DNA of 64,000 nt from Marinobacter salicampi. GTDB taxonomy: Bacteria > Pseudomonadota > Gammaproteobacteria > Pseudomonadales > Oleiphilaceae. A program made the position numbers and the translations under genes. Below are positions 1 through 64,000 of this stretch, piece by piece. The stretch is from contig NZ_JAAMPF010000022.1 of the NCBI RefSeq assembly GCF_011074795.1, positions 62,001 to 126,000 of the forward strand. The letters are read 5' to 3'. The notes under the pieces were generated by a model. The model made no database searches. It saw only the letters and a list, made by a program, of their open reading frames with translations, and was not told the DNA's origin. How positions within the stretch are numbered: position 1 is the stretch's first letter; each line of letters begins with the position of its first letter.

Positions 1-775
1 GATCACGGTTTGCATCCCCTTTAACGTTCGCTTTTTGTAGAGATACCGATTGGGAGAAAGGTATGGGATACGGCTTGTCGCTTGGCTCCGTCGACCTGCG
101 CGACCTTGTGCCATTGTGCCAGCTAACCGCTTTGAACCAGAGATCATCAGCTTTGGGTGCCAGTTTCCTAAACAGGTCGGCATTGGTAGTAATCTCTGGC
201 AGGGAACCTACGGGATAAAGTACACCGCCGTAACCAAGGGGGAGGGTGTTGTCGTGAGATTGTCCAGGGGCTTCGTCTACCCACTGTTTATATGGTTTGG
301 GGCTCCCGTTGTCACGGAATTGTATAGTGCGACATTGGTGTCCAATTATGTCACTAGGGAAAGCCTGATGCGCACTCATCAGCCTCTCCAGCCAGTCAGC
401 CGGGTACATTAAATCGTCATCGCAGGTTACGATGATGTGATCAGGAAATTCGCTGAGGCTGTGTATCAGCTTTGTGTGAGGCCCGACGTCTTCCCGAAAC
501 CGAATTTCAAAATGCGGCCCAATGAGCTGCTTGAGTCTCGGTGGGATCGCATCTTTGCAATGTTCTCCCAGCCAGAGGATAACCTTTTTCGGTTTTATCG
601 ACTGATTAAGTATGCTGAGAACTGCAAAGTGAACATGCTTCAAGCGCGGAGCAATTGATGTCAGCGAAACGATAATATTTGGGTTCGGCTGGCCGTGGTA
701 ACCATCGGCGCTCGGCATTTTTAGTCTGAGCTTTACCATGCGCCATAGGGAAGGTGGGTACTCTTTTATCTTCAT
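1..775 (-). CDS. GT-A type glycosyltransferase, 3' end cut by window edge
   Basis: An open frame runs from an ATG at 775 to the left edge with no stop (258 codons visible). It begins MKIKEYPPSL and continues with IIVSLTSIAPRL, a nucleotide-sugar-binding-like opening. A TCDDDLMYP segment near residue 119 looks like the DxD metal-binding motif of a GT-A fold transferase. A GGAG ribosome site lies about 6 nt upstream, and the start is 22 nt after the stop of the preceding glycosyltransferase, so the two are probably co-transcribed. The likely role is adding a sugar to LPS core or another surface glycan; the exact sugar cannot be read. The segment looks more AT-rich than the genes to its right, which is common in surface polysaccharide genes. 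Alternative starts are the ATGs at 739 and 718. Confidence 0.75.
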   Translation of the reverse strand, partial: MKIKEYPPSLWRMVKLRLKMPSADGYHGQPNPNIIVSLTSIAPRLKHVHFAVLSILNQSIKPKKVILWLGEHCKDAIPPRLKQLIGPHFEIRFREDVGPHTKLIHSLSEFPDHIIVTCDDDLMYPADWLERLMSAHQAFPSDIIGHQCRTIQFRDNGSPKPYKQWVDEAPGQSHDNTLPLGYGGVLYPVGSLPEITTNADLFRKLAPKADDLWFKAVSWHNGTRSRRSTEPSDKPYPIPFSQSVSLQKANVKGDANRD

Positions 776-797
776 CGAGTGCTCCAGTGATCTAAGG

Positions 798-1643
798 TTA
801 GGTTTTGCCGGCGTCGGTTGTGCTCTGCTTCGTAATACCGTTATCTGCCCAAAACGTCCCGTTTTCCTTCACCGCTTTTCGAATCGCCCGATTCTTGGCC
901 CAGACGTCCGGCCTGGAATAGCCACGGGCATGATCAAGGTGCAGACACACGGTGCTGTAGCGAATCTGCCTGGACTTATGGCCGTAGTTCCAGAGCCTTT
1001 CGCCCAGTTCCCGGTCGAGGCCGCCGTACTGCATGTCTTCGTTAAACCCGTTGACCGCCATAAGGTCTTTTGTCCAGGTTGAGCTGTTCATACCGTTCCA
1101 GCTGGCGGCAGCGGGTGTTACCGCGTTGAGCAGTTTCCTGGCCAGGGCCGAGCGGGAAAGCTTCCAGAGCTTGTGGTTTTTCGGTTGGCCCTGGGCCACG
1201 AGCCAGCTGGCGTCGAAAACCCTGCCTGAGCGGATGTCATCGTCAGAGATGGCTTTTGAAACGGGCATGGTCAGTTTGATGTAGCCGCCTGATAAAAAGT
1301 ATCCGGGCTCCGCTAGCCTGCGGTGGGTCTCGATGAAACCGGGCTCGGGAATGCAGTCGCCGTCGGTAAAGATCAGGTAGTCGCAGTCGGTCTGGGCGAT
1401 GGCCTTGTTGAGGATTTCGCACTTACGGAAGCCGTCGTCTTCCTGCCAGACGTGGTCGATGTCCAGTATGCCGTGCTCCCGGTAAGTGTCGATCAGCAGC
1501 CCTGTGTCCTCCCTCGAACCGTCATCAGCAATGATGACCCGAAACTCGCTGAGGCTCTGGTTCTCATAACCGGTCAATACCTTGGCAAGCCATTCAGGCG
1601 AATTGTAGGTGGTGATCACTACGCCAATGCGTTCGGGGTGCAT
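798..1643 (-). CDS. Family 2 glycosyltransferase, LPS core type
   Basis: A 281-residue cytoplasmic GT2 enzyme. It has the family opening ITTYN (about residue 10), the nucleotide-binding ADDGS (39-43) and the metal-binding DGD in IFTDGDCIPEPG (94-96). The C-terminal part, with WNGMNSS and a GGLDRELGERL acidic segment, resembles the acceptor-side region of galactosyltransferase-like GT2 proteins. I chose the ATG at 1643; a TTG directly upstream (1646) would add one residue. It lies between a lipid A acyltransferase-like gene and another glycosyltransferase on the same strand, so a role in LPS core assembly is inferred from family and context. Donor and acceptor are unknown. Confidence 0.88.
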   Translation of the reverse strand: MHPERIGVVITTYNSPEWLAKVLTGYENQSLSEFRVIIADDGSREDTGLLIDTYREHGILDIDHVWQEDDGFRKCEILNKAIAQTDCDYLIFTDGDCIPEPGFIETHRRLAEPGYFLSGGYIKLTMPVSKAISDDDIRSGRVFDASWLVAQGQPKNHKLWKLSRSALARKLLNAVTPAAASWNGMNSSTWTKDLMAVNGFNEDMQYGGLDRELGERLWNYGHKSRQIRYSTVCLHLDHARGYSRPDVWAKNRAIRKAVKENGTFWADNGITKQSTTDAGKT

Positions 1644-1727
1644 CAAGTCGGACCTGGTACCAGAGGGTTGTGGGGCTGTTAGTCGGGCCAGGGAATTATA
1701 CAGTTTTTAGCAGCGGCGCGTAGCAGC

Positions 1728-2633
1728 TCAACAGACCCGGTCCGGGTTGTAGGGGTCTCTCTGCCCCGGTGGTCTGTGGCGAAACCGTTTGTACTCCCAT
1801 TGATACTGGGCGGGGATTGCTCTCACACAATCTTCTATCGACTGGTTCAGGGCCGTGGCCGCAACCACCGGGTCAGCATCGTCAACGCCGGGCTCTGTTG
1901 ACCGTATGACGATCCGGAAGCCACGGCTGTCTGGCAGCCGCTCGGCGTAGGTAACCAGTGCTTGTGCGCCGGTCCTCTGCATCAGTTTGGAAGCCAGGGT
2001 CATGGTCTTGACGTCAATGCCAAAGAAAGGTGCGAATGCGTTGCCCTTACCCCGGGGCGACTGGTCAGGCAAAATGCCCGCTACGCCACCTTCCCGGAGT
2101 ATGGCCGCCAGCCGGCCGAGACCGCGTCTGTCGCCACGGACCAGCTCAGAGCCCAGCCGACCGCGGACCTTGATCATATACTCCTCGAACTCTTTGATAT
2201 GGGGCGGGCTGTAGAGTGCGGCCATCTTGTAGCGGGAGGAGAAATACAGGCCTGCAAGTTCCCAGTTGCCTAGGTGAGGGGCAAGAAGAATCAGGCCCTG
2301 GCCCTTCTCAAGCACTTCGTCGAGAAGGTGTGCCCCTTCCACTTCCCGTACCAGGCCGAGGCACTTTTCCACCGGCCATTCCCACATCAAGGGGATTTCA
2401 ACCAGAGTCTCACCAGTATGGCGCAGGCTATTGCGTGCAAGCTCGGCGCGGGCTTCCGCATCCAGCTCCGGCATGCACAGAGCGAGATTGGTTTCGGTAA
2501 TCCCCCGGTAGCGTGTCTTCAGATACCAGCCCAGCAGACCAAGGGCAGAGCCGATTTTCTGGGCGGCTCGCAATGACATTGAGCCGGCAGCGCGGAGCAG
2601 GGCGCTGATAAGAAAATACTTGAGCGCTCTCAT
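1728..2633 (-). CDS. LpxL/HtrB-family lipid A acyltransferase-like protein
   Basis: A 301-residue inner-membrane acyltransferase of the LpxL/LpxM superfamily, which moves acyl chains from acyl-ACP to the lipid A precursor. A hydrophobic N-terminal anchor (MRALKYFLISALLRAAG) is followed by the catalytic HX4E motif in APHLGNWEL (His120, Glu125), the LPDQSPRGKG block, and the C-terminal QWEYKRFRHRPPG signature (compare MHRRFKTRP in the second copy at 6636). The frame extends upstream to 2747, but homologues start at the ATG at 2633, preceded by a GGGAACGGGC purine stretch. Two LpxL-type genes in one locus suggest different chain specificities or LpxL/LpxM-like primary and secondary roles; which is which cannot be decided here. 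Confidence 0.88.
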   Translation of the reverse strand: MRALKYFLISALLRAAGSMSLRAAQKIGSALGLLGWYLKTRYRGITETNLALCMPELDAEARAELARNSLRHTGETLVEIPLMWEWPVEKCLGLVREVEGAHLLDEVLEKGQGLILLAPHLGNWELAGLYFSSRYKMAALYSPPHIKEFEEYMIKVRGRLGSELVRGDRRGLGRLAAILREGGVAGILPDQSPRGKGNAFAPFFGIDVKTMTLASKLMQRTGAQALVTYAERLPDSRGFRIVIRSTEPGVDDADPVVAATALNQSIEDCVRAIPAQYQWEYKRFRHRPPGQRDPYNPDRVC

Positions 2634-2748
2634 ATTCGCCCGTTCCCGTGTAATTATATGAAGGCGAAAGAAAATTACCATTGTCCCGAAGGATGCGCAA
2701 TGTACCTCAAAGGCGGGGCTTGCGGTTGGCACTGGAGAGCGTGGCATT

Positions 2749-3552
2749 ATGCAGCCGGTATCGGTCTATTTTATAACCCTCAATGAAGAACTCAGGCTGC
2801 GGGAGTCCCTGGCGCAGGTTGCCGACTGGGCCGACGAGGTGATTGTGGTTGATTCCGGTAGCACAGATAACACTGAGGCTATTGCGAATGCCTATGGCGC
2901 ACGTTTTGTTCGCCATCCCTGGCAGGGCTTCGCCTGCCAGAAAGCCTACGCTGCCAGTCTGTGCCGAAACCACTGGGTTCTGGACCTGGACGCCGACGAA
3001 GTGCTATCAGATGCCCTTGTGGCCAATATCCGCAAGCGCTTCGCTGAGCCCCAGCCGCCAGACCTGGCGGGCTATAAGATGCGCTGGATACTTTCTCAGC
3101 CCCAGGCCGGACACCCGTTTCGCTTCGACAAGCCCCAGCGGATCCTGCGCCTATACAACCGCAATAAAGCCTCGATTGCCGCCGAACCAGGAAGCAATGA
3201 TGACCGTCCCAGAGTGCATGAGGGCAGGGTGGAGTTCCTGCCGGGCGATGTGCTGCATCGTACCTTGGTAGATCTTGGGCAGATCGAGCGGAAATACATG
3301 CAGCTCTCCGACGAGCAGGCCCGGTTTCTGGCGCGCAAGGGGCGCGCCATCTCCAGTCTCAGGCTGGCGTTGGAAATTCCCCTAAAATTCCTCAAGTACT
3401 ATCTGTTGCGGGGCCAGTTCCGCAATGGCTGGTATGGGCTCAGTCTGTCCGTACTCGGCGCTAACAGGAATTTCATGCGACTGGCCAAGGCACGGGAGCT
3501 GCAGATGCTTGCCAGGCTTCAGGAGTGGGAGGCGGACAGAAGAGAGCGGTAG
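2749..3552 (+). CDS. WaaE/KdtX-like family 2 glycosyltransferase
   Basis: A 267-residue GT2 protein with the opening SVYFITLNEE, the nucleotide-binding VVDSGSTDNT (34-43) and the DLDADEVLS metal motif (79-86). This arrangement, with a C-terminal LKFLKYYLLRGQFRNGWYG amphipathic segment, matches the WaaE/KdtX family, which adds a beta-1,4-glucose to inner-core heptose I in several enterobacteria. The enzyme should act at the cytoplasmic face of the inner membrane. It is transcribed away from the acyltransferase gene starting at 2633, with about 115 bp between, and its last 34 bp overlap the 3' end of the convergent glycosyltransferase gene. The start is the first ATG; no strong ribosome site precedes it. 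Confidence 0.9.
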   Translation: MQPVSVYFITLNEELRLRESLAQVADWADEVIVVDSGSTDNTEAIANAYGARFVRHPWQGFACQKAYAASLCRNHWVLDLDADEVLSDALVANIRKRFAEPQPPDLAGYKMRWILSQPQAGHPFRFDKPQRILRLYNRNKASIAAEPGSNDDRPRVHEGRVEFLPGDVLHRTLVDLGQIERKYMQLSDEQARFLARKGRAISSLRLALEIPLKFLKYYLLRGQFRNGWYGLSLSVLGANRNFMRLAKARELQMLARLQEWEADRRER

Positions 3553-4547
3553 AAATCGAGTGTGCCCCGAATCATGGCGTCGGAGGTTAACAACCGCTCA
3601 GCCCTGGCAAATGCTTCCGACTGGTTTTGTCCCAGTGCCTCCAGATCACCCAGGTGGGCAGCCAGCAGTTCGGCCAGTGCCGGCGCCGAACTGTCCCGGG
3701 CCAGGCAAGCCGCGGGCAGGAATTCCGTTACTCCGCTGACCGGAGTGGCAAGCAGGGGGCATCCCGCCAGCAGAGCCTCCACCAGAAGAAAGGGGAACCC
3801 TTCCCGCTGCGAGCTGATAATGCAGGCGTCAGCATGGGCGAGCCAGTCGCGAACGTTCTCGCAATAACCGGGGAGCGAAACGCTGCCTTCAATACCCAGG
3901 TCGTGGCGAAGCTGCTCAAGCCGCTGGCGCTGGCTTCCCTCGCCGAGGATGACCAGCTGTCCCGGGCCCGAAACCTGTGCCCAGGCCCGCAGCAGGTTGT
4001 CAAAGCCTTTCACTGTCTCCAGACGCCCAGCCGTGACCACCACGGGCCTGGTCCCGGGCATGGCGGCCGGTCGGCCCAGGGCAGGGGCGACGAAGGGCAG
4101 GCCATTATGGATCAGTGCTTTACGCCGGTGGTCAAGGGAAGCGTGGATTTGCTGACTTACGGCGATGACGCCCTCAAGGCTTCTGAAGTTTCGATGGGAG
4201 GATTTGGTGCCATGCACCGTCCCCGCCCGCACATGACCGCGCCGGTGGGAGCTGAGGAGCTGGGCAGCCTTGTTGCCCTGGGCATGGCAGATGTCAGGCT
4301 GCACTGTCTTCAGAAGCTGGCGCAGCCTGAATCTGAGCCAGGGATTACGACGGCCCAGGTTCATGGGCAGACCATGGAAACGGATCGCGGGATTAAAGCG
4401 GTCCCGATAAGCCGGGTGCGCAGCCACATGAACCTCTTTGCCCGCCCGTGCAAGCCCTTCAGCCAGAACGCTGGTATGCGTCTCCATCCCTCCCCAGCCA
4501 GTGCCCGGGGTGGCGAGCACAAGCAGGATTCGCAGCGGCGCAGGCAT
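3519..4547 (-). CDS. Family 4 glycosyltransferase (RfaG-like), LPS core
   Basis: A 342-residue GT-B fold enzyme. The N-terminal Rossmann half begins RILLVLATPGTGWGGMETH (glycine-rich donor/acceptor loop). The C-terminal half holds VVVTAGRLETVKGFDNLL and the E-x7-E motif in REGFPFLLVEALLAG that binds the nucleotide sugar in GT4 enzymes. It is the last gene of a four-gene minus-strand operon, sharing one base with the stop of the upstream GT4 gene, which implies translational coupling. Function is inferred as LPS core sugar transfer. The gene resembles waaG-type glucosyltransferases, but the specificity cannot be told from sequence alone. Confidence 0.9.
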   Translation of the reverse strand: MPAPLRILLVLATPGTGWGGMETHTSVLAEGLARAGKEVHVAAHPAYRDRFNPAIRFHGLPMNLGRRNPWLRFRLRQLLKTVQPDICHAQGNKAAQLLSSHRRGHVRAGTVHGTKSSHRNFRSLEGVIAVSQQIHASLDHRRKALIHNGLPFVAPALGRPAAMPGTRPVVVTAGRLETVKGFDNLLRAWAQVSGPGQLVILGEGSQRQRLEQLRHDLGIEGSVSLPGYCENVRDWLAHADACIISSQREGFPFLLVEALLAGCPLLATPVSGVTEFLPAACLARDSSAPALAELLAAHLGDLEALGQNQSEAFARAERLLTSDAMIRGTLDFYRSLLSASHS

Positions 4548-5686
4548 CAGTCAGCTGTGCCCCTGCCGGGTTGGGTGGGGTCATGGTGCTGGGCCAGCGC
4601 CTGCTCATAGACTGCAAGTGTGGCGAGGGTCTGGGCTTCGAGCCGGAAGCGTGCAGGAATTTGGATGCTGTACTCGTCGATATCCAGCAGTGCCAGAGCC
4701 TTGCGGGCCAAAGCCTGCGCGTCATCCGGTGCCACCAGGCCATCGGGGAAGCAGGCTTTGAGGGACTCGGCAGCGCCACCCCGCTCGTAGGCCACAACCG
4801 GGGTGCCGGAGGCCAGGGCTTCGGTTACTGTGCGGCCAAATGGCTCAGGTTTGGTTGACATGTGGCAAGCCAGGTCGGCCACCTGGTAAAGCTCGGCCAT
4901 GTCGTGGCGCTGGCCCAGGAAGGTCACGTGATGGAGAAGCCCGAGCTTGTCCCTTAGTGCCTCCAGCTCTGCCATAAAACGGATCTTGCCGTCTTCAACG
5001 CCGCCGACTATCAGGCCATGAACATCAGAGCGTTGCTTAACCAGGGAGGCCATCACTTCAAGGAAGTCGCGCTGGCCCTTCCATCGCGAAATACGGCCAG
5101 GCATAAGCAGCAGCTTTTTGCCCACCAGTTGAGGCTGCTCGCTGAAAAACCGCTGTGACCACTCCGGGCTGAGCCGGCCACGCTGGAAGCGCGCCACATC
5201 AACGCCTCGCTGGATGACAGTCAGTCTGTCAGGGTCGACATCATAACTGTCGATCACATAGTCACGGACACAGTTGGACACAGCAATCAGATGCTGCGCC
5301 TTGGTCATCACCGCGCTGTAGGGATTTACCGAATACATGCCGTGGAAGGTGGCGACGAGTGGAGGGCGCTCTTTCTCGGGGAGCCCTTTCCATGCCAGAT
5401 AAACGATCCAGGCAGGCATTCGGGAGCGAACATGGACAATATCGGGCCTGAGCTCGCGCAGGAGTCGGCGCATGGGGCGAACCTGCCCGAAGGATGCCAG
5501 GGACTTGCGATGGACCGGACGGGTAACGTGCCTCGACCCGCCGGCTTCGAGCTGGCGGACCAGGGGCCCACCCGCTGACAGGACGATGGACTCGTGGCCC
5601 CGGTTGACCAGTTCTGCGGCAAACTCGACGGTGCCCCTCTCAACGCCGCCGCTGTTCAGGGCGGGCAGTACCTGGAGGACTCTCAC
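4547..5686 (-). CDS. Family 4 glycosyltransferase, LPS core
   Basis: A 379-residue GT-B glycosyltransferase. It starts VLQVLPALNSGGVERG, the classic GT4 N-terminal glycine loop, and has LLMPGRISRWKGQRDFLEV in the donor domain and the E-x7-E region EPFGRTVTEALASGTP near the C-terminus. The frame stays open to 5818, but the GTG at 5686 overlaps the TGA of the upstream ELM1-like gene by 4 bp (GTGA), which fits the overlaps at the other junctions of this operon and removes an unconserved 44-residue leader. Presumed role: transfer of a core sugar at the cytoplasmic membrane. Substrate unknown. Confidence 0.9.
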   Translation of the reverse strand: MRVLQVLPALNSGGVERGTVEFAAELVNRGHESIVLSAGGPLVRQLEAGGSRHVTRPVHRKSLASFGQVRPMRRLLRELRPDIVHVRSRMPAWIVYLAWKGLPEKERPPLVATFHGMYSVNPYSAVMTKAQHLIAVSNCVRDYVIDSYDVDPDRLTVIQRGVDVARFQRGRLSPEWSQRFFSEQPQLVGKKLLLMPGRISRWKGQRDFLEVMASLVKQRSDVHGLIVGGVEDGKIRFMAELEALRDKLGLLHHVTFLGQRHDMAELYQVADLACHMSTKPEPFGRTVTEALASGTPVVAYERGGAAESLKACFPDGLVAPDDAQALARKALALLDIDEYSIQIPARFRLEAQTLATLAVYEQALAQHHDPTQPGRGTAD

Positions 5687-6639
5687 GGCTTCATCCCCGG
5701 CACCAGCGTGTCCAGCACCCAGCGGGCGGCACGATCGGCTTCCCACAGCGTCGGGACGACCTGCCGGGAGTCCCCCGTTTCTCCGGGCGGGGCCATTAGC
5801 GCATGATGATCCTGCCATCGGGCCGCGCGACCACCGGAAAGCAACGCCTCGACGCTCCGGACGATTCTCGTGTTGGCTTTCGGCGCAAGCTCGAACAGAC
5901 CTGTCGGGATGCCGGCTGTGAGGGCTTCATAGACCATCGAGCCACTATCAGGGGTGACCCATACGGCCCTTACCGCGGCCAGGGTGTGAGCCAGCCAGTC
6001 TTCGTGGCTGCGACCGGGGTTGGTGACGGTGGTCTTTGGACCTGCGAGCTCCTCCAGTTGCGCCCCCAGCTCTGCAGGGGTGCGGCGAGTGCTGCTAACG
6101 GTCCAGCGCCAGTTCGGATAGGCCTGCATAAGTTGCAGGAGCTGGCTGAAGACCAGGTCGTTATCCCATTCATAATGCTTTGAGGGCCCCCCAACCAGTA
6201 CCAGAGCTTCAGGCTTGGTGGTGAGCTTCGCCATGGGCATGATGTTGTTAATGACCCCTTCAGTCAGCAGTACCCGTTTACCCGGCTTGACCTGGTCATG
6301 CTCGGGAAGAATGGCTGCATCCACCCATGACAGCGGGAATGACGGTTTCATCAGTACCAGGGTCCGGACGTTTCGCTTGTGTCGCAGGGCGAGCAACAAT
6401 CGATGAGTCCCTGATCCGGCGCCTATGACCAGGTCCGGCTTGGGTAAATCCAGTTTGGGGGCCACCCCTAAAAGTGCGCGCCATACCGGGGTACGAACCT
6501 GGGTTGCGTCAACCCAGTGGGTGCTGGCGCCGGACAGCACCCGCAGCCGGTTGCCGAGCCCCTTGAGCTGATTGCGGTGGCCCGGCCTCTGATCAGATAC
6601 CAGCCAGATGACCGGCGTCCGGCGCGCGCGCCTCCTCAT
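5683..6639 (-). CDS. ELM1/COG3660-family protein, putative glycosyltransferase-like
   Basis: A 318-residue protein of the family named after plant mitochondrial fission factor ELM1 (COG3660), widespread in proteobacteria beside LPS genes. Recognisable pieces are WLVSDQRPGHRNQLKGL at the N-terminus, LVIGAGSGTH, LVLVGGPSKHYEWD and WVTPDSGSMVYEALTAGIP near residues 240-258. The last resembles the sugar-nucleotide site of GT-B enzymes, so a glycosyltransferase-like fold is plausible. It overlaps the acyltransferase gene upstream (4 bp) and the GT4 gene downstream (4 bp), placing it in the LPS operon. No function has been firmly assigned to bacterial members as far as I know. Confidence 0.85.
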   Translation of the reverse strand: MRRRARRTPVIWLVSDQRPGHRNQLKGLGNRLRVLSGASTHWVDATQVRTPVWRALLGVAPKLDLPKPDLVIGAGSGTHRLLLALRHKRNVRTLVLMKPSFPLSWVDAAILPEHDQVKPGKRVLLTEGVINNIMPMAKLTTKPEALVLVGGPSKHYEWDNDLVFSQLLQLMQAYPNWRWTVSSTRRTPAELGAQLEELAGPKTTVTNPGRSHEDWLAHTLAAVRAVWVTPDSGSMVYEALTAGIPTGLFELAPKANTRIVRSVEALLSGGRAARWQDHHALMAPPGETGDSRQVVPTLWEADRAARWVLDTLVPGMKP

Positions 6640-7586
6640 TTTCGGGATTTACCGTAAAAGCTCGGGTCCTGGCGGGAAGGTCGCGTTTTAAAGCGGCGGT
6701 GCATCCAGAGGTACTGGTCTGGGTGGCGCCGGATCTCCTGCTCGATGGTATGGTTCACCAGGGCAGCATCTGTCAAATCATCCCCGGATGGGAAATTGCT
6801 CAGAGCCGGATGGAAATACAGGTCGTAGCCGATGCTGCCCTCCCGCCGAAAATGACTGAAGGGCACTACCGCGCATCGGCTGCGCTCTGCAATACGGGAC
6901 GTTGTGGTGATGCTGGCGGCAGGTGTATTGAAGAACGGCGCGAAGACCGTCCCCCGGCGCCCGTAGTCCTGATCCGTGGCGTACCAGATTGGCCGGTTCA
7001 GCCTGAGTCTTTTCAGCAACCCCCGTAGATCCTTGTTGCCCAGCACCATGCCATAGCGACGCTCCCGCGCCCGCGTCATGACTGCGTTCATCAGGGAGTT
7101 ATTATGGTCCCTTTGCATGACGTCGGCGTCGATGTAGAGCGAAATAAGGCTGCCGCCCAGATCCAGGGTGCTGTAGTGCCCGCCGAGCAACAGGACACCA
7201 TTACCCCCGGCGAGTCCGTTTTCCAGATGCTCCAGCCCGTGGACCTGGGTCATCTCCCTGAGGCCGGTAGGGTCGCGGAACCAGGCAACGCCAATCTCGA
7301 GGATGCCAATGCCGTTTGAGCGAAAGGTTTTCTTCACCAGCGCCTCTTGCTCAGCGGCAGAGTATTCGGGAAAGCATACCCGGATATTAGTAGCGGTGAC
7401 GTGGCGACGAGAAGGGAGCAGGTGATAGGCCAGGCCACCAATACTGGCCCCCAGCCACCACTGGAGTCGTAAAGGCAGTCGCGAGATCAGCCAGATCAGA
7501 CTGATCATCAGCCAGGTTGGCCACCATTTCGGATGGCGGTAGCAGGAGTAGCGGGTTTCTCTGGTGCTGGATCTGGGTTTGGTCAC
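6636..7586 (-). CDS. lpxL: LpxL-family lipid A (Kdo-dependent) acyltransferase
   Basis: A 316-residue inner-membrane acyltransferase for late lipid A acylation. A tryptophan-rich N-terminal membrane anchor (about 20-58) precedes the catalytic HX4D in GGHYSTLDLGG (His137, Asp142), then WYATDQDYGRRGTVFAPFF and the C-terminal hallmark QYLWMHRRFKTRP. It is closer to classical LpxL than the copy at 1728. The start is a GTG at 7586. It heads a four-gene operon with 4-, 4- and 1-bp overlaps, and is divergent from waaA, whose product supplies the Kdo that LpxL enzymes require. Distinguishing LpxL from LpxM activity would need biochemical data. Confidence 0.92.
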   Translation of the reverse strand: MTKPRSSTRETRYSCYRHPKWWPTWLMISLIWLISRLPLRLQWWLGASIGGLAYHLLPSRRHVTATNIRVCFPEYSAAEQEALVKKTFRSNGIGILEIGVAWFRDPTGLREMTQVHGLEHLENGLAGGNGVLLLGGHYSTLDLGGSLISLYIDADVMQRDHNNSLMNAVMTRARERRYGMVLGNKDLRGLLKRLRLNRPIWYATDQDYGRRGTVFAPFFNTPAASITTTSRIAERSRCAVVPFSHFRREGSIGYDLYFHPALSNFPSGDDLTDAALVNHTIEQEIRRHPDQYLWMHRRFKTRPSRQDPSFYGKSRK

Positions 7587-7765
7587 GTATTGGGGCCGAA
7601 GTGATGGAACAGACTATTGACTTGAAAGTGGCAGTTTACCGGTCCTGCTCCATAGACAGAAGCCCGGAGGCAGCAACCTGTGATTCCGTTGCCCCATTGC
7701 CAGCCGGTTTGGTTAGAATGTCCGCCTGCCCGAACGGGCAACGAACTGATCAGTCCGGAGCCTGC

Positions 7766-9025
7766 ATGCTGCATTTTTTATATTCCCTGTTTTTTCGTAT
7801 GGCTTTGCCGTTCGTTCTTTTAAGGCTCTGGTGGCAGGGTCGGGATTCCAGGGAAGCCATGACCCACTGGCGCCAGCGTCTGGGTTACCTGCCAAGGTCC
7901 GAGCAGCCAGTTATCTGGGTGCATGCGGTTTCGGTAGGCGAAACAATCGCGGCAGCACCCCTGGTTGAGGCCCTTCTGGTTCAGGTCCCGCAGACTCCCA
8001 TCCTGATGTCGGCAATGACAGCCACGGGTAACGAAAGGGCGCGATCGATGTTTGGTGACCGCGTCAGCTATGCCTACTCACCCTATGACACCCCAGGCTC
8101 GGTACGGCGCTTCCTGGACAGGGCCCGGCCCAAGGCCCTGGTGATCATGGAAACCGAACTCTGGCCCAACATGATCTCTCTTAGCCATAAGCGGGGCCTG
8201 CCTATTTTTCTCATCAACGCCCGACTGTCTGAGCGTTCGGCCAGAGGCTACGGGCGGGTGCTGTCTCTGGTCCGGCCACTGCTGGGCAGTATCACCTGGA
8301 TTGCAGCCCAGGCCGGCGAAGACGCCCGCCGATTCCTCAGTATCGGAGCCAGGCCGGAATCGGTATCGGTGACAGGGAGCATCAAGTTCGACGTCGCAAT
8401 TCCGGCTGAAATACGGGCTGCCGCAGATTTGCTCAGAGGTGATGTCCTGGGTCGGCAGCGGCCCGTGTGGATAGCTGCGAGTACCCACGATGGCGAAGAC
8501 CAGCAGATTCTTGAAGCGCACCGGCTGCTTCTGGCGAAACATACCGATGCGTTGCTGATTCTCGTGCCCAGGCATCCCGAGCGGTTTGAAGCCGTGGCGG
8601 CGCTGGTAAAACAGTCGCCGTTCACTCTGGCGCGCCGGTCAGAGGGTGCCTCTGCCAAGCACAGCGAGGTCTACCTCGCCGACTCCATGGGTGAGCTGCT
8701 GATGCTGTACGGGGCGGCAGATGTGGCGTTCGTGGGTGGCTCGCTCATTGAGCGGGGCGGGCACAACCCCCTGGAGCCAGCAGCCTGGGGGATGCCAGTC
8801 GTCTCGGGCCCCCATGTCTTCAATTTTGAAACCATTTACGGTCAGCTCGCCGACGGCGGCGCGTTTTATTCAGTCGCGAATGCCGAGGAACTGGCGAGCT
8901 GCGTTATGGGGCTCTTTGATGCGCCCGAATCGGCTGCCCGCTCAGGTCACAATGCCCGCATGGTGGTGGACGCCAACCGTGGGGCACTGGACAGGGTCGT
9001 AGCCGGTATTATTGATCGGGTGTAG
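7766..9025 (+). CDS. waaA: 3-deoxy-D-manno-octulosonic acid (Kdo) transferase WaaA/KdtA
   Basis: A 419-residue membrane-anchored GT30 enzyme that transfers Kdo from CMP-Kdo to lipid IVA (E. coli WaaA is 425 residues). An N-terminal hydrophobic anchor (LYSLFFRMALPFVLLRLWW) is followed by WVHAVSVGETIAA, LMSAMTATGNERA, METELWPNMI and the C-terminal donor site GGSLIERGGHNPLEPA. The frame is open upstream to 7517, but the ATG at 7766 has GGAG 5 nt before it and matches the family start. The last 17 bp overlap the 3' end of tolC on the other strand. It is divergent from the lpxL operon. Confidence 0.96.
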   Translation: MLHFLYSLFFRMALPFVLLRLWWQGRDSREAMTHWRQRLGYLPRSEQPVIWVHAVSVGETIAAAPLVEALLVQVPQTPILMSAMTATGNERARSMFGDRVSYAYSPYDTPGSVRRFLDRARPKALVIMETELWPNMISLSHKRGLPIFLINARLSERSARGYGRVLSLVRPLLGSITWIAAQAGEDARRFLSIGARPESVSVTGSIKFDVAIPAEIRAAADLLRGDVLGRQRPVWIAASTHDGEDQQILEAHRLLLAKHTDALLILVPRHPERFEAVAALVKQSPFTLARRSEGASAKHSEVYLADSMGELLMLYGAADVAFVGGSLIERGGHNPLEPAAWGMPVVSGPHVFNFETIYGQLADGGAFYSVANAEELASCVMGLFDAPESAARSGHNARMVVDANRGALDRVVAGIIDRV

Positions 9026-10409
9026 TGACGGGGTCCTCAATGGTTTCGTCCTCATTCGCCAGGGCTTCAATGCCGGGCGCGGCCAGGCTCAGCCATTGAT
9101 TGAGCGCGATCAGATCCTGGGGGCTGAGTGTCCCTGCTGACTGTTTGAGGCTCAGCGTGTTGATCACGTAATCATAACGGGCGTTGGCGTAGTTGCTCAG
9201 GGCGATGTAGTAATTGCGCTCCGCATCCAGTACCTCGACGATATTTCGGGTTCCCACGTCGTAGCCTGCCCGGGTGGCGTCTAGGGCGCTGCGCCTGGAA
9301 ACAATGGTCTGTTCCAGGGCCGAAACCGACTCAATGTTGGTGTTCACCGTCAGGAACAGGCTACGGGTGTTCACCCGCACATCACGGCGGACGGTACGAA
9401 GTGTCTCTTCGGCCACATCCACCAGGGAGCGCTGGCGTCGCACACCCGCCTGGATCCCGCCACCCAGGTAGATGGGCACATTCAGCGACAGACTGATAAC
9501 CGCTTCCGTTGTGGTGCCGTCACCGGCGCGCTGGGCTGCGACGGCGGTTCCGGGCTGGTCGAGGCCATTAATTTCACTCTGGCCATAGGACGCATTGAGG
9601 TCCAGTGTTGGCAAGCGCTGGGATTTCGCGCTACGAAGGGTTGCCTCGCTGGCATTGAGTTCAAAGAGAGTCGACTGGATCTGCCAGTTCTGCTCCAGAG
9701 CAATCTGTTCCCAGGCGGTTGGATCCATGGGCTCGGGGCGCAGGAGCGGGAAGTCCTGCTCGAGATTTTCCAGTTGCTCGGGGTACTCGCCTGTCAGTCT
9801 CGCCAGGCGCTCACGGGCAATGTCGAGTTCCTGTTCGGCAACAATACGCTGGGTCTTGGCATCATCGTAGCTGGCCCGGGCTTCATAGACTTCGGTGATG
9901 GCTATCAGGCCCACCTCATAACGTTCCTGGGCCTGCTCATACTGTCGCTGAATGGCTGCTTCCGTGGCTCGGGCGGTAGTCAGGGTATCGTTGGCCCTTA
10001 GCACGTTGAAGTAGGCCGTTGCAGCGTCCAGGATCAGTTGCTGTTGGGCCAGGTTGTACTCTGCCTGGGCAGACTCGGTTTCAAACTTGCTCGACTCGTA
10101 ATTGAACCAGGCGTCCGCGCGAAACAGTGGCTGGGATAACTGGAGGCCATAGCTGAGAGTGGTGTAATCAACGTCCCGAAAGTCGCTGTCCGAATCGGTG
10201 TAGCTGGCGTCTCCAAAGGCGCTCACCTGGGGCAGGAGGTTGCTCCGGACGACATTGATATTGGCATCCTGGGCCTCAAAGGAGGCGCGGGCTGCGGCAA
10301 TGCCGGAATCGTAGGAAAGCGCTTTCTCATAAGTCTCAACCAGGTCAAGTGCGAGGACCGGTTGGGTCGAAAGTAGCGCGATCAGTCCGGAAAGCATAAG
10401 TTTCTTCAT
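9009..10409 (-). CDS. tolC: TolC-family outer membrane channel protein
   Basis: A 466-residue outer-membrane efflux and secretion channel, exported by a signal peptide (MKKLMLSGLIALLSTQPVLA, cleavage before LDL). Two repeats of long coiled-coil helices and beta strands are visible, with AYFNVLRANDTLTTARATE in the first half and SRRSALDATRAGYDVGTRN in the second. The VPIYLGGGIQAGV strand is typical of TolC. TolC trimers dock with tripartite efflux pumps and type I secretion systems, none of which is encoded here. It is divergent from thiC and convergent with waaA (17-bp overlap). Length and both repeats are complete; the acidic tail (NEDETIEDPVTTPDQ) is species-specific. Confidence 0.95.
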   Translation of the reverse strand: MKKLMLSGLIALLSTQPVLALDLVETYEKALSYDSGIAAARASFEAQDANINVVRSNLLPQVSAFGDASYTDSDSDFRDVDYTTLSYGLQLSQPLFRADAWFNYESSKFETESAQAEYNLAQQQLILDAATAYFNVLRANDTLTTARATEAAIQRQYEQAQERYEVGLIAITEVYEARASYDDAKTQRIVAEQELDIARERLARLTGEYPEQLENLEQDFPLLRPEPMDPTAWEQIALEQNWQIQSTLFELNASEATLRSAKSQRLPTLDLNASYGQSEINGLDQPGTAVAAQRAGDGTTTEAVISLSLNVPIYLGGGIQAGVRRQRSLVDVAEETLRTVRRDVRVNTRSLFLTVNTNIESVSALEQTIVSRRSALDATRAGYDVGTRNIVEVLDAERNYYIALSNYANARYDYVINTLSLKQSAGTLSPQDLIALNQWLSLAAPGIEALANEDETIEDPVTTPDQ

Positions 10410-10654
10410 GAAAACTCCTGGTTACTCGAGAGCGTCTCTGCTTGAGCCAGTGTTATGCGGAAAGGCCGGGGAAAGGCTCCGAAAACCCAGCTGTCGGGCT
10501 CACAACCTGAGCATCGAGGCGGCGGCGGCAATCATTATGGACAATAATCCATCTGATCTCTACACTTGCAAATGGTACCTATCCATACCGACAGCTGAGT
10601 ATTCAGGAAGCTGCCAGGCAGGCCGCTATATTAATGGCCAGGTATCATGTTATC
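10410..10654. other. tolC-thiC divergent intergenic region with AT-rich inverted repeat
   Basis: A region of 245 bp without a gene, between the tolC start and the TPP riboswitch. It must hold promoters for both genes, but I could not pick convincing -35/-10 pairs. The clearest structure is an inverted repeat at 10534-10548, ATTAT-N5-ATAAT, which could bind a dimeric regulator. Short reading frames here are not supported as genes because they run into the riboswitch. Confidence 0.5.
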
Positions 10655-10739
10655 GCGTCTTGACGGGGTGCTGGCATGGCCAGCTGAGATTGCACTGCAG
10701 AACCCGCGAACCTGATCCGGCTAGTACCGGCGTAGGGAT
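10655..10739 (+). promoter_or_regulatory. TPP (THI-box) riboswitch upstream of thiC
   Basis: The conserved thi-box blocks appear in order: GACGGGGTGC, GCTGAGATTGCAC, AACCCGCGAACCTGATC, then GCTAGTACCGGCGTAGGGAT. This is the aptamer that binds thiamine pyrophosphate and turns thiC off when the cofactor is plentiful. About 120 nt separate it from the thiC ATG. No U-tract terminator is visible in that span, while CCCCAAAGGGAC around the ribosome site could form a small sequestering hairpin, so translational control is the more likely mechanism (inference). Confidence 0.95.
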
Positions 10740-10815
10740 TTAAGACCAGACCGATCTTCAGGCCGACATACCCGCGTACCTTTTGTACCGTGTGTAAAGA
10801 GCCTGAGATCTGTGA

Positions 10816-12738
<1,923 letters not shown>

Positions 12739-12893
12739 GGATTCCGGGGCCGCTGCGCCGGGCCCTTAAAAAACCGGCAAGGGCGCTGGCGGCTCAAAAT
12801 CCGACAATGAACTATCATAGCCGGAGTCAGGACTTGAAAGTTCCGGCTCCGGCCAGCTATTGTTCTGCTTCATATCAAAGAAGTAGGGCACCG

Positions 12894-13523
12894 ATGTCTC
12901 AGTCCAGTTCTCCCCCGTTCCAGTTTACCCAGCAGGATGTGCAGGTTGAGCACCGGGAAACCGTGTTTGACGGCTTTTTCGGTATGGAAAAGCTGACGCT
13001 GCGCCATGCCCTGTTCGGTGGCGGATTGTCCCCGGCAATCACCCGGGAGTTATTCGTAAGAGGCGATGCCACCTGTGTTTTGCCTTATGACCCTGGCCGT
13101 GATGAGGTTGTGCTTCTGGAGCAGTTCCGGCCTGGTGCCCTGGGGCGCGACCAGTCACCCTGGCTGCTGGAGCTGGTGGCGGGCATGAACGAGGCGGGAG
13201 AGAGTCCGGAGGAGGTCGCCCATCGTGAAGCTGAAGAAGAGGCGGGACTGAGTTTCCGTAAGCTGGAACGGATCTGCGACTACCTGGTTTCACCCGGGGG
13301 CACCACGGAAATGGTTCACCTTTTCTGCGGTTGGGTAAGTACCGAGGCTGCGGGCGGTCTTTACGGGCTGGCCTCCGAGAACGAGGATATACGTGCCCAC
13401 GTTTTCTCGGCCGACGAAGCGTTCGCCATGATGGCAGACGGCAAAGTGAACAATGCAGCCGGGCTGCTGGCACTGCAGTGGCTTCAGATAAACCGTGCCC
13501 GCCTGCGCTCAGAGTGGTCCTGA
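12894..13523 (+). CDS. nudF: ADP-ribose pyrophosphatase NudF (Nudix hydrolase)
   Basis: A 209-residue cytoplasmic Nudix enzyme hydrolysing ADP-ribose to AMP and ribose 5-phosphate; E. coli NudF has the same length. The complete Nudix box is present as G-x5-E-x7-RE-x2-EE-x-G (GMNEAGESPEEVAH followed by REAEEEAGL), and the N-terminal HRETVFDGFFGMEKLTLRH resembles the ADPRase domain-swapping strand region. The frame is open from 12807, but the ATG at 12894 has AGGG at a good distance and gives the family length. It begins a co-directional nudF-yqiB-cpdA cluster found in the same order near tolC in Pseudomonas and Escherichia. Confidence 0.95.
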   Translation: MSQSSSPPFQFTQQDVQVEHRETVFDGFFGMEKLTLRHALFGGGLSPAITRELFVRGDATCVLPYDPGRDEVVLLEQFRPGALGRDQSPWLLELVAGMNEAGESPEEVAHREAEEEAGLSFRKLERICDYLVSPGGTTEMVHLFCGWVSTEAAGGLYGLASENEDIRAHVFSADEAFAMMADGKVNNAAGLLALQWLQINRARLRSEWS

Positions 13524-13525
13524 CC

Positions 13526-14026
13526 ATGTCTGAGTGGGTCATGAAACGTCGGCGCTATGTTCCCGACCTGAGACGGCTAGGGGCACTCTGCGAGGGTAAC
13601 TACCACAGGCTCACACGCCTGCGGCGACTGGAATCGGACGGCCGCCTGGTGTCAGAGTTTGAACTTCACAGTGGCGAGCGCTACTTTGGCCGGGTCCGGA
13701 TACAGGTGCTGCAGACCGCGCGCTTCACCGAGACACTGCTGCTGGAGCAGGTTCACAATGTGGGCAAGTGGCTCAACAACCCCCAACTGACGGTAAGGGT
13801 GTATCACGACGCGTCCATGGTCGAGGTTATCAGTTGCAATCGCGGTCGCCAGATAGCAGCGGTTAATGACTACCCCAATCGCTACATGCACCATCCGGAC
13901 GAGAAGGTTCAGGTGAATGGTTTCCTGGCAGACTGGCTGGAGTTCTGCCTCCACTTCGGGCAGGTTCCCCTCGTGCTATCAAACTGGCCCCGGAACGGGG
14001 AAGTTGACGAGGTGGACGAAGGTTGA
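13526..14026 (+). CDS. yqiB: YqiB family protein (DUF1249)
   Basis: A 166-residue protein of the DUF1249/YqiB family, of unknown biochemical function, conserved between nudF and cpdA in gammaproteobacteria. Typical family text is RRYVPDLRRLGALCEGNYHRL at the start and the C-terminal KVQVNGFLADWLEFCLHFG. The ATG at 13526 lies 2 nt after the nudF stop, so translation is probably coupled. The ATG at 13541 (MKRRRYVP) is an equally possible start and is nearer to the start of the E. coli protein. No signal peptide, membrane segment or known catalytic motif is seen. Confidence 0.88.
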   Translation: MSEWVMKRRRYVPDLRRLGALCEGNYHRLTRLRRLESDGRLVSEFELHSGERYFGRVRIQVLQTARFTETLLLEQVHNVGKWLNNPQLTVRVYHDASMVEVISCNRGRQIAAVNDYPNRYMHHPDEKVQVNGFLADWLEFCLHFGQVPLVLSNWPRNGEVDEVDEG

Positions 14027-14154
14027 ATGGTCGCTGCATCCATCCTGGGTCATAGTCCGTAATAAGATGGTTCGTAATCTCATGTATTAAAGCCGGAAAT
14101 TGCACTCGGCGGTCTGCTCTATGAACAGGACTGTGATGAGGTTTCTGGAAACTA

Positions 14155-15012
14155 ATGTCATTAGGCTCTAACCTCGACTCAGGCTTGGTTCCGATAGCAG
14201 ACGATATGACCCCGAATGAGAACCCCGCGCCGTTCAAGGTGCTCCAGTTGACAGACCCCCACCTGATGGCCGACCCGGCGGGTGCGCTTCTGGGCGTCAA
14301 CACCAGAGACAGTCTGGCGGCGGTGGTGGCCCAGGTTAAGCAGGACCATTTCGAGCCAGACCTTGTCCTCGCCACCGGTGATCTTGCCCAGGATGGCTCT
14401 GAGCTGGCCTACCGTGCGGTATCCGAGCAGCTGGCACGTTTTTCCTGTCCCTCTGTATGGCTTGCCGGCAACCACGATAGCCCAATCAACTTCAACAAGG
14501 CCATCGCAGGAACGGTGTCTGACCAGCGTCATCTTGTTGAGGGTGGCTGGCAAATCATTGCACTGAACTCTTCCGTTCCCGGCGAAGTCCATGGCGAGTT
14601 GGCCAATGATGAGCTGGCGTTCCTGGATGCCGCCCTGGCCAAGCACCCCGATTTGCCTGCGCTTGTGACGCTCCATCACCACCCGGTGGATATCGGCAGC
14701 GAGTGGATGCGCAACATCGGGCTTCACGACCGGGAAGCATTCTGGCAGGTAATTGACCGCTGGCCCCAGGTGAAGATCGTGCTTTGGGGCCATATCCACC
14801 AGGAGTTCGATGGCTATCGAGAGGGTGTCCGGCTGCTCGCCACGCCTTCTACCTGTATCCAGTTTGAAAAAGGCTCGCAGCAATTTTCGGTGGAGGAGAA
14901 TGCGCCCGGCTATCGCTGGTTTAACCTGTACGCATCCGGGGCATATGAAACCGATGTCGCCCGGGCCCATGGCTTTACCTACGAACTCGATACCAACAGC
15001 ACCGGCTACTGA
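14155..15012 (+). CDS. cpdA: 3',5'-cyclic-AMP phosphodiesterase CpdA
   Basis: A 285-residue calcineurin-like metallophosphoesterase that hydrolyses cAMP and so lowers CRP/Vfr-type signalling. All metal-binding blocks are visible: LTDPHL, ATGDLAQDGSE, AGNHDS, LHHHPVDIG and WGHIHQE, which distinguish class III cyclic nucleotide phosphodiesterases. The ATG at 14155 follows GGAAACTA; a start at 14206 (MTPNENPAP) is also possible and would shorten the variable N-terminus. A 128-bp gap separates it from yqiB, so it may have its own promoter, although the gene order nudF-yqiB-cpdA is conserved. Type IV pilus genes, cAMP-controlled in Pseudomonas, occur elsewhere in the window. Confidence 0.95.
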   Translation: MSLGSNLDSGLVPIADDMTPNENPAPFKVLQLTDPHLMADPAGALLGVNTRDSLAAVVAQVKQDHFEPDLVLATGDLAQDGSELAYRAVSEQLARFSCPSVWLAGNHDSPINFNKAIAGTVSDQRHLVEGGWQIIALNSSVPGEVHGELANDELAFLDAALAKHPDLPALVTLHHHPVDIGSEWMRNIGLHDREAFWQVIDRWPQVKIVLWGHIHQEFDGYREGVRLLATPSTCIQFEKGSQQFSVEENAPGYRWFNLYASGAYETDVARAHGFTYELDTNSTGY

Positions 15013-15149
15013 GCTATTCGATTGGATCCGCGAAGGCCCGGCCTACTTTTGCACTGCTCTCGCCTCTGCTCGCTTTATTTCAACACCAGGCTGTTCATCT
15101 TTCCCGCTTTCGGTAAACTTCCCGGAAATGCCGGTCAAGGATAAAAGTA

Positions 15150-15542
15150 ATGAGCGAAATTCCAGCGGATCTCAAATACATTGAAACCCATCAGTGGGTT
15201 CGGGTCGCAGACGATGGCACCGCCACTGTGGGAATTACCGACTTCGCGCAACAGCAACTTGGGGACGTGGTTTATATCGGTGTCCCGGACGTTGGGGTGA
15301 CTGTAACCGGCGGCGAGGAAGCCGGTGTGGCCGAGTCGGTCAAGTCTGCCTCAGATGTGTTCAGTCCGGTATCCGGTGAGGTTGTGACTGTGAACGAATC
15401 CCTTGAGGATGAGCCTGAGAAGGTGAATGAGGATCCTTATGGTGATGGCTGGCTCTTTCGTGTTCAGCTTTCAGACCCCGGCGAGTTGGATGGGCTGATG
15501 GACCCGGAAGCCTATGCTGCTCATGTGGAATCTGAGGCCTGA
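15150..15542 (+). CDS. gcvH: Glycine cleavage system H protein
   Basis: A 130-residue lipoyl carrier that shuttles the aminomethyl group between GcvP, GcvT and the lipoamide dehydrogenase. The lipoylation site is Lys65 in GVAESVKSASD, and ETHQWV near the N-terminus is family-typical. AAGGAT sits upstream of the ATG. Neither gcvT nor gcvP is adjacent, so this is a stand-alone copy; organisms often carry more than one gcvH, and a separate complete operon may exist elsewhere. No glycine riboswitch is visible upstream. A strong hairpin follows the stop at 15554. Confidence 0.95.
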   Translation: MSEIPADLKYIETHQWVRVADDGTATVGITDFAQQQLGDVVYIGVPDVGVTVTGGEEAGVAESVKSASDVFSPVSGEVVTVNESLEDEPEKVNEDPYGDGWLFRVQLSDPGELDGLMDPEAYAAHVESEA

Positions 15543-15553
15543 CTGGTTAATTC

Positions 15554-15579
15554 GCCAGCCCGCTTTCGCGCGGGCTGGC
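15554..15579 (+). terminator. Hairpin after gcvH, terminator-like without U tract
   Basis: A perfect 10-bp GC-rich stem, GCCAGCCCGC paired with GCGGGCTGGC around a 6-nt loop, begins 11 bp after the gcvH stop. No run of T follows, so it may stabilise the 3' end or act with Rho rather than work as an intrinsic terminator. Confidence 0.5.
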
Positions 15580-15663
15580 TCGTAAGTCCCGGTTTACAGC
15601 CGAATCGTGCCGTCTGGGGTTCCCAGCAGCGCGCCATCTGTTCGTTCAACAGGAAGTCTCTCC

Positions 15664-16860
15664 ATGAAGTTTCCGGTCCTATACCTGCGCAAGGGCGCAG
15701 AGCGTCGTCTGCGGGCGGGTCATCTGTGGGTGTACAGCAACGAAGTGGACATGCATCGATCGCCCCTGACGCAATTTGAGGCAGGCGTTCAGGCTGAGCT
15801 GCGCTCGTCGGCGGACAAGCCACTGGGGACCGTGTTTGTGAATCCTCACGCCCTCATCTGCGGCCGGCTGATCAGTCGTGATCCAACTCAGGGCATGACA
15901 CCGCAACGGCTGTCCCAGCGTCTGGAAACGGCGCTTTCGCTGCGGGACCGCCTGTTCCCCGAACCCTTCTATCGCTGGGTCTTTGGCGACAGCGACGGCC
16001 TGTCAGGGTTGGTGATCGATCGCTTTGGTGATGTGGTCGTGGTGCAGATATCCACCGCTGGCATGGAAACCATGAAGGAAGCAGTAGGTCGGGCCGTGTT
16101 GCGTCTGGTGCACCCCAAGGCCATTATTTTCAAGAATGACGGCAAAATGCGCAGTGTAGAAGGGCTTGCCAGCTATACCGAAACCTTTGAAGGGGCTGAG
16201 CCTGAGTTGCTGACTGTGCGCGAAAACGGGGCGGTGTTCGAGGTGCCTCTGTCAGAGGGACAGAAGACCGGGTGGTTCTATGACCATCGGGCCAACCGGC
16301 AGCGTCTGCAGGCCTATGCCCCCGGCAAGACGGTACTTGATGTGTTCAGTTATGTCGGAGGCTGGGGCATTCAGGCGGCAAAGGCGGGCGCCACCCAGGT
16401 CACCTGCCTCGACAGTTCGACGCAGGCGTTGGACTCGGTTCATCACAACGCGGCCCTTAACGGCCTCACCAATGTGGATACCCTTGAGGGTGATGCGTTT
16501 CTGGCGCTCAAGGCCCTGTGTGACGAAAAGCAGAAATTCGACATTGTGGTACTGGATCCCCCGGCCCTGATCCCCAGGCGCCGCGACCAGAAGGCTGGTG
16601 AGCAGGCCTATGCCCGTCTCAACCAGCTGGGTCTGCGCCTGCTCGAACGGGATGGACTGCTGGTCTCCGCTTCCTGTTCAATGCATCTGTCCCAGGACGC
16701 CCTCATCGACATCATCAGAAGCAGCGGTCGCAAGATTGATCGCTTCGTCCAACTGCTTGAGCAGGGCCACCAGGCACCGGATCATCCCATTGTCCCGGGC
16801 ATTCCCGAAACTTCCTACATCAAATCCTGCTTTGTCCGGTCACTGACCGGCTTTCTCTGA
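15664..16860 (+). CDS. rlmI: 23S rRNA (cytosine1962-C5)-methyltransferase RlmI
   Basis: A 398-residue methyltransferase acting on 23S rRNA C1962 (E. coli RlmI has 396 residues). An N-terminal PUA domain (1-80, LRKGAERRLRAGHLWVYSNE) is followed by a central linker domain and a Rossmann SAM-binding domain with VLDVFSYVGGWG (224-235) and DPPA (298-301). The catalytic cysteine is probably Cys338 in VSASCSMHLSQ. The ATG at 15664 has AGGAAG about 7 nt upstream; the longer frame from 15607 has no support. The last 21 bp overlap the end of the convergent imelysin gene. Confidence 0.95.
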   Translation: MKFPVLYLRKGAERRLRAGHLWVYSNEVDMHRSPLTQFEAGVQAELRSSADKPLGTVFVNPHALICGRLISRDPTQGMTPQRLSQRLETALSLRDRLFPEPFYRWVFGDSDGLSGLVIDRFGDVVVVQISTAGMETMKEAVGRAVLRLVHPKAIIFKNDGKMRSVEGLASYTETFEGAEPELLTVRENGAVFEVPLSEGQKTGWFYDHRANRQRLQAYAPGKTVLDVFSYVGGWGIQAAKAGATQVTCLDSSTQALDSVHHNAALNGLTNVDTLEGDAFLALKALCDEKQKFDIVVLDPPALIPRRRDQKAGEQAYARLNQLGLRLLERDGLLVSASCSMHLSQDALIDIIRSSGRKIDRFVQLLEQGHQAPDHPIVPGIPETSYIKSCFVRSLTGFL

Positions 16861-17997
16861 CGTTGGTGCAGGCGTTAATGGTTCTGGCTCTGGTAGGGCC
16901 GGGCCCTGCCCGTCGGCGTTCTGCAACCGGGCAATAAGGGTTTGAGTCATGGCCCGGGCCTGGGAGACCGCTTCGGGACTTGGAGCAGTGCGGGTTTCTC
17001 CCATTGATGCCAGCGTTGTTTCCAGGGCTGCCATGGAATCGAACAGACCTCCACTGGCATCGGGGGCGGACTCGTCTGATGCGGGCGACGCTGGCAGCCA
17101 GTCTGTCCTCAAGGCCTGAAGCTGCATCGCCATACGTTCAAAGTCTGTTTTGGCGAACATCGCGTGCCAGATGGACATGCCATTGCGGTCAACTCCGTCC
17201 GGATGGCTCTGCCATTCAGCCAGTGGGCGGTCGATCAGCACCGTCAGTGCTTCTGCCACTGCCTGTCGCTGACTGCTCGGCTCGCCCAGGCGCTCGCTCA
17301 AGGAATGCATCAGCTCAAGCCGGTTACTGTGCACACATAAAATGGACGCATCCCGGGGCAGGGCGTGGGCGATGAGGCGAAGCAGTTCTCTTCGGCGCGC
17401 ACGGGCGTCCACCGTGTCTTCCTGGGCAACGGGTGCTGGTATGAAAAGCTCGGTGCGGTACTCGGGACGCTGGTCAATACCGCCCCAGAGCAGGGTCTCC
17501 AGCGGGTGGAAGCCCAGAGTAAGATAATAGAAATCGGTCGACTGGTGCTCCTGCTGAAGATAGCCGGGCGTCAAAGGTACCTCGGAATAGACTAGCCCAC
17601 TACGGGGATAACCGGGCACCCGGTCCAGGTATCCGGGCAGCAGCGGGTAAGCATCGATGGGGTCCCGGTCGCCCTGGACATGGGGTGGGCGGAGATTGGC
17701 CAGCTGATACGCGACCATTAGCCCCGAATAGGTATGATGGGTACGGACCCAATGAGCGCGGGCCTGTTGAAGGGCGCCGGCGGCAGGCTCATCCAGAAAG
17801 CCGCCAATACTTTCCTGAAGCTGATCTATACTTTTGCAGACCTCCCCGGTGTGTTGGGTAACGGCTATCTGGACAGGTTCAGGCGCCTCGAACGGCAGGG
17901 GGTCCGTCAGCACCGGCCGGGGATCGGGCTCGTCTGAGCAGGCAGCCAGCAGACTAAGGGCTAACAGTGCCGGGACACAACGGAGCGAGGCAGGCAT
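16840..17997 (-). CDS. Imelysin (M75)-family lipoprotein
   Basis: A 385-residue predicted lipoprotein with signal peptide and lipobox LLAAC (Cys20), so it should be anchored in the cell envelope facing the periplasm. The imelysin signature GxHxxE is present as GFHPLE (162-167), where family members coordinate metal. Relatives such as EfeO, IrpA and ICMP are linked to iron handling, and the peptidase name is historical. A proline-rich tail (PALPEPEPLTPAPTSEK) ends the protein. The start lies 4 nt after the stop of the HAD phosphatase gene, so the two form an operon. No iron box was recognised upstream, and the substrate is unknown. Confidence 0.85.
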   Translation of the reverse strand: MPASLRCVPALLALSLLAACSDEPDPRPVLTDPLPFEAPEPVQIAVTQHTGEVCKSIDQLQESIGGFLDEPAAGALQQARAHWVRTHHTYSGLMVAYQLANLRPPHVQGDRDPIDAYPLLPGYLDRVPGYPRSGLVYSEVPLTPGYLQQEHQSTDFYYLTLGFHPLETLLWGGIDQRPEYRTELFIPAPVAQEDTVDARARRRELLRLIAHALPRDASILCVHSNRLELMHSLSERLGEPSSQRQAVAEALTVLIDRPLAEWQSHPDGVDRNGMSIWHAMFAKTDFERMAMQLQALRTDWLPASPASDESAPDASGGLFDSMAALETTLASMGETRTAPSPEAVSQARAMTQTLIARLQNADGQGPALPEPEPLTPAPTSEKAGQ

Positions 17998-18001
17998 CGG
18001 C

Positions 18002-18658
18002 TCAGTCCCTCAAAGAAATTATGTCCCACCCCTCCTGGCTGGCAACTTCCGCCAGCATGGGGTCCGGATCGACCGCGACCGGATGGCTCACCTTTTTCAG
18101 CAAAGGCAGGTCGTTATGGGAATCGCTGTAGAACCACGCACCGTCAAGTGTCATATCCTGATGTCGCAGCCATTCGCCTAGCCGTGTCACCTTGCCTTCC
18201 TGGAAGCTCGGGGTGCCTGCCACCGAACCGGTATAGCGTCCGTTCACCATTTCCGGTTCGGTCGCAATCAGGTGGTCGATGCCAAGCAGCTCGGCCACTG
18301 GCTCGGTAACAAAGAGATTGGTGGCGGTAATAATCAGCAGGGTGTGGCCCTGACTCCGATGCTGGTCCAGCAAGGCTGTTGCCTTGGCCAGCATCATGGG
18401 CCGTATTTTTACGTCCACAAAATGTTTCCGCCAGAGCAGAAGCTGTTCAGGTTCGTGACGGGCCAGGGGCTCCAGTGCAAAGCTCAGGTAGCGGTGTATG
18501 TCGAGTTCGCCATCCAGGTACTCCCGGTAGAAACGGTCATTGGCCTGGCGGTAAACCTCGGCATCGACAATTCCCTCCTCTACCAGAAATTCGCCCCATG
18601 CATGGTCACTGTCACCTGCAAGAAGGGTGTTATCGAGGTCGAAAATGGCGAGGGTCAA
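18002..18658 (-). CDS. HAD-IB family phosphatase, probable histidinol-phosphatase
   Basis: A 218-residue HAD hydrolase with all motifs: nucleophile DLDNT (Asp7, Asp9), LLIITATN (motif II), a lysine before the fourth motif, and YSDSHNDLPLL (motif IV). The start is TTG at 18658 with AGGAG 7 nt upstream. Its neighbours rppH and ptsP are the same as those of P. aeruginosa PA0335, which has been reported as the histidinol-phosphate phosphatase of Pseudomonas, so histidine biosynthesis is the best guess. The earlier label for this family was phosphoserine-phosphatase-like (SerB-like). The imelysin gene follows in the same operon. Confidence 0.85.
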   Translation of the reverse strand: MTLAIFDLDNTLLAGDSDHAWGEFLVEEGIVDAEVYRQANDRFYREYLDGELDIHRYLSFALEPLARHEPEQLLLWRKHFVDVKIRPMMLAKATALLDQHRSQGHTLLIITATNLFVTEPVAELLGIDHLIATEPEMVNGRYTGSVAGTPSFQEGKVTRLGEWLRHQDMTLDGAWFYSDSHNDLPLLKKVSHPVAVDPDPMLAEVASQEGWDIISLRD

Positions 18659-18842
18659 CAGAAGCTCCTTCTGAATTATTGGAGATGACGCTTATCGAAT
18701 TCCGGGCATGACACGAGGCCCTTGTCTGCCGCCAATTCTAACATGCTGAAAAGATAACAGCTTCGTTTGCCGAAGGTTGGGCTTTCTGTAAGAATGAAGT
18801 CAACTTGGATTTTAGACCGACTTACTAAAACAGGACTGTGCC

Positions 18843-19385
18843 GTGATTGATTCAGACGGTTTCAGACCCAATGTCGGAATCATTCTTGTCAACCACAGGG
18901 GCGAAGTTCTCTGGGCGAGGCGGATAGGGCAGGACTCCTGGCAATTCCCTCAGGGTGGCATCAAATTCCATGAGTCACCGGAGGAGGCGCTGTACCGGGA
19001 ACTGTCGGAAGAGGTTGGTTTGTGTGCAGGGGATGTGGAAATCATCAGCTGTACTCGTGGCTGGCTGAGATACCGCCTTCCTCGCCGGATGGTGCGTCAT
19101 AACTCGCACCCGGTCTGTGTCGGGCAAAAACAGAAATGGTTCCTGCTGAGGATGCTTTCGCCGGACGAGCAGGTATGCGTCGACGGCACCGATTCACCAG
19201 AGTTCGACGGCTGGCAATGGGTGAGCTATTGGTATCCCCTGGGTCAGGTCGTATCGTTCAAACGGGAAGTGTACCGGCGTGCCCTGCGAGAACTGGCACC
19301 ACGATTGTTCCGGACGATGGAGCAATGGCAGCGGACTGAGGCTGGAGCAACGCCAGTCCAGGGCCGGTACCGTTCACAGCCATAA
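18843..19385 (+). CDS. rppH: RNA pyrophosphohydrolase RppH
   Basis: A 180-residue Nudix enzyme that removes pyrophosphate from the 5' end of transcripts and so starts RNase E-dependent decay. The Nudix box reads [14 protein letters not shown] followed by RELSEEVGL. The opening [21 protein letters not shown] and the KQKWFLLRM strand are RppH-specific. Start is GTG at 18843 with AGGA upstream. It is followed after 81 bp by ptsP in the same direction, an arrangement conserved in gammaproteobacteria, and is divergent from the HAD phosphatase gene. Confidence 0.96.
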
Positions 19386-19466
19386 GGAGTGTTCTGGCAG
19401 CTCAGCTGGCAGGGCCAGCGCTACGGCCTGATCAGAACTTCCCAACAATGACGGATTGAGCCGGCC

Positions 19467-21767
19467 ATGCTGAGCACGCTGCGGAGTATCGTACAAGAAG
19501 TCAACAGTGCCAGGGACTTGCAGGAGGCGCTGGGTATTATCGTTACGCGAGTTCAGGCTGCCATGTCCACTGAAGTGTGCTCGGTGTACCTGTTGGATCC
19601 CGAAACCAACCGCTATATCCTGATGGCCACCGAGGGCCTCTATAAAAAGGCCGTGGGCAATGTAACCCTGGCCCACTCCGAAGGGCTCATCGGGCTTGTG
19701 GGTTCGCGCGAAGAACCCATTAATCTGGAAGACGCCCCTTCCCACCCCCGCTATCGCTATTTCCCTGAAACCGGTGAAGAGCGTTTCAGCTCGTTTCTGG
19801 GCGTGCCGATCATTCACCATCGTCGGGTACTGGGCGTGCTTGTGGTCCAGCAGCGTGAAAGTTCGCGCTGTTTCGATGAGGGTGAAGAGGCTTTTCTGGT
19901 CACGGTGTCGGCGCAACTGGCTGGGGTCATCGCCCACAGTGAAGCTACCGGCGCCATCAGCGGCCTGTCCCTGACCGGTCGTGAAGCCCGGGATATCAGC
20001 TTCAAGGGCGTGGCTGGCGCGCCCGGAGTCGCCATTGGCCAGAGTGTCGTGGTATATCCGCCGGCGGATCTGGACGCCGTGCCGGAAAAACAGACCGATG
20101 ATATCGAACAAGAGCTTGCCAGGTTCAGCGGCGCGGTCACTGCTGTCCGGGAGGATATCGAGCGTGTGGCCGAGCGGCTGGCGCCGCAGTTACGGCCGGA
20201 AGAGCAGGCGCTTTTTGAGGTCTACCTGCGCATGCTGGACGACAACGCCCTCCCGGGCGAGGTGGTCAACCGCATACGGGCGGGCTACTGGGCCCAGGGC
20301 GCGCTCAAACAGGTGGTGCATCAGTACGTCCGTCACTTCGAGATGATGGGTGACCTGTACCTGCGGGAAAGGGCGGTGGATATACGGGACCTGGGTCGCC
20401 GGCTGCTGGCTCATCTGCAGGAGGGTGAGCCGAAGGAAGTGGTCTACCCGGAACGTACGGTCCTGATCAGTGAAGAGCTGACCCCCGCCATGCTGGGCGA
20501 GGTGCCACGGGGCCAGCTGGTTGGTCTGGTATCGGTTCGCGGCTCAGGTAACTCCCACGTTGCCATACTCGCCCGCGCCATGGGCGTGCCCACGGTCATG
20601 GGGATGGTGGATATACCGGTCAACCAGCTGGACGGAAAAGAGCTGGTGGTTGACGGCTTCGAAGGTCAGGTTTTTGCCTCGCCATCAGCGGAGCTGCGGG
20701 TTTACTACCAGGAGATCTGTGATGAGGAGGATGCGCTCTTCCGGGGGCTGGAAGAACTCAGGGACAAGCCCTGTGAAACCACCGACGGCCACCGGGTCTC
20801 GCTGCTGGTCAATACTGGCCTGATGACTGACGTGGTCCGCTCACTGAACCACGGTGCCGAGGGTATAGGCCTGTATCGCACTGAGGTGCCCTTCATGATC
20901 AAGGAGCGCTTCCCGTCCGAGCAGGAGCAGAGGGAATACTATCGGGAGCAGCTTGAAGCTTTCGCCCCCAGCCCGGTGACCATGCGGACCCTGGACATCG
21001 GCGGCGACAAGTCCCTGACCTATTTCCCGATCTCCGAAGAAAACCCGTTCCTGGGCTGGCGAGGCATCCGGGTCACATTGGACCATCCGGAAATCTTCCT
21101 GGTGCAGGTGCGTGCCATGCTGAAGGCCAGCGAAGGCCTGAACAACCTGCAGATCATGCTGCCGATGATCAGCAATATCTCGGAAGTGGAGGAGTCACTG
21201 CACCTGATCTATCGGGTCTATCACGAAGTTCGGGAGGAGGGTTTTAATATCCATATGCCCAAGGTGGGTGTCATGGTTGAAATTCCCGCAGCCGTTTATC
21301 AGGTCCGTGAACTGGCGGACCGGGTGGACTTTCTGTCAGTGGGCTCGAACGACCTTACCCAGTATCTGCTGGCGGTGGACCGGAACAATCCCCGGGTCGC
21401 CCAGCTTTACCATTCCTTTCACCCGGCCGTTTTGCAGGCACTGGTGCGCGTGGCTCACGATGCCCATGCTGTGGGCAAGCCGGTCAGCATCTGCGGCGAA
21501 CTGGCAGGCGACCCGGGCGGTGCCGTGCTGCTCATGGCCATGGGGTACGACGCCCTGTCCATGAATGCGGCCAGTCTGCCCAAGGTCAAGTCGGTTATTC
21601 GCAGCATCAGCCGCGAATGGGCAGCCCAGCTGCTGGAGGATGTGCTGTTGCTGGACTCGCCCCATGTCATCAAGAGCTGTGTTGAGCTTGCGTTGCGAAG
21701 CGCCGGGTTCGGCCGCTACCTGCGGCCCGGCAGGAGCTCGGCAGACGCCCTCAGCCAGTCGTCCTGA
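19467..21767 (+). CDS. ptsP: Phosphoenolpyruvate-protein phosphotransferase PtsP (enzyme I-Ntr)
   Basis: A 766-residue first enzyme of the nitrogen-related phosphotransferase system; it passes phosphate from PEP to NPr. An N-terminal GAF domain (about 1-160), which in relatives senses glutamine or nucleotides, precedes the enzyme I body. The phosphorylated histidine is His364 in GSGNSHVAILARAMG. The PEP-binding barrel has TLDIGGDKSLTYF, GIRVTLDHPEIF and SICGELAGDP with its catalytic cysteine. Length is close to the Pseudomonas protein. NPr and EIIA-Ntr genes are not in the window. Confidence 0.97.
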   Translation: MLSTLRSIVQEVNSARDLQEALGIIVTRVQAAMSTEVCSVYLLDPETNRYILMATEGLYKKAVGNVTLAHSEGLIGLVGSREEPINLEDAPSHPRYRYFPETGEERFSSFLGVPIIHHRRVLGVLVVQQRESSRCFDEGEEAFLVTVSAQLAGVIAHSEATGAISGLSLTGREARDISFKGVAGAPGVAIGQSVVVYPPADLDAVPEKQTDDIEQELARFSGAVTAVREDIERVAERLAPQLRPEEQALFEVYLRMLDDNALPGEVVNRIRAGYWAQGALKQVVHQYVRHFEMMGDLYLRERAVDIRDLGRRLLAHLQEGEPKEVVYPERTVLISEELTPAMLGEVPRGQLVGLVSVRGSGNSHVAILARAMGVPTVMGMVDIPVNQLDGKELVVDGFEGQVFASPSAELRVYYQEICDEEDALFRGLEELRDKPCETTDGHRVSLLVNTGLMTDVVRSLNHGAEGIGLYRTEVPFMIKERFPSEQEQREYYREQLEAFAPSPVTMRTLDIGGDKSLTYFPISEENPFLGWRGIRVTLDHPEIFLVQVRAMLKASEGLNNLQIMLPMISNISEVEESLHLIYRVYHEVREEGFNIHMPKVGVMVEIPAAVYQVRELADRVDFLSVGSNDLTQYLLAVDRNNPRVAQLYHSFHPAVLQALVRVAHDAHAVGKPVSICGELAGDPGGAVLLMAMGYDALSMNAASLPKVKSVIRSISREWAAQLLEDVLLLDSPHVIKSCVELALRSAGFGRYLRPGRSSADALSQSS

Positions 21768-21913
21768 GCCAGTGTTGTGATTCGGTTACCACGGGTAGTA
21801 AATCCGCATCCGGACGATGCGCTTCATTCCTAGGGTGTGTACTCTAGAATGCATTGCTAATTTGAAGCCAACGGCCATCCGATGGCTGTAATCAATAAAA
21901 CGACGGTCAATCA

Positions 21914-23158
21914 ATGACAGCAACACGCACAGACATCAAGCCCCGGCCCCGCATAGGCCTCGCCCTTGGCGGTGGCGGTCCGTTGGGCGGCATCTATGAA
22001 ATCGGTGCAATGAGGGCGCTGGATGAGGCCCTCGAAGGCATCGATTTCAACGATCTCGATGTGTACGTGGGCGTTAACGCCGGGTCTTTTGTTGCCGCCA
22101 ATCTTGCTAACCAGATGACCACCGCTCAACTGTGCCGGATCTTTGTCCGCAATGAAGCCGAGGTTCATCCTTTCCATCCGGAAGTCTTCTACCGTCCGGC
22201 ACTGAAAGAACTTGGCAGCCGCTTGCTGGCTGTGCCGGGGCTGGTGACCAGTGCGATCAGCCGTTTTATCAATAATCCCTACGACCAGAGTCTGCTTGAG
22301 GCCCTGACCATTCTTGCCCAGGCTGCCCCGGCAGGCCTGTTTGATAATGATGGCCTGCATGAGTACCTCAAGCGAAGTTTCAGCATGCTGGGTCGAACCA
22401 ATGATTTCCGCCAGCTCCGTCGCAGTCTCTACATTGTGGCGGCGGATGTGGAAAGCACCGAGGCGGTCTGTTTCGGGGCGCCCGGGTTCGACCATGTGCC
22501 TATTTCCCGGGCCATCCAGGCCAGTATGGCGTCACCCGGGCTGTATGTGCCTGTGGATATCGATGGCCGCTTTTACGTCGATGGTACCCTGAGGAAAGGC
22601 CTACACGCCTCGGTGGCCTTCGAGGACGGCGCCGACCTGGTACTGGCAGTCAACCCGCAGGTGCCGATTGATGCCAGCGAGGCGGTGCGGTCAGGCTCCA
22701 TGGCGCCAGGCGCGCTGACCCGTTCCGGAATGCCGACGCTGCTGTCACAAACATTCCGGACCATGGTCTATTCGCGCATGAAGTCTGGTATTGCCCAATA
22801 CGCCCGGGATTACCCGGAGAAAGACATCCTGCTGTTCGAGCCTACCCGGGACGACGCCAAACTCTTCTTTTCCAATGTATTCAGCTTCCAGTCCCGGCGA
22901 ATGGTTTGCGAGCACGCCTATCAGATGACCCGCCGGGATCTGCTGGCCCGCGCTGATGAGCTTGAGCCAAGGCTGTTGAAATATGGCATCAAGTTGCGGC
23001 GGGACCGACTGGAGGATGAGCAACGCACCATCAGTACGAGTCTGTACGGTGAAATGCTCCCCCTTTACGTAGCAAAGGGGCGCAGGAAGAAGGCCCAGAA
23101 GGGTCGTCTGAGCACGGGCCTGAACAATGTGACTGGCCTGATCCAGAAGGCCCTGTAA
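21914..23158 (+). CDS. Patatin-like protein with Asn in place of the nucleophile Ser
   Basis: A 414-residue protein with a patatin domain over its first ~240 residues. The glycine-rich oxyanion loop is GLALGGGGPLGG (15-26) and the conserved aspartate is Asp223 in YVDGT. The nucleophile elbow, normally GxSxG, reads GVNAGS: residue 55 is Asn, codon AAC at 22076-22078. Unless Ser58 or another residue substitutes, hydrolysis by the usual Ser-Asp dyad should be lost, so this may be a pseudo-enzyme or an as yet unproven variant. The rest, including SMASPGLYVPVDIDGRFYVD, is well kept and the frame intact, so it is not a decaying gene. A basic C-terminus (GRRKKAQKGR) could bind membranes or nucleic acid. 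It stands alone after ptsP. Confidence 0.85.
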   Translation: MTATRTDIKPRPRIGLALGGGGPLGGIYEIGAMRALDEALEGIDFNDLDVYVGVNAGSFVAANLANQMTTAQLCRIFVRNEAEVHPFHPEVFYRPALKELGSRLLAVPGLVTSAISRFINNPYDQSLLEALTILAQAAPAGLFDNDGLHEYLKRSFSMLGRTNDFRQLRRSLYIVAADVESTEAVCFGAPGFDHVPISRAIQASMASPGLYVPVDIDGRFYVDGTLRKGLHASVAFEDGADLVLAVNPQVPIDASEAVRSGSMAPGALTRSGMPTLLSQTFRTMVYSRMKSGIAQYARDYPEKDILLFEPTRDDAKLFFSNVFSFQSRRMVCEHAYQMTRRDLLARADELEPRLLKYGIKLRRDRLEDEQRTISTSLYGEMLPLYVAKGRRKKAQKGRLSTGLNNVTGLIQKAL

Positions 23159-23164
23159 CGGCCG

Positions 23165-23524
23165 TCAGTCCCGGCTACCGCCCTGTTCCTCAAGCCGCCT
23201 GAGATAGTCCTGCCAGACCTGTTGCTGCCGATCACCCAGGTCACGAAGGTAATCCCAGGTGAATAGCCCCGAGTCATGCCCGTCACTGAAAGTAAGTTTG
23301 ACCGCGTAATTGCCCACCATTTCCGCCCCCGTGATATCAACCTGGCGCTTGCCGGTCTGGAGTGTCCCGGGCCCCGTGCCGTGGCCCCGAACCTCGGCAG
23401 AGGGAGAGTAGACCCTTAGCAGTTCGAAGGGCAGCTCATGGCAGGAGCCATCAGCGTACTCAAGACGCAGAAGACGACTTTTTCTTCGCAGGCGGATATC
23501 AATGGGGCGTGTCGACTGAGTCAT
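23165..23524 (-). CDS. DUF971 family protein
   Basis: A 119-residue protein of the DUF971 family (gamma-butyrobetaine hydroxylase-like N-terminal domain). Typical features are IRLRRKSRLLRLEYADG, a central LPFELLRVYSPSAEVRGHG and the end FSDGHDSGLFTWDYLRDLG. The domain occurs alone in bacteria and is sometimes found next to iron-sulphur genes; no function can be assigned from this sequence. AAGGTT precedes the ATG. It lies directly after hslU on the same strand, as the equivalent gene does in Pseudomonas, but an intervening hairpin (23551) may separate the transcripts. Confidence 0.88.
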   Translation of the reverse strand: MTQSTRPIDIRLRRKSRLLRLEYADGSCHELPFELLRVYSPSAEVRGHGTGPGTLQTGKRQVDITGAEMVGNYAVKLTFSDGHDSGLFTWDYLRDLGDRQQQVWQDYLRRLEEQGGSRD

Positions 23525-23550
23525 GGGTAACCTTGGTCGGAAAGCAGGAA

Positions 23551-23573
23551 CAGAAGGCGCCTGGCGCCTTCTG
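23551..23573 (-). terminator. Perfect hairpin between hslU and the DUF971 gene
   Basis: Stem CAGAAGGCGC with GCGCCTTCTG around a 3-nt loop, 10 bp without mismatch. On the minus strand the downstream side is pyrimidine-rich (TTCCTGCTTTCC), so it probably ends or attenuates the hslVU transcript. Confidence 0.55.
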
Positions 23574-23593
23574 ACCCGGGTGCGTGTAGCCGG

Positions 23594-24925
23594 CTACAGG
23601 ATGAACCGGCTCAGGTCTTCGTCTTCCGCAAGCTCACCCAGTTTCTCGTCCACATACTCAGCGGTGATTTCGAACTGCTCGGTAACCTTGTCACCGGCAT
23701 CGAAGGACAGGGTTTCCAGCAGTCGTTCAAGCACCGTATGCAGGCGACGGGCGCCAATGTTTTCGGTGGTTTCGTTCACTTTCCAGGCCACCTCTGCAAT
23801 TCGCTCGATAGCGCCCTCGGTGAAGGTCAGGGTCAACCCCTCCGTGCCCATCAAAGCTTCGTATTGCTGGACCAAAGAGGCATCGGGCTCGGTGAGGATG
23901 CGCTTGAACTGCTCGGTTGTGAGCGCCTGCAGTTCTACCCGGATGGGCAAGCGACCCTGCAGCTCGGGAATCAAGTCGGAAGGCTTGGAAAGGTGAAACG
24001 CGCCTGACGCGATGAACAGGATGTGGTCGGTCCGGACCATGCCAAACTTGGTGCTGACCGTGCTGCCTTCAATAAGGGGCAGCAGGTCACGCTGGACACC
24101 TTCCCGGGAGACATCCCCCCCTGACCCGGTTTCGGAACGCTTGGCCACCTTGTCGATCTCGTCGATAAACACGATACCGTTCTGTTCCACCGCCTCGATG
24201 GCCTTCTGCTTGATCTCTTCCTCATTGACCAGCTTCGCTGCTTCTTCATCCCTGGCCCTGATAAGGGCGTCGGACACCTTCATCTTGCGGGTCTTGCGCC
24301 GTTCCGATGACATGTTCGAGAACATGCTCTGGAGCTGGTTGGTCATCTCTTCCATGCCAGGAGGCGCCATGATCTCGACCCCGGAACCGGGATTCTTCAG
24401 GTCGATCTCTATTTCCTTGTCATCCAGCTGACCTTCCCGGAGCTTCTTGCGGAACAGCTGCCGGGTCGAGGAATCCTCAGGGGCCTTGCTGTCTTCGTCG
24501 AAGTTGCGGGCCGGGGGCAGAAGCGCATCGAGGATCCGGTCTTCAGCGGCATCCATGGCCTGGTTGCGGTGCCGTGCCATTTCCTTTTCACGCAGCAGTT
24601 TCACCGCCATATCAGCCAGATCACGGATAATGGATTCAACATCCCGACCGACATAGCCCACTTCGGTGAACTTGGTGGCCTCCACTTTCAGGAAGGGCGC
24701 ATCGGCCAGCTTGGCGAGACGGCGGGCAATTTCAGTCTTGCCGACACCGGTGGGACCGATCATGAGGATATTCTTGGGCGTAATTTCGTCCCGCAGACTG
24801 ATGTCCAGCTGCATCCTGCGCCAGCGGTTGCGCAGGGCAATGGCCACTGCGCGCTTGGCTTCGTCCTGTCCGACTATGTGCTTGTTGAGTTCATGGACAA
24901 TTTCACGGGGAGTCATTGCAGGCAT
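23594..24925 (-). CDS. hslU: ATP-dependent protease ATPase subunit HslU (ClpY)
   Basis: A 443-residue AAA+ unfoldase that feeds proteins into the HslV peptidase (E. coli HslU 443 residues). It starts [20 protein letters not shown], has Walker [10 protein letters not shown] and the Walker B stretch [12 protein letters not shown], and carries an intermediate domain rich in charged residues (about 110-240). The C-terminal tail ends LSRFIL; in HslU this tail inserts into HslV pockets. It begins 11 nt after the hslV stop, so the two are one operon under the heat-shock-type promoter upstream of hslV. Confidence 0.98.
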
Positions 24926-24936
24926 GGTTGCTCCGG

Positions 24937-25467
24937 TCAGTCGTTGGCAGACAGCACTTCGAGAGTACGGTTGTGGTTGGTGTAAATGCAGATGTCGGCG
25001 GCAATATCCAGGCCTTTCTCGACGATGTCTGCGGCGCCCATCTCAGTGTTCTCCAGCAGCGCTCTGGCGGCCGACTGGGCGAAGGGACCACCGGAACCTA
25101 TGGCAATCAGGCCCTGTTCCGGTTCGATCACGTCACCATTGCCGGTAATGATAAGGGAGGCAGTCTTGTCCGCGACCGCAAGCAGGGCCTCAAGGCGCCG
25201 CAGGGCACGGTCGGTGCGCCAGTCTTTGGCCAGCTCAACGGCGGCCCGGGTCAGATTGCCCTGGTGCTTTTCCAGCTGGGCCTCGAAGCGCTCAAACAGG
25301 GTAAACGCATCGGCTGTGCCGCCAGCAAAACCTGCGATCACTTTATTGCCGTAAAGGCGGCGGACCTTGCGGGCGTTGCCCTTCATGACGGTGTTGCCGA
25401 GAGAAACCTGGCCGTCGCCACCCATGGCAACGGTGTCTCCGCGCCTTACCGAAAGAATCGTGGTCAT
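24937..25467 (-). CDS. hslV: ATP-dependent protease subunit HslV (ClpQ)
   Basis: A 176-residue threonine peptidase of the proteasome-like HslVU complex. After removal of Met the mature protein begins [10 protein letters not shown], with Thr1 as nucleophile. Other conserved pieces are [26 protein letters not shown] and the [14 protein letters not shown] helix. The frame is open upstream to 25527, but only the ATG at 25467 gives the catalytic N-terminal threonine, and GGAG precedes it. It is transcribed with hslU; a sigma-32-like promoter lies about 40 bp upstream. Confidence 0.98.
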
Positions 25468-25505
25468 GACTGCTCCATAAACCGGAGGATGAATTGATTC
25501 ATCGG

Positions 25506-25533
25506 ATATGGCGGCAACCGATAGCATTTCAAG
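25506..25533 (-). promoter_or_regulatory. Sigma-32 (RpoH)-type heat-shock promoter for hslVU
   Basis: On the minus strand CTTGAA (25533-25528) is followed after 14 nt by CGCCATAT (25513-25506). The RpoH consensus is CTTGAA with a CCCCATNT -10 box 13-17 nt away, so 13 of the 14 consensus positions that can be scored, counting N as free, are met. The expected start of transcription is some 30 nt upstream of the hslV ATG. This fits the known heat-shock control of hslVU in E. coli. Confidence 0.8.
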
Positions 25534-25607
25534 GCCTGGGCCAACGATGGCCTGAGATCCCTGGTCATCGGCATGCCGTTGGCCTGGCGGTTGAAGAAGG
25601 CTTCAGA

Positions 25608-26240
25608 CTACCCCTCTTTGTTGGGGATGCGGCGTACCAGTGGCTGGATGTTAATGCCCACAAGCTTGTCAATGGCCGCATTCATCTGGCTGCGGTTCTC
25701 GAAGGGGCCGACGTTGACCCGAAACCAGGTCGAACCATTATCGAGATCAATCCTGTCGACCTTGGCACGCAGTCCCTGGAAGGCGATTTCAGCCCTTTGC
25801 CGCTCAGCGTCCTGCTGGCTCCGGAAGGATCCGCTCTGGACCAGGTAGGTGAAATTCTGTTCGGTCGGGCCAGGGTTGTACTCTTCCACGTTCGGCGCAA
25901 TGACCTCGGACTCTGGCAGCATGTCGTAGAACCGGAAACCGGGTTCTTCCTTGGCCGTTTGTGCCGGAGGCTGGATCTGCTGCTTTTCTGTCACCGTTTC
26001 GGTCCGGGTTTTCTGTCCAGGGTCGGGCATGGAGTTCAGGTAGGCGATAAAACCGATAAAACCGCCGACCGCAGCAAGGGAGACGATCCATTTCACCGAC
26101 AGGCCTCCCCCCTGGCGACGGGCTGGGGCCGAAGCCCTGCCGCGTGACGCCGGCCGGCTGCCGGTATTTTTCCGGCTTGAGCCAGAAGTCTTTGTTGCCG
26201 GGCCTGAGGGCCGGTTTTTCTTGGCGTAATCACGAGGCAT
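25608..26240 (-). CDS. SPOR-domain membrane protein, FtsN-like
   Basis: A 210-residue bitopic membrane protein. A basic cytoplasmic N-terminus (MPRDYAKKNRPSG) is followed by one membrane span (SVKWIVSLAAVGGFIGFIAYL, about 48-68), a variable periplasmic linker, and a C-terminal SPOR domain (about 130-205, FTYLVQSGSFRSQQDAERQ ... WFRVNVGPFENRSQMNAA) that binds denuded septal peptidoglycan. This layout is that of FtsN, the late division activator, and its place between argS and hslV matches the Pseudomonas SPOR gene there. I leave the symbol empty because SPOR proteins diverge quickly. Confidence 0.88.
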   Translation of the reverse strand: MPRDYAKKNRPSGPATKTSGSSRKNTGSRPASRGRASAPARRQGGGLSVKWIVSLAAVGGFIGFIAYLNSMPDPGQKTRTETVTEKQQIQPPAQTAKEEPGFRFYDMLPESEVIAPNVEEYNPGPTEQNFTYLVQSGSFRSQQDAERQRAEIAFQGLRAKVDRIDLDNGSTWFRVNVGPFENRSQMNAAIDKLVGINIQPLVRRIPNKEG

Positions 26241-26268
26241 GACGTACAGCTATCCTGAGGGCTAACAG

Positions 26269-27957
26269 TTACATTTCTTCCGGTGCACCAACGGCCAGGA
26301 TGCCCAGGCCGTTGGCTATGACCTGGCGCACGGCCAGGTAAAGGCTTATGCGGGCATCCCGGATCGCGGTGTCTTCGACCAGTACTTTATGGGCGTTGTA
26401 GTAGGTGTGGAATTGCCCGGCCAGTTCCCTCAGGTAATGGGTCACATGATGGGGCTCCCTGAGGCTTGCAGCGTTGCTGATCAGGTCCGGGTATTTCGCC
26501 AGCTGGTTGGCAATGTCTTTTTCCTCATCCAGGGTCAGCAGTGACAGGTCTCCTGCGCACTCGTTCAGACCCCGCTCCACGCCCAGTTCGCCGACCAGCT
26601 TGCGCAACACGCTGCAGATACGCGCATGGGCATACTGGACGTAGTAAACCGGGTTTTCATTGGTCTGGGAACGAGCCAGGTCGATATCAAAGGTCAACTG
26701 GGAGTCCACCCTTCGGGCCGCCAGGAAGAAGCGTGTGGCGTCCCGGCCAACTTCATCGATAAGGTCCCGCAGGGTGACATAACTGCCGGCACGCTTGGAG
26801 ATTTTCACCTCCTGACCGGAGCGGGTCACCATGACCATCTGGTGCAGCACATAATCCGGCCAGCCCTGGGGAATGCCGGCATTCAGTGCCTGGAGGCCGG
26901 CCCGCACCCGGGTTATGGTGGAATGGTGGTCAGCCCCCTGCTCGTTGATGACGGTGCTGAAGCCACGCTGCCATTTATCCAGATGGTAGGCGACGTCCGG
27001 TAGGAAGTAAGTGTAACCGCCGTCCTGCTTGCGCATGACCCGGTCTTTGTCGTCGCCGAAGTCAGTCGTCTTGAGCCACAGCGCGCCGTCCTGTTCGTAG
27101 GTAAAGCCGTTTTCAACCAGGCGCTTCACCGCGGCTTCAACTTTTCCGTCCTGGTACAGCGACGATTCCAGGAAGTAAACGTCGAACTCGACACCGAATG
27201 CTTTCAGGTCCAGGTCCTGTTCACGGCGCAGGTAAGCCACCGCGAATTCCTGAATGGCTGCCAGGTCGTCCGGGTCGGTCTTGCCCGTAACCTCGCGGTC
27301 GTCCGCCACCACCATTTCACCGTTCAGGTAGGCGTCGGCCAGGTCTGCAATGTACTCGCCACGATAACCATCGGCGGGCCAGTCAGCATGATCTGGTGTC
27401 AGTCCTTTTATTCTCGCCTGGGCAGAGAGCGCAAGGTTCCTGATCTGCACTCCGGCGTCGTTGTAGTAGAACTCGCGGGTGACCCGGTAGCCGTTGGCCT
27501 CCAATAGCCGCGACAGACAATCACCAATGGCAGCGCCCCGGCCATGTCCGACATGGAGCGGGCCGGTGGGGTTGGCCGAGACGAACTCCACCTGAACCGC
27601 AGCACCCTGACCGCTGGCATTGCGGCCGAACTCGGCTCCCTCCTTCAAAATGTCTTCCACGATGGAAAAGGCACTGGCTGTGCTCATGAAAAAATTGATG
27701 AACCCGGGGCCGGCGATCTCAACCCGCTCCACAGCCGGGCTGGCGGGCAGGTGTTCTATCAGGGCCTGGGCAAGCTGCCGGGGCGGGCAGCCGGCAGATT
27801 TGGCCGCGATCAGAGCGATGTTCGAGGCGTAGTCGCCATGGGCCTTGTCCTTGGTGTTGCCCACCGCTGGGGAAAAGGTAGCGCCTTCGGGCAGGATACC
27901 CTCGGCGGCCAGGGAGGCCAGCGCGGACTCAAGAAGTTGGGTAACGGTCTCTTTCAT
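26269..27957 (-). CDS. argS: Arginine-tRNA ligase
   Basis: A 562-residue class I aminoacyl-tRNA synthetase charging tRNA-Arg. It has the arginyl-specific N-terminal Add-1 domain (1-110), the HIGH-like motif in [21 protein letters not shown]-like KISKRAG near residue 387, and the C-terminal anticodon-binding helices ending [15 protein letters not shown] start. It is followed by the SPOR gene 28 bp downstream, and a good sigma-70-type promoter lies about 70 bp upstream of the ATG. Confidence 0.98.
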
Positions 27958-28025
27958 GCTGTCAGGCGACTCGATTCGTAGGAAGTTGGAGGCTCGGGTG
28001 CCCCGGGCATTTTACAAGGGGCGCT

Positions 28026-28054
28026 ATTATCGCGGAAAGGGCAGGGGGACTCAA
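28026..28054 (-). promoter_or_regulatory. Sigma-70-type promoter for argS
   Basis: Minus-strand TTGAGT (28054-28049), a 17-nt spacer, then GATAAT (28031-28026). Both boxes differ from consensus by one or two bases and spacing is optimal. Transcription should start near 28019, leaving about 60 nt before the argS ATG. Confidence 0.6.
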
Positions 28055-28085
28055 TGAGCACGCCCCGGCGGCGCCCAATCGGGAC

Positions 28086-30257
28086 TCAGCTTGTCTCGAC
28101 GGGGTCGACGTCTACCTGCCACCGTAGGGACTTGCTCTGGCGCTGGCTGTCGAGGGACTCACACAGTTGCCCGAGCGCTCTGTTCAGGCGGCTCCGGCTG
28201 TGGCAGACCAGGACCAGTTGAGCCCGGTGACGGTCTGCTCTCCTGGCCATCACCGCTGGCAGCGGCCCCCAGACCTCAATGGCCGGTTCGGTGACCTGGG
28301 TCTTTGCGGCATCGAGAAAGGCCAGGCTGTCAGCCATGGACGGAGCCTCGGCCCGGACCATCGCCATGGCGCGAAACGGCGGGAAAAGACTGGCCTCCCG
28401 CTCCTGCAAAAGCTGGTCGGCAAGAGGCAGGTAGTTGCCTTTGCTCATACTCGACATCATCGGGTGGTCGCTGTGGCAGGTCTGGATCAGTACCCGGCCA
28501 GGAACAACACCCCGTCCGGCGCGGCCGCTGACCTGGAGCAGCGTCTGGATCATCTGTTCCGGTGCCCGGAAGTCAACACTGAACAACCCTCCGTCCGCGT
28601 TGACTACGACCACCAGCGTGACGTTTGGAAAGTCATGGCCTTTGGCCAGCATCTGGGTACCTACCAGAATGCAGGGTTCACCACTGGCCACTTTGTTGAT
28701 GATCGCCTGGATGCTGCCCTTGCGCTGGGTACTGTCGCGGTCGACCCTGACCACAGGCGTTTCCGGAAAAGCCTGGCCCAGTACGTCTTCTGTCCGCTCG
28801 GTACCCTGTCCGACAGGCTTGAATGCCTCGCTCTTGCATTTCGGGCACTGGTCTGTGGCGGCAGCCTGGAAGTCGCAGTGATGACACCGCATGGCCCGGT
28901 CCCGACGGTGATAGGTGAGGCGAGTATCACAACGGGGGCATTCGATCATGTGGCCGCAGTCAAAGCACATCATGACCGGCGCATAGCCACGACGGTTGAC
29001 GAATACCAGCGCCTGTTTACCTGCTGCCAGGCAATCCCTTATGGCCTGAATCGCAGGCGTCGACAGTCCGCCCTCCAGTGGCCGGCTGCGGACATCCAGT
29101 AGCCGGATTTCTGGAGGTACCGCTGAGCCTGCGCGCTCCTCCAGTCTGATCAAGCTGTACTTGCCCGTTCGGGCATTATGCAGGGACTCGAGGGAGGGCG
29201 TTGCAGACCCCAGGACAACCGGGCATTGGTTAAGGCTGGCCCGATAGACGGCAAGGTCGCGGCCTGAATAGCGAAAGCCTTCCCCCTGCTTGTAGGAGCT
29301 GTCGTGCTCCTCGTCCACCACAATCGTTGCCAGGTTAGTGAAAGGAAGCATCACCGCGGAGCGGGTACCGATCACCAGTACTGGTTCGCCCTGGCGTACT
29401 CGCAGCCAGGTGTCCAGGCGTTCGCTGTCGTTGAGGGATGAATGCCAGACAGCAATACGGTTGCCCAGATAGGTGCGAAACCGGGCAACGGTCTGGGGGG
29501 TCAGGTTAATCTCAGGCACCAGCACCAGGGCCTGCTGCTTATCCTGAAGGTGGTTCTTGAGGTAGTGGAGGTAGATCTCGGTTTTGCCTGAACCGGTAAT
29601 GCCGTAAAGCAATGCCGCTGAAAAGCCCTGCTCCGGGGTCGGTATCTCCTTGAGCGCGATGAGCTGGGCCGGGGAAAGCGGAGGCAGTGTTTTCAGTTCA
29701 TCGGCTTTCCGGGGCGCCATTCGGTCCTGGCTGGTTTCCTCTATCAGGCCCTTGTCCCGGAGTCCGTTGAGCTGGGCACGGGTAAACCCGGCGGCGATAA
29801 TTTCCGCGCTTGAATGTGCACCAGCATGGCTCTGCAGCCAGTTCAGCAGTGAGCGCTGGCGCCTGGCGTTGGGGGACAGTTCTGCCTGACCCCGGGGGTT
29901 TGCCTGCCACCAGCTTTCCTGACGCCTCTGCGCCGGGCGGCCCCGCCGCAGTGCTGGCGGCAGGGCCATGAACAGGCATTCTCCCAGCGGATGCTGATAA
30001 TAGGTCGCCGCCCAGGTCAGCAGCTGCAGTGTTTCCGGTGGTAGCGCAGGCCAGTCCTCGAGCGCGGCAGTTATTGGCTTGAGCGTGATCTGGTCCGGCG
30101 CTTGCGCATCAGGCTGCACCACCAGTCCGGTCAATATCTGGCGGCCAAAGGGGACCTGGACCCTTTGCCCAGCCTGCAGCTTCAGGTGGGCGGGGACCTG
30201 GTAGTCAAACAGGCGGCGGATCGGCCGGGCCAGGGCAATGCGTGCGGATCGGCTCAA
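28086..30257 (-). CDS. priA: Primosomal protein N' / replication restart helicase PriA
   Basis: A 723-residue 3'-5' helicase that reloads the replisome at stalled forks (E. coli 732 residues). An N-terminal DNA-binding domain (RRLFDYQVPAHLKLQAGQRV) precedes Walker A GITGSGKTEIYLH and the DEEH box in TIVVDEEHDSSYKQ. Eight zinc-binding cysteines lie in MCFDCGHMIECPRCDTR and the following CHHC ... CPKCK segment. Start is TTG at 30257 with GGAG upstream. It is divergent from rpmE and followed by argS on the same strand after about 128 bp. Confidence 0.97.
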   Translation of the reverse strand: MSRSARIALARPIRRLFDYQVPAHLKLQAGQRVQVPFGRQILTGLVVQPDAQAPDQITLKPITAALEDWPALPPETLQLLTWAATYYQHPLGECLFMALPPALRRGRPAQRRQESWWQANPRGQAELSPNARRQRSLLNWLQSHAGAHSSAEIIAAGFTRAQLNGLRDKGLIEETSQDRMAPRKADELKTLPPLSPAQLIALKEIPTPEQGFSAALLYGITGSGKTEIYLHYLKNHLQDKQQALVLVPEINLTPQTVARFRTYLGNRIAVWHSSLNDSERLDTWLRVRQGEPVLVIGTRSAVMLPFTNLATIVVDEEHDSSYKQGEGFRYSGRDLAVYRASLNQCPVVLGSATPSLESLHNARTGKYSLIRLEERAGSAVPPEIRLLDVRSRPLEGGLSTPAIQAIRDCLAAGKQALVFVNRRGYAPVMMCFDCGHMIECPRCDTRLTYHRRDRAMRCHHCDFQAAATDQCPKCKSEAFKPVGQGTERTEDVLGQAFPETPVVRVDRDSTQRKGSIQAIINKVASGEPCILVGTQMLAKGHDFPNVTLVVVVNADGGLFSVDFRAPEQMIQTLLQVSGRAGRGVVPGRVLIQTCHSDHPMMSSMSKGNYLPLADQLLQEREASLFPPFRAMAMVRAEAPSMADSLAFLDAAKTQVTEPAIEVWGPLPAVMARRADRHRAQLVLVCHSRSRLNRALGQLCESLDSQRQSKSLRWQVDVDPVETS

Positions 30258-30325
30258 GGACTACTCCGTATTAGAATGCTGCGTCAGGGTACTGGAAAAT
30301 GCGGATCCGGGGCAGGCTTTGGCGC

Positions 30326-30354
30326 TTGCGAACCACGCATTTTGCACGTAAGAT
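30326..30354 (+). promoter_or_regulatory. Candidate sigma-70-type promoter for rpmE
   Basis: TTGCGA, a 17-nt spacer, and TAAGAT (30349-30354), in the 230-bp gap between divergent priA and rpmE. The implied leader of about 125 nt is long enough for a control element, but I recognise no known fold in it. Confidence 0.45.
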
Positions 30355-30487
30355 TCGCGGTCTGATTACGGCAGGGCAGATTGTGCCCCGTCTTTCCAAT
30401 TGATTCAAACGATGCGGTGCCTGACAGTTCGCCTGAAAATATCCAGGCCATGATCGGGTAGCGGCATGACCGACAGAGGTTATCCCC

Positions 30488-30712
30488 ATGAAAGAAGGTA
30501 TTCATCCCAAGTACCAGGAAATCACTGCTAACTGTAGCTGTGGTAATGTGATCAAGACCCGCTCCACCGTTGGCCATGACCTGCAGCTGGACGTGTGTTC
30601 ACAGTGTCACCCGTTTTATACCGGCAAGCAGAAAGTGATGGATACCGGTGGCCGGATCGACCGGTTCCAGAAGCGCTTCGGTGGCCGTATCGCAGGCAAG
30701 AAGCCCGAGTAA
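30488..30712 (+). CDS. rpmE: 50S ribosomal protein L31, zinc-binding type
   Basis: A 74-residue ribosomal protein L31 of the C+ type: cysteines in ANCSCGN and DVCSQCHPF form the zinc site, so this is the zinc-replete paralogue rather than the YkgM-like type. It opens [12 protein letters not shown] and ends with a basic tail. GAGG upstream of the ATG supports the start. A strong intrinsic terminator follows 32 bp after the stop, so it is a single-gene transcript. Its place next to priA is conserved in Pseudomonas. Confidence 0.97.
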
Positions 30713-30743
30713 CACCGTTATTCTCAGAGTACCTGGAACTGTT

Positions 30744-30772
30744 AAAAACGCGCCCCCGAGGCGCGTTTTTTT
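30744..30772 (+). terminator. Intrinsic terminator after rpmE
   Basis: Stem AAAAACGCGCC / GGCGCGTTTTT (11 bp) with a 5-nt loop, running into a T tract. The A-rich left side makes it usable in both directions. Confidence 0.9.
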
Positions 30773-30829
30773 ATGCGCCATTGGAAGGAGATGTGGTACC
30801 GGGGCTGATTACCGGATACACAGTAGCTC

Positions 30830-30858
30830 TTGTTTGGATCAGACCTTCAAGCCATAAT
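30830..30858 (+). promoter_or_regulatory. Candidate sigma-70-type promoter upstream of maeB
   Basis: TTGTTT (30830-30835), 17-nt spacer, CATAAT (30853-30858). If used, the maeB transcript would have a leader of about 260 nt containing the palindrome at 30954. Confidence 0.45.
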
Positions 30859-30953
30859 GTCGCGCTCCCGCTGGCCCAGCCGCCAGCGAGTGCTGCGAAT
30901 ACCACGAGCGTTCATTACGCATGCCTCGTAGATTTTGCAGAGAGCGAATGAAT

Positions 30954-30980
30954 CGAACGTTTGAAATTTCAAAAGGTTCG
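30954..30980. repeat. Palindrome in the maeB leader
   Basis: TTTGAAATTTCAAA at 30960-30973 is a perfect 14-bp palindrome, extended by CGAAC on the left and GTTCG on the right past a small bulge. It lies about 155 bp before the maeB ATG. It could be an operator for a dimeric repressor or an RNA hairpin; no known consensus was matched. Confidence 0.6.
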
Positions 30981-31127
30981 AAAGCATAAGCATCACCAGT
31001 ATCGAGAGAACAGCGCTGACACAAGCTCTGGAAGGCTGCCCGATCCCGGTTCAGATGCAACCGTCGGGCATATAAGTCAGCGACAACGTATCTCCGTCCT
31101 TTTAACGTGACAAACGGAACAGTGGCA

Positions 31128-32393
31128 ATGTCTCAAGATCTGAAAGCAGCAGCCCTTGAATATCACGCCAAGCCGCGGCCTGGTAAGCTGAGTGTGGAAA
31201 TCACCAAGCCCACTCAGACCTCCCGCGACCTTTCCCTGGCGTACAGTCCCGGGGTTGCAGAACCGGTCCGCGAGATCGCAAAAGACCCTGAAAACGCCTA
31301 CAAATACACCGGTAAAGGCAATCTTGTAGCCGTGATTTCCGATGGCACGGCGATACTGGGCCTGGGCAACCTTGGCCCGCTGGCCAGCAAGCCGGTCATG
31401 GAAGGCAAAGGGGTGCTGTTCAAGCGCTTTGCCGGTATCGACGTTTTCGATATTGAGGTGAATTCCGAGAGTCCACAGGCGTTTATTGAAACGGTTGAGC
31501 GCATCGCCGATACCTTTGGTGGCATTAACCTGGAAGATATAAAGGCACCTGAGTGCTTCGAGATTGAGCGAGCGCTCATTGAAAAGTGCAACGTGCCCGT
31601 TTTTCACGATGACCAGCATGGTACCGCTATTGTTACCGCTGCGGGTATGCTGAATGCCCTGGAGCTTCAGGGCAAAAAAGTGGAAGACGCGAAAGTTGTA
31701 TGCCTGGGTGCCGGTGCTGCCGCAATCGCCTGCATGAAGCTGTTGATCAGTTGTGGTATCCGCTCTGAAAACATCTACATGCTCGATCGCAAGGGCGTTA
31801 TCCACGCGGGTCGTGATGACCTGAACCAGTACAAGGCCATGTTTGCCAACGAAACTGACAAGCGCACTCTGGAAGATGCGATTGACGGCGCCGATGTGTT
31901 TCTTGGATTGTCCGGTCCTGACCTCTTTCCGGTCGAATGCCTGAAACTGATGGCACCCAATCCCATCGTTTTTGCCTGCTCCAATCCCGACCCTGAAATC
32001 AGCCCTGAAGTGGCACTGGCAGCCCGTGATGACATCATTATGGCAACCGGTCGCTCAGATTACCCGAACCAGGTTAACAATGTTCTGGGCTTTCCTTTCA
32101 TCTTCCGTGGCGCACTGGATGTCCGTGCCACCGCTATTAACGAAGAGATGAAAGTGGCTGCGGTCAACGCCATCCGTGAGCTGGCGAAAATGCCGGTGCC
32201 ACAGGAAATTTGTGAAGCCTATGGTGTAGGGTCATTCGAGTTCGGCCGTGAATACATCATTCCCAAGCCCATGGATGTCCGTCTACTGGAAGTGGTGCCC
32301 GCGGCGGTTGCGCGCGCTGCGGTAGACTCCGGCGTGGCGCGTAAAGGCTACCCTGAGCACTACCCTTTGAAGTCTCTGGAAGACATCAAGTAA
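31128..32393 (+). CDS. maeB: NADP-dependent malic enzyme, short form
   Basis: A 421-residue enzyme that decarboxylates malate to pyruvate while making NADPH. The malic domain holds DLSLAYSPGVAEPVREIA, the metal site VPVFHDDQHGTAI, and the nucleotide-binding loop VVCLGAGAAAIA. The phosphotransacetylase-like C-terminal half of large bacterial MaeB is absent, so this is the short form as in Pseudomonas (about 422 residues). A GTG at 31107 would add seven residues, but the ATG at 31128 (MSQDLKAAALEYHAKPRP) agrees with relatives. In a lipid-storing organism the NADPH may support fatty acid synthesis (inference). A strong terminator follows. Confidence 0.95.
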   Translation: MSQDLKAAALEYHAKPRPGKLSVEITKPTQTSRDLSLAYSPGVAEPVREIAKDPENAYKYTGKGNLVAVISDGTAILGLGNLGPLASKPVMEGKGVLFKRFAGIDVFDIEVNSESPQAFIETVERIADTFGGINLEDIKAPECFEIERALIEKCNVPVFHDDQHGTAIVTAAGMLNALELQGKKVEDAKVVCLGAGAAAIACMKLLISCGIRSENIYMLDRKGVIHAGRDDLNQYKAMFANETDKRTLEDAIDGADVFLGLSGPDLFPVECLKLMAPNPIVFACSNPDPEISPEVALAARDDIIMATGRSDYPNQVNNVLGFPFIFRGALDVRATAINEEMKVAAVNAIRELAKMPVPQEICEAYGVGSFEFGREYIIPKPMDVRLLEVVPAAVARAAVDSGVARKGYPEHYPLKSLEDIK

Positions 32394-32410
32394 GTAGCTG
32401 TCAGAAAGTA

Positions 32411-32439
32411 AAAAACCGGCACTGAGTGCCGGTTTTTTT
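32411..32439 (+). terminator. Intrinsic terminator after maeB
   Basis: Stem AAAAACCGGCAC / GTGCCGGTTTTT with a 3-nt loop and a T run; because of its A-rich left arm it can also stop the convergent mrcA transcript. Confidence 0.9.
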
Positions 32440-32494
32440 ATGGCTGCCCGGGGGAGAGGGCAGCCTGTAATGCCGGTCAAGCAGCCTTGGTGTG

Positions 32495-35008
32495 CTAGAA
32501 CAGTTCCCGCTGCAGGTCATCGTAGTCGTCACTGTCCTGCTGGCCTCGCCGTTCGCTGCTGCTCAGCGCCTCTGGAGCCTGTTCTTCACGGAACAGTTCG
32601 AAGACGGCGTTGTCCTGGCCGGGGCGGGCGCGTTCACCAGTCTCGGGGTCGATGCGTACGCTTACAATGCCGTTGGGCTGGGGCATGAAAGCGGAAGGTT
32701 CACCTTCCAGGGCGACCTCCATGTAGTCCAGCCACACCGGCAGTGCAGCCGTGGCTCCGTATTCTCTGCGGCCCATGGGCTTGGGCTGGTCGAAACCAAC
32801 CCAGACTGTGGTCGCCAGGTTGTGATTGAAGCCTGAAAACCAGGTGTCCCTCTGTTCATTGGTGGTGCCGGTCTTGCCTGCGATATCGTCCCTGCCCAAG
32901 GCAAGCGCCCTGCGGCCGGTGCCCCGCTTGACCACGTCCCGCAGCATTGAGTGAAGAATGTACACCGAGCGCTCATCAGCCAGGCGGGGAGCGATGCGAA
33001 CGCCGGGCTCGTCCTGCTGCTGGTCAGACGCTTCGGTGGCTTTTTCGTCACAGTCGCGGTCACAGAGCACAACCTCAGGTGCTTCGTAGACGACCCTGTG
33101 CTGGCCGTCCCGGATTTCTTCTATCAGGTAGGGTGTGACGTCGTAGCCACCATTGGCGATGACTGCAAAGCCGCGGGCGACCTCCATGGGTGTCAGGTTG
33201 CCGCTGCCCAGGGCAAGGGACAGGTCTTTCTGCAGATCGCCGGTGGGGATCTTGAGTTGGTCCAGGTAATCGATGGTGTTATTGATGCCCAGGTCTCTCA
33301 GCAGTCGAATGGAGACCAGGTTTCTGGACCGGTAAAGCGCTTCCCGAAGTCGGGTCGGGCCGTAGAATTGACCTGACGAATTCTGTGGGCGCCAGGCGGT
33401 TTCAAGCTCAATGTCATCAAAGACGATTGGCGCATCGTTGAACAGGGTTGCTGCTGTCATGCCCTGTTCAAGGGCCGCCAGATAGACAAAGGGCTTGAAG
33501 GTAGAACCAGGCTGCCTACGGGCCTGAATGGCCCGGTTGTACTTGTTCTGGCCGAAGCTGTAGCCACCGGCCAGAGCCTCAATGGCTCCGGTCTTGGCCG
33601 CCAGTGAGATCAGCGCACCCTGGACTTCCGGTACCTGGCTCAGTGCCACTCTCATGGGTCCCACGTTGAGGGCTGGGCGCGCGGTGTCTTCTTCCCCGGT
33701 CGCCGCTTCGATGTTCTCCAGTTCGTCCTTAGGCCGGTCTTCGTCGGCAAGCAGGGCGGCAGGTCCCAGGGGCTTGACGTAGACCACGTCGCCCCGGGAC
33801 ACAACATCGGCCGGTTTTTCAGGGGCCGGCCCGGTGCGGTTCTCATCTCTGTAAGGCTGGGCCCAGAGCATGGTGTCGAACGGCATCACGACTTCATTCA
33901 GACGAGGGGAGTAAAGAATTGCCTGGGTTTCAGAGACCTTGGTCACCACGGCGGGGAACAACTGCTCGACCCGCGGAAAAGAGGACAGGGCCTGCCTTAG
34001 GTCACCTTCAGAGAGGGTGTCGTCGTCCAGCTTGCCCACCGGGCCCCGGAAACCGTGGCGCTGGTCATAGGCTTCCAGGCCGGCCTGGAGGGCTTCGGTG
34101 GCGGCCTGCTGTGCCGTGCTGTCCACGGTCAGCATGACCTTGAACCCATCGGAATAGGCAGCTTCGCCGTAGCGGGCGACCATTTCGGCGCGGGCCATTT
34201 CCGCAACGTAGTCGGCATCGACTTCGGTTGAGGGTCCAAAATAGCTAGCGGTCACTGGCGCAGAAGAAGCCAGCGTGTACGCATCGTCGGTAATGTGTCC
34301 CAGGTCCCGCATGCGGCCGAGCACCCAATTCCGTCGGATAAGGGCCCGTTCCGGGTTGGCAATGGGATTATAGGCGGACGGGGCCTTCGGCAGGGTCGCC
34401 AACATGGCCATCTGCGGCAGGCTCAGCTCGCTGACACTTTTGTCGTAATAGACCCGCGCGGCGGACTCGATGCCATAGGCCCGATTGCCAAGGTAGATCT
34501 TGTTGAGGTAGAGCTCGAAAATCTGGTTTTTTGTGAGTTCGCGCTCAATCTGAAGAGCAAGGAGTATCTCGTTGAACTTCCGTATAAACGTCCGATCACG
34601 TGACAGAAAGTAATTTTTTGCAACCTGCATTGTGATGGTACTGCCTCCGGATTGAATACTTCCGGTTGTCACCAACTCGATTGCAGCCCGCATCAGGCCT
34701 TTAACATCGACCCCGAAGTGCTCGTAAAAACGGGCGTCTTCCGCTGCCAGAAAGGCATGTAACTGGATTGTAGGGATCTGTTCTATTGTGACCGGAGCCC
34801 TTCTCTTTTCACCGAATTCTGCTATTAATCTCTTGTCTGCGCTGTAGACCCTCAGCGGTGTCTGCAGACGGATGTCCGTAAGTTGTTCGACAGATGGAAG
34901 GCCGGGCCGGAGATAAAGATAGAAGCTGGAGGCCAGCATGATGGCCAGGCTTAATCCGACCAGGAAGAACCAGATTAGGACACGAGATGTACGGAGTATA
35001 CGGGACAT
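32495..35008 (-). CDS. mrcA: Penicillin-binding protein 1A (bifunctional)
   Basis: An 837-residue inner-membrane class A PBP with glycosyltransferase and transpeptidase activity in peptidoglycan synthesis. One membrane span (about 8-32) is followed by a GT51 domain with catalytic Glu90 in AAEDARFYEHFGVD and GGSTITMQVAKNYFL. The transpeptidase has Ser502 in PGSTFKPF, YRSRNLVS, and Lys712 in AGKTGTT. Between the domains sits the OB-like insert typical of PBP1A. An in-frame ATG at 35041 would add 11 residues, but the start at 35008 (MSRILRTSRVLIW) matches relatives, although neither has a clear ribosome site. Divergent from pilM, as ponA is in Pseudomonas. Confidence 0.96.
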   Translation of the reverse strand: MSRILRTSRVLIWFFLVGLSLAIMLASSFYLYLRPGLPSVEQLTDIRLQTPLRVYSADKRLIAEFGEKRRAPVTIEQIPTIQLHAFLAAEDARFYEHFGVDVKGLMRAAIELVTTGSIQSGGSTITMQVAKNYFLSRDRTFIRKFNEILLALQIERELTKNQIFELYLNKIYLGNRAYGIESAARVYYDKSVSELSLPQMAMLATLPKAPSAYNPIANPERALIRRNWVLGRMRDLGHITDDAYTLASSAPVTASYFGPSTEVDADYVAEMARAEMVARYGEAAYSDGFKVMLTVDSTAQQAATEALQAGLEAYDQRHGFRGPVGKLDDDTLSEGDLRQALSSFPRVEQLFPAVVTKVSETQAILYSPRLNEVVMPFDTMLWAQPYRDENRTGPAPEKPADVVSRGDVVYVKPLGPAALLADEDRPKDELENIEAATGEEDTARPALNVGPMRVALSQVPEVQGALISLAAKTGAIEALAGGYSFGQNKYNRAIQARRQPGSTFKPFVYLAALEQGMTAATLFNDAPIVFDDIELETAWRPQNSSGQFYGPTRLREALYRSRNLVSIRLLRDLGINNTIDYLDQLKIPTGDLQKDLSLALGSGNLTPMEVARGFAVIANGGYDVTPYLIEEIRDGQHRVVYEAPEVVLCDRDCDEKATEASDQQQDEPGVRIAPRLADERSVYILHSMLRDVVKRGTGRRALALGRDDIAGKTGTTNEQRDTWFSGFNHNLATTVWVGFDQPKPMGRREYGATAALPVWLDYMEVALEGEPSAFMPQPNGIVSVRIDPETGERARPGQDNAVFELFREEQAPEALSSSERRGQQDSDDYDDLQRELF

Positions 35009-36255
<1,247 letters not shown>

Positions 36256-36256
<1 letters not shown>

Positions 36257-36822
36257 TGGCCAAGATTAACCTCAGACCCTGGCGTGAGGAACTTCGCGCC
36301 GAGAAGCAGCAGCAGTTTGTGGTCATGCTTCTGGGTGCTGTCATTGTCGCTGCTGGCCTCACCTTCCTGTGGAAGTCGGATATGGATTCCAGAATTGCCT
36401 ACCAGGAATCCCGCAACGCCTACATCCAGACCGCGATGAAGCAACTCGACAGCCAGATTACCGAGATCGAAAACCTCAAGCGCAAGCGTGATGAGCTTCT
36501 CGCCCGCATGCGGGTCATTCAAGATCTGCAGGGCAAGCGTCCCGTTATTGTACGGGTGTTTGATGAGCTGGTCAGAACCCTGCCGGAAGGCCTGTATTAC
36601 CAGGATCTCAAAAAGAACAATGAGATCATCTCAATTGTGGGGATGGCTGAGTCCAACAGCCGTATCTCGGCACTGATGAGACGGTTCGAGGAATCCGACT
36701 GGTTTACCGATCCCAACCTGACCAATGTAGCCTCGGCCGATGCAGCGCGGGCAGGCTACAGCCAGTTCAACCTGTCGGTGAAGCAGCAGACACCTGAGCC
36801 CGAAGTGGAGGATGGACAATGA
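36256..36822 (+). CDS. pilN: Type IV pilus assembly protein PilN
   Basis: A 188-residue bitopic inner-membrane protein. The N-terminus MAKINLRPWREE carries the conserved INLxPW tail that docks into PilM. One membrane span follows (about 22-40), then a periplasmic coiled coil (YIQTAMKQLDSQITEIENL) and a ferredoxin-like fold. It pairs with PilO to link the cytoplasmic motor side to PilP and PilQ. It overlaps pilM by 1 bp and pilO by 4 bp, so translation of the trio is coupled. Confidence 0.97.
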
Positions 36823-37430
36823 GCCTCGCGGACTCGTTCAAAGGCCTGAAAGACTTTGATGTCAATGACCTTGATGTCAACAACGCCGGCATCTGGCCTG
36901 CGCCGGTCAAGGCTATCGTGGTACTGATTATTTTCGGGCTGATTCTCGGCGGTGGCTACTGGTTCTTTATCAAGGACCAGTACAGCAGGCTGGATCAGGT
37001 CATGGCGAAGGAGGCCGAGCTGCGTCAGCAGTACGAGCAGAAGGCCTACAAGGTCGCCAACCTGGAAGTATTCAAGAACCAGATGGTCGAGATGGAAGAA
37101 ACCTTTGGCGCCCTTGTCAAGCAGCTCCCCAGCGACACCGAAGTGCCGGGTCTGCTTGAGGATATTACCAATACCGCAGTAGGAAGTGGTCTGGCGCTGC
37201 AGGAAGTCAAACTGCAGCCCGAGCAACGGCGGGACTTCTACGTCGAGCTTCCGATCAACATCCGGGTATCAGGCTCGTACCACGAACTGGCGACCTTCGT
37301 CAGCAGCGTGGCCAGTCTGCCAAGGATTGTGACCCTGCATGATTTTACCATCAAACCAACGGCGGGCGAGGCGGACAGGCTGGATATGCAGGTCCTGGCA
37401 CGCACCTACCGTTACCGGGCTGGAGAGTAA
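36819..37430 (+). CDS. pilO: Type IV pilus assembly protein PilO
   Basis: A 203-residue bitopic inner-membrane protein, heterodimer partner of PilN. A short cytoplasmic N-terminus (SLADSFKGLKDFDVNDLDVN) leads to a membrane span (about 27-48), a coiled coil and a periplasmic ferredoxin-like domain containing LPSDTEVPGLLEDITN and YHELATFVSSVASLPRIV. Overlaps pilN by 4 bp; pilP starts 2 nt after its stop. Confidence 0.97.
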   Translation: MSLADSFKGLKDFDVNDLDVNNAGIWPAPVKAIVVLIIFGLILGGGYWFFIKDQYSRLDQVMAKEAELRQQYEQKAYKVANLEVFKNQMVEMEETFGALVKQLPSDTEVPGLLEDITNTAVGSGLALQEVKLQPEQRRDFYVELPINIRVSGSYHELATFVSSVASLPRIVTLHDFTIKPTAGEADRLDMQVLARTYRYRAGE

Positions 37431-37432
37431 GC

Positions 37433-37978
37433 ATGGCAAAGCAGCATGCGGTAAAAGCCTGGCTGAGTGTGTGCATGGCGTCGCTTCTGGCCGCCTGTTC
37501 CCAAGGCAGCGGCTTTTCAGATATCGATCGTTTTATGGAAGAGACCCGTGCGAAGCCGCGCGGCTACGTCGACCCCCTTCCTGAGTTCAAGGCCTATGAG
37601 GCTTTCAGCTACTCGGCAGCGGACCGTCGGTCGCCCTTCGAGCCACCTATTGAAGTGCAGCTCACCATGGTGGACCAGCAGCCCCAGAGTAACGTGGAAC
37701 CTGACCTCGACCGTCCCAAGGAAGTGCTGGAGAACTTCGACCTGAAGTCTCTGAAAATGGTTGGCACGCTTCGAGGTGCTGGCGGAAATCAATATGCCCT
37801 GGTGGCCGATGACGAAGGCGGTGTACACCGCGTCAACACCGGCAATTACATGGGACAGAATTACGGCAGGATCATCGGAGTCAATGAGGTCCGGATTGAG
37901 CTTGTCGAGATTGTACCCAATGGCCGGGGAGGCTGGGTTGAACGCCCCCGATCCCTTTCGCTGGATAATGAGGGTTGA
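37433..37978 (+). CDS. pilP: Type IV pilus lipoprotein PilP
   Basis: A 181-residue inner-membrane lipoprotein with lipobox SLLAAC (Cys22). A disordered N-terminal stretch binds PilNO and the C-terminal beta domain (about 100-175, LKSLKMVGTLRGAGGNQYAL ... VHRVNTGNYMGQNYGRI) contacts the PilQ secretin. The VHRVxxGxYxGxNxG signature is diagnostic. It lies between pilO and pilQ, with 12 nt to pilQ. Confidence 0.97.
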   Translation: MAKQHAVKAWLSVCMASLLAACSQGSGFSDIDRFMEETRAKPRGYVDPLPEFKAYEAFSYSAADRRSPFEPPIEVQLTMVDQQPQSNVEPDLDRPKEVLENFDLKSLKMVGTLRGAGGNQYALVADDEGGVHRVNTGNYMGQNYGRIIGVNEVRIELVEIVPNGRGGWVERPRSLSLDNEG

Positions 37979-37990
37979 GGAGCGCCAGTT

Positions 37991-40102
37991 ATGAATACTG
38001 AAAGAAAAATGCACGATAAAAACAGGTTGGGGTCGAGGCTCGCGATGTTAAGAAAACTTTCCTTATGCGTAAGCATGATTGTATTTGCAACAATGTCAGG
38101 CCTTGCCAGTGCTGTGACCCTGAAGGATGTGGAGTTTTCCACATTGTCCGGGGACCGGACCCAGGTGACGCTGAAGTTTGACGGCCAGCCACCCGAGCCG
38201 ACCGGCTACACCATCGAGCGTCCGGCCCGGATCGCGGTGGACCTGCGGGACACCCGCAGTGGCTTAAACAGCCGGAATATGTCACTGGGCTCAGGTAATG
38301 CCCAGAGTATGACGGTGGTTGAGACCAATGACCGGACCCGGCTGATTTTCAACCTGGTGGAACTCACTACCTATACCTCGTCCCGCAGTGGTGACTCCAT
38401 CATCCTGACCATCGGTGACGGCTCTGGCGCCACAGCAGCATCGGCATCCTCTGCCTCTTCTGCCTCGGGCCAGGCAATGTCGCGGTCTTCGAACGCCCGG
38501 AGTCAAGGCGTGACCAATGTTGACTTCCGTCGTGGCGAAAACGGTGAGGGACGGATCGTGGTCCAACTTGCCGACAGCAAGACACCAGTGGATCTGTCCG
38601 AGTCAGGGGGCCGGATTCGGCTGGTGATGGAAGACACGCCAGTGCCTGCAGATCTCCGCCGGCGTCTTGATGTGACTGACTTTGCCACCCCCGTCACCCG
38701 GGTGGACACCTTTATGGAAGGCAATGATGCGGTCGTCGAGATCCGTCCCCAGGGCGCCTATGACTACCTTGCATACCAGGCAGACAACACCTTTACGGTC
38801 AGTGTCGAGCCATTGTCAGAAGAGGAGGCCGAGAGCCGGCGCGAAGACAAGTTCCCCTACACCGGCGACAAGCTTTCCCTGAACTTCCAGGACATCGAAG
38901 TGCGTTCTGTTTTGCAGTTGATTGCTGACTTTACCGGGCTCAACCTGGTTGCCAGTGACACCGTCAGCGGCAGCATCACACTGCGCCTGCAGAACGTGCC
39001 CTGGGACCAGGCCCTGGACCTGATCCTGAAGACCAAGGGTCTGGACAAGCGTCAGATCGGTAACGTCCTTCTGGTTGCCCCTGCTGATGAAATTGCAGCC
39101 AGGGAGCGCCTGGAACTGGAAACCAACAAGCAGATCGCTGAGTTGGCGCCAGTGAGCTTGGACATTATTCAGGTTAATTATGCCAAGGCCGCAGACATCG
39201 TTGGTCTGATTCAGTCGGACGAAGAGCTGATCTCCAGTCGCGGCTTCGTGTCATCGGACGCGCGCACCAATACCATCAGCGTCCGTGAAACGGTAGACAA
39301 GCTTGAGCAGATCCGTCGACTGGTCAGTACCTGGGACGTGCCGGTCCGCCAGGTATTGATTGAAGCCCGTCTGGTTCGCGCCCAGACCGACCTTGCCGAA
39401 GAGCTGGGTGTACAGTGGGGTGCTGCAGGAAGAAGCAATGCTAACGGAGGCGAGAACAACCTCGGGTTCGGCGGTAACATCGGCCAGACACCCATTGGTG
39501 GATCGCCACTGGATCTTGGTGGGCTGAACGTTGATCTCGGCGTCGCCCGTGCCAACACCTCGTCAGTATCCTTCGGTTATATCGGCTCTGACTTCCTGGT
39601 AGATCTGGAGCTGTCTGCTTTCGAAAGCGATGGTCAGGCCGAAATTGTGGCGCAACCGAAAGTTGTTACGGCAGATCGTCAGACGGCCAAAATCAAGTCC
39701 GGTGAAGAGATTCCTTACCAGGAAGCCTCTTCCAGCGGTGCCACTTCAGTATCCTTCAAGGAAGCTGCCCTGTCGCTGGAAGTCACTCCCCAGATCACCC
39801 CGGATGACAAGATCATCATGGATCTGACCGTGGCCCAGGATTCCCGGGGCCAGGAAACGGCCGGTATACCCAGTATCAACACCAACGAAGTGACCACCCA
39901 GGTGCTGGTACGGGATGGTGAAACCGTAGTGCTTGGCGGCATTTTCCAGTCAGAGCGTTCAACGACTACTGTAAAGACCCCGTTCCTTGGCGACATTCCT
40001 TACCTGGGGCGCCTGTTTACACGCAACACGTCCATTGACGAGCGCAGTGAACTGCTGATCTTCATCACGCCGAAGATTCTCAAGGGCGACTTGATCGACT
40101 AG
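37991..40102 (+). CDS. pilQ: Type IV pilus secretin PilQ
   Basis: A 703-residue outer-membrane secretin, the pore for the pilus. A signal peptide ends near SGLASA; AMIN domains that bind peptidoglycan follow (about 38-280), then an N0/STN domain (LSLNFQDIEVRSVLQLIAD), an N1 domain, and the secretin domain with VRQVLIEARLVRAQTDLAEE, QEASSSGATSVSFKEAALSL and the C-terminal FLGDIPYLGRLFT. A serine-rich linker (ASASSASSASGQA) separates the AMIN repeats. Length is close to the Pseudomonas protein. A terminator follows, so the operon ends here. Confidence 0.97.
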   Translation: MNTERKMHDKNRLGSRLAMLRKLSLCVSMIVFATMSGLASAVTLKDVEFSTLSGDRTQVTLKFDGQPPEPTGYTIERPARIAVDLRDTRSGLNSRNMSLGSGNAQSMTVVETNDRTRLIFNLVELTTYTSSRSGDSIILTIGDGSGATAASASSASSASGQAMSRSSNARSQGVTNVDFRRGENGEGRIVVQLADSKTPVDLSESGGRIRLVMEDTPVPADLRRRLDVTDFATPVTRVDTFMEGNDAVVEIRPQGAYDYLAYQADNTFTVSVEPLSEEEAESRREDKFPYTGDKLSLNFQDIEVRSVLQLIADFTGLNLVASDTVSGSITLRLQNVPWDQALDLILKTKGLDKRQIGNVLLVAPADEIAARERLELETNKQIAELAPVSLDIIQVNYAKAADIVGLIQSDEELISSRGFVSSDARTNTISVRETVDKLEQIRRLVSTWDVPVRQVLIEARLVRAQTDLAEELGVQWGAAGRSNANGGENNLGFGGNIGQTPIGGSPLDLGGLNVDLGVARANTSSVSFGYIGSDFLVDLELSAFESDGQAEIVAQPKVVTADRQTAKIKSGEEIPYQEASSSGATSVSFKEAALSLEVTPQITPDDKIIMDLTVAQDSRGQETAGIPSINTNEVTTQVLVRDGETVVLGGIFQSERSTTTVKTPFLGDIPYLGRLFTRNTSIDERSELLIFITPKILKGDLID

Positions 40103-40117
40103 TCGGGCACTGTCTGA

Positions 40118-40143
40118 AAGCCGCCTCAGGGCGGCTTTTTTTT
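40118..40143 (+). terminator. Intrinsic terminator after pilQ
   Basis: Stem AAGCCGCC / GGCGGCTT with a TCAG loop, followed by a T tract; separates the pil operon from aroK. Confidence 0.88.
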
Positions 40144-40223
40144 GGCTGCGAGGTAGGTGCAATCTTATGGTTGCCGGGGCTCTGTGCTATTCTCACCCGC
40201 CAGGTTCAACAAGAGCGAGTAGC

Positions 40224-40790
40224 ATGTCTTTGCCAAAACGCATCGTATTAGTGGGCCCTATGGGTGCTGGAAAAAGCACCATTGGCCGGCTTTTGGCGCG
40301 CGAGCTTGGGTATCGTTTTGTTGATTCAGACCGGCTGATAGAAGAACGTTGCGGTGCCAATATTCCCTGGATTTTTGATGTCGAGGGCGAGGAGGGCTTC
40401 CGGCAGCGGGAGTCCGCCATGCTGGCTGAACTCGCACACCAGCAAGCGGTTGTCGTAGCAACAGGCGGCGGGGCCGTGATGAAGCCCGAAAACCATGAGA
40501 CCCTTAAACAGGATGCCCTGGTGGTATACCTCAAGACCTCCATTGATCAGCAGGTGGAGAGGACCCGTCGTGACAAGAATAGGCCGCTACTGCAGAACGA
40601 CGATCCTGAAGCCGTGTTAAGAGATTTGTTCACCATGCGCGACCCTCTCTATAACGAGCTGGCCGACCTAGTGATGTTCACCGATCGCAAAAGTCCGAGG
40701 CTGGTGGTCCGGCAATTGATCAATCGTATGGACCCGAAAACACCTCGTCATAAGCGCCAGGTTAGAAAGGAAGGGCCCAGACATGCGTGA
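40224..40790 (+). CDS. aroK: Shikimate kinase
   Basis: A 188-residue P-loop kinase phosphorylating shikimate in the aromatic amino acid pathway. Walker A is GPMGAGKST (10-18 region), the shikimate-binding DSDRLIEER follows, then [12 protein letters not shown] and [11 protein letters not shown]. The ATG at 40224 ([11 protein letters not shown]) is preferred over the upstream in-frame start at 40167, since it gives the family length and starts just before the first beta strand. It overlaps aroB by 8 bp; both enzymes serve the same pathway. Confidence 0.97.
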
Positions 40791-41883
40791 AACCCATCGT
40801 GACCTTGAAGTTGGGCTGGCTGATCGCAGCTATCCGATCCTGATCGGCCAGGGTCTGCTGGGTATCAGGGACCTGGGGCCCTTTGTTACTGGCGACCGGG
40901 TCATGATCGTTACCAACGAAACGGTGGCGCCCCTGTATCTGGATCAGGCCAGCCGCTGCTTTGCAGGCAAGAAAGTAGATTCCGTGGTTCTGCCCGATGG
41001 CGAGCAATATAAGAACTGGCAGACCCTCAACCTGATCTTTGATGCCTTACTCGAGGGTCAGCACAGCCGTAGCACCACGATCGTTGCCCTTGGTGGAGGC
41101 GTCGTAGGCGACATGGCGGGTTTCGCAGCCGCCTGCTATCAGCGTGGTGTGGCTTACATCCAGATTCCGACCACCTTACTGTCCCAGGTGGATTCCTCCG
41201 TAGGTGGTAAGACCGGCATTAACCACCCCCTGGGCAAGAACATGATTGGTGCATTCCATCAGCCCCAGGTCGTGCTGATCGATACCGACACTCTGGCGAC
41301 CCTGCCCGAACGGGAACTACCGGCTGGCCTGGCAGAAGTCATCAAGTACGGGTTGATCCGGGACCAGGCCTTCCTAGGCTGGCTGGAACAGTCAGTGGAC
41401 GCGCTCTCCCGGCTTGAAACCGAAGCGCTGGTCGAGGCCATATTCCGTTCCTGTGCCTGCAAGGCAGAGGTGGTTTCGCTGGATGAGCGAGAGGGTGGAC
41501 TGCGGGCTATACTCAACCTTGGCCATACCTTCGGCCACGCTATCGAGACCTATGCCGGCTATGGCCGGTGGCTGCATGGTGAAGCCGTCGGCACCGGCAT
41601 GCTCATGGCCCTGGACCTCTCCGCCCGGCTCGGGCTGATTCCAGAGTCTGACCGAGTTCGGGGCGAAACCCTTATCCTCAGGGCAGGTCTACCTGCCCGT
41701 CCACCTGTCGATATGAAGCCTGCCGATTTCCTGAAACTGATGGCGGTGGACAAGAAGAACGTGAGTGGTTCACTGCGGCTGGTCCTGCTGCAGGCTCTTG
41801 GTGACGCGGTGATTACCTCGGAGTTTGATCATGCCTGTCTTGATGAAACGCTGGCGCTTTTCTGCGGCGCCGGTCAGGAATAG
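40783..41883 (+). CDS. aroB: 3-dehydroquinate synthase
   Basis: A 366-residue NAD- and metal-dependent enzyme turning DAHP into 3-dehydroquinate. Conserved pieces include [10 protein letters not shown]-like [12 protein letters not shown], the NAD-binding [33 protein letters not shown] and the metal ligands in [12 protein letters not shown]. It overlaps aroK upstream and is followed 8 nt later by damX; the order aroK-aroB-damX is widely conserved in gammaproteobacteria. Confidence 0.98.
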
Positions 41884-41891
41884 CAGACCCC

Positions 41892-43568
41892 ATGGCAGCG
41901 ACGGACGACACCCTGGGAGGCACAGAATCAGGCAGCCTGTTTTCACGCCTGCAGACCCATTATGGGCTGCGTGCAGATCCCCTGGACATGGACTCGCCTT
42001 TTTTTCCTGATGCCCAGCGCCAGCACGCCCTGGAAACGCTTCGGCATCTTTGCGGTTTTGGAGACATGGTACTCCTGCTGACCGGTCCCAAGGGAACCGG
42101 GAAAACCCGGATTCTGGCAGAGCTGATCCGGGGTGAGTCCAGCCGCCTGTCGTTTCATCGCCTGCCGTCGGCCGCATTGACCAGCACTCAGGCTCTGTCA
42201 CGAGAGTTGCTGAACATTGCTCACCAATCATTGCCAGCCAACAGCTCGCCCCGGGATGCGGTCTACGGTTTCTTCCGCTGGAGCGAAAGCTCAACACGAC
42301 GTGGCCAGCGTCTGGTCCTGCTCGTTGATAACGCTGATCAGGTGCCTCAGGAGGTTATTAATCTGCTGGCGTTAGCGTTTCGGGCTGCGGATGCAACGTC
42401 CGCTGCCGTACCCGTACTTAGCGGCTCCGACGATCTGGTGCAGGCCCTGGGGATGGTTGATCAGGGGGTGCACCAGATCCATCTCAAACCTCTCAGCAAA
42501 GAGGATGTCAGACGCTACCTGGAGCCGAGGGTCCAGGTAGCAGGGGGTAAGACAGAAGAGCTGCTGTCAGGGCGCAATCTTGCCCGTATTCATGAGCTCA
42601 GTCAGGGCAGTTTTGGCAGGCTCAAGCGGGTGGCTCCGGCGGTCTGGCTTGACTTGGCCTCACCGCCTCGGCGGGCGGCGGGGCCGGGGTTGGCTGCCTT
42701 GAGGTGGCCAGCACTCGCTTTGATTCTACTCGCGCTCTCTTGGTGGCTGGTTTCCAAGCAGTACGACAGCGTATCTGAGCCTGCTGAGTCGATGGCAGAG
42801 GCTCCGGTGGTGGTGCGCAAGATGATCAGCGTGGGCCCTGAACGGTCAGCCTCAGGTGCTGATTCAGTCGGGGAGTTGCCTGGGCAAGCAGTTACGGGAG
42901 ATGAAGGGAAAAGGCGGACGAACGACACGGTTGCGGGGTCAGGGAGCGGCGGCAACGCGCCTCCACCGGCACCAGAGCCCCTCCGTCAGGACGATCGGCC
43001 CCACTTAACACAGGTAAGTGACGAAGCCTTGGCAAGGGACAATAATGACCAGACTGCGGTGCCTCCAGCAGCGTCTGAGGCGGCGCCCCAGGCTGGGCTG
43101 GAGGAGTCGGCTGTCGAAACACTGGCCCTCGGGGCAGGCCCGGCGGATTCTGGCTCGGCGTCCGCAGGTTCCGAGGCAGAAGCGGTTGAGGCCGATAGTG
43201 AGCCGGGCAGTGACATTGTTGAGCTCTCGCTTGAGCAGGCGATTCCAGCGGCGCAGACAGAGGTACCTGGCTCTTTTGAGCCGGCTTTGCCGGGACGTTT
43301 CATACCGGCAGAAGAGGTTCGGGACAGTGCCGCCTTCACAGCCCAGTTCATCGCTGGCTTTGAAGAGGGAACAGCGGAGGACTTCCTCAATCGGCACAAG
43401 AATATTGACCAGTTGCAGTACACGCTTAGCGAAAGGAAAGGCCAGCCATGGTTTGTGGTATTCTATGGCAGGTTTGACTCCGAACAGGAAGCCCGGGCCG
43501 CCCAAGACACGTTTCCGCCAGCCCTGAGACAACAACAACCCTGGATTCGGCCGCTCGGCACGCTCTAG
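41892..43568 (+). CDS. damX: DamX-like cell division protein, AAA plus SPOR domains
   Basis: A 558-residue bitopic membrane protein. The cytoplasmic part is an ExeA-like AAA domain with Walker A GPKGTGKT (65-72) and VLLVDNADQVP (Walker B). One span (about 276-292, WPALALILLALSWWLV) leads to a long low-complexity periplasmic linker rich in Ala, Glu, Ser and Pro. The C-terminal SPOR domain (about 495-556, WFVVFYGRFDSEQEARAAQ) binds septal glycan. It sits between aroB and gltB as in Pseudomonas. DamX proteins localise to the division site; the AAA part is shared with Pseudomonas-type members rather than E. coli DamX. Confidence 0.93.
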   Translation: MAATDDTLGGTESGSLFSRLQTHYGLRADPLDMDSPFFPDAQRQHALETLRHLCGFGDMVLLLTGPKGTGKTRILAELIRGESSRLSFHRLPSAALTSTQALSRELLNIAHQSLPANSSPRDAVYGFFRWSESSTRRGQRLVLLVDNADQVPQEVINLLALAFRAADATSAAVPVLSGSDDLVQALGMVDQGVHQIHLKPLSKEDVRRYLEPRVQVAGGKTEELLSGRNLARIHELSQGSFGRLKRVAPAVWLDLASPPRRAAGPGLAALRWPALALILLALSWWLVSKQYDSVSEPAESMAEAPVVVRKMISVGPERSASGADSVGELPGQAVTGDEGKRRTNDTVAGSGSGGNAPPPAPEPLRQDDRPHLTQVSDEALARDNNDQTAVPPAASEAAPQAGLEESAVETLALGAGPADSGSASAGSEAEAVEADSEPGSDIVELSLEQAIPAAQTEVPGSFEPALPGRFIPAEEVRDSAAFTAQFIAGFEEGTAEDFLNRHKNIDQLQYTLSERKGQPWFVVFYGRFDSEQEARAAQDTFPPALRQQQPWIRPLGTL

Positions 43569-43674
43569 CCGTGAACTGGCTGAGAGCCGCCAGGTGAAGC
43601 CCCCGCAAGCCTTTGAGCGGGGTTGAATCTACCCGATACCGTAGGTCGTAAAACCCTGTCTACTCCTCTATCGT

Positions 43675-43703
43675 TTGAGTAGGTACTTCTACGCGTGTAA
43701 AAT
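43675..43703 (+). promoter_or_regulatory. Sigma-70-type promoter for gltBD
   Basis: TTGAGT (43675-43680), exactly 17 nt, TAAAAT (43698-43703). The implied start near 43710 leaves a leader of about 88 nt before gltB. Confidence 0.6.
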
Positions 43704-43797
43704 AGCCAGCCCCCATTTTCAGTGTCAAAGGGCAGTTTTATCGATAATAGCTCTTATCCCTTTGATTGAAAAAGAATTTCTTTGCGAGAGAACGCTT

Positions 43798-46700
43798 ATG
43801 ACCACAGGTTTGTATCATCCCGATGAATTCAGGGACAACTGCGGATTTGGCCTCATCGCCCACATGAAAGGGCAGCCTAGCCACAAGTTGTTGCAAACTG
43901 CCATAGAGTCTCTGACCTGCATGACCCACCGGGGTGGTATAGCAGCAGATGGCAAAACCGGTGACGGTTGCGGCTTGTTGATCCAGAAGCCGGATACGTT
44001 CCTGCGCAAAATTGCTGACGAAACCTTCGGCAAGACCCTGAGCGACCTTTATGCCATAGGTCAGGTTTTCCTCAGTCCGGACGAAAGCCGCGCCCAGGCG
44101 GCACGGGCTGCGGTTGAGCGTCACTTGACCGATCAGGGCCTGGAGGTGGTCGGCTGGCGTGAGGTTCCAACCGATAACAACTGCCTGGGGCCCATGGCCC
44201 TCGATTGCCTGCCGCGTATCGAACAGGTTTTCGTGGAGTCAGCGGGCAAGACTGAGCGGGAATTCGCGATCAGTCTGTTCGTGGGACGTCGGCAGGCTGA
44301 AATGGCTCTGGTTGAGGACGAGGAGTTCTATATCTGCAGCCTTTCTCATCGGACCCTTTCTTACAAAGGTCTGATGATGCCTGCGGACATCACCAATTTT
44401 TACCAGGACCTTGGTGATCCACGGGTGGAAACGGCGATCTGTGTGTTTCACCAGCGCTTCTCCACCAACACTATGCCGCGCTGGCCTCTGGCGCAGCCCT
44501 TCCGCTATCTGGCCCACAACGGCGAGATAAACACAGTTTCGGGCAACCGCAACTGGGCCATTGCCCGTGCATCCAAGTTCAGCTCGCCGGAACTGCCGGA
44601 CCTGCAGACTCTGCAGCCCCTGGTTAACCTCACCGGCTCCGATTCGTCCAGCATGGATAATATGCTGGAGGTGCTGATGGCCGGCGGCGTGGATCTGTTC
44701 CGGGCAGCCCGGATGATGGTGCCGCCGGCGTGGCAGAACGTCGACACCATGGACTCCCAGCTGCGCGCCTTCTATGAATACAACTCCATGCACATGGAGC
44801 CCTGGGATGGTCCGGCCGGGCTGGTACTCACGGACGGCCGCTATGCAGTGTGCATGCTGGATCGTAATGGCCTGCGCCCGGCCCGCTATGTGATCACCAA
44901 GGATGACTTCTTCACGGTTGCGTCCGAGATCGGGACCTACGGTTATAAGCCTGAGGATGTCGTGGCCAAGGGCCGGGTTGGCCCCGGCCAGATGCTGGCG
45001 ATCGACACCGGATCCGGTGAGTTGCTCCATACCCGGGATATAGATGACCGCCTGAAAAGCAGCCAGCCGTACAAGCGCTGGTTGAAGGATAATGGCCTCC
45101 GCGTCGAGGCGACCCTGAACCAGGACACACCCGAGTTCAGGCTTATGGATACGGACCAGCTGCAGGTCCACCAGAAGATGTTCATGGTTTCCTATGAGGA
45201 GCGTGACCAGATCCTGCGACCGCTGGCAGAAAACGGCCAGGAGGCGGTGGGTTCCATGGGTGACGATACGCCAATGGCGGTGCTTTCCAGCCGCGTGCGG
45301 CATGTAGGCGATTACTTCCGGCAGAAATTCGCCCAGGTCACCAACCCGGCGATCGATCCCTTGCGCGAAGCCATCGTCATGTCGCTGGAGACCTGTCTTG
45401 GCGCCGAGCGGAATGTGTTCGAAGAAACCCCGGAGCATGCCAATCGCATCATTCTCTCGACGCCGGTGCTTTCGCCTGCAAAATTCCTGCGCATCATCAC
45501 CAACGACCGCCCCGGTTTCGAGGTTGTCCAGATTCCGCTGGGCTACCGGCCGGAGCTTGGTCTCAAGCAGGCCATAGAGGGGGTGTGTGAGCAGGCTGAA
45601 AAAGCCGTCCGAAACGGTAGCGTGCTGCTGGTGCTGACCGACCTGAAACTCAAGGAAGGTGAGCTGCCGGTCAGCTCGCTTATGGCCACCGGTGCGGTGC
45701 ATCATCACCTGGTTGCCAAGGGTTTGCGCTGCGACTGCAATATTATTGTTGAGACGGGCTGGGCAAGGGATCCGCATCATTTTGCCGTGCTGTTCGGGTT
45801 TGGTGCTACGGCGGTCTATCCCTACCTGGCCTATCAGGTACTGAACGACCTGATCCGTACCGGCGAGCTTCTGATGGATCCCATCGAAGCCAAGAATAAC
45901 TATCGCAAGGGTATCAACAAGGGCCTGCTGAAGATCTTGTCCAAGATGGGTATCTCGACCATTACCTCCTACCGGGGTGCCCAGCTTTTCGAAGCCATCG
46001 GTATCGCGGACGATGTGGTCGATCTCTGTTTCAAGGGCGTACCGAGCCGCATTCAGGGTGCCAGCTTTTTCGATTTCCAGCAGGATCAGGAACTGCTTGC
46101 CAGCGTCGCCTGGAAACCCCGCAAGCCGATCAGCCCTGGCGGCCTGCTGAAATACATTCACGGCCAGGAATACCATGCCTTTAATCCCGATGTGATCCGG
46201 ACCCTGCAGCAAGCAGTCAGAAGCGGTGAGTACGGGCTTTACCGTGAATATGCCGCGCTTGTGAATGAGCGGCCGGTGTCGACATTGAGGGATCTGCTGG
46301 GCATCCGTAAGGATCTCAAGGCCATTGAGCTGTCTGAGGTGGAACCGGTCGAGGCCATCTTCCCGCGCTTTGACTCAGCGGCCATGTCCCTGGGCGCTCT
46401 GTCGCCGGAAGCCCACGAAGCGCTGGCCATGGCTATGAACGCCCTGGGTGGCCGTTCGAACTCGGGTGAGGGTGGCGAAGACCCGGCCCGCTACGGTACC
46501 GACAAGCGCTCCAAGATCAAGCAGGTAGCGTCTGGCCGTTTTGGCGTAACCGCAGAGTATCTGCGCAGTGCCGACGTCATGCAGATCAAGGTTGCCCAGG
46601 GCGCTAAGCCCGGGGAAGGGGGGCAGCTGCCCGGCGGCAAGGTCAACGACCTGATCGCACGTCTGCGCTATTCGGTGCCCGGGGTCACGCTGATATCGCC

Positions 46701-48246
46701 ACCGCCTCACCATGACATCTATTCCATTGAAGATCTGGCCCAGCTCATCTTTGACCTCAAGCAGGTCAATCCCAAGGCGCTGGTGTCGGTCAAGCTGGTA
46801 TCGGAGCCTGGGGTCGGAACCATCGCCGCCGGCGTCGCCAAGGCCTATGCCGACCTGATCACCATTTCCGGCTATGACGGCGGCACCGCGGCCAGTCCGT
46901 TGACGTCCATCCGATATGCCGGTTCGCCCTGGGAGCTGGGCCTCAGTGAAGCCCAGCAGGCTCTGCGCTCCAATGACCTGCGTGGCAAGATCCGGTTACA
47001 GACGGACGGTGGCATCAAAACTGGCCTGGATGTGGTCAAGGCGGCCATTCTGGGCGCCGAAAGTTTCGGGTTCGGAACCACACCCATGGTGGCTCTTGGC
47101 TGCCTGTATTTGCGCATCTGCCACCTGAATAACTGTGCCACCGGCGTGGCTACGCAGAACCAGTACCTGCGCGACGAGCATTTCAAGGGTACGGTGGAGA
47201 TGGCGATGAATTTCTTCCGCTTCGTGGCGGAAGAAACCCGGGAGTGGCTTGCCCGTCTCGGCGTCAAGTCTCTGGAAGAGCTGGTGGGTCGAACGGATCT
47301 GCTCGAGCGCCTGCCTGGCGACACTGCCCGGCAGCAGAAACTGGATCTGTCACGGCTGCTGGTCAACGAGCACATACCAGCCGATAAACCGCATACCTGC
47401 CAGGTTGATCGCAATGAGCCTTTCGATCAGGGTGGCCTTGCAGAGCAGATGGTACGTGATACCTCTGACGCCATTGCCAACAAGGCCGGCGGCACCTGGA
47501 CCTATCGAGTGACCAATTGCGACCGTTCAATCGGGGCCCGGCTGTCCGGCGAAATCGCCGCCCTGCACGGTAATCAGGGCATGGTCGATGCACCAATTAC
47601 CCTTGAGCTCACGGGTACTGCGGGTCAGAGTTTCGGGGTCTGGAACGTTTCCGGTCTCAACCTCAACCTGGAAGGTGATGCCAACGATTACGTGGGCAAA
47701 GGCATGACCGGCGGCAAATTGGTGGTCAAGCCACCCAGGGTCAGCAGCTTCAAATCCCAGGAAACCTCTATCGTCGGCAACACCTGCCTCTACGGGGCCA
47801 CGGGCGGCAAGCTGTTTGCTGCCGGTACCGCGGGCGAGCGCTTTGGGGTACGCAACTCCGGCGCCCATGCTGTGGTAGAAGGGGTTGGCGACCACTGTTG
47901 TGAATATATGACCGGAGGACTGGTGACCGTGCTTGGTACCACCGGTCATAACTTCGGTGCCGGCATGACCGGAGGCTTTGCCTACGTGCTGGATGAAAAC
48001 AATACCTTTGTGGACAAGTACAACCACGAGCTTGTGGAAATCCAGCGTATATCCAGCGAGGACATGGAACCATACCGGAACCACCTGCGGGGTGTGGTGC
48101 GGGAGCAGGTTTCGGAAACCGGCAGCGAGTGGGCCGGTCATATTCTTGAGAATTTCGATGACTACATCGGGCGTTTCTGGCTGGTGAAACCAAAAGCCGC
48201 CAGTCTCCGGAGTCTGCTGGCGACCACCCGCGGCCGTCCGGAGTAA
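43798..48246 (+). CDS. gltB: Glutamate synthase large (alpha) subunit
   Basis: A 1482-residue NADPH-GOGAT large subunit, making two glutamates from glutamine and 2-oxoglutarate. The propeptide [14 protein letters not shown] is cleaved to expose catalytic Cys15 (CGFGLIAH) of the class II amidotransferase domain (15-~430). Central and FMN synthase domains follow, with [17 protein letters not shown] and, for the 3Fe-4S cluster, Cys1102, 1108 and 1113 ([12 protein letters not shown]). The C-terminal beta-helix domain carries glycine-rich repeats. The in-frame ATG at 43675 overlaps the promoter and would block propeptide logic, so the start at 43798 is chosen. gltD follows after 92 bp. Confidence 0.98.
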
Positions 48247-48320
48247 CGACAGCAACGACCCTTTTGTCGGGGGCGCGGACAGGTGATCGGCCTGATCATG
48301 ACTGCGCCTTTCGAAATTGA

Positions 48321-49757
<1,437 letters not shown>

Positions 49758-49786
49758 GCTTCTATTCCCGACTAAACAGGATTTGC

Positions 49787-50857
49787 ATGACTGAACTAAA
49801 GAACGATCGTTTCCTGCGCGCCCTTATGCGTCAGCCCGTTGATCGCACGCCGGTGTGGATGATGCGCCAGGCCGGGCGCTACCTGCCGGAATACCGGGCG
49901 ACACGGGCCAAAGCGGGCGACTTCCTCAGCCTGTGCAAGAACACGCCCCTGGCCTGTGAAGTGACCATGCAGCCCCTGGAAAGGTATCCGTTGGATGCAG
50001 CCATTCTGTTCTCCGACATACTCACCATCCCCGACGCCATGGGCCTGGGTCTGTATTTCGAAACCGGCGAAGGCCCCAAGTTCCGGCGCACCGTGAGATC
50101 GGCAGCGGATGTGGATGCGCTGCCTGTGCTCAAGGCAGATGTGGACCTTGATTACGTCATGAATGCTGTCAGCATGATCCGCCAGGAGCTTAATGGCAGC
50201 GTTCCCCTGATCGGCTTTTCAGGCAGCCCCTGGACCCTGGCTACCTATATGGTTGAAGGCGGCTCGTCCAAGGATTTCCGGGAGGCCAAGCGGCTGATGT
50301 ATTCCGAACCGGAGGTCATGCACAGGCTGCTTGATCACCTCGCCGACGCCGTGACTGACTATCTCAATTGCCAGATCAGGGCCGGCGCCCAGGTTGTACA
50401 GATCTTCGACACCTGGGGCGGCATGCTTAGCAGCTGGGCCTATGAGGCATTCTCACTGGCGTACATGAAAAAAATCGTCAATGGTCTGATCCGGGAGCAG
50501 GACGGCCGCCACGTACCCGTCATACTGTTCACCAAGAACGGCGGCCAGTGGCTTGAGGCCATGGCGGAGACCGGGGCCGATGCCCTGGGTCTGGACTGGA
50601 CTACCGATATCGGTAAAGCCCGTGCCCGTGTCGGAGACCGCGTAACGCTCCAGGGCAACATGGATCCATCCATGCTGTACGCGCCACCGGAGCGGATCCG
50701 CCAGGAGGTGGCGGATATCCTTGCCCGTTTTGGCGAAGGCACCGGCCATATCTTTAATCTGGGCCATGGCATCACGCCGGATGTTGACCCTGAGCATGCC
50801 CGCGCCTTTATCGAAGCAGTGGTCGAACTGAGTCCGGCTTACCACAAGCAGCAGTAA
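49787..50857 (+). CDS. hemE: Uroporphyrinogen decarboxylase
   Basis: A 356-residue cytoplasmic enzyme removing four acetate carboxyls from uroporphyrinogen III in haem synthesis. The first signature [17 protein letters not shown] (arginine and Asp residues for substrate) and the second [17 protein letters not shown] are complete; [14 protein letters not shown] closes the site. Length equals the family norm. It follows gltD by 29 nt, an order kept in Pseudomonas. No terminator was seen after it. Confidence 0.98.
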
Positions 50858-50936
50858 CCACTGGCGTGGAAGCAGCAGCAGCTCTATAGTTTGGTCGAGG
50901 GCAGCCTGCTTCTTACTTTGTTGGCGGAGATTGTGT

Positions 50937-51308
50937 GTGGTAAATGCAAGATCAGAGAAACGCCGTTTTCACCGGGTACTGTTTGACGCGCCCTGTGACA
51001 TACACTGTCAGGATGAGGTGTGGCAAAGTGAAGTGCTCGACATCTCGCTCAAGGGCGTCCTGGTAAGGCGTCCGGCGCAGTGGACCGCGCCCTTGAAGCA
51101 ACCCTTCGAAATTACCATCCACCTTGACGGCGCGGCCACTGGTATTGTGATGGCAGTTGAGCTCAGGCATATCGAGGACGGCCGGCTTGGTTTCAAGTGC
51201 CAGTACATTGACCTGGAAAGCGCATCCCACCTGAAGCGACTGGTTGAGCTGAACCTGGGCGATCAAGCGGTTCTGGAGCGAGAGCTGGCGCATATGCTCG
51301 GGGACTGA
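50937..51308 (+). CDS. mapZ: MapZ-type single-domain PilZ c-di-GMP receptor
   Basis: A 123-residue PilZ protein. Both c-di-GMP-binding motifs are intact: RxxxR (Arg9-Arg13 in EKRRFHR) and DxSxxG (Asp35, Ser37, Gly40 in LDISLKGVLV). The text GFKCQYIDLESASHLKRLV and the C-terminus VELNLGDQAVLERELAHML closely match what I recall of P. aeruginosa PA4608 (MapZ), which on binding c-di-GMP inhibits the chemotaxis methyltransferase CheR1. The next gene, radA, is also its neighbour there. The GTG at 50937 has GGCGGAGA upstream and gives the same motif numbering; a TTG at 50931 is the alternative. No chemotaxis gene is in the window, so the CheR link is by orthology. Confidence 0.88.
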   Translation: MVNARSEKRRFHRVLFDAPCDIHCQDEVWQSEVLDISLKGVLVRRPAQWTAPLKQPFEITIHLDGAATGIVMAVELRHIEDGRLGFKCQYIDLESASHLKRLVELNLGDQAVLERELAHMLGD

Positions 51309-51351
51309 ATAGCTTTGAGTGACTCTGACCGTGTGCTGCCAACGGCCCCGG

Positions 51352-52736
51352 TCAGAACTCCTCAAGTGCCGTGAGCGCATCGCTTAGCTTGTTGACGGCA
51401 ATGACTTTCATGTTCTCCACTGGTTTGCGGGGCATATTGGCTTTGGGCACCAGTGCCCTGGTGAAGCCGTGTTTCGCCGCCTCGTAGATGCGTTCCTGGC
51501 CACTGGGCACGGGGCGGATTTCCCCGGACAGACCCACCTCACCAAAAATCACCAGATCCTGGGGCAGAGTGCGGTCCCTGAATGACGATACTACCGCCGC
51601 CAGAAGCGCAAGGTCGGCACTGGTCTCGCTGACCTTGACACCGCCGACGACGTTGACGAACACGTCCTGATCGGCGCAGTGGAGCCCGCCGTGGCGATGC
51701 AGCACCGCTAACAGCATGGCCAGCCGGTTCTGGTCCAGGCCTACTGCGACCCGGCGTGGATAGCTGCCCTGGGCTGTGTCTACCAGGGCCTGGATCTCTA
51801 CCAGCATGGGGCGGGTGCCTTCCCAGACCACCATGACGACGCTGCCTGGCGAGGCTTCATCTCCCCGGTTCAGGAAAATGGCACTGGGGTTTTTTACTTC
51901 CTTGAGGCCCTGCTCCAGCATGGCGAAGACGCCGAGCTCGTTGACCGCGCCAAACCGGTTCTTGATGCCCCTGAGAGTGCGATAACGGCTGTCACTGGAG
52001 CCTTCCAGCAGAATGGAGCAGTCGATCATGTGTTCCAGCACCTTGGGGCCGGCGAGGCTGCCGTCCTTGGTAACATGGCCTACAAGGAACAGGATGGTGC
52101 CGGTCTGCTTGGCAAAGCGGGTCAGGAAAGCGGCGCTTTCGCGAACCTGGGAGACGCTGCCCGGCGCGGACTCAATGTCACTGACGTGCATGACCTGAAT
52201 GCTGTCTACCACCAGAATGCGAGGTTTTTCGATTTCGGCAATCTGAATGATGCGCTCGACGCTGGTTTCGGACAACATCTTCAGGTCACTTGTGGGCAGG
52301 CCCAGTCGTTGGGCCCGAAGGGCTACCTGTTGCAGGGATTCTTCACCGGTCACATACAGGGCTGGCAGGGTTCCGGCGAGATGACACACCGTCTGCAGTA
52401 GCAGGGTACTCTTGCCCGCCCCGGGCTGTCCGCCCATGAGTACAGTGGAACCGCTGATCAGCCCGCCGCCGAGTACCCGGTCAAGCTCCTGCATGCCGGA
52501 ACTGATCCGGGACTGCTCTGACAGACTGACCGAACCCAGGGTCTGGACCGCAGCCAGGCTGCCAGCGAAGCCTTCGAACCGGGCGCCCCGGCTGCCCCCC
52601 GAACCTCCGGACGAACCGCTTACACCACGTACTTCAGTGATTGTGTTCCAGGCCTGGCAGGCCGTGCACTGGCCCTGCCATTTGGAGTAGTCAGCGCCAC
52701 ACTCGGTGCAGACGTATGCGGTCCGGGTTTTTGCCA

Positions 52737-52737
<1 letters not shown>
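51352..52737 (-). CDS. radA: DNA repair protein RadA (Sms)
   Basis: A 461-residue RecA-like helicase that extends branch migration in recombination. A zinc finger (Cys10, 13, 24, 27 in YVCTECG ... CTACQAW), Walker A GGQPGAGKST (102-111), the RadA-specific KNRFG motif (GIKNRFGAVNELG) and a Lon-protease-like C-terminal domain (EVGLSGEIRPVPSG) are present. Its ATG shares one base with the stop of ettA (TGATG), indicating coupling. It is convergent with mapZ. Confidence 0.98.
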
Positions 52738-54398
<1,661 letters not shown>

Positions 54399-54625
54399 AG
54401 CTGGCAGGATCCTTTCGGTAGATGACCGGTGTCTCTGAACAAGCCTGTTAAGGTAGCGAAACTGCCGGCTTAAGGCAATCTGCGCCACCGGGGGCGAGCC
54501 ATTGGCCCAGGACTGTTGAAAAGATGATTTCAGGGCCCGGAATACGCTAGAATAGCGGCCCTTTTCATCACCCGCATCTTTCCAGTGTCTGTTGACCAGA
54601 CTAAGCACACAGGGGCAGCGCCTAC

Positions 54626-55882
54626 ATGTTTAACCGTGATATGAAAATTGCTGGATACGACGACGAGATCTGGACTGCAATCCAGGCCGAGACAGCAAGG
54701 CAGGAAGCTCACATAGAGCTGATTGCGTCGGAGAACTACACCAGCCCTCGGGTGATGGAAGCTCAGGGTACCGTGCTGACCAACAAGTATGCGGAAGGTT
54801 ACCCGGGCAAGCGTTACTATGGCGGTTGCGAACACGTCGATGTGGCGGAGAACCTGGCTATCGAGCGGGCCAAACAGTTGTTTGGCGCGGCCTACGCGAA
54901 CGTACAGCCCCATTCCGGCTCCCAGGCCAACTCGGCTGTTTTCATGGCGCTGCTGAAGCCGGGTGATACGGTGCTGGGCATGAGCCTGGCCCACGGCGGT
55001 CACCTGACCCACGGTGCCTCAGTGAACTTTTCCGGCAAAATCTACAATGCCGTCCAGTATGGCCTGAACACTGACACTGGGCTGATTGATTACGATGAAG
55101 TCGAGCGGCTTACCCTTGAACACCGGCCCAAGATGATCATCGCCGGTTTTTCAGCCTACTCCCAGGCACTGGATTTCGCCCGCTTCCGGGCCATCGCTGA
55201 CAAGGTTGAAGCCTACCTGTTTGTGGACATGGCCCATGTCGCCGGTCTGGTGGCAGCGAAGGTCTATCCTGATCCGGTACCCCATGCCCACGTGGTTGCG
55301 ACCACGACCCACAAGACCCTGCGCGGTCCCCGTGGCGGGCTGATTCTGGCCTGTGATGATCCCGAACTGCACAAAAAACTGAACTCGGCTGTGTTCCCCG
55401 GTGGCCAGGGTGGCCCGTTAATGCACGTTATCGCTGCCAAGGCGATCTGCTTCAAAGAAGCCATGAGTGAGGAGTTCAGGGACTACCAGAAGCAGGTAAT
55501 CAAAAACGCCAGCGCCATGGCAGACGTGTTCATCGACCGCGGCTACGACGTGATCTCCGGCGGCACCACCAACCATCTGTTCCTGGTCAGCCTGATCAAG
55601 CAGGACATTACCGGTAAAGACGCCGATGCCGCCCTTGGCCGCGCGCACATCACCGTGAACAAGAATGCGGTTCCCAATGACCCCCGGTCGCCGTTCGTGA
55701 CCTCGGGTCTGCGCATTGGCACCCCGGCTGTCACCACCCGTGGTTTTGGTGAAGCTGAATGTCGCGACCTGGCAGGCTGGATGTGTGACATTCTGGATAA
55801 CCTCGAGAATGACGACATCAACGTCAAGGTCCGCGAAAAGGTTGAAGCTCTGTGCGCCCGCTTCCCGGTGTACGGCGCCTGA
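54626..55882 (+). CDS. glyA: Serine hydroxymethyltransferase
   Basis: A 418-residue PLP enzyme converting serine and tetrahydrofolate to glycine and 5,10-methylene-THF. The PLP lysine is Lys230 in [24 protein letters not shown] and QPHSGSQAN are family signatures. It faces ettA across 227 bp, where a lone TAGAAT (54548) is the best -10 candidate. It is followed by nrdR 49 bp later. Its one-carbon products feed purine, thymidylate and methionine synthesis, and it can act in concert with the glycine cleavage system. Confidence 0.98.
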
Positions 55883-55931
55883 TCGTTCACTGTGAGTGCC
55901 GGTTTTGCCGGCCTGTCCTGGAGCATTGAGT

Positions 55932-56456
55932 ATGCATTGTCCGTTCTGCGGCGAAGCCGATACCAAGGTCATCGACTCGCGTCTGGTTGCCGAGGGCGAC
56001 CAGGTGCGTCGCAGAAGAGAGTGCCTGTCCTGCCATGAGCGGTTTACCACCTTCGAGTCCGCTGAGCTTGTGATGCCCCGGGTGGTCAAACAAGACGGTA
56101 CCCGGCAGCCTTTTGATGAGGACAAGCTTCGGGACGGCATCATGAAGGCGCTGGAAAAGCGGCCGGTGAGCATCGAGGAGATCGAGGCTGCCCTGAACCG
56201 TATCAGGTTCCGGCTGCGGGCGACCGGCGAGCGAGAGGTCAAGTCGATGCACCTGGGCGAGGAAGTCATGACGGAACTGCGTCAGTTGGACAAGGTTGCC
56301 TACGTGCGATTTGCCTCGGTCTATCGCAGCTTTCAGGATATCAACGAGTTCAAGGAAGAGATCGAACGCCTCTCAGCCCAGATGGGTGAGGGCGCCGACG
56401 CCGTCGATGTTGCCAAGGTACTGGCAGATAACGGTGAGTCAAAAGGCCAGAAATGA
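55932..56456 (+). CDS. nrdR: Transcriptional repressor NrdR
   Basis: A 174-residue repressor of ribonucleotide reductase genes. An N-terminal zinc ribbon ([17 protein letters not shown] ... [12 protein letters not shown]; Cys3, Cys6, Cys31, Cys34) binds NrdR boxes, and an ATP-cone domain (about 49-139, [19 protein letters not shown]) senses ATP/dATP. The usual protein ends soon after [17 protein letters not shown]; here about 20 extra residues follow. The ATG at 55932 starts the zinc ribbon directly, whereas the upstream in-frame ATG at 55896 adds unconserved residues. It overlaps ribD by 4 bp. Confidence 0.97.
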
Positions 56457-57583
56457 TCGATGCCCGTGACACCGCGTTTATGGCGCGTGCCATTCAGCTT
56501 GCCTGGCGCGGCCGTTACTCAACGCACCCCAATCCTCGCGTCGGATGCGTTGTTGTAAAGGATGGCCATGTGATTGGTGAAGGCTGGCACGAGCGTGCAG
56601 GGGAAGCCCATGCCGAAGTGCGGGCGCTCAGTCAGGCTGGCCCGCAAGCCCGTGGTTCTACCGTGTACGTGACCCTGGAGCCCTGCAGTCATTTTGGTCG
56701 TACCCCGCCCTGTTCGCGGGCCCTGATCGATGCCGGCGTTGCCCATGTGTTTGCGGCCACCAAGGATCCCAATCCCGCCGTATCCGGCCGGGGCCTGCAG
56801 CAGTTACGGGAGGCAGGTATACGGGTGACGGAAGGGACTCTGGCCGACAGTGCCGAGAAGCTTAACCCCGGATTCATGAAGCGGATGCGTCAGGGGCGAC
56901 CCTATGTGCGCGTCAAGGTAGCGGCCAGCCTCGACGGCAGAACTGCCATGGCATCGGGCGAGAGCCAATGGATAACTGGCGCGGCTGCGCGCCAGGATGT
57001 CCAGCGCCTGCGCGGCTTGAGCGACGCCATACTGACAGGGGTGGGTACGGTCCTGGCAGACGACCCCTCGCTGACAGTACGCCGCTTAGAGATGGGCGAT
57101 ATCGGCCATGCCACCGAACCGTCCCGCCAGCCTCTGAGGGTAATTGCCGATCGCGACGCGCGCACGCCCCCAGGCGCCAGGATCCTGCAGGGAGGCAACG
57201 TGCAGGTGTTCTGCTCGTCCCGGGCGCTCAGCACGGCCCCTGCCCAGGATCTGGCCGCGCTGGGTGTCGGTATTACAGGCATTGGCTGGCAGGACAACGG
57301 TGTCAACCTGGATGAGGTGCTTGATACCCTCGGCGAGATAGGAATTAATGAACTGCTGGTTGAGGCCGGCCCCCGTCTGGCGGGGGCTTTCGTTACTGAA
57401 GGCCTGGTGGATGAGTTCTGGCTTTACCAGGCGCCTGTTTTCCTTGGCAGCGAGGCACGACCAACGGTAACCGTGCCGCTGGAGATGATGGCAGACAGAA
57501 TTCAGTGGCAGGTCGTGGACAGGCGCCAGATCGGCGATGACCAGCGTTGGATACTCAAGCGCCACCACCGGTTATCTGGATAA
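56453..57583 (+). CDS. ribD: Bifunctional riboflavin deaminase/reductase RibD
   Basis: A 376-residue enzyme for the second and third steps of riboflavin synthesis. The N-terminal deaminase has its zinc site in EAHAEVRAL (His53, Glu55) and [13 protein letters not shown] (Cys78, Cys87). The C-terminal reductase (about 148-370) includes [19 protein letters not shown] and [16 protein letters not shown]. It starts 4 bp before the nrdR stop. The next gene on the strand is ribBA after about 130 bp; the riboflavin synthase gene often found between them is not here. Confidence 0.97.
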
Positions 57584-57713
57584 CCAACCGGCCAGGCTCA
57601 ACGGCCAATAGCTGTCCTGTGGCACTGGTCTGAAACGGTCAGAACACAGTAATCAACGGAATCAATGGACTGCCTGCCTCCCGACAAAGGCCGGCCCAAG
57701 GGTGTTACGCCAT

Positions 57714-58829
57714 ATGGCTCTGAACAAAATTGAAGACATTATTGAAGACATTCGTCAGGGCAAGATGGTTATCCTGATGGACGATGAGGATCGTGAAAAC
57801 GAAGGCGACCTGGTCATGGCCGCCGAGTTCTGCACGCCTGCTGCCATCAACTTCATGGCGCGGTTTGGTCGTGGCCTGATCTGCATGCCGATGACCCGTG
57901 AGCGTTGTGAAATGCTCGAATTACCACTTATGGTGGACCGGAATGCTTCCGGGTTCGGCACCAAGTTCACGCTGTCCATTGAGGCCGCGGAAGGGGTCAC
58001 CACCGGAATCTCGGCCGCTGACCGGGCCCGTACCGTCCAGGCAGCTGTGGCCCGCAATGCTAAAGCCAAGGACCTTGTCCAGCCTGGTCATATTTTTCCG
58101 TTGATGGCCAACGCCGGCGGCGTGCTGAGCCGTGCTGGACATACTGAAGCCAGCTGTGATCTTGCCTCCCTTGCTGGCTGTGAGCCGGCCGGTGTGATCT
58201 GCGAGATCATGAACGACGACGGCTCAATGGCGAGAAGGGAAGATCTTGAGCTGTTCGCTGAAACCCATGATCTCAAGATCGGCACCATCGCTGACCTGAT
58301 CCACTACCGCACCATGCATGAGCGTACCATCGAGTGCGTCGAGCGCTATGATCTGGAAACCGAATACGGAGTGTTCAATCTGCGTACTTACAGGGACACC
58401 ATCCAGGGGGCAACCCACCTGGCGATGGTGATGGGTGAGCTTAAGCCCGATCAACCGGCGCTGGTGCGGGTTCATATAACCGATACCCTCAGGGATCTCC
58501 TGGGTGCCCGTCGTCAGGGTTCCCACAGCTGGCCTCTGCATCATGCATTGCAGGCTGTTGCTGAATCCGGACAGGGCGTGGTTGTACTGCTGAACAGTGG
58601 TGAGGATAGCTACAACCTCGAGGACAGAATTCACGAATTTTTTGACCAAGGCCGGGCCTCTGCCGGGAAGGGGAGTTCAGGCGTTTATTTTACCGTGGGA
58701 ACGGGCTCGCAGATCCTGAGGGATATCGGTGTTCGCAAGATGCGCCTGCTAAGTGCCCCGATCAAGTTTTCAGCCATCTCCGGATTTGATCTGGAAGTGG
58801 TTGAGTACGTCCCTTACGAGCCCAATTGA
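57714..58829 (+). CDS. ribBA: 3,4-dihydroxy-2-butanone-4-phosphate synthase with degenerate GTP cyclohydrolase II domain
   Basis: A 371-residue two-domain protein. The N-terminal DHBP synthase (1-200) is complete: [20 protein letters not shown] and [12 protein letters not shown] form its acid loop and active site. The C-terminal half (about 205-371) has the GTP cyclohydrolase II fold, but the ECLTGD...CDCG-type zinc region is replaced by [17 protein letters not shown], which has no cysteine. Such RibBX-like proteins are known in gammaproteobacteria; GTP cyclohydrolase II activity must then come from a separate ribA. The ATG at 57714 has AAGGGTG upstream; a GTG at 57702 would add four residues. 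No FMN riboswitch precedes it. Confidence 0.95.
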
Positions 58830-58871
58830 ATGCTTAAGGCTTGCTTCGGCAGGCCATGACAGGAGCCAAGA

Positions 58872-59348
58872 ATGGCAGATATCAAAGTAATCGAAGGCGA
58901 TTTTACCCAGTGTTCCGGTCGCTATGCGCTGGTGGTGGGTCGCTTCAACGGATTTGTTGTGGAAAGCCTGGTTGAGGGTGCTCTCGATGCCCTTCGACGG
59001 CATGGTATTGCCGATGGGGACATCACCATTGTGCGGGTTCCAGGGGCCTATGAGATGCCCCTCGCTGTCAAACGGGTGGCAGAGACCGGCCAGTACAACG
59101 CCATTATTGCCCTGGGTGCCGTGATCCGTGGCGGCACACCGCATTTTGACTATGTCGCAGGCGAAGCCGCAAGTGGCCTGGGCGCGGTGAGTCTGGATTC
59201 CGACATTCCGGTCAGCTTTGGTGTGCTGACCGTGGACTCCATTGAGCAGGCCATTGAGCGTGCCGGCACCAAAGCCGGCAACAAGGGCGTTGATGCGGCC
59301 ATTACCGCCCTGGAAATGGTCAGTCTGTTCAAGAAGCTGGGTGAATGA
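58872..59348 (+). CDS. ribH: 6,7-dimethyl-8-ribityllumazine synthase
   Basis: A 158-residue lumazine synthase, which joins the products of RibB and RibD; it assembles as a shell or pentamer. Conserved text includes [51 protein letters not shown] and the catalytic-histidine region around it. AGGAG lies before the ATG. It overlaps the nusB start by 4 bp. The final riboflavin synthase (ribE) is not found next to it. Confidence 0.98.
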
Positions 59349-59845
59349 TGACAGGACCTGACGAGACCGCGCCCAATTCTGGCGAACCGCAACCGGCGGC
59401 GCCCAAAACCGGTCAGCCCAAGGCCGGCGAGCGCCGGCGCGCCCGTATTCTGGCGATGCAGGGCCTGTACCAGCGCCATTTCAGCAAAAGTCCCATCTCG
59501 GATATCGAGGCGGAATTCATCGTCGACAATGATATGAGCAATGTGGATTCAGCCTATTTCCGCGATCTGCTGCGCGGCGTGCATCGAGAGCAGGCGGAGC
59601 TGGATAAGGTCCTAGAGCCTTTTCTCGACCGTCCTATTGGCGAAGTGGATGCGGTTGAACTGGCTATCGTGCGGCTTGGCGCCTATGAGTTGCGCCATCG
59701 TATTGATGTGCCCTATAAGGTGGTGATTAACGAAGGTATTGAGATGGCCAAGCGTTTCGGTGGAACTGAGGGGCATCGCTTCGTTAACAGCATTCTTGAC
59801 AAGCTTAGCCGCCGTCTGAGACTGGCGGAAACCCGTCCCCGCTGA
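59345..59845 (+). CDS. nusB: Transcription antitermination factor NusB
   Basis: A 166-residue all-helical RNA-binding protein that pairs with NusE/S10 on boxA of rRNA operons. The core begins [18 protein letters not shown], continues with [19 protein letters not shown] and ends [30 protein letters not shown]. About 25 proline- and alanine-rich residues precede the core, an extension seen in some relatives. Starts on overlapping ATGATG at the ribH stop. The ribH-nusB-thiL order is conserved in gammaproteobacteria. Confidence 0.98.
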
Positions 59846-59848
59846 ACC

Positions 59849-60805
59849 ATGGGCGAATTTGAACTGATTCGCCAGGTGTTCATGCCAGTGGCCCGCGCCA
59901 CGGCCTCTCCTGATATCGTGGTCGGCCCTGGAGACGATTGCGCCGTTCAGGCGATTCCACCGGGGAGTGAGCTTGTCTTTTCGATCGATACCCTGGTGGA
60001 AGGTGTCCATTTTCCGCCGGACTATCCACCGGAATTTCTCGCCTGGCGCAGTCTGGCTGCGGCTGCCAGTGATCTCGCTGCAATGGGAGCTGACCCGGTC
60101 TGTTTTACCCTGGCGATGACCCTGCCGGAATCGGATGAAACCTGGCTAACTGCATTTGGCCAGGGTCTGGGCTCGGCAGCCGCGAATTTTCAGATAGCCC
60201 TGGCAGGGGGGGATGTCACCTGTGGCCCGCTCACAATCACTATTCAGGTACATGGCAAACTTCCCGCAGGAACTGCGCTACTGCGTTCGGGAGCGCGTCC
60301 TGGGGATCTTGTCTGTGTTTCCGGCTGTCTGGGTGATGGAGCGGCTGCACTGCATTGGCTGAAGGTGCCAGATCCCGGCGAGCAGGCGCGCAAGCTGCTG
60401 GAGAAATACCATCATCCGCTGCCCCGGCTCGCGCTCGGTGTGAGCCTGCGGGGCAGGGCATCGGCAGCCATTGATATATCGGATGGCCTGTTGGCGGACC
60501 TGTCTCACATTCTGGAAGCATCAAATGTTGGTGCCCAGGTCGATGCCGATAAGCTCCCGTTGTCCGCAAGTCTTCTTGAGCTTCATCCTGACGAGGCCCG
60601 TACCCTGGCCCTTGAAGGAGGCGATGACTACGAGTTGTGCTTCACCCTTCCCCAGGCGCAATGGCAGTCTGTCTCGCAGCAGGGGCTGGGCCTGACTGTG
60701 ATTGGGCGCATCACAGACAGGCGGGGCCTGTGGCTGAGCAGTCAGGATGGAGAGAGAAAGATGGACCCAGTGGGGTACGACCATTTCCGGGGTTACAGAC
60801 CCTAG
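59849..60805 (+). CDS. thiL: Thiamine-monophosphate kinase
   Basis: A 318-residue ATP-dependent kinase, last step of thiamine pyrophosphate synthesis. It starts MGEFELIRQVFMPVA, has the metal and substrate loop VGPGDDCAV, SIDTLVEGVHFPPDYPP, SDLAAMGADPVCF, and GDYELCF-type GGDDYELCFTLP. It begins 3 nt after the nusB stop. TPP made here is the ligand of the riboswitch that controls thiC earlier in the window. Confidence 0.97.
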   Translation: MGEFELIRQVFMPVARATASPDIVVGPGDDCAVQAIPPGSELVFSIDTLVEGVHFPPDYPPEFLAWRSLAAAASDLAAMGADPVCFTLAMTLPESDETWLTAFGQGLGSAAANFQIALAGGDVTCGPLTITIQVHGKLPAGTALLRSGARPGDLVCVSGCLGDGAAALHWLKVPDPGEQARKLLEKYHHPLPRLALGVSLRGRASAAIDISDGLLADLSHILEASNVGAQVDADKLPLSASLLELHPDEARTLALEGGDDYELCFTLPQAQWQSVSQQGLGLTVIGRITDRRGLWLSSQDGERKMDPVGYDHFRGYRP

Positions 60806-60843
60806 GCTTTTCGCCGACAGGCAGAGCCCCGGTCACAGGCGGT

Positions 60844-61047
60844 CTAGTGCACCCGCTCTTCTTCCGGTAAAAGACGTACCACGTGCAGAAACCGTTTCAG
60901 GCCGATTTCGGCACGGTCCTTGGTGGCAAAAGGACCGCTGTCAAAACCTTCCCGGGTGGTGAAATACCATTTGCCCCCAACACAGAAGAAACGACTGCAA
61001 CGGAATGGAACGGGACCGGCTTCACCGCTACGAGTCTGGATATTCAT
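60844..61047 (-). CDS. Small conserved protein, DUF6316-like
   Basis: A 67-residue cytoplasmic protein beginning MNIQTRSGEAGPVPFRCSRF, with FFCVGGKWYFTTREGFDSG in the middle and a helical tail LKRFLHVVRLLPEEER. The WYFxTREGxxxGPF pattern fits a small gammaproteobacterial family that I believe is DUF6316; no function is known to me. A near-perfect ribosome site, GAGGAGG, precedes the ATG at 61047, and a sigma-70-type promoter lies about 55 nt further up. It is transcribed alone against thiL. Confidence 0.7.
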   Translation of the reverse strand: MNIQTRSGEAGPVPFRCSRFFCVGGKWYFTTREGFDSGPFATKDRAEIGLKRFLHVVRLLPEEERVH

Positions 61048-61356
61048 GTGGCCTCCTCTGCCTAGACTGAAATGCAATATGGGACGTTATTGTCTACAGA
61101 TCTTGTTACAAATTAAATCAATAGCCGTCAAATTCAACAAATTTTTACGCTTTCTGTACAAATAAAAACCATTCAATTTTAAGTGCTTGATGTTGATCGT
61201 TATGTTGTGTCCAGGTTGCTGGCTGGATTGTCTTGCGATTGTAAGAATCCGTGGGCAGAATGCGTTTTACCGTCCCGGGTCCACGGCAAGGCATCTTCGT
61301 GCCCCTTCCGGCGTGACCGTCAAGTGACCGCAGTTCATCTTCTCAGTGAGGCTTCT
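61048..61356. other. AT-rich divergent region between small protein and DUF2057 lipoprotein
   Basis: About 309 bp without a supported gene, markedly AT-rich between 61080 and 61200. It contains the minus-strand promoter at 61103 and should hold one for the lipoprotein gene; no convincing plus-strand pair was chosen. Confidence 0.5.
61103..61131 (-). promoter_or_regulatory. Candidate sigma-70-type promoter for the DUF6316-like gene
   Basis: Minus-strand TTGACG (61131-61126), 17-nt spacer, TAACAA (61108-61103). The -35 is near consensus and the -10 poor, in an AT-rich stretch. Confidence 0.45.
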
Positions 61357-62070
61357 ATGACATTCCAATGGCTGCGGCAGACTGGCCGCGTTACCCTATT
61401 ATTAATGTTGATTTCCGGGGCACTTGCACTCGCTGGCTGCAGCAGCTCCATGTCTCGGGTCCAGACTTGGGATGGCGCCAAGGCTGAGCCCGGGCAGGTT
61501 GCCGTGCTCAAGACCCCTGGCGAGATCAAGGTGCAGTCGGTTAACGGCCGCCGCACAGGCAGCTTTTTGCTGGACGACCTGGAACTTGACTATGAGCTGC
61601 TACCCGGTCGGAACGAAGTCGTGTTTACCTATGAAACTATCTGGGCCAAGAAAACGGTCGTCCGGAACGGTGAGTCAAAAGTCCATACCGTTAGCACCGA
61701 GCCTCAGAAGCTGGTGATCGATGCCCAGGCAGGGGAAACCTACATATTCGAGTTGCCGGACTTGAGTGCGCGCAAGGAAGCGGAAGCCTTCGCAGACAGT
61801 CCTACTCTCGCCGTCACTAACGAAGCGGGTAAGGTTGTGGCCACCGCCTCCGAGCGAACTGCCCCCACGCCCAGCCTGCCAACCCTGGCAGGTGCTGATG
61901 ATTCCGAAGCCTCTGAAGCCGACGCGGAAAAAGATGAGTCTCAGGTGGTGAACACCGGCGCGCGGGCGATGGCCGGTGAAAAGCTGGGAACCGTTGAGGC
62001 GCTGAAAGTCATGTGGGAGCGTGCCAGTGCTGACGAAAAGCGCGAGTTCCTGCGTTGGGCGTTTGAATAG
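61357..62070 (+). CDS. DUF2057-family lipoprotein
   Basis: A 237-residue predicted lipoprotein: signal peptide with ALAGCSSS lipobox (Cys28). The body fits the DUF2057 (YccT-like) family, with TPGEIKVQSVNGRRTGSFL, LELDYELLPGRNEVVFTYETI and KLVIDAQAGETYIFELP. E. coli relatives are secreted or periplasmic proteins of unclear function. A variable charged linker (DDSEASEADAEKDESQ) precedes a C-terminal EALKVMWERASADEKREFL helix. The ATG at 61357 has TGAGG upstream; the longer frame from 61183 adds a non-signal leader. Convergent with the WS/DGAT gene. Confidence 0.82.
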   Translation: MTFQWLRQTGRVTLLLMLISGALALAGCSSSMSRVQTWDGAKAEPGQVAVLKTPGEIKVQSVNGRRTGSFLLDDLELDYELLPGRNEVVFTYETIWAKKTVVRNGESKVHTVSTEPQKLVIDAQAGETYIFELPDLSARKEAEAFADSPTLAVTNEAGKVVATASERTAPTPSLPTLAGADDSEASEADAEKDESQVVNTGARAMAGEKLGTVEALKVMWERASADEKREFLRWAFE

Positions 62071-62104
62071 TTCCGGTTTCAGCAATCCCTCACCCGGGCG
62101 CAAA

Positions 62105-62128
62105 TGGTCGGACGGATGTCCGAACCAT
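62105..62128. terminator. Possible bidirectional hairpin between convergent genes
   Basis: ATGGTCGGAC and GTCCGAACCAT pair with one bulged A around a 4-nt loop. It lies just at the end of the WS/DGAT gene and 35 bp after the lipoprotein gene. No T run is attached. Confidence 0.35.
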
Positions 62129-63657
62129 CAATTGCGTAACCGGGTGACGGTTTTACGGATAATCCCTTCCATATAAGTCAGTGCATCGTCCGCCAGGGTG
62201 TTGCGTTGGTGGTCCGGCTGGAGGTTTTCTTCCGACTCGGCCGGCAACTCCTGTGCGGCCTCCTCGATACATGCAAGGCTCTCAGACACCAGTTCGCTCA
62301 GCATGTGGCCCTGGGCAACGACATCCGGACACAGGGTAAAGTTGATGGTCAACTGGCCCTGGTAGCTGACGGCAACGATCACCAGCCCCATGCTGTCGAA
62401 AAGGGGAGCGGTATTGTACTGCTGCACCAGTCGGGCGCCCTGGAGATACAGGGGCACCTGAGGGCCCGGCACGTTGGTAATGGGTACGTTGAATACCGGT
62501 TGGTAGCGCTGCGCCATCTGCAGCTCGGTGTAGAGTCGCGCAGACAGTGCAAGCATGGTCGATGGGACTAGTTCGGTCAGCCGATCCGCTGATATGGCTT
62601 CCTGGTACGGTTCAGAGGCCACCGCGTTGCAGTGGATCCGGCGAATCCGCCGGGCCGGGTTGGGCTCATCGGTGGCCAGGTCCAGCAGCATCGCGGACAT
62701 CTGGTTACCGGTGGCCCGCCGCAGGCTTTTCGATCGCACCGAGACCGGAGTCATGGCGACCAGTGAGCGCTCAGTATCCGCCGACTGGGAGACCATATAG
62801 CGGCGCAGGGTCTCGGCACAGACCCCCAGCACCACGTCGTTGAGCGTTACGTCCCCAAGCGAACCCTTGATGGCCTTCAGCCGTGCCAAGGAAATGTTGG
62901 CTGCCACCACCCGACGGTTGGCGGTGATTTGCCGGTTGAAGGGACTGTGAGGGGCTGAAAATAGTGGAAAGGGCAGGGGCAGACGTTTCAGCTGGCGATG
63001 AATAAGGCCCCGGGTGGTTGCTTCCATGGCGCCCGCGGCCAGGGACGCAACCCGAAACGGCTTGCGGATCAGATTGGCGCCAGCCTGCAGGGCGACCCGT
63101 TCGTCGGAAGGCGCCGCTTGTGCCTGCCAGGGCTGGGGCGCAGAGATGCGTCGAGCCTGAGGCGTGTACTCCAGTAATTTACCCATGATCTCCTCGCCGC
63201 TGAACGCATCAATCGCAGCATGGTGGAGTCGCACGATGAGCGCAAAGCCCTGTTTTTCTTCAGCTCCTGAGCCGGTGCGGAAACCATCAACGAAGGTGAT
63301 GTGCCACAGGGGGCGATCCCGCTTCAGCGGTTCTTCCAGAATTTTTGCAGCCAGCGCCATCAGGTTATGTTGCAGCCCGTTTTCGCCCAGGTTCACGTAA
63401 GCAAGATGGCGTTCGATACTGAATTCGGTATCGTCCACCCAATAGGGGCGCCCTAGGCGTAGCGGGATCTCCCGCAATCTCTGGCGGAAAAACGGTACCA
63501 CGTGAAGACGGCTGCGCAGATAGGCGACAAACGTGCTGAAGGCCAGCGGCTGCTCGCTGTCCTGTCCCTCGAACAGGTAGATGCCACCGATGTGCATCGG
63601 AGCGGTATCGGATTCAAGGTAAAGAAACGAGGCATCCAGCTCGGATAACTGTCGCAT
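62128..63657 (-). CDS. Wax ester synthase/diacylglycerol acyltransferase (WS/DGAT) homologue
   Basis: A 509-residue acyltransferase of the bacterial WS/DGAT family, which joins acyl-CoA to fatty alcohols or diacylglycerol for storage lipid. The N-terminus QLSELDASFLYLESDTAPMHIGG, PLW motif (RPLWHITFV), ND motif (LNDVVLG, 273-278) and TNVPGPQVPLYLQG are typical. The catalytic HHxxxDG motif reads HHAAIDA (145-151): both histidines and the aspartate are kept, and the final glycine is alanine. Marinobacter carries several such paralogues, some of low activity in vitro. It follows a LysR-type gene on the same strand at 81 bp. Location is probably membrane-peripheral. Confidence 0.92.
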   Translation of the reverse strand: MRQLSELDASFLYLESDTAPMHIGGIYLFEGQDSEQPLAFSTFVAYLRSRLHVVPFFRQRLREIPLRLGRPYWVDDTEFSIERHLAYVNLGENGLQHNLMALAAKILEEPLKRDRPLWHITFVDGFRTGSGAEEKQGFALIVRLHHAAIDAFSGEEIMGKLLEYTPQARRISAPQPWQAQAAPSDERVALQAGANLIRKPFRVASLAAGAMEATTRGLIHRQLKRLPLPFPLFSAPHSPFNRQITANRRVVAANISLARLKAIKGSLGDVTLNDVVLGVCAETLRRYMVSQSADTERSLVAMTPVSVRSKSLRRATGNQMSAMLLDLATDEPNPARRIRRIHCNAVASEPYQEAISADRLTELVPSTMLALSARLYTELQMAQRYQPVFNVPITNVPGPQVPLYLQGARLVQQYNTAPLFDSMGLVIVAVSYQGQLTINFTLCPDVVAQGHMLSELVSESLACIEEAAQELPAESEENLQPDHQRNTLADDALTYMEGIIRKTVTRLRN

Positions 63658-63738
63658 AAAGGTCTCCCTGACCCTGAGTTGCGGTTGGTTGGCGAGAGTA
63701 TACTGCAGCAGCCCTCGATTAGGCTTGGCTTCAGCGTC

Positions 63739-64000
63739 TCATTGCGAGCCCTTGTCTGGCCCATTGACAAGGTGGCGGCCCGGTTTGGCAAGGGGTTCCA
63801 GCCATAAGTCAAACTGCCCGGGCTGTGCCAGGCGTTGCCAGAACCACATCAGGGCCTTGCCCACATCGTCGGCATGCTTCGCCAGGTGGAGCACGACCGG
63901 CTGGCGGATCTCCACCACCGGCAGGCTGACCAGGCTACCCTCGTCGATGTGGTGTCGTATCCGGGGCTCCGGCAGCCAGCCCACTGCGAGCCCGGCGCGC
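63739..64000 (-). CDS. LysR-type transcriptional regulator, C-terminal part, 5' end cut by window edge
   Basis: The last 86 residues of a LysR-type regulator's effector-binding domain are visible, opening GLAVGWLPEPRIRHHIDEG and ending KPGRHLVNGPDKGSQ. The run G-x-GWLP-x7-IDEG-x-LV-x-LP is the usual end of the second effector-binding subdomain. The frame stays open through the right edge, so the DNA-binding helix-turn-helix is outside. It lies 81 bp upstream of the WS/DGAT gene on the same strand, so it might be co-transcribed with it; regulation of it is only a guess. Confidence 0.8.
   Translation of the reverse strand, partial: RAGLAVGWLPEPRIRHHIDEGSLVSLPVVEIRQPVVLHLAKHADDVGKALMWFWQRLAQPGQFDLWLEPLAKPGRHLVNGPDKGSQ

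Follow-up and report, generated by a model that had tools for sequence, protein, structure and literature searches.

The analyses presented here indicate that Marinobacter salicampi encodes, at 21914..23158 (+) of the window (the whole 64,000-nucleotide stretch of DNA that was analysed), a protein of patatin fold in which asparagine stands at the position of the nucleophile. Patatins use a serine as the nucleophile, within the motif GxSxG. We propose, with a probability of about 0.55, that the protein is a non-hydrolytic, lipid-binding or regulatory pseudo-lipase derived from a storage-lipid patatin, and that the change is reversible. The strong conservation of the gene, its link with genes for wax and fat storage and the return of serine in one lineage together suggest a protein that probably works without cutting, and not a decaying enzyme.

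The open reading frame is intact over 414 aa from an ATG start, as originally described, and matches the Pfam Patatin family (PF01734; 74.1 bits against a cut-off of 27.7, E 2.3e-20). At the place of the GxSxG serine nucleophile of that family it reads GVNAG, and the serine lipase box that is a trait of PhaZh1-like storage-granule patatins is absent from the protein. Asn55, encoded by AAC at 22076..22078 (+) within GVNAGS, aligns in a phmmer comparison with 5fqu with the serine of PlpD GTSMG, and Asp223 (GAT, 22580..22582, +; within VDGT) aligns with the PlpD DG aspartate; both residue assignments of the original prediction are borne out by this comparison. Asp223 and Gly224 are present in 101/101 orthologues, and the third residue of the DG[G/A] motif is T in 97/101. 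The glycine-rich, oxyanion-type loop GGGGPLGG (residues 19–26; 21968..21991, +), which had been described as kept, is indeed conserved inside the family but departs from that of PlpD, relative to which it is longer by one residue and lacks the Arg (phmmer). Arg or Lys is typical of this loop in patatins; neither occurs at residues 23–26 in the 100 rows, among the 101 orthologues, that cover them, and the Ser-bearing members have a loop that is likewise longer and Arg-less relative to PlpD. An AlphaFold model built from 26 orthologues (mean pLDDT 78.2) has the patatin fold. The four other patatins found in the M. salicampi genome carry Ser in GxSxG.

Orthologues were drawn from 58 relatives, 390 genomes of the order and a contig scan (best 80 of 122), with matches below 150 bits dropped as paralogues; removal of identical copies reduced 133 locus copies to 101 distinct proteins (not species). 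Position 55 is Asn in 86 and Ser in 15 of these, a ratio that belongs to a sample leaning to close relatives, and nothing but Asn or Ser occurs there in 101/101 rows. Close homologues are thus far from uniformly Ser at this column, and with Asn in 86/101 distinct orthologues a strain mutation or sequencing error is ruled out. Since Asn is always encoded by AAY (AAC 40, AAT 46; 86/86 rows) and Ser always by AGY (AGC 5, AGT 10; 15/15 rows), a single transition separates the two states, in agreement with the one-base exchange suggested earlier. A profile search of 369 genomes from the class and 397 from the phylum gave six deeper members, and 6/6 carry Ser at position 55. Most sampled Marinobacter species carry the Asn protein, seemingly as a single copy: each of the 23 positive genomes among the 390 of the order yields just one match at E<=1e-40. 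Two unusual copies were seen. In the complete genome of Marinobacter salarius R9SW1 the orthologue lies in two frames, split near residue 42 (L113:4001-5241; G036:C1:4114874-4116114), and close relatives hold intact copies; the genome G030 has a diverged Asn-type copy (L039:1501-2730) with 71–73% identity to that of the window.

The patatin's own tree was computed with column 55 removed, and on it the Ser label requires 4 changes, where shuffles give 14.2; starred branches force 2 of the 4. A tree of the neighbouring ptsP and HslU, for which 92 rows (83 Asn and 9 Ser) were available after 9/101 (6 Ser, 3 Asn) had been omitted for a missing or short ptsP or hslU, requires 3 state changes, all 3 forced by starred branches. 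The two trees disagree on the long-branched Asn rows L040 and L041, which the own-gene tree sets beside the M. litoralis Ser rows. The AU test rejected the 82 main-clade Asn rows as a single clade (p 0.00126, for a group named after the tree had been seen). These comparisons indicate that Ser is the ancestral state. Considering that all deeper members have Ser, the simplest account of the trees would have three steps: a gain of Asn on the stem shared by Marinobacter and Tamilnaduibacter; a second, separate gain in L123, a MAG that bears the label Halomonas and lies next to Ser-bearing Halovibrio; and a regain of Ser in the five rows of the M. litoralis group, which is nested among Asn species. 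The earlier description of an Asn change in a conserved gene stands as to its reality; the trees show it not as an isolated mutation but as a long-standing state of the genus that reverted once.

Selection on the gene is strongly purifying, as judged from few usable pairs. Among Asn rows the whole gene gives a dN/dS of ~0.02 and the active-site blocks one of ~0.01, from 17 and 6 usable pairs (400 or 1500 of 3570 pairs were sampled and 6 or 17 retained; L113 was excluded), and dN/dS is 0.085 in the near Ser outgroups with pairs up to dS 3 admitted. Asp223, Gly224, Gly53, Gly57, Tyr51, Lys228 and His231 are each found in 86/86 Asn rows, and glycines 20–22 in all 85 Asn rows that cover them. A catalytic residue that is gone from a conserved fold and a conserved gene is the pattern of a pseudo-enzyme. 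The 12-base palindrome GGCGTTAACGCC centred on codon 55 is exact in just 8/86 Asn rows, and we take it as a chance codon choice.

In the window the patatin gene lies between a gene that we name ptsP from its sequence (19467..21767, +) and one for a GBBH-like_N protein (PF06155, which we take to be DUF971; 23165..23524, −), followed by hslU-like (23594..24925, −) and hslV-like (24937..25527, −) genes, presumably hslU and hslV themselves. The DUF971 gene had no match next to the patatin locus in L170 or L172, both of the M. litoralis group, in L167 or L168 (G004, G026), or in L176 (G179). In the deeper Ser-type loci (L151–L160) a phasin gene adjoins the patatin in 10/10, the phasin being confirmed by Pfam in L157, L158 and L160 and recognized in the others by their resemblance to those three and to the protein of L155. 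The same ten regions, of 14–15.5 kb, contain a two-domain SDR (7/10), a TPR protein (7/10) and a TetR gene (6/10). In one of them (L157:4448-8661) hslV, hslU, DUF971, patatin and phasin stand in a row, an arrangement which, on gene order, stands midway between the storage cluster of the outgroups and the locus as it is in Marinobacter. A conserved protein of 224–254 aa is also encoded near the phasin–patatin cluster (L157:11015-11779, L155:12115-12840, L160:9314-9988) and matches no Pfam family at E<=0.01. The phasin of the deeper loci favours the proposed storage reading, and two features of the neighbourhood count against it: WS/DGAT lies near the patatin in only 2/10 of the outgroup regions of 14–15.5 kb, and a phasin gene was found in 0/81 loci of Marinobacter and its nearest Ser-type relatives (L046–L125, L161), within the DNA available around the patatin. 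The M. salicampi phasin is encoded on a different contig, where its neighbour is a TetR gene resembling the one in the outgroups (L166).

Across genomes WS/DGAT, the storage-lipid synthase, occurs in 50/50 and 8/8, hence 58/58, patatin-bearing genomes, and above the cut-off in 30/80 patatin-less genomes of the order (80 of 367 negatives), both being raw counts that ignore kinship. The patatin was found in 23/390 order genomes, and phasin in 23/23 of those and 152/390 overall, again with kinship ignored; in another set phasin was present somewhere in the genome in 50/51 genomes tested. Since a PHA synthase (PhaC_N above cut-off) was found in only 34/51 genomes, the patatin appears to be tied more closely to neutral lipid than to PHA. 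A correlation of Asn with PHA synthase was looked for and none was seen, Asn and Ser members both occurring with and without PhaC_N. A WS/DGAT catalytic domain (PF03007) is encoded in the window itself at 62830..63648 (−; G000:C15:124830-125648), ~40 kb from the patatin, and we infer a functional link between the two.

Loss of the patatin also bears on the association, in two genomes, one just 62% complete. In the Marinobacter genome G179 (100% complete) the patatin is gone, ~120 bases separating the matches to hslU and ptsP, and no phasin, WS/DGAT or PhaC was found in this genome. In G033, the Marinobacter genome of 62% completeness, ~950 bases without recognisable patatin occupy the locus and no WS/DGAT match was obtained. 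Since G030, with which G033 pairs, has kept the patatin, the two losses look separate. The ~950 bases in the patatin's place (L177:1496-2448) contain an open frame. In G030, the carrier of L039 and the nearest relative of G033, WS/DGAT matches number only two, the better one at E 3.2e-35.

We suggest that this patatin-fold protein may belong to the system that stores neutral lipid (wax ester or triacylglycerol). Its ancestor would have been a Ser–Asp acyl hydrolase encoded beside phasin, and the Ser members of the family are presumably acyl hydrolases that work at storage inclusions. The change of the nucleophile from Ser to Asn would have taken place on the Marinobacter stem, with the Gly-rich loop, Asp223 and the pocket held by strong selection. 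The Asn form most likely makes no acyl-enzyme any longer and would keep its binding to substrate or surface, that is, to acyl chains or to the surface of storage inclusions, possibly serving there as a non-hydrolytic regulator that shields stored lipid or tunes a partner lipase, for example. In the M. litoralis group a return to Ser would have followed, and this return may be a sign that the Asn form has some activity. Of the options originally put forward, a pseudo-enzyme or lipid-binding protein is the one best supported, and Ser58 as an alternative nucleophile is weakened. The reversion and the link with phasin and WS/DGAT go beyond the original description.

Several other explanations have to be considered. 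One is that the Asn form is active with changed chemistry, in which a water activated by Asp223 is positioned by Asn55, or Asn55 is deamidated to an Asp nucleophile. The retained pocket residues and Asp223, where selection is strongest, would agree with this, as would an Asn state that, in the simplest history, arose twice and was reversed once. In 86/86 Asn rows Asn55 is followed by A (55), S (17), G (12) or T (2), and Asn–Gly, the pair in 12 of them, is prone to deamidation. On the other side, 55/86 rows have Asn–Ala, which deamidates more slowly; Asp-nucleophile hydrolases use a His base, and such a base was not identified in the protein; and to our knowledge no known patatin uses Asn or deamidated Asp chemistry. 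We regard changed chemistry as unlikely. That Asn55 itself (or the Asp formed from it by deamidation) is a working catalytic or switch residue, taking the place of Ser alongside Asp223 in chemistry on storage lipids, in a state gained twice and reverted once, seems to us distinctly doubtful.

There is little chance, in our estimation, that another serine such as Ser58, three residues beyond the nucleophile position, took over and left the protein an ordinary hydrolase. Ser58 is present in 84/86 Asn rows, and S198, S204, S233, S287 and S324 are among the other near-invariant Ser/Thr positions that might serve. Nevertheless, Ser58 is replaced by Ala in 2/86 Asn rows (M. lutaoensis L115 and the MAG L123) and in 5/15 Ser rows, and residue 56 is Ser or Thr in only 19/86 Asn rows. 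Furthermore, 17 of the 19 Ser/Thr/Cys positions that are near-invariant in Asn rows were already identical in 9/9 nearest Ser rows, and S126 in 8/9. T269 (22718-22720) is the sole one of the 19 that goes with the Asn lineages: near-invariant in Asn rows (84/85), it occurs also in the separate Asn row L123 and is variable in 4 near Ser outgroups. It lies outside the known motifs, and the 5 reverted Ser rows retain it as well. The behaviour of Ser58 and of the Ser/Thr/Cys positions argues that no evident replacement nucleophile accompanies the loss of Ser.

A very small probability attaches to decay, with the enzyme useless in Marinobacter and the substitution neutral: the nucleophile is lost, one assembly (L113) has a split frame, and G179 and G033 no longer have the gene, but dN/dS is ~0.02, the dyad Asp stands in 86/86 Asn rows and position 55 holds only Asn or Ser in 101/101. 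A-to-I editing of the mRNA, re-reading the codon as Ser, is hardly credible: AAY to AGY is the expected edit and the ancestral and reverted codons are AGY, but the known bacterial editing motif, TACG, is absent, with A as the base preceding the edited A in 86/86 rows and AAT as the codon in 46/86.

The preferred reading, a pseudo-lipase that binds lipid or regulates its use, has some wider implications. Pseudo-enzymes often stem from a spare copy after gene duplication; what is unusual here is that an apparently single-copy gene swapped its nucleophile in place, retained the rest of the site and reverted in one lineage. Since the reverted Ser forms of the M. litoralis group are 84–85% identical to the Asn form of the window, the two provide natural pairs for asking what a lipase fold does without cutting. 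Marinobacter is studied for its wax ester and fat bodies, and the link with phasin and WS/DGAT makes the protein a candidate factor for such bodies in bacteria. A genetic system has been reported for one member of the genus, M. atlanticus CP1 (PMC6308636). Neither an asparagine-nucleophile patatin nor the present Marinobacter protein appeared in the titles and abstract openings of the literature among the matches listed.

Finally, considering known systems, the protein resembles PlpD and the PF01734 family in its Pfam match, fold, DG aspartate and Gly-rich loop (model against PlpD, 5fqu/5fya: Z 24.8, 249 residues, rmsd 3.2, 28% identity), and differs from PlpD in having Asn for the Ser nucleophile and a loop with one more residue and no Arg. 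The model also superimposes on the DFP-aged patatin 4pka (Z 23.1, 290 aligned, rmsd 4.3). With the antiphage patatins CapE (Z 25.3, 272 aligned, rmsd 3.3) and CapV (AbCapV: Z 23.0, 285 aligned, rmsd 4.8) it shares the fold, whereas it has lost the Ser and scores below the cut-off of the NCBIfam CBASS_lipase model (26.8 bits against 200). We therefore set aside a defence role as a CapV-like CBASS effector. No cyclase gene was recognized by eye among the open reading frames neighbouring the patatin. The similarity to RssA (PRK10279) is distant at the sequence level (36.6 bits against a cut-off of 272).

A precedent for a patatin on storage granules is PhaZh1, the PHA-granule patatin of Haloferax mediterranei (PMC7137286); the protein of the window may be of this type, the deeper Ser members of its family being encoded beside phasin. 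PhaZh1 is described as hydrolysing granules in vitro, with a Ser lipase box (GTSGG) that is critical for the reaction (PMC7137286, PMC6631277). The protein of the window has no such box, and we liken the two by description only. According to the review, knockout of PhaZh1 had no effect on PHA mobilization (PMC7137286), a result that we would count against the storage-lipid reading. Unlike the PHA-linked PhaZh1, the family described here accompanies WS/DGAT in 58/58 genomes by raw count, kinship ignored, and PHA synthase in only 34/51.
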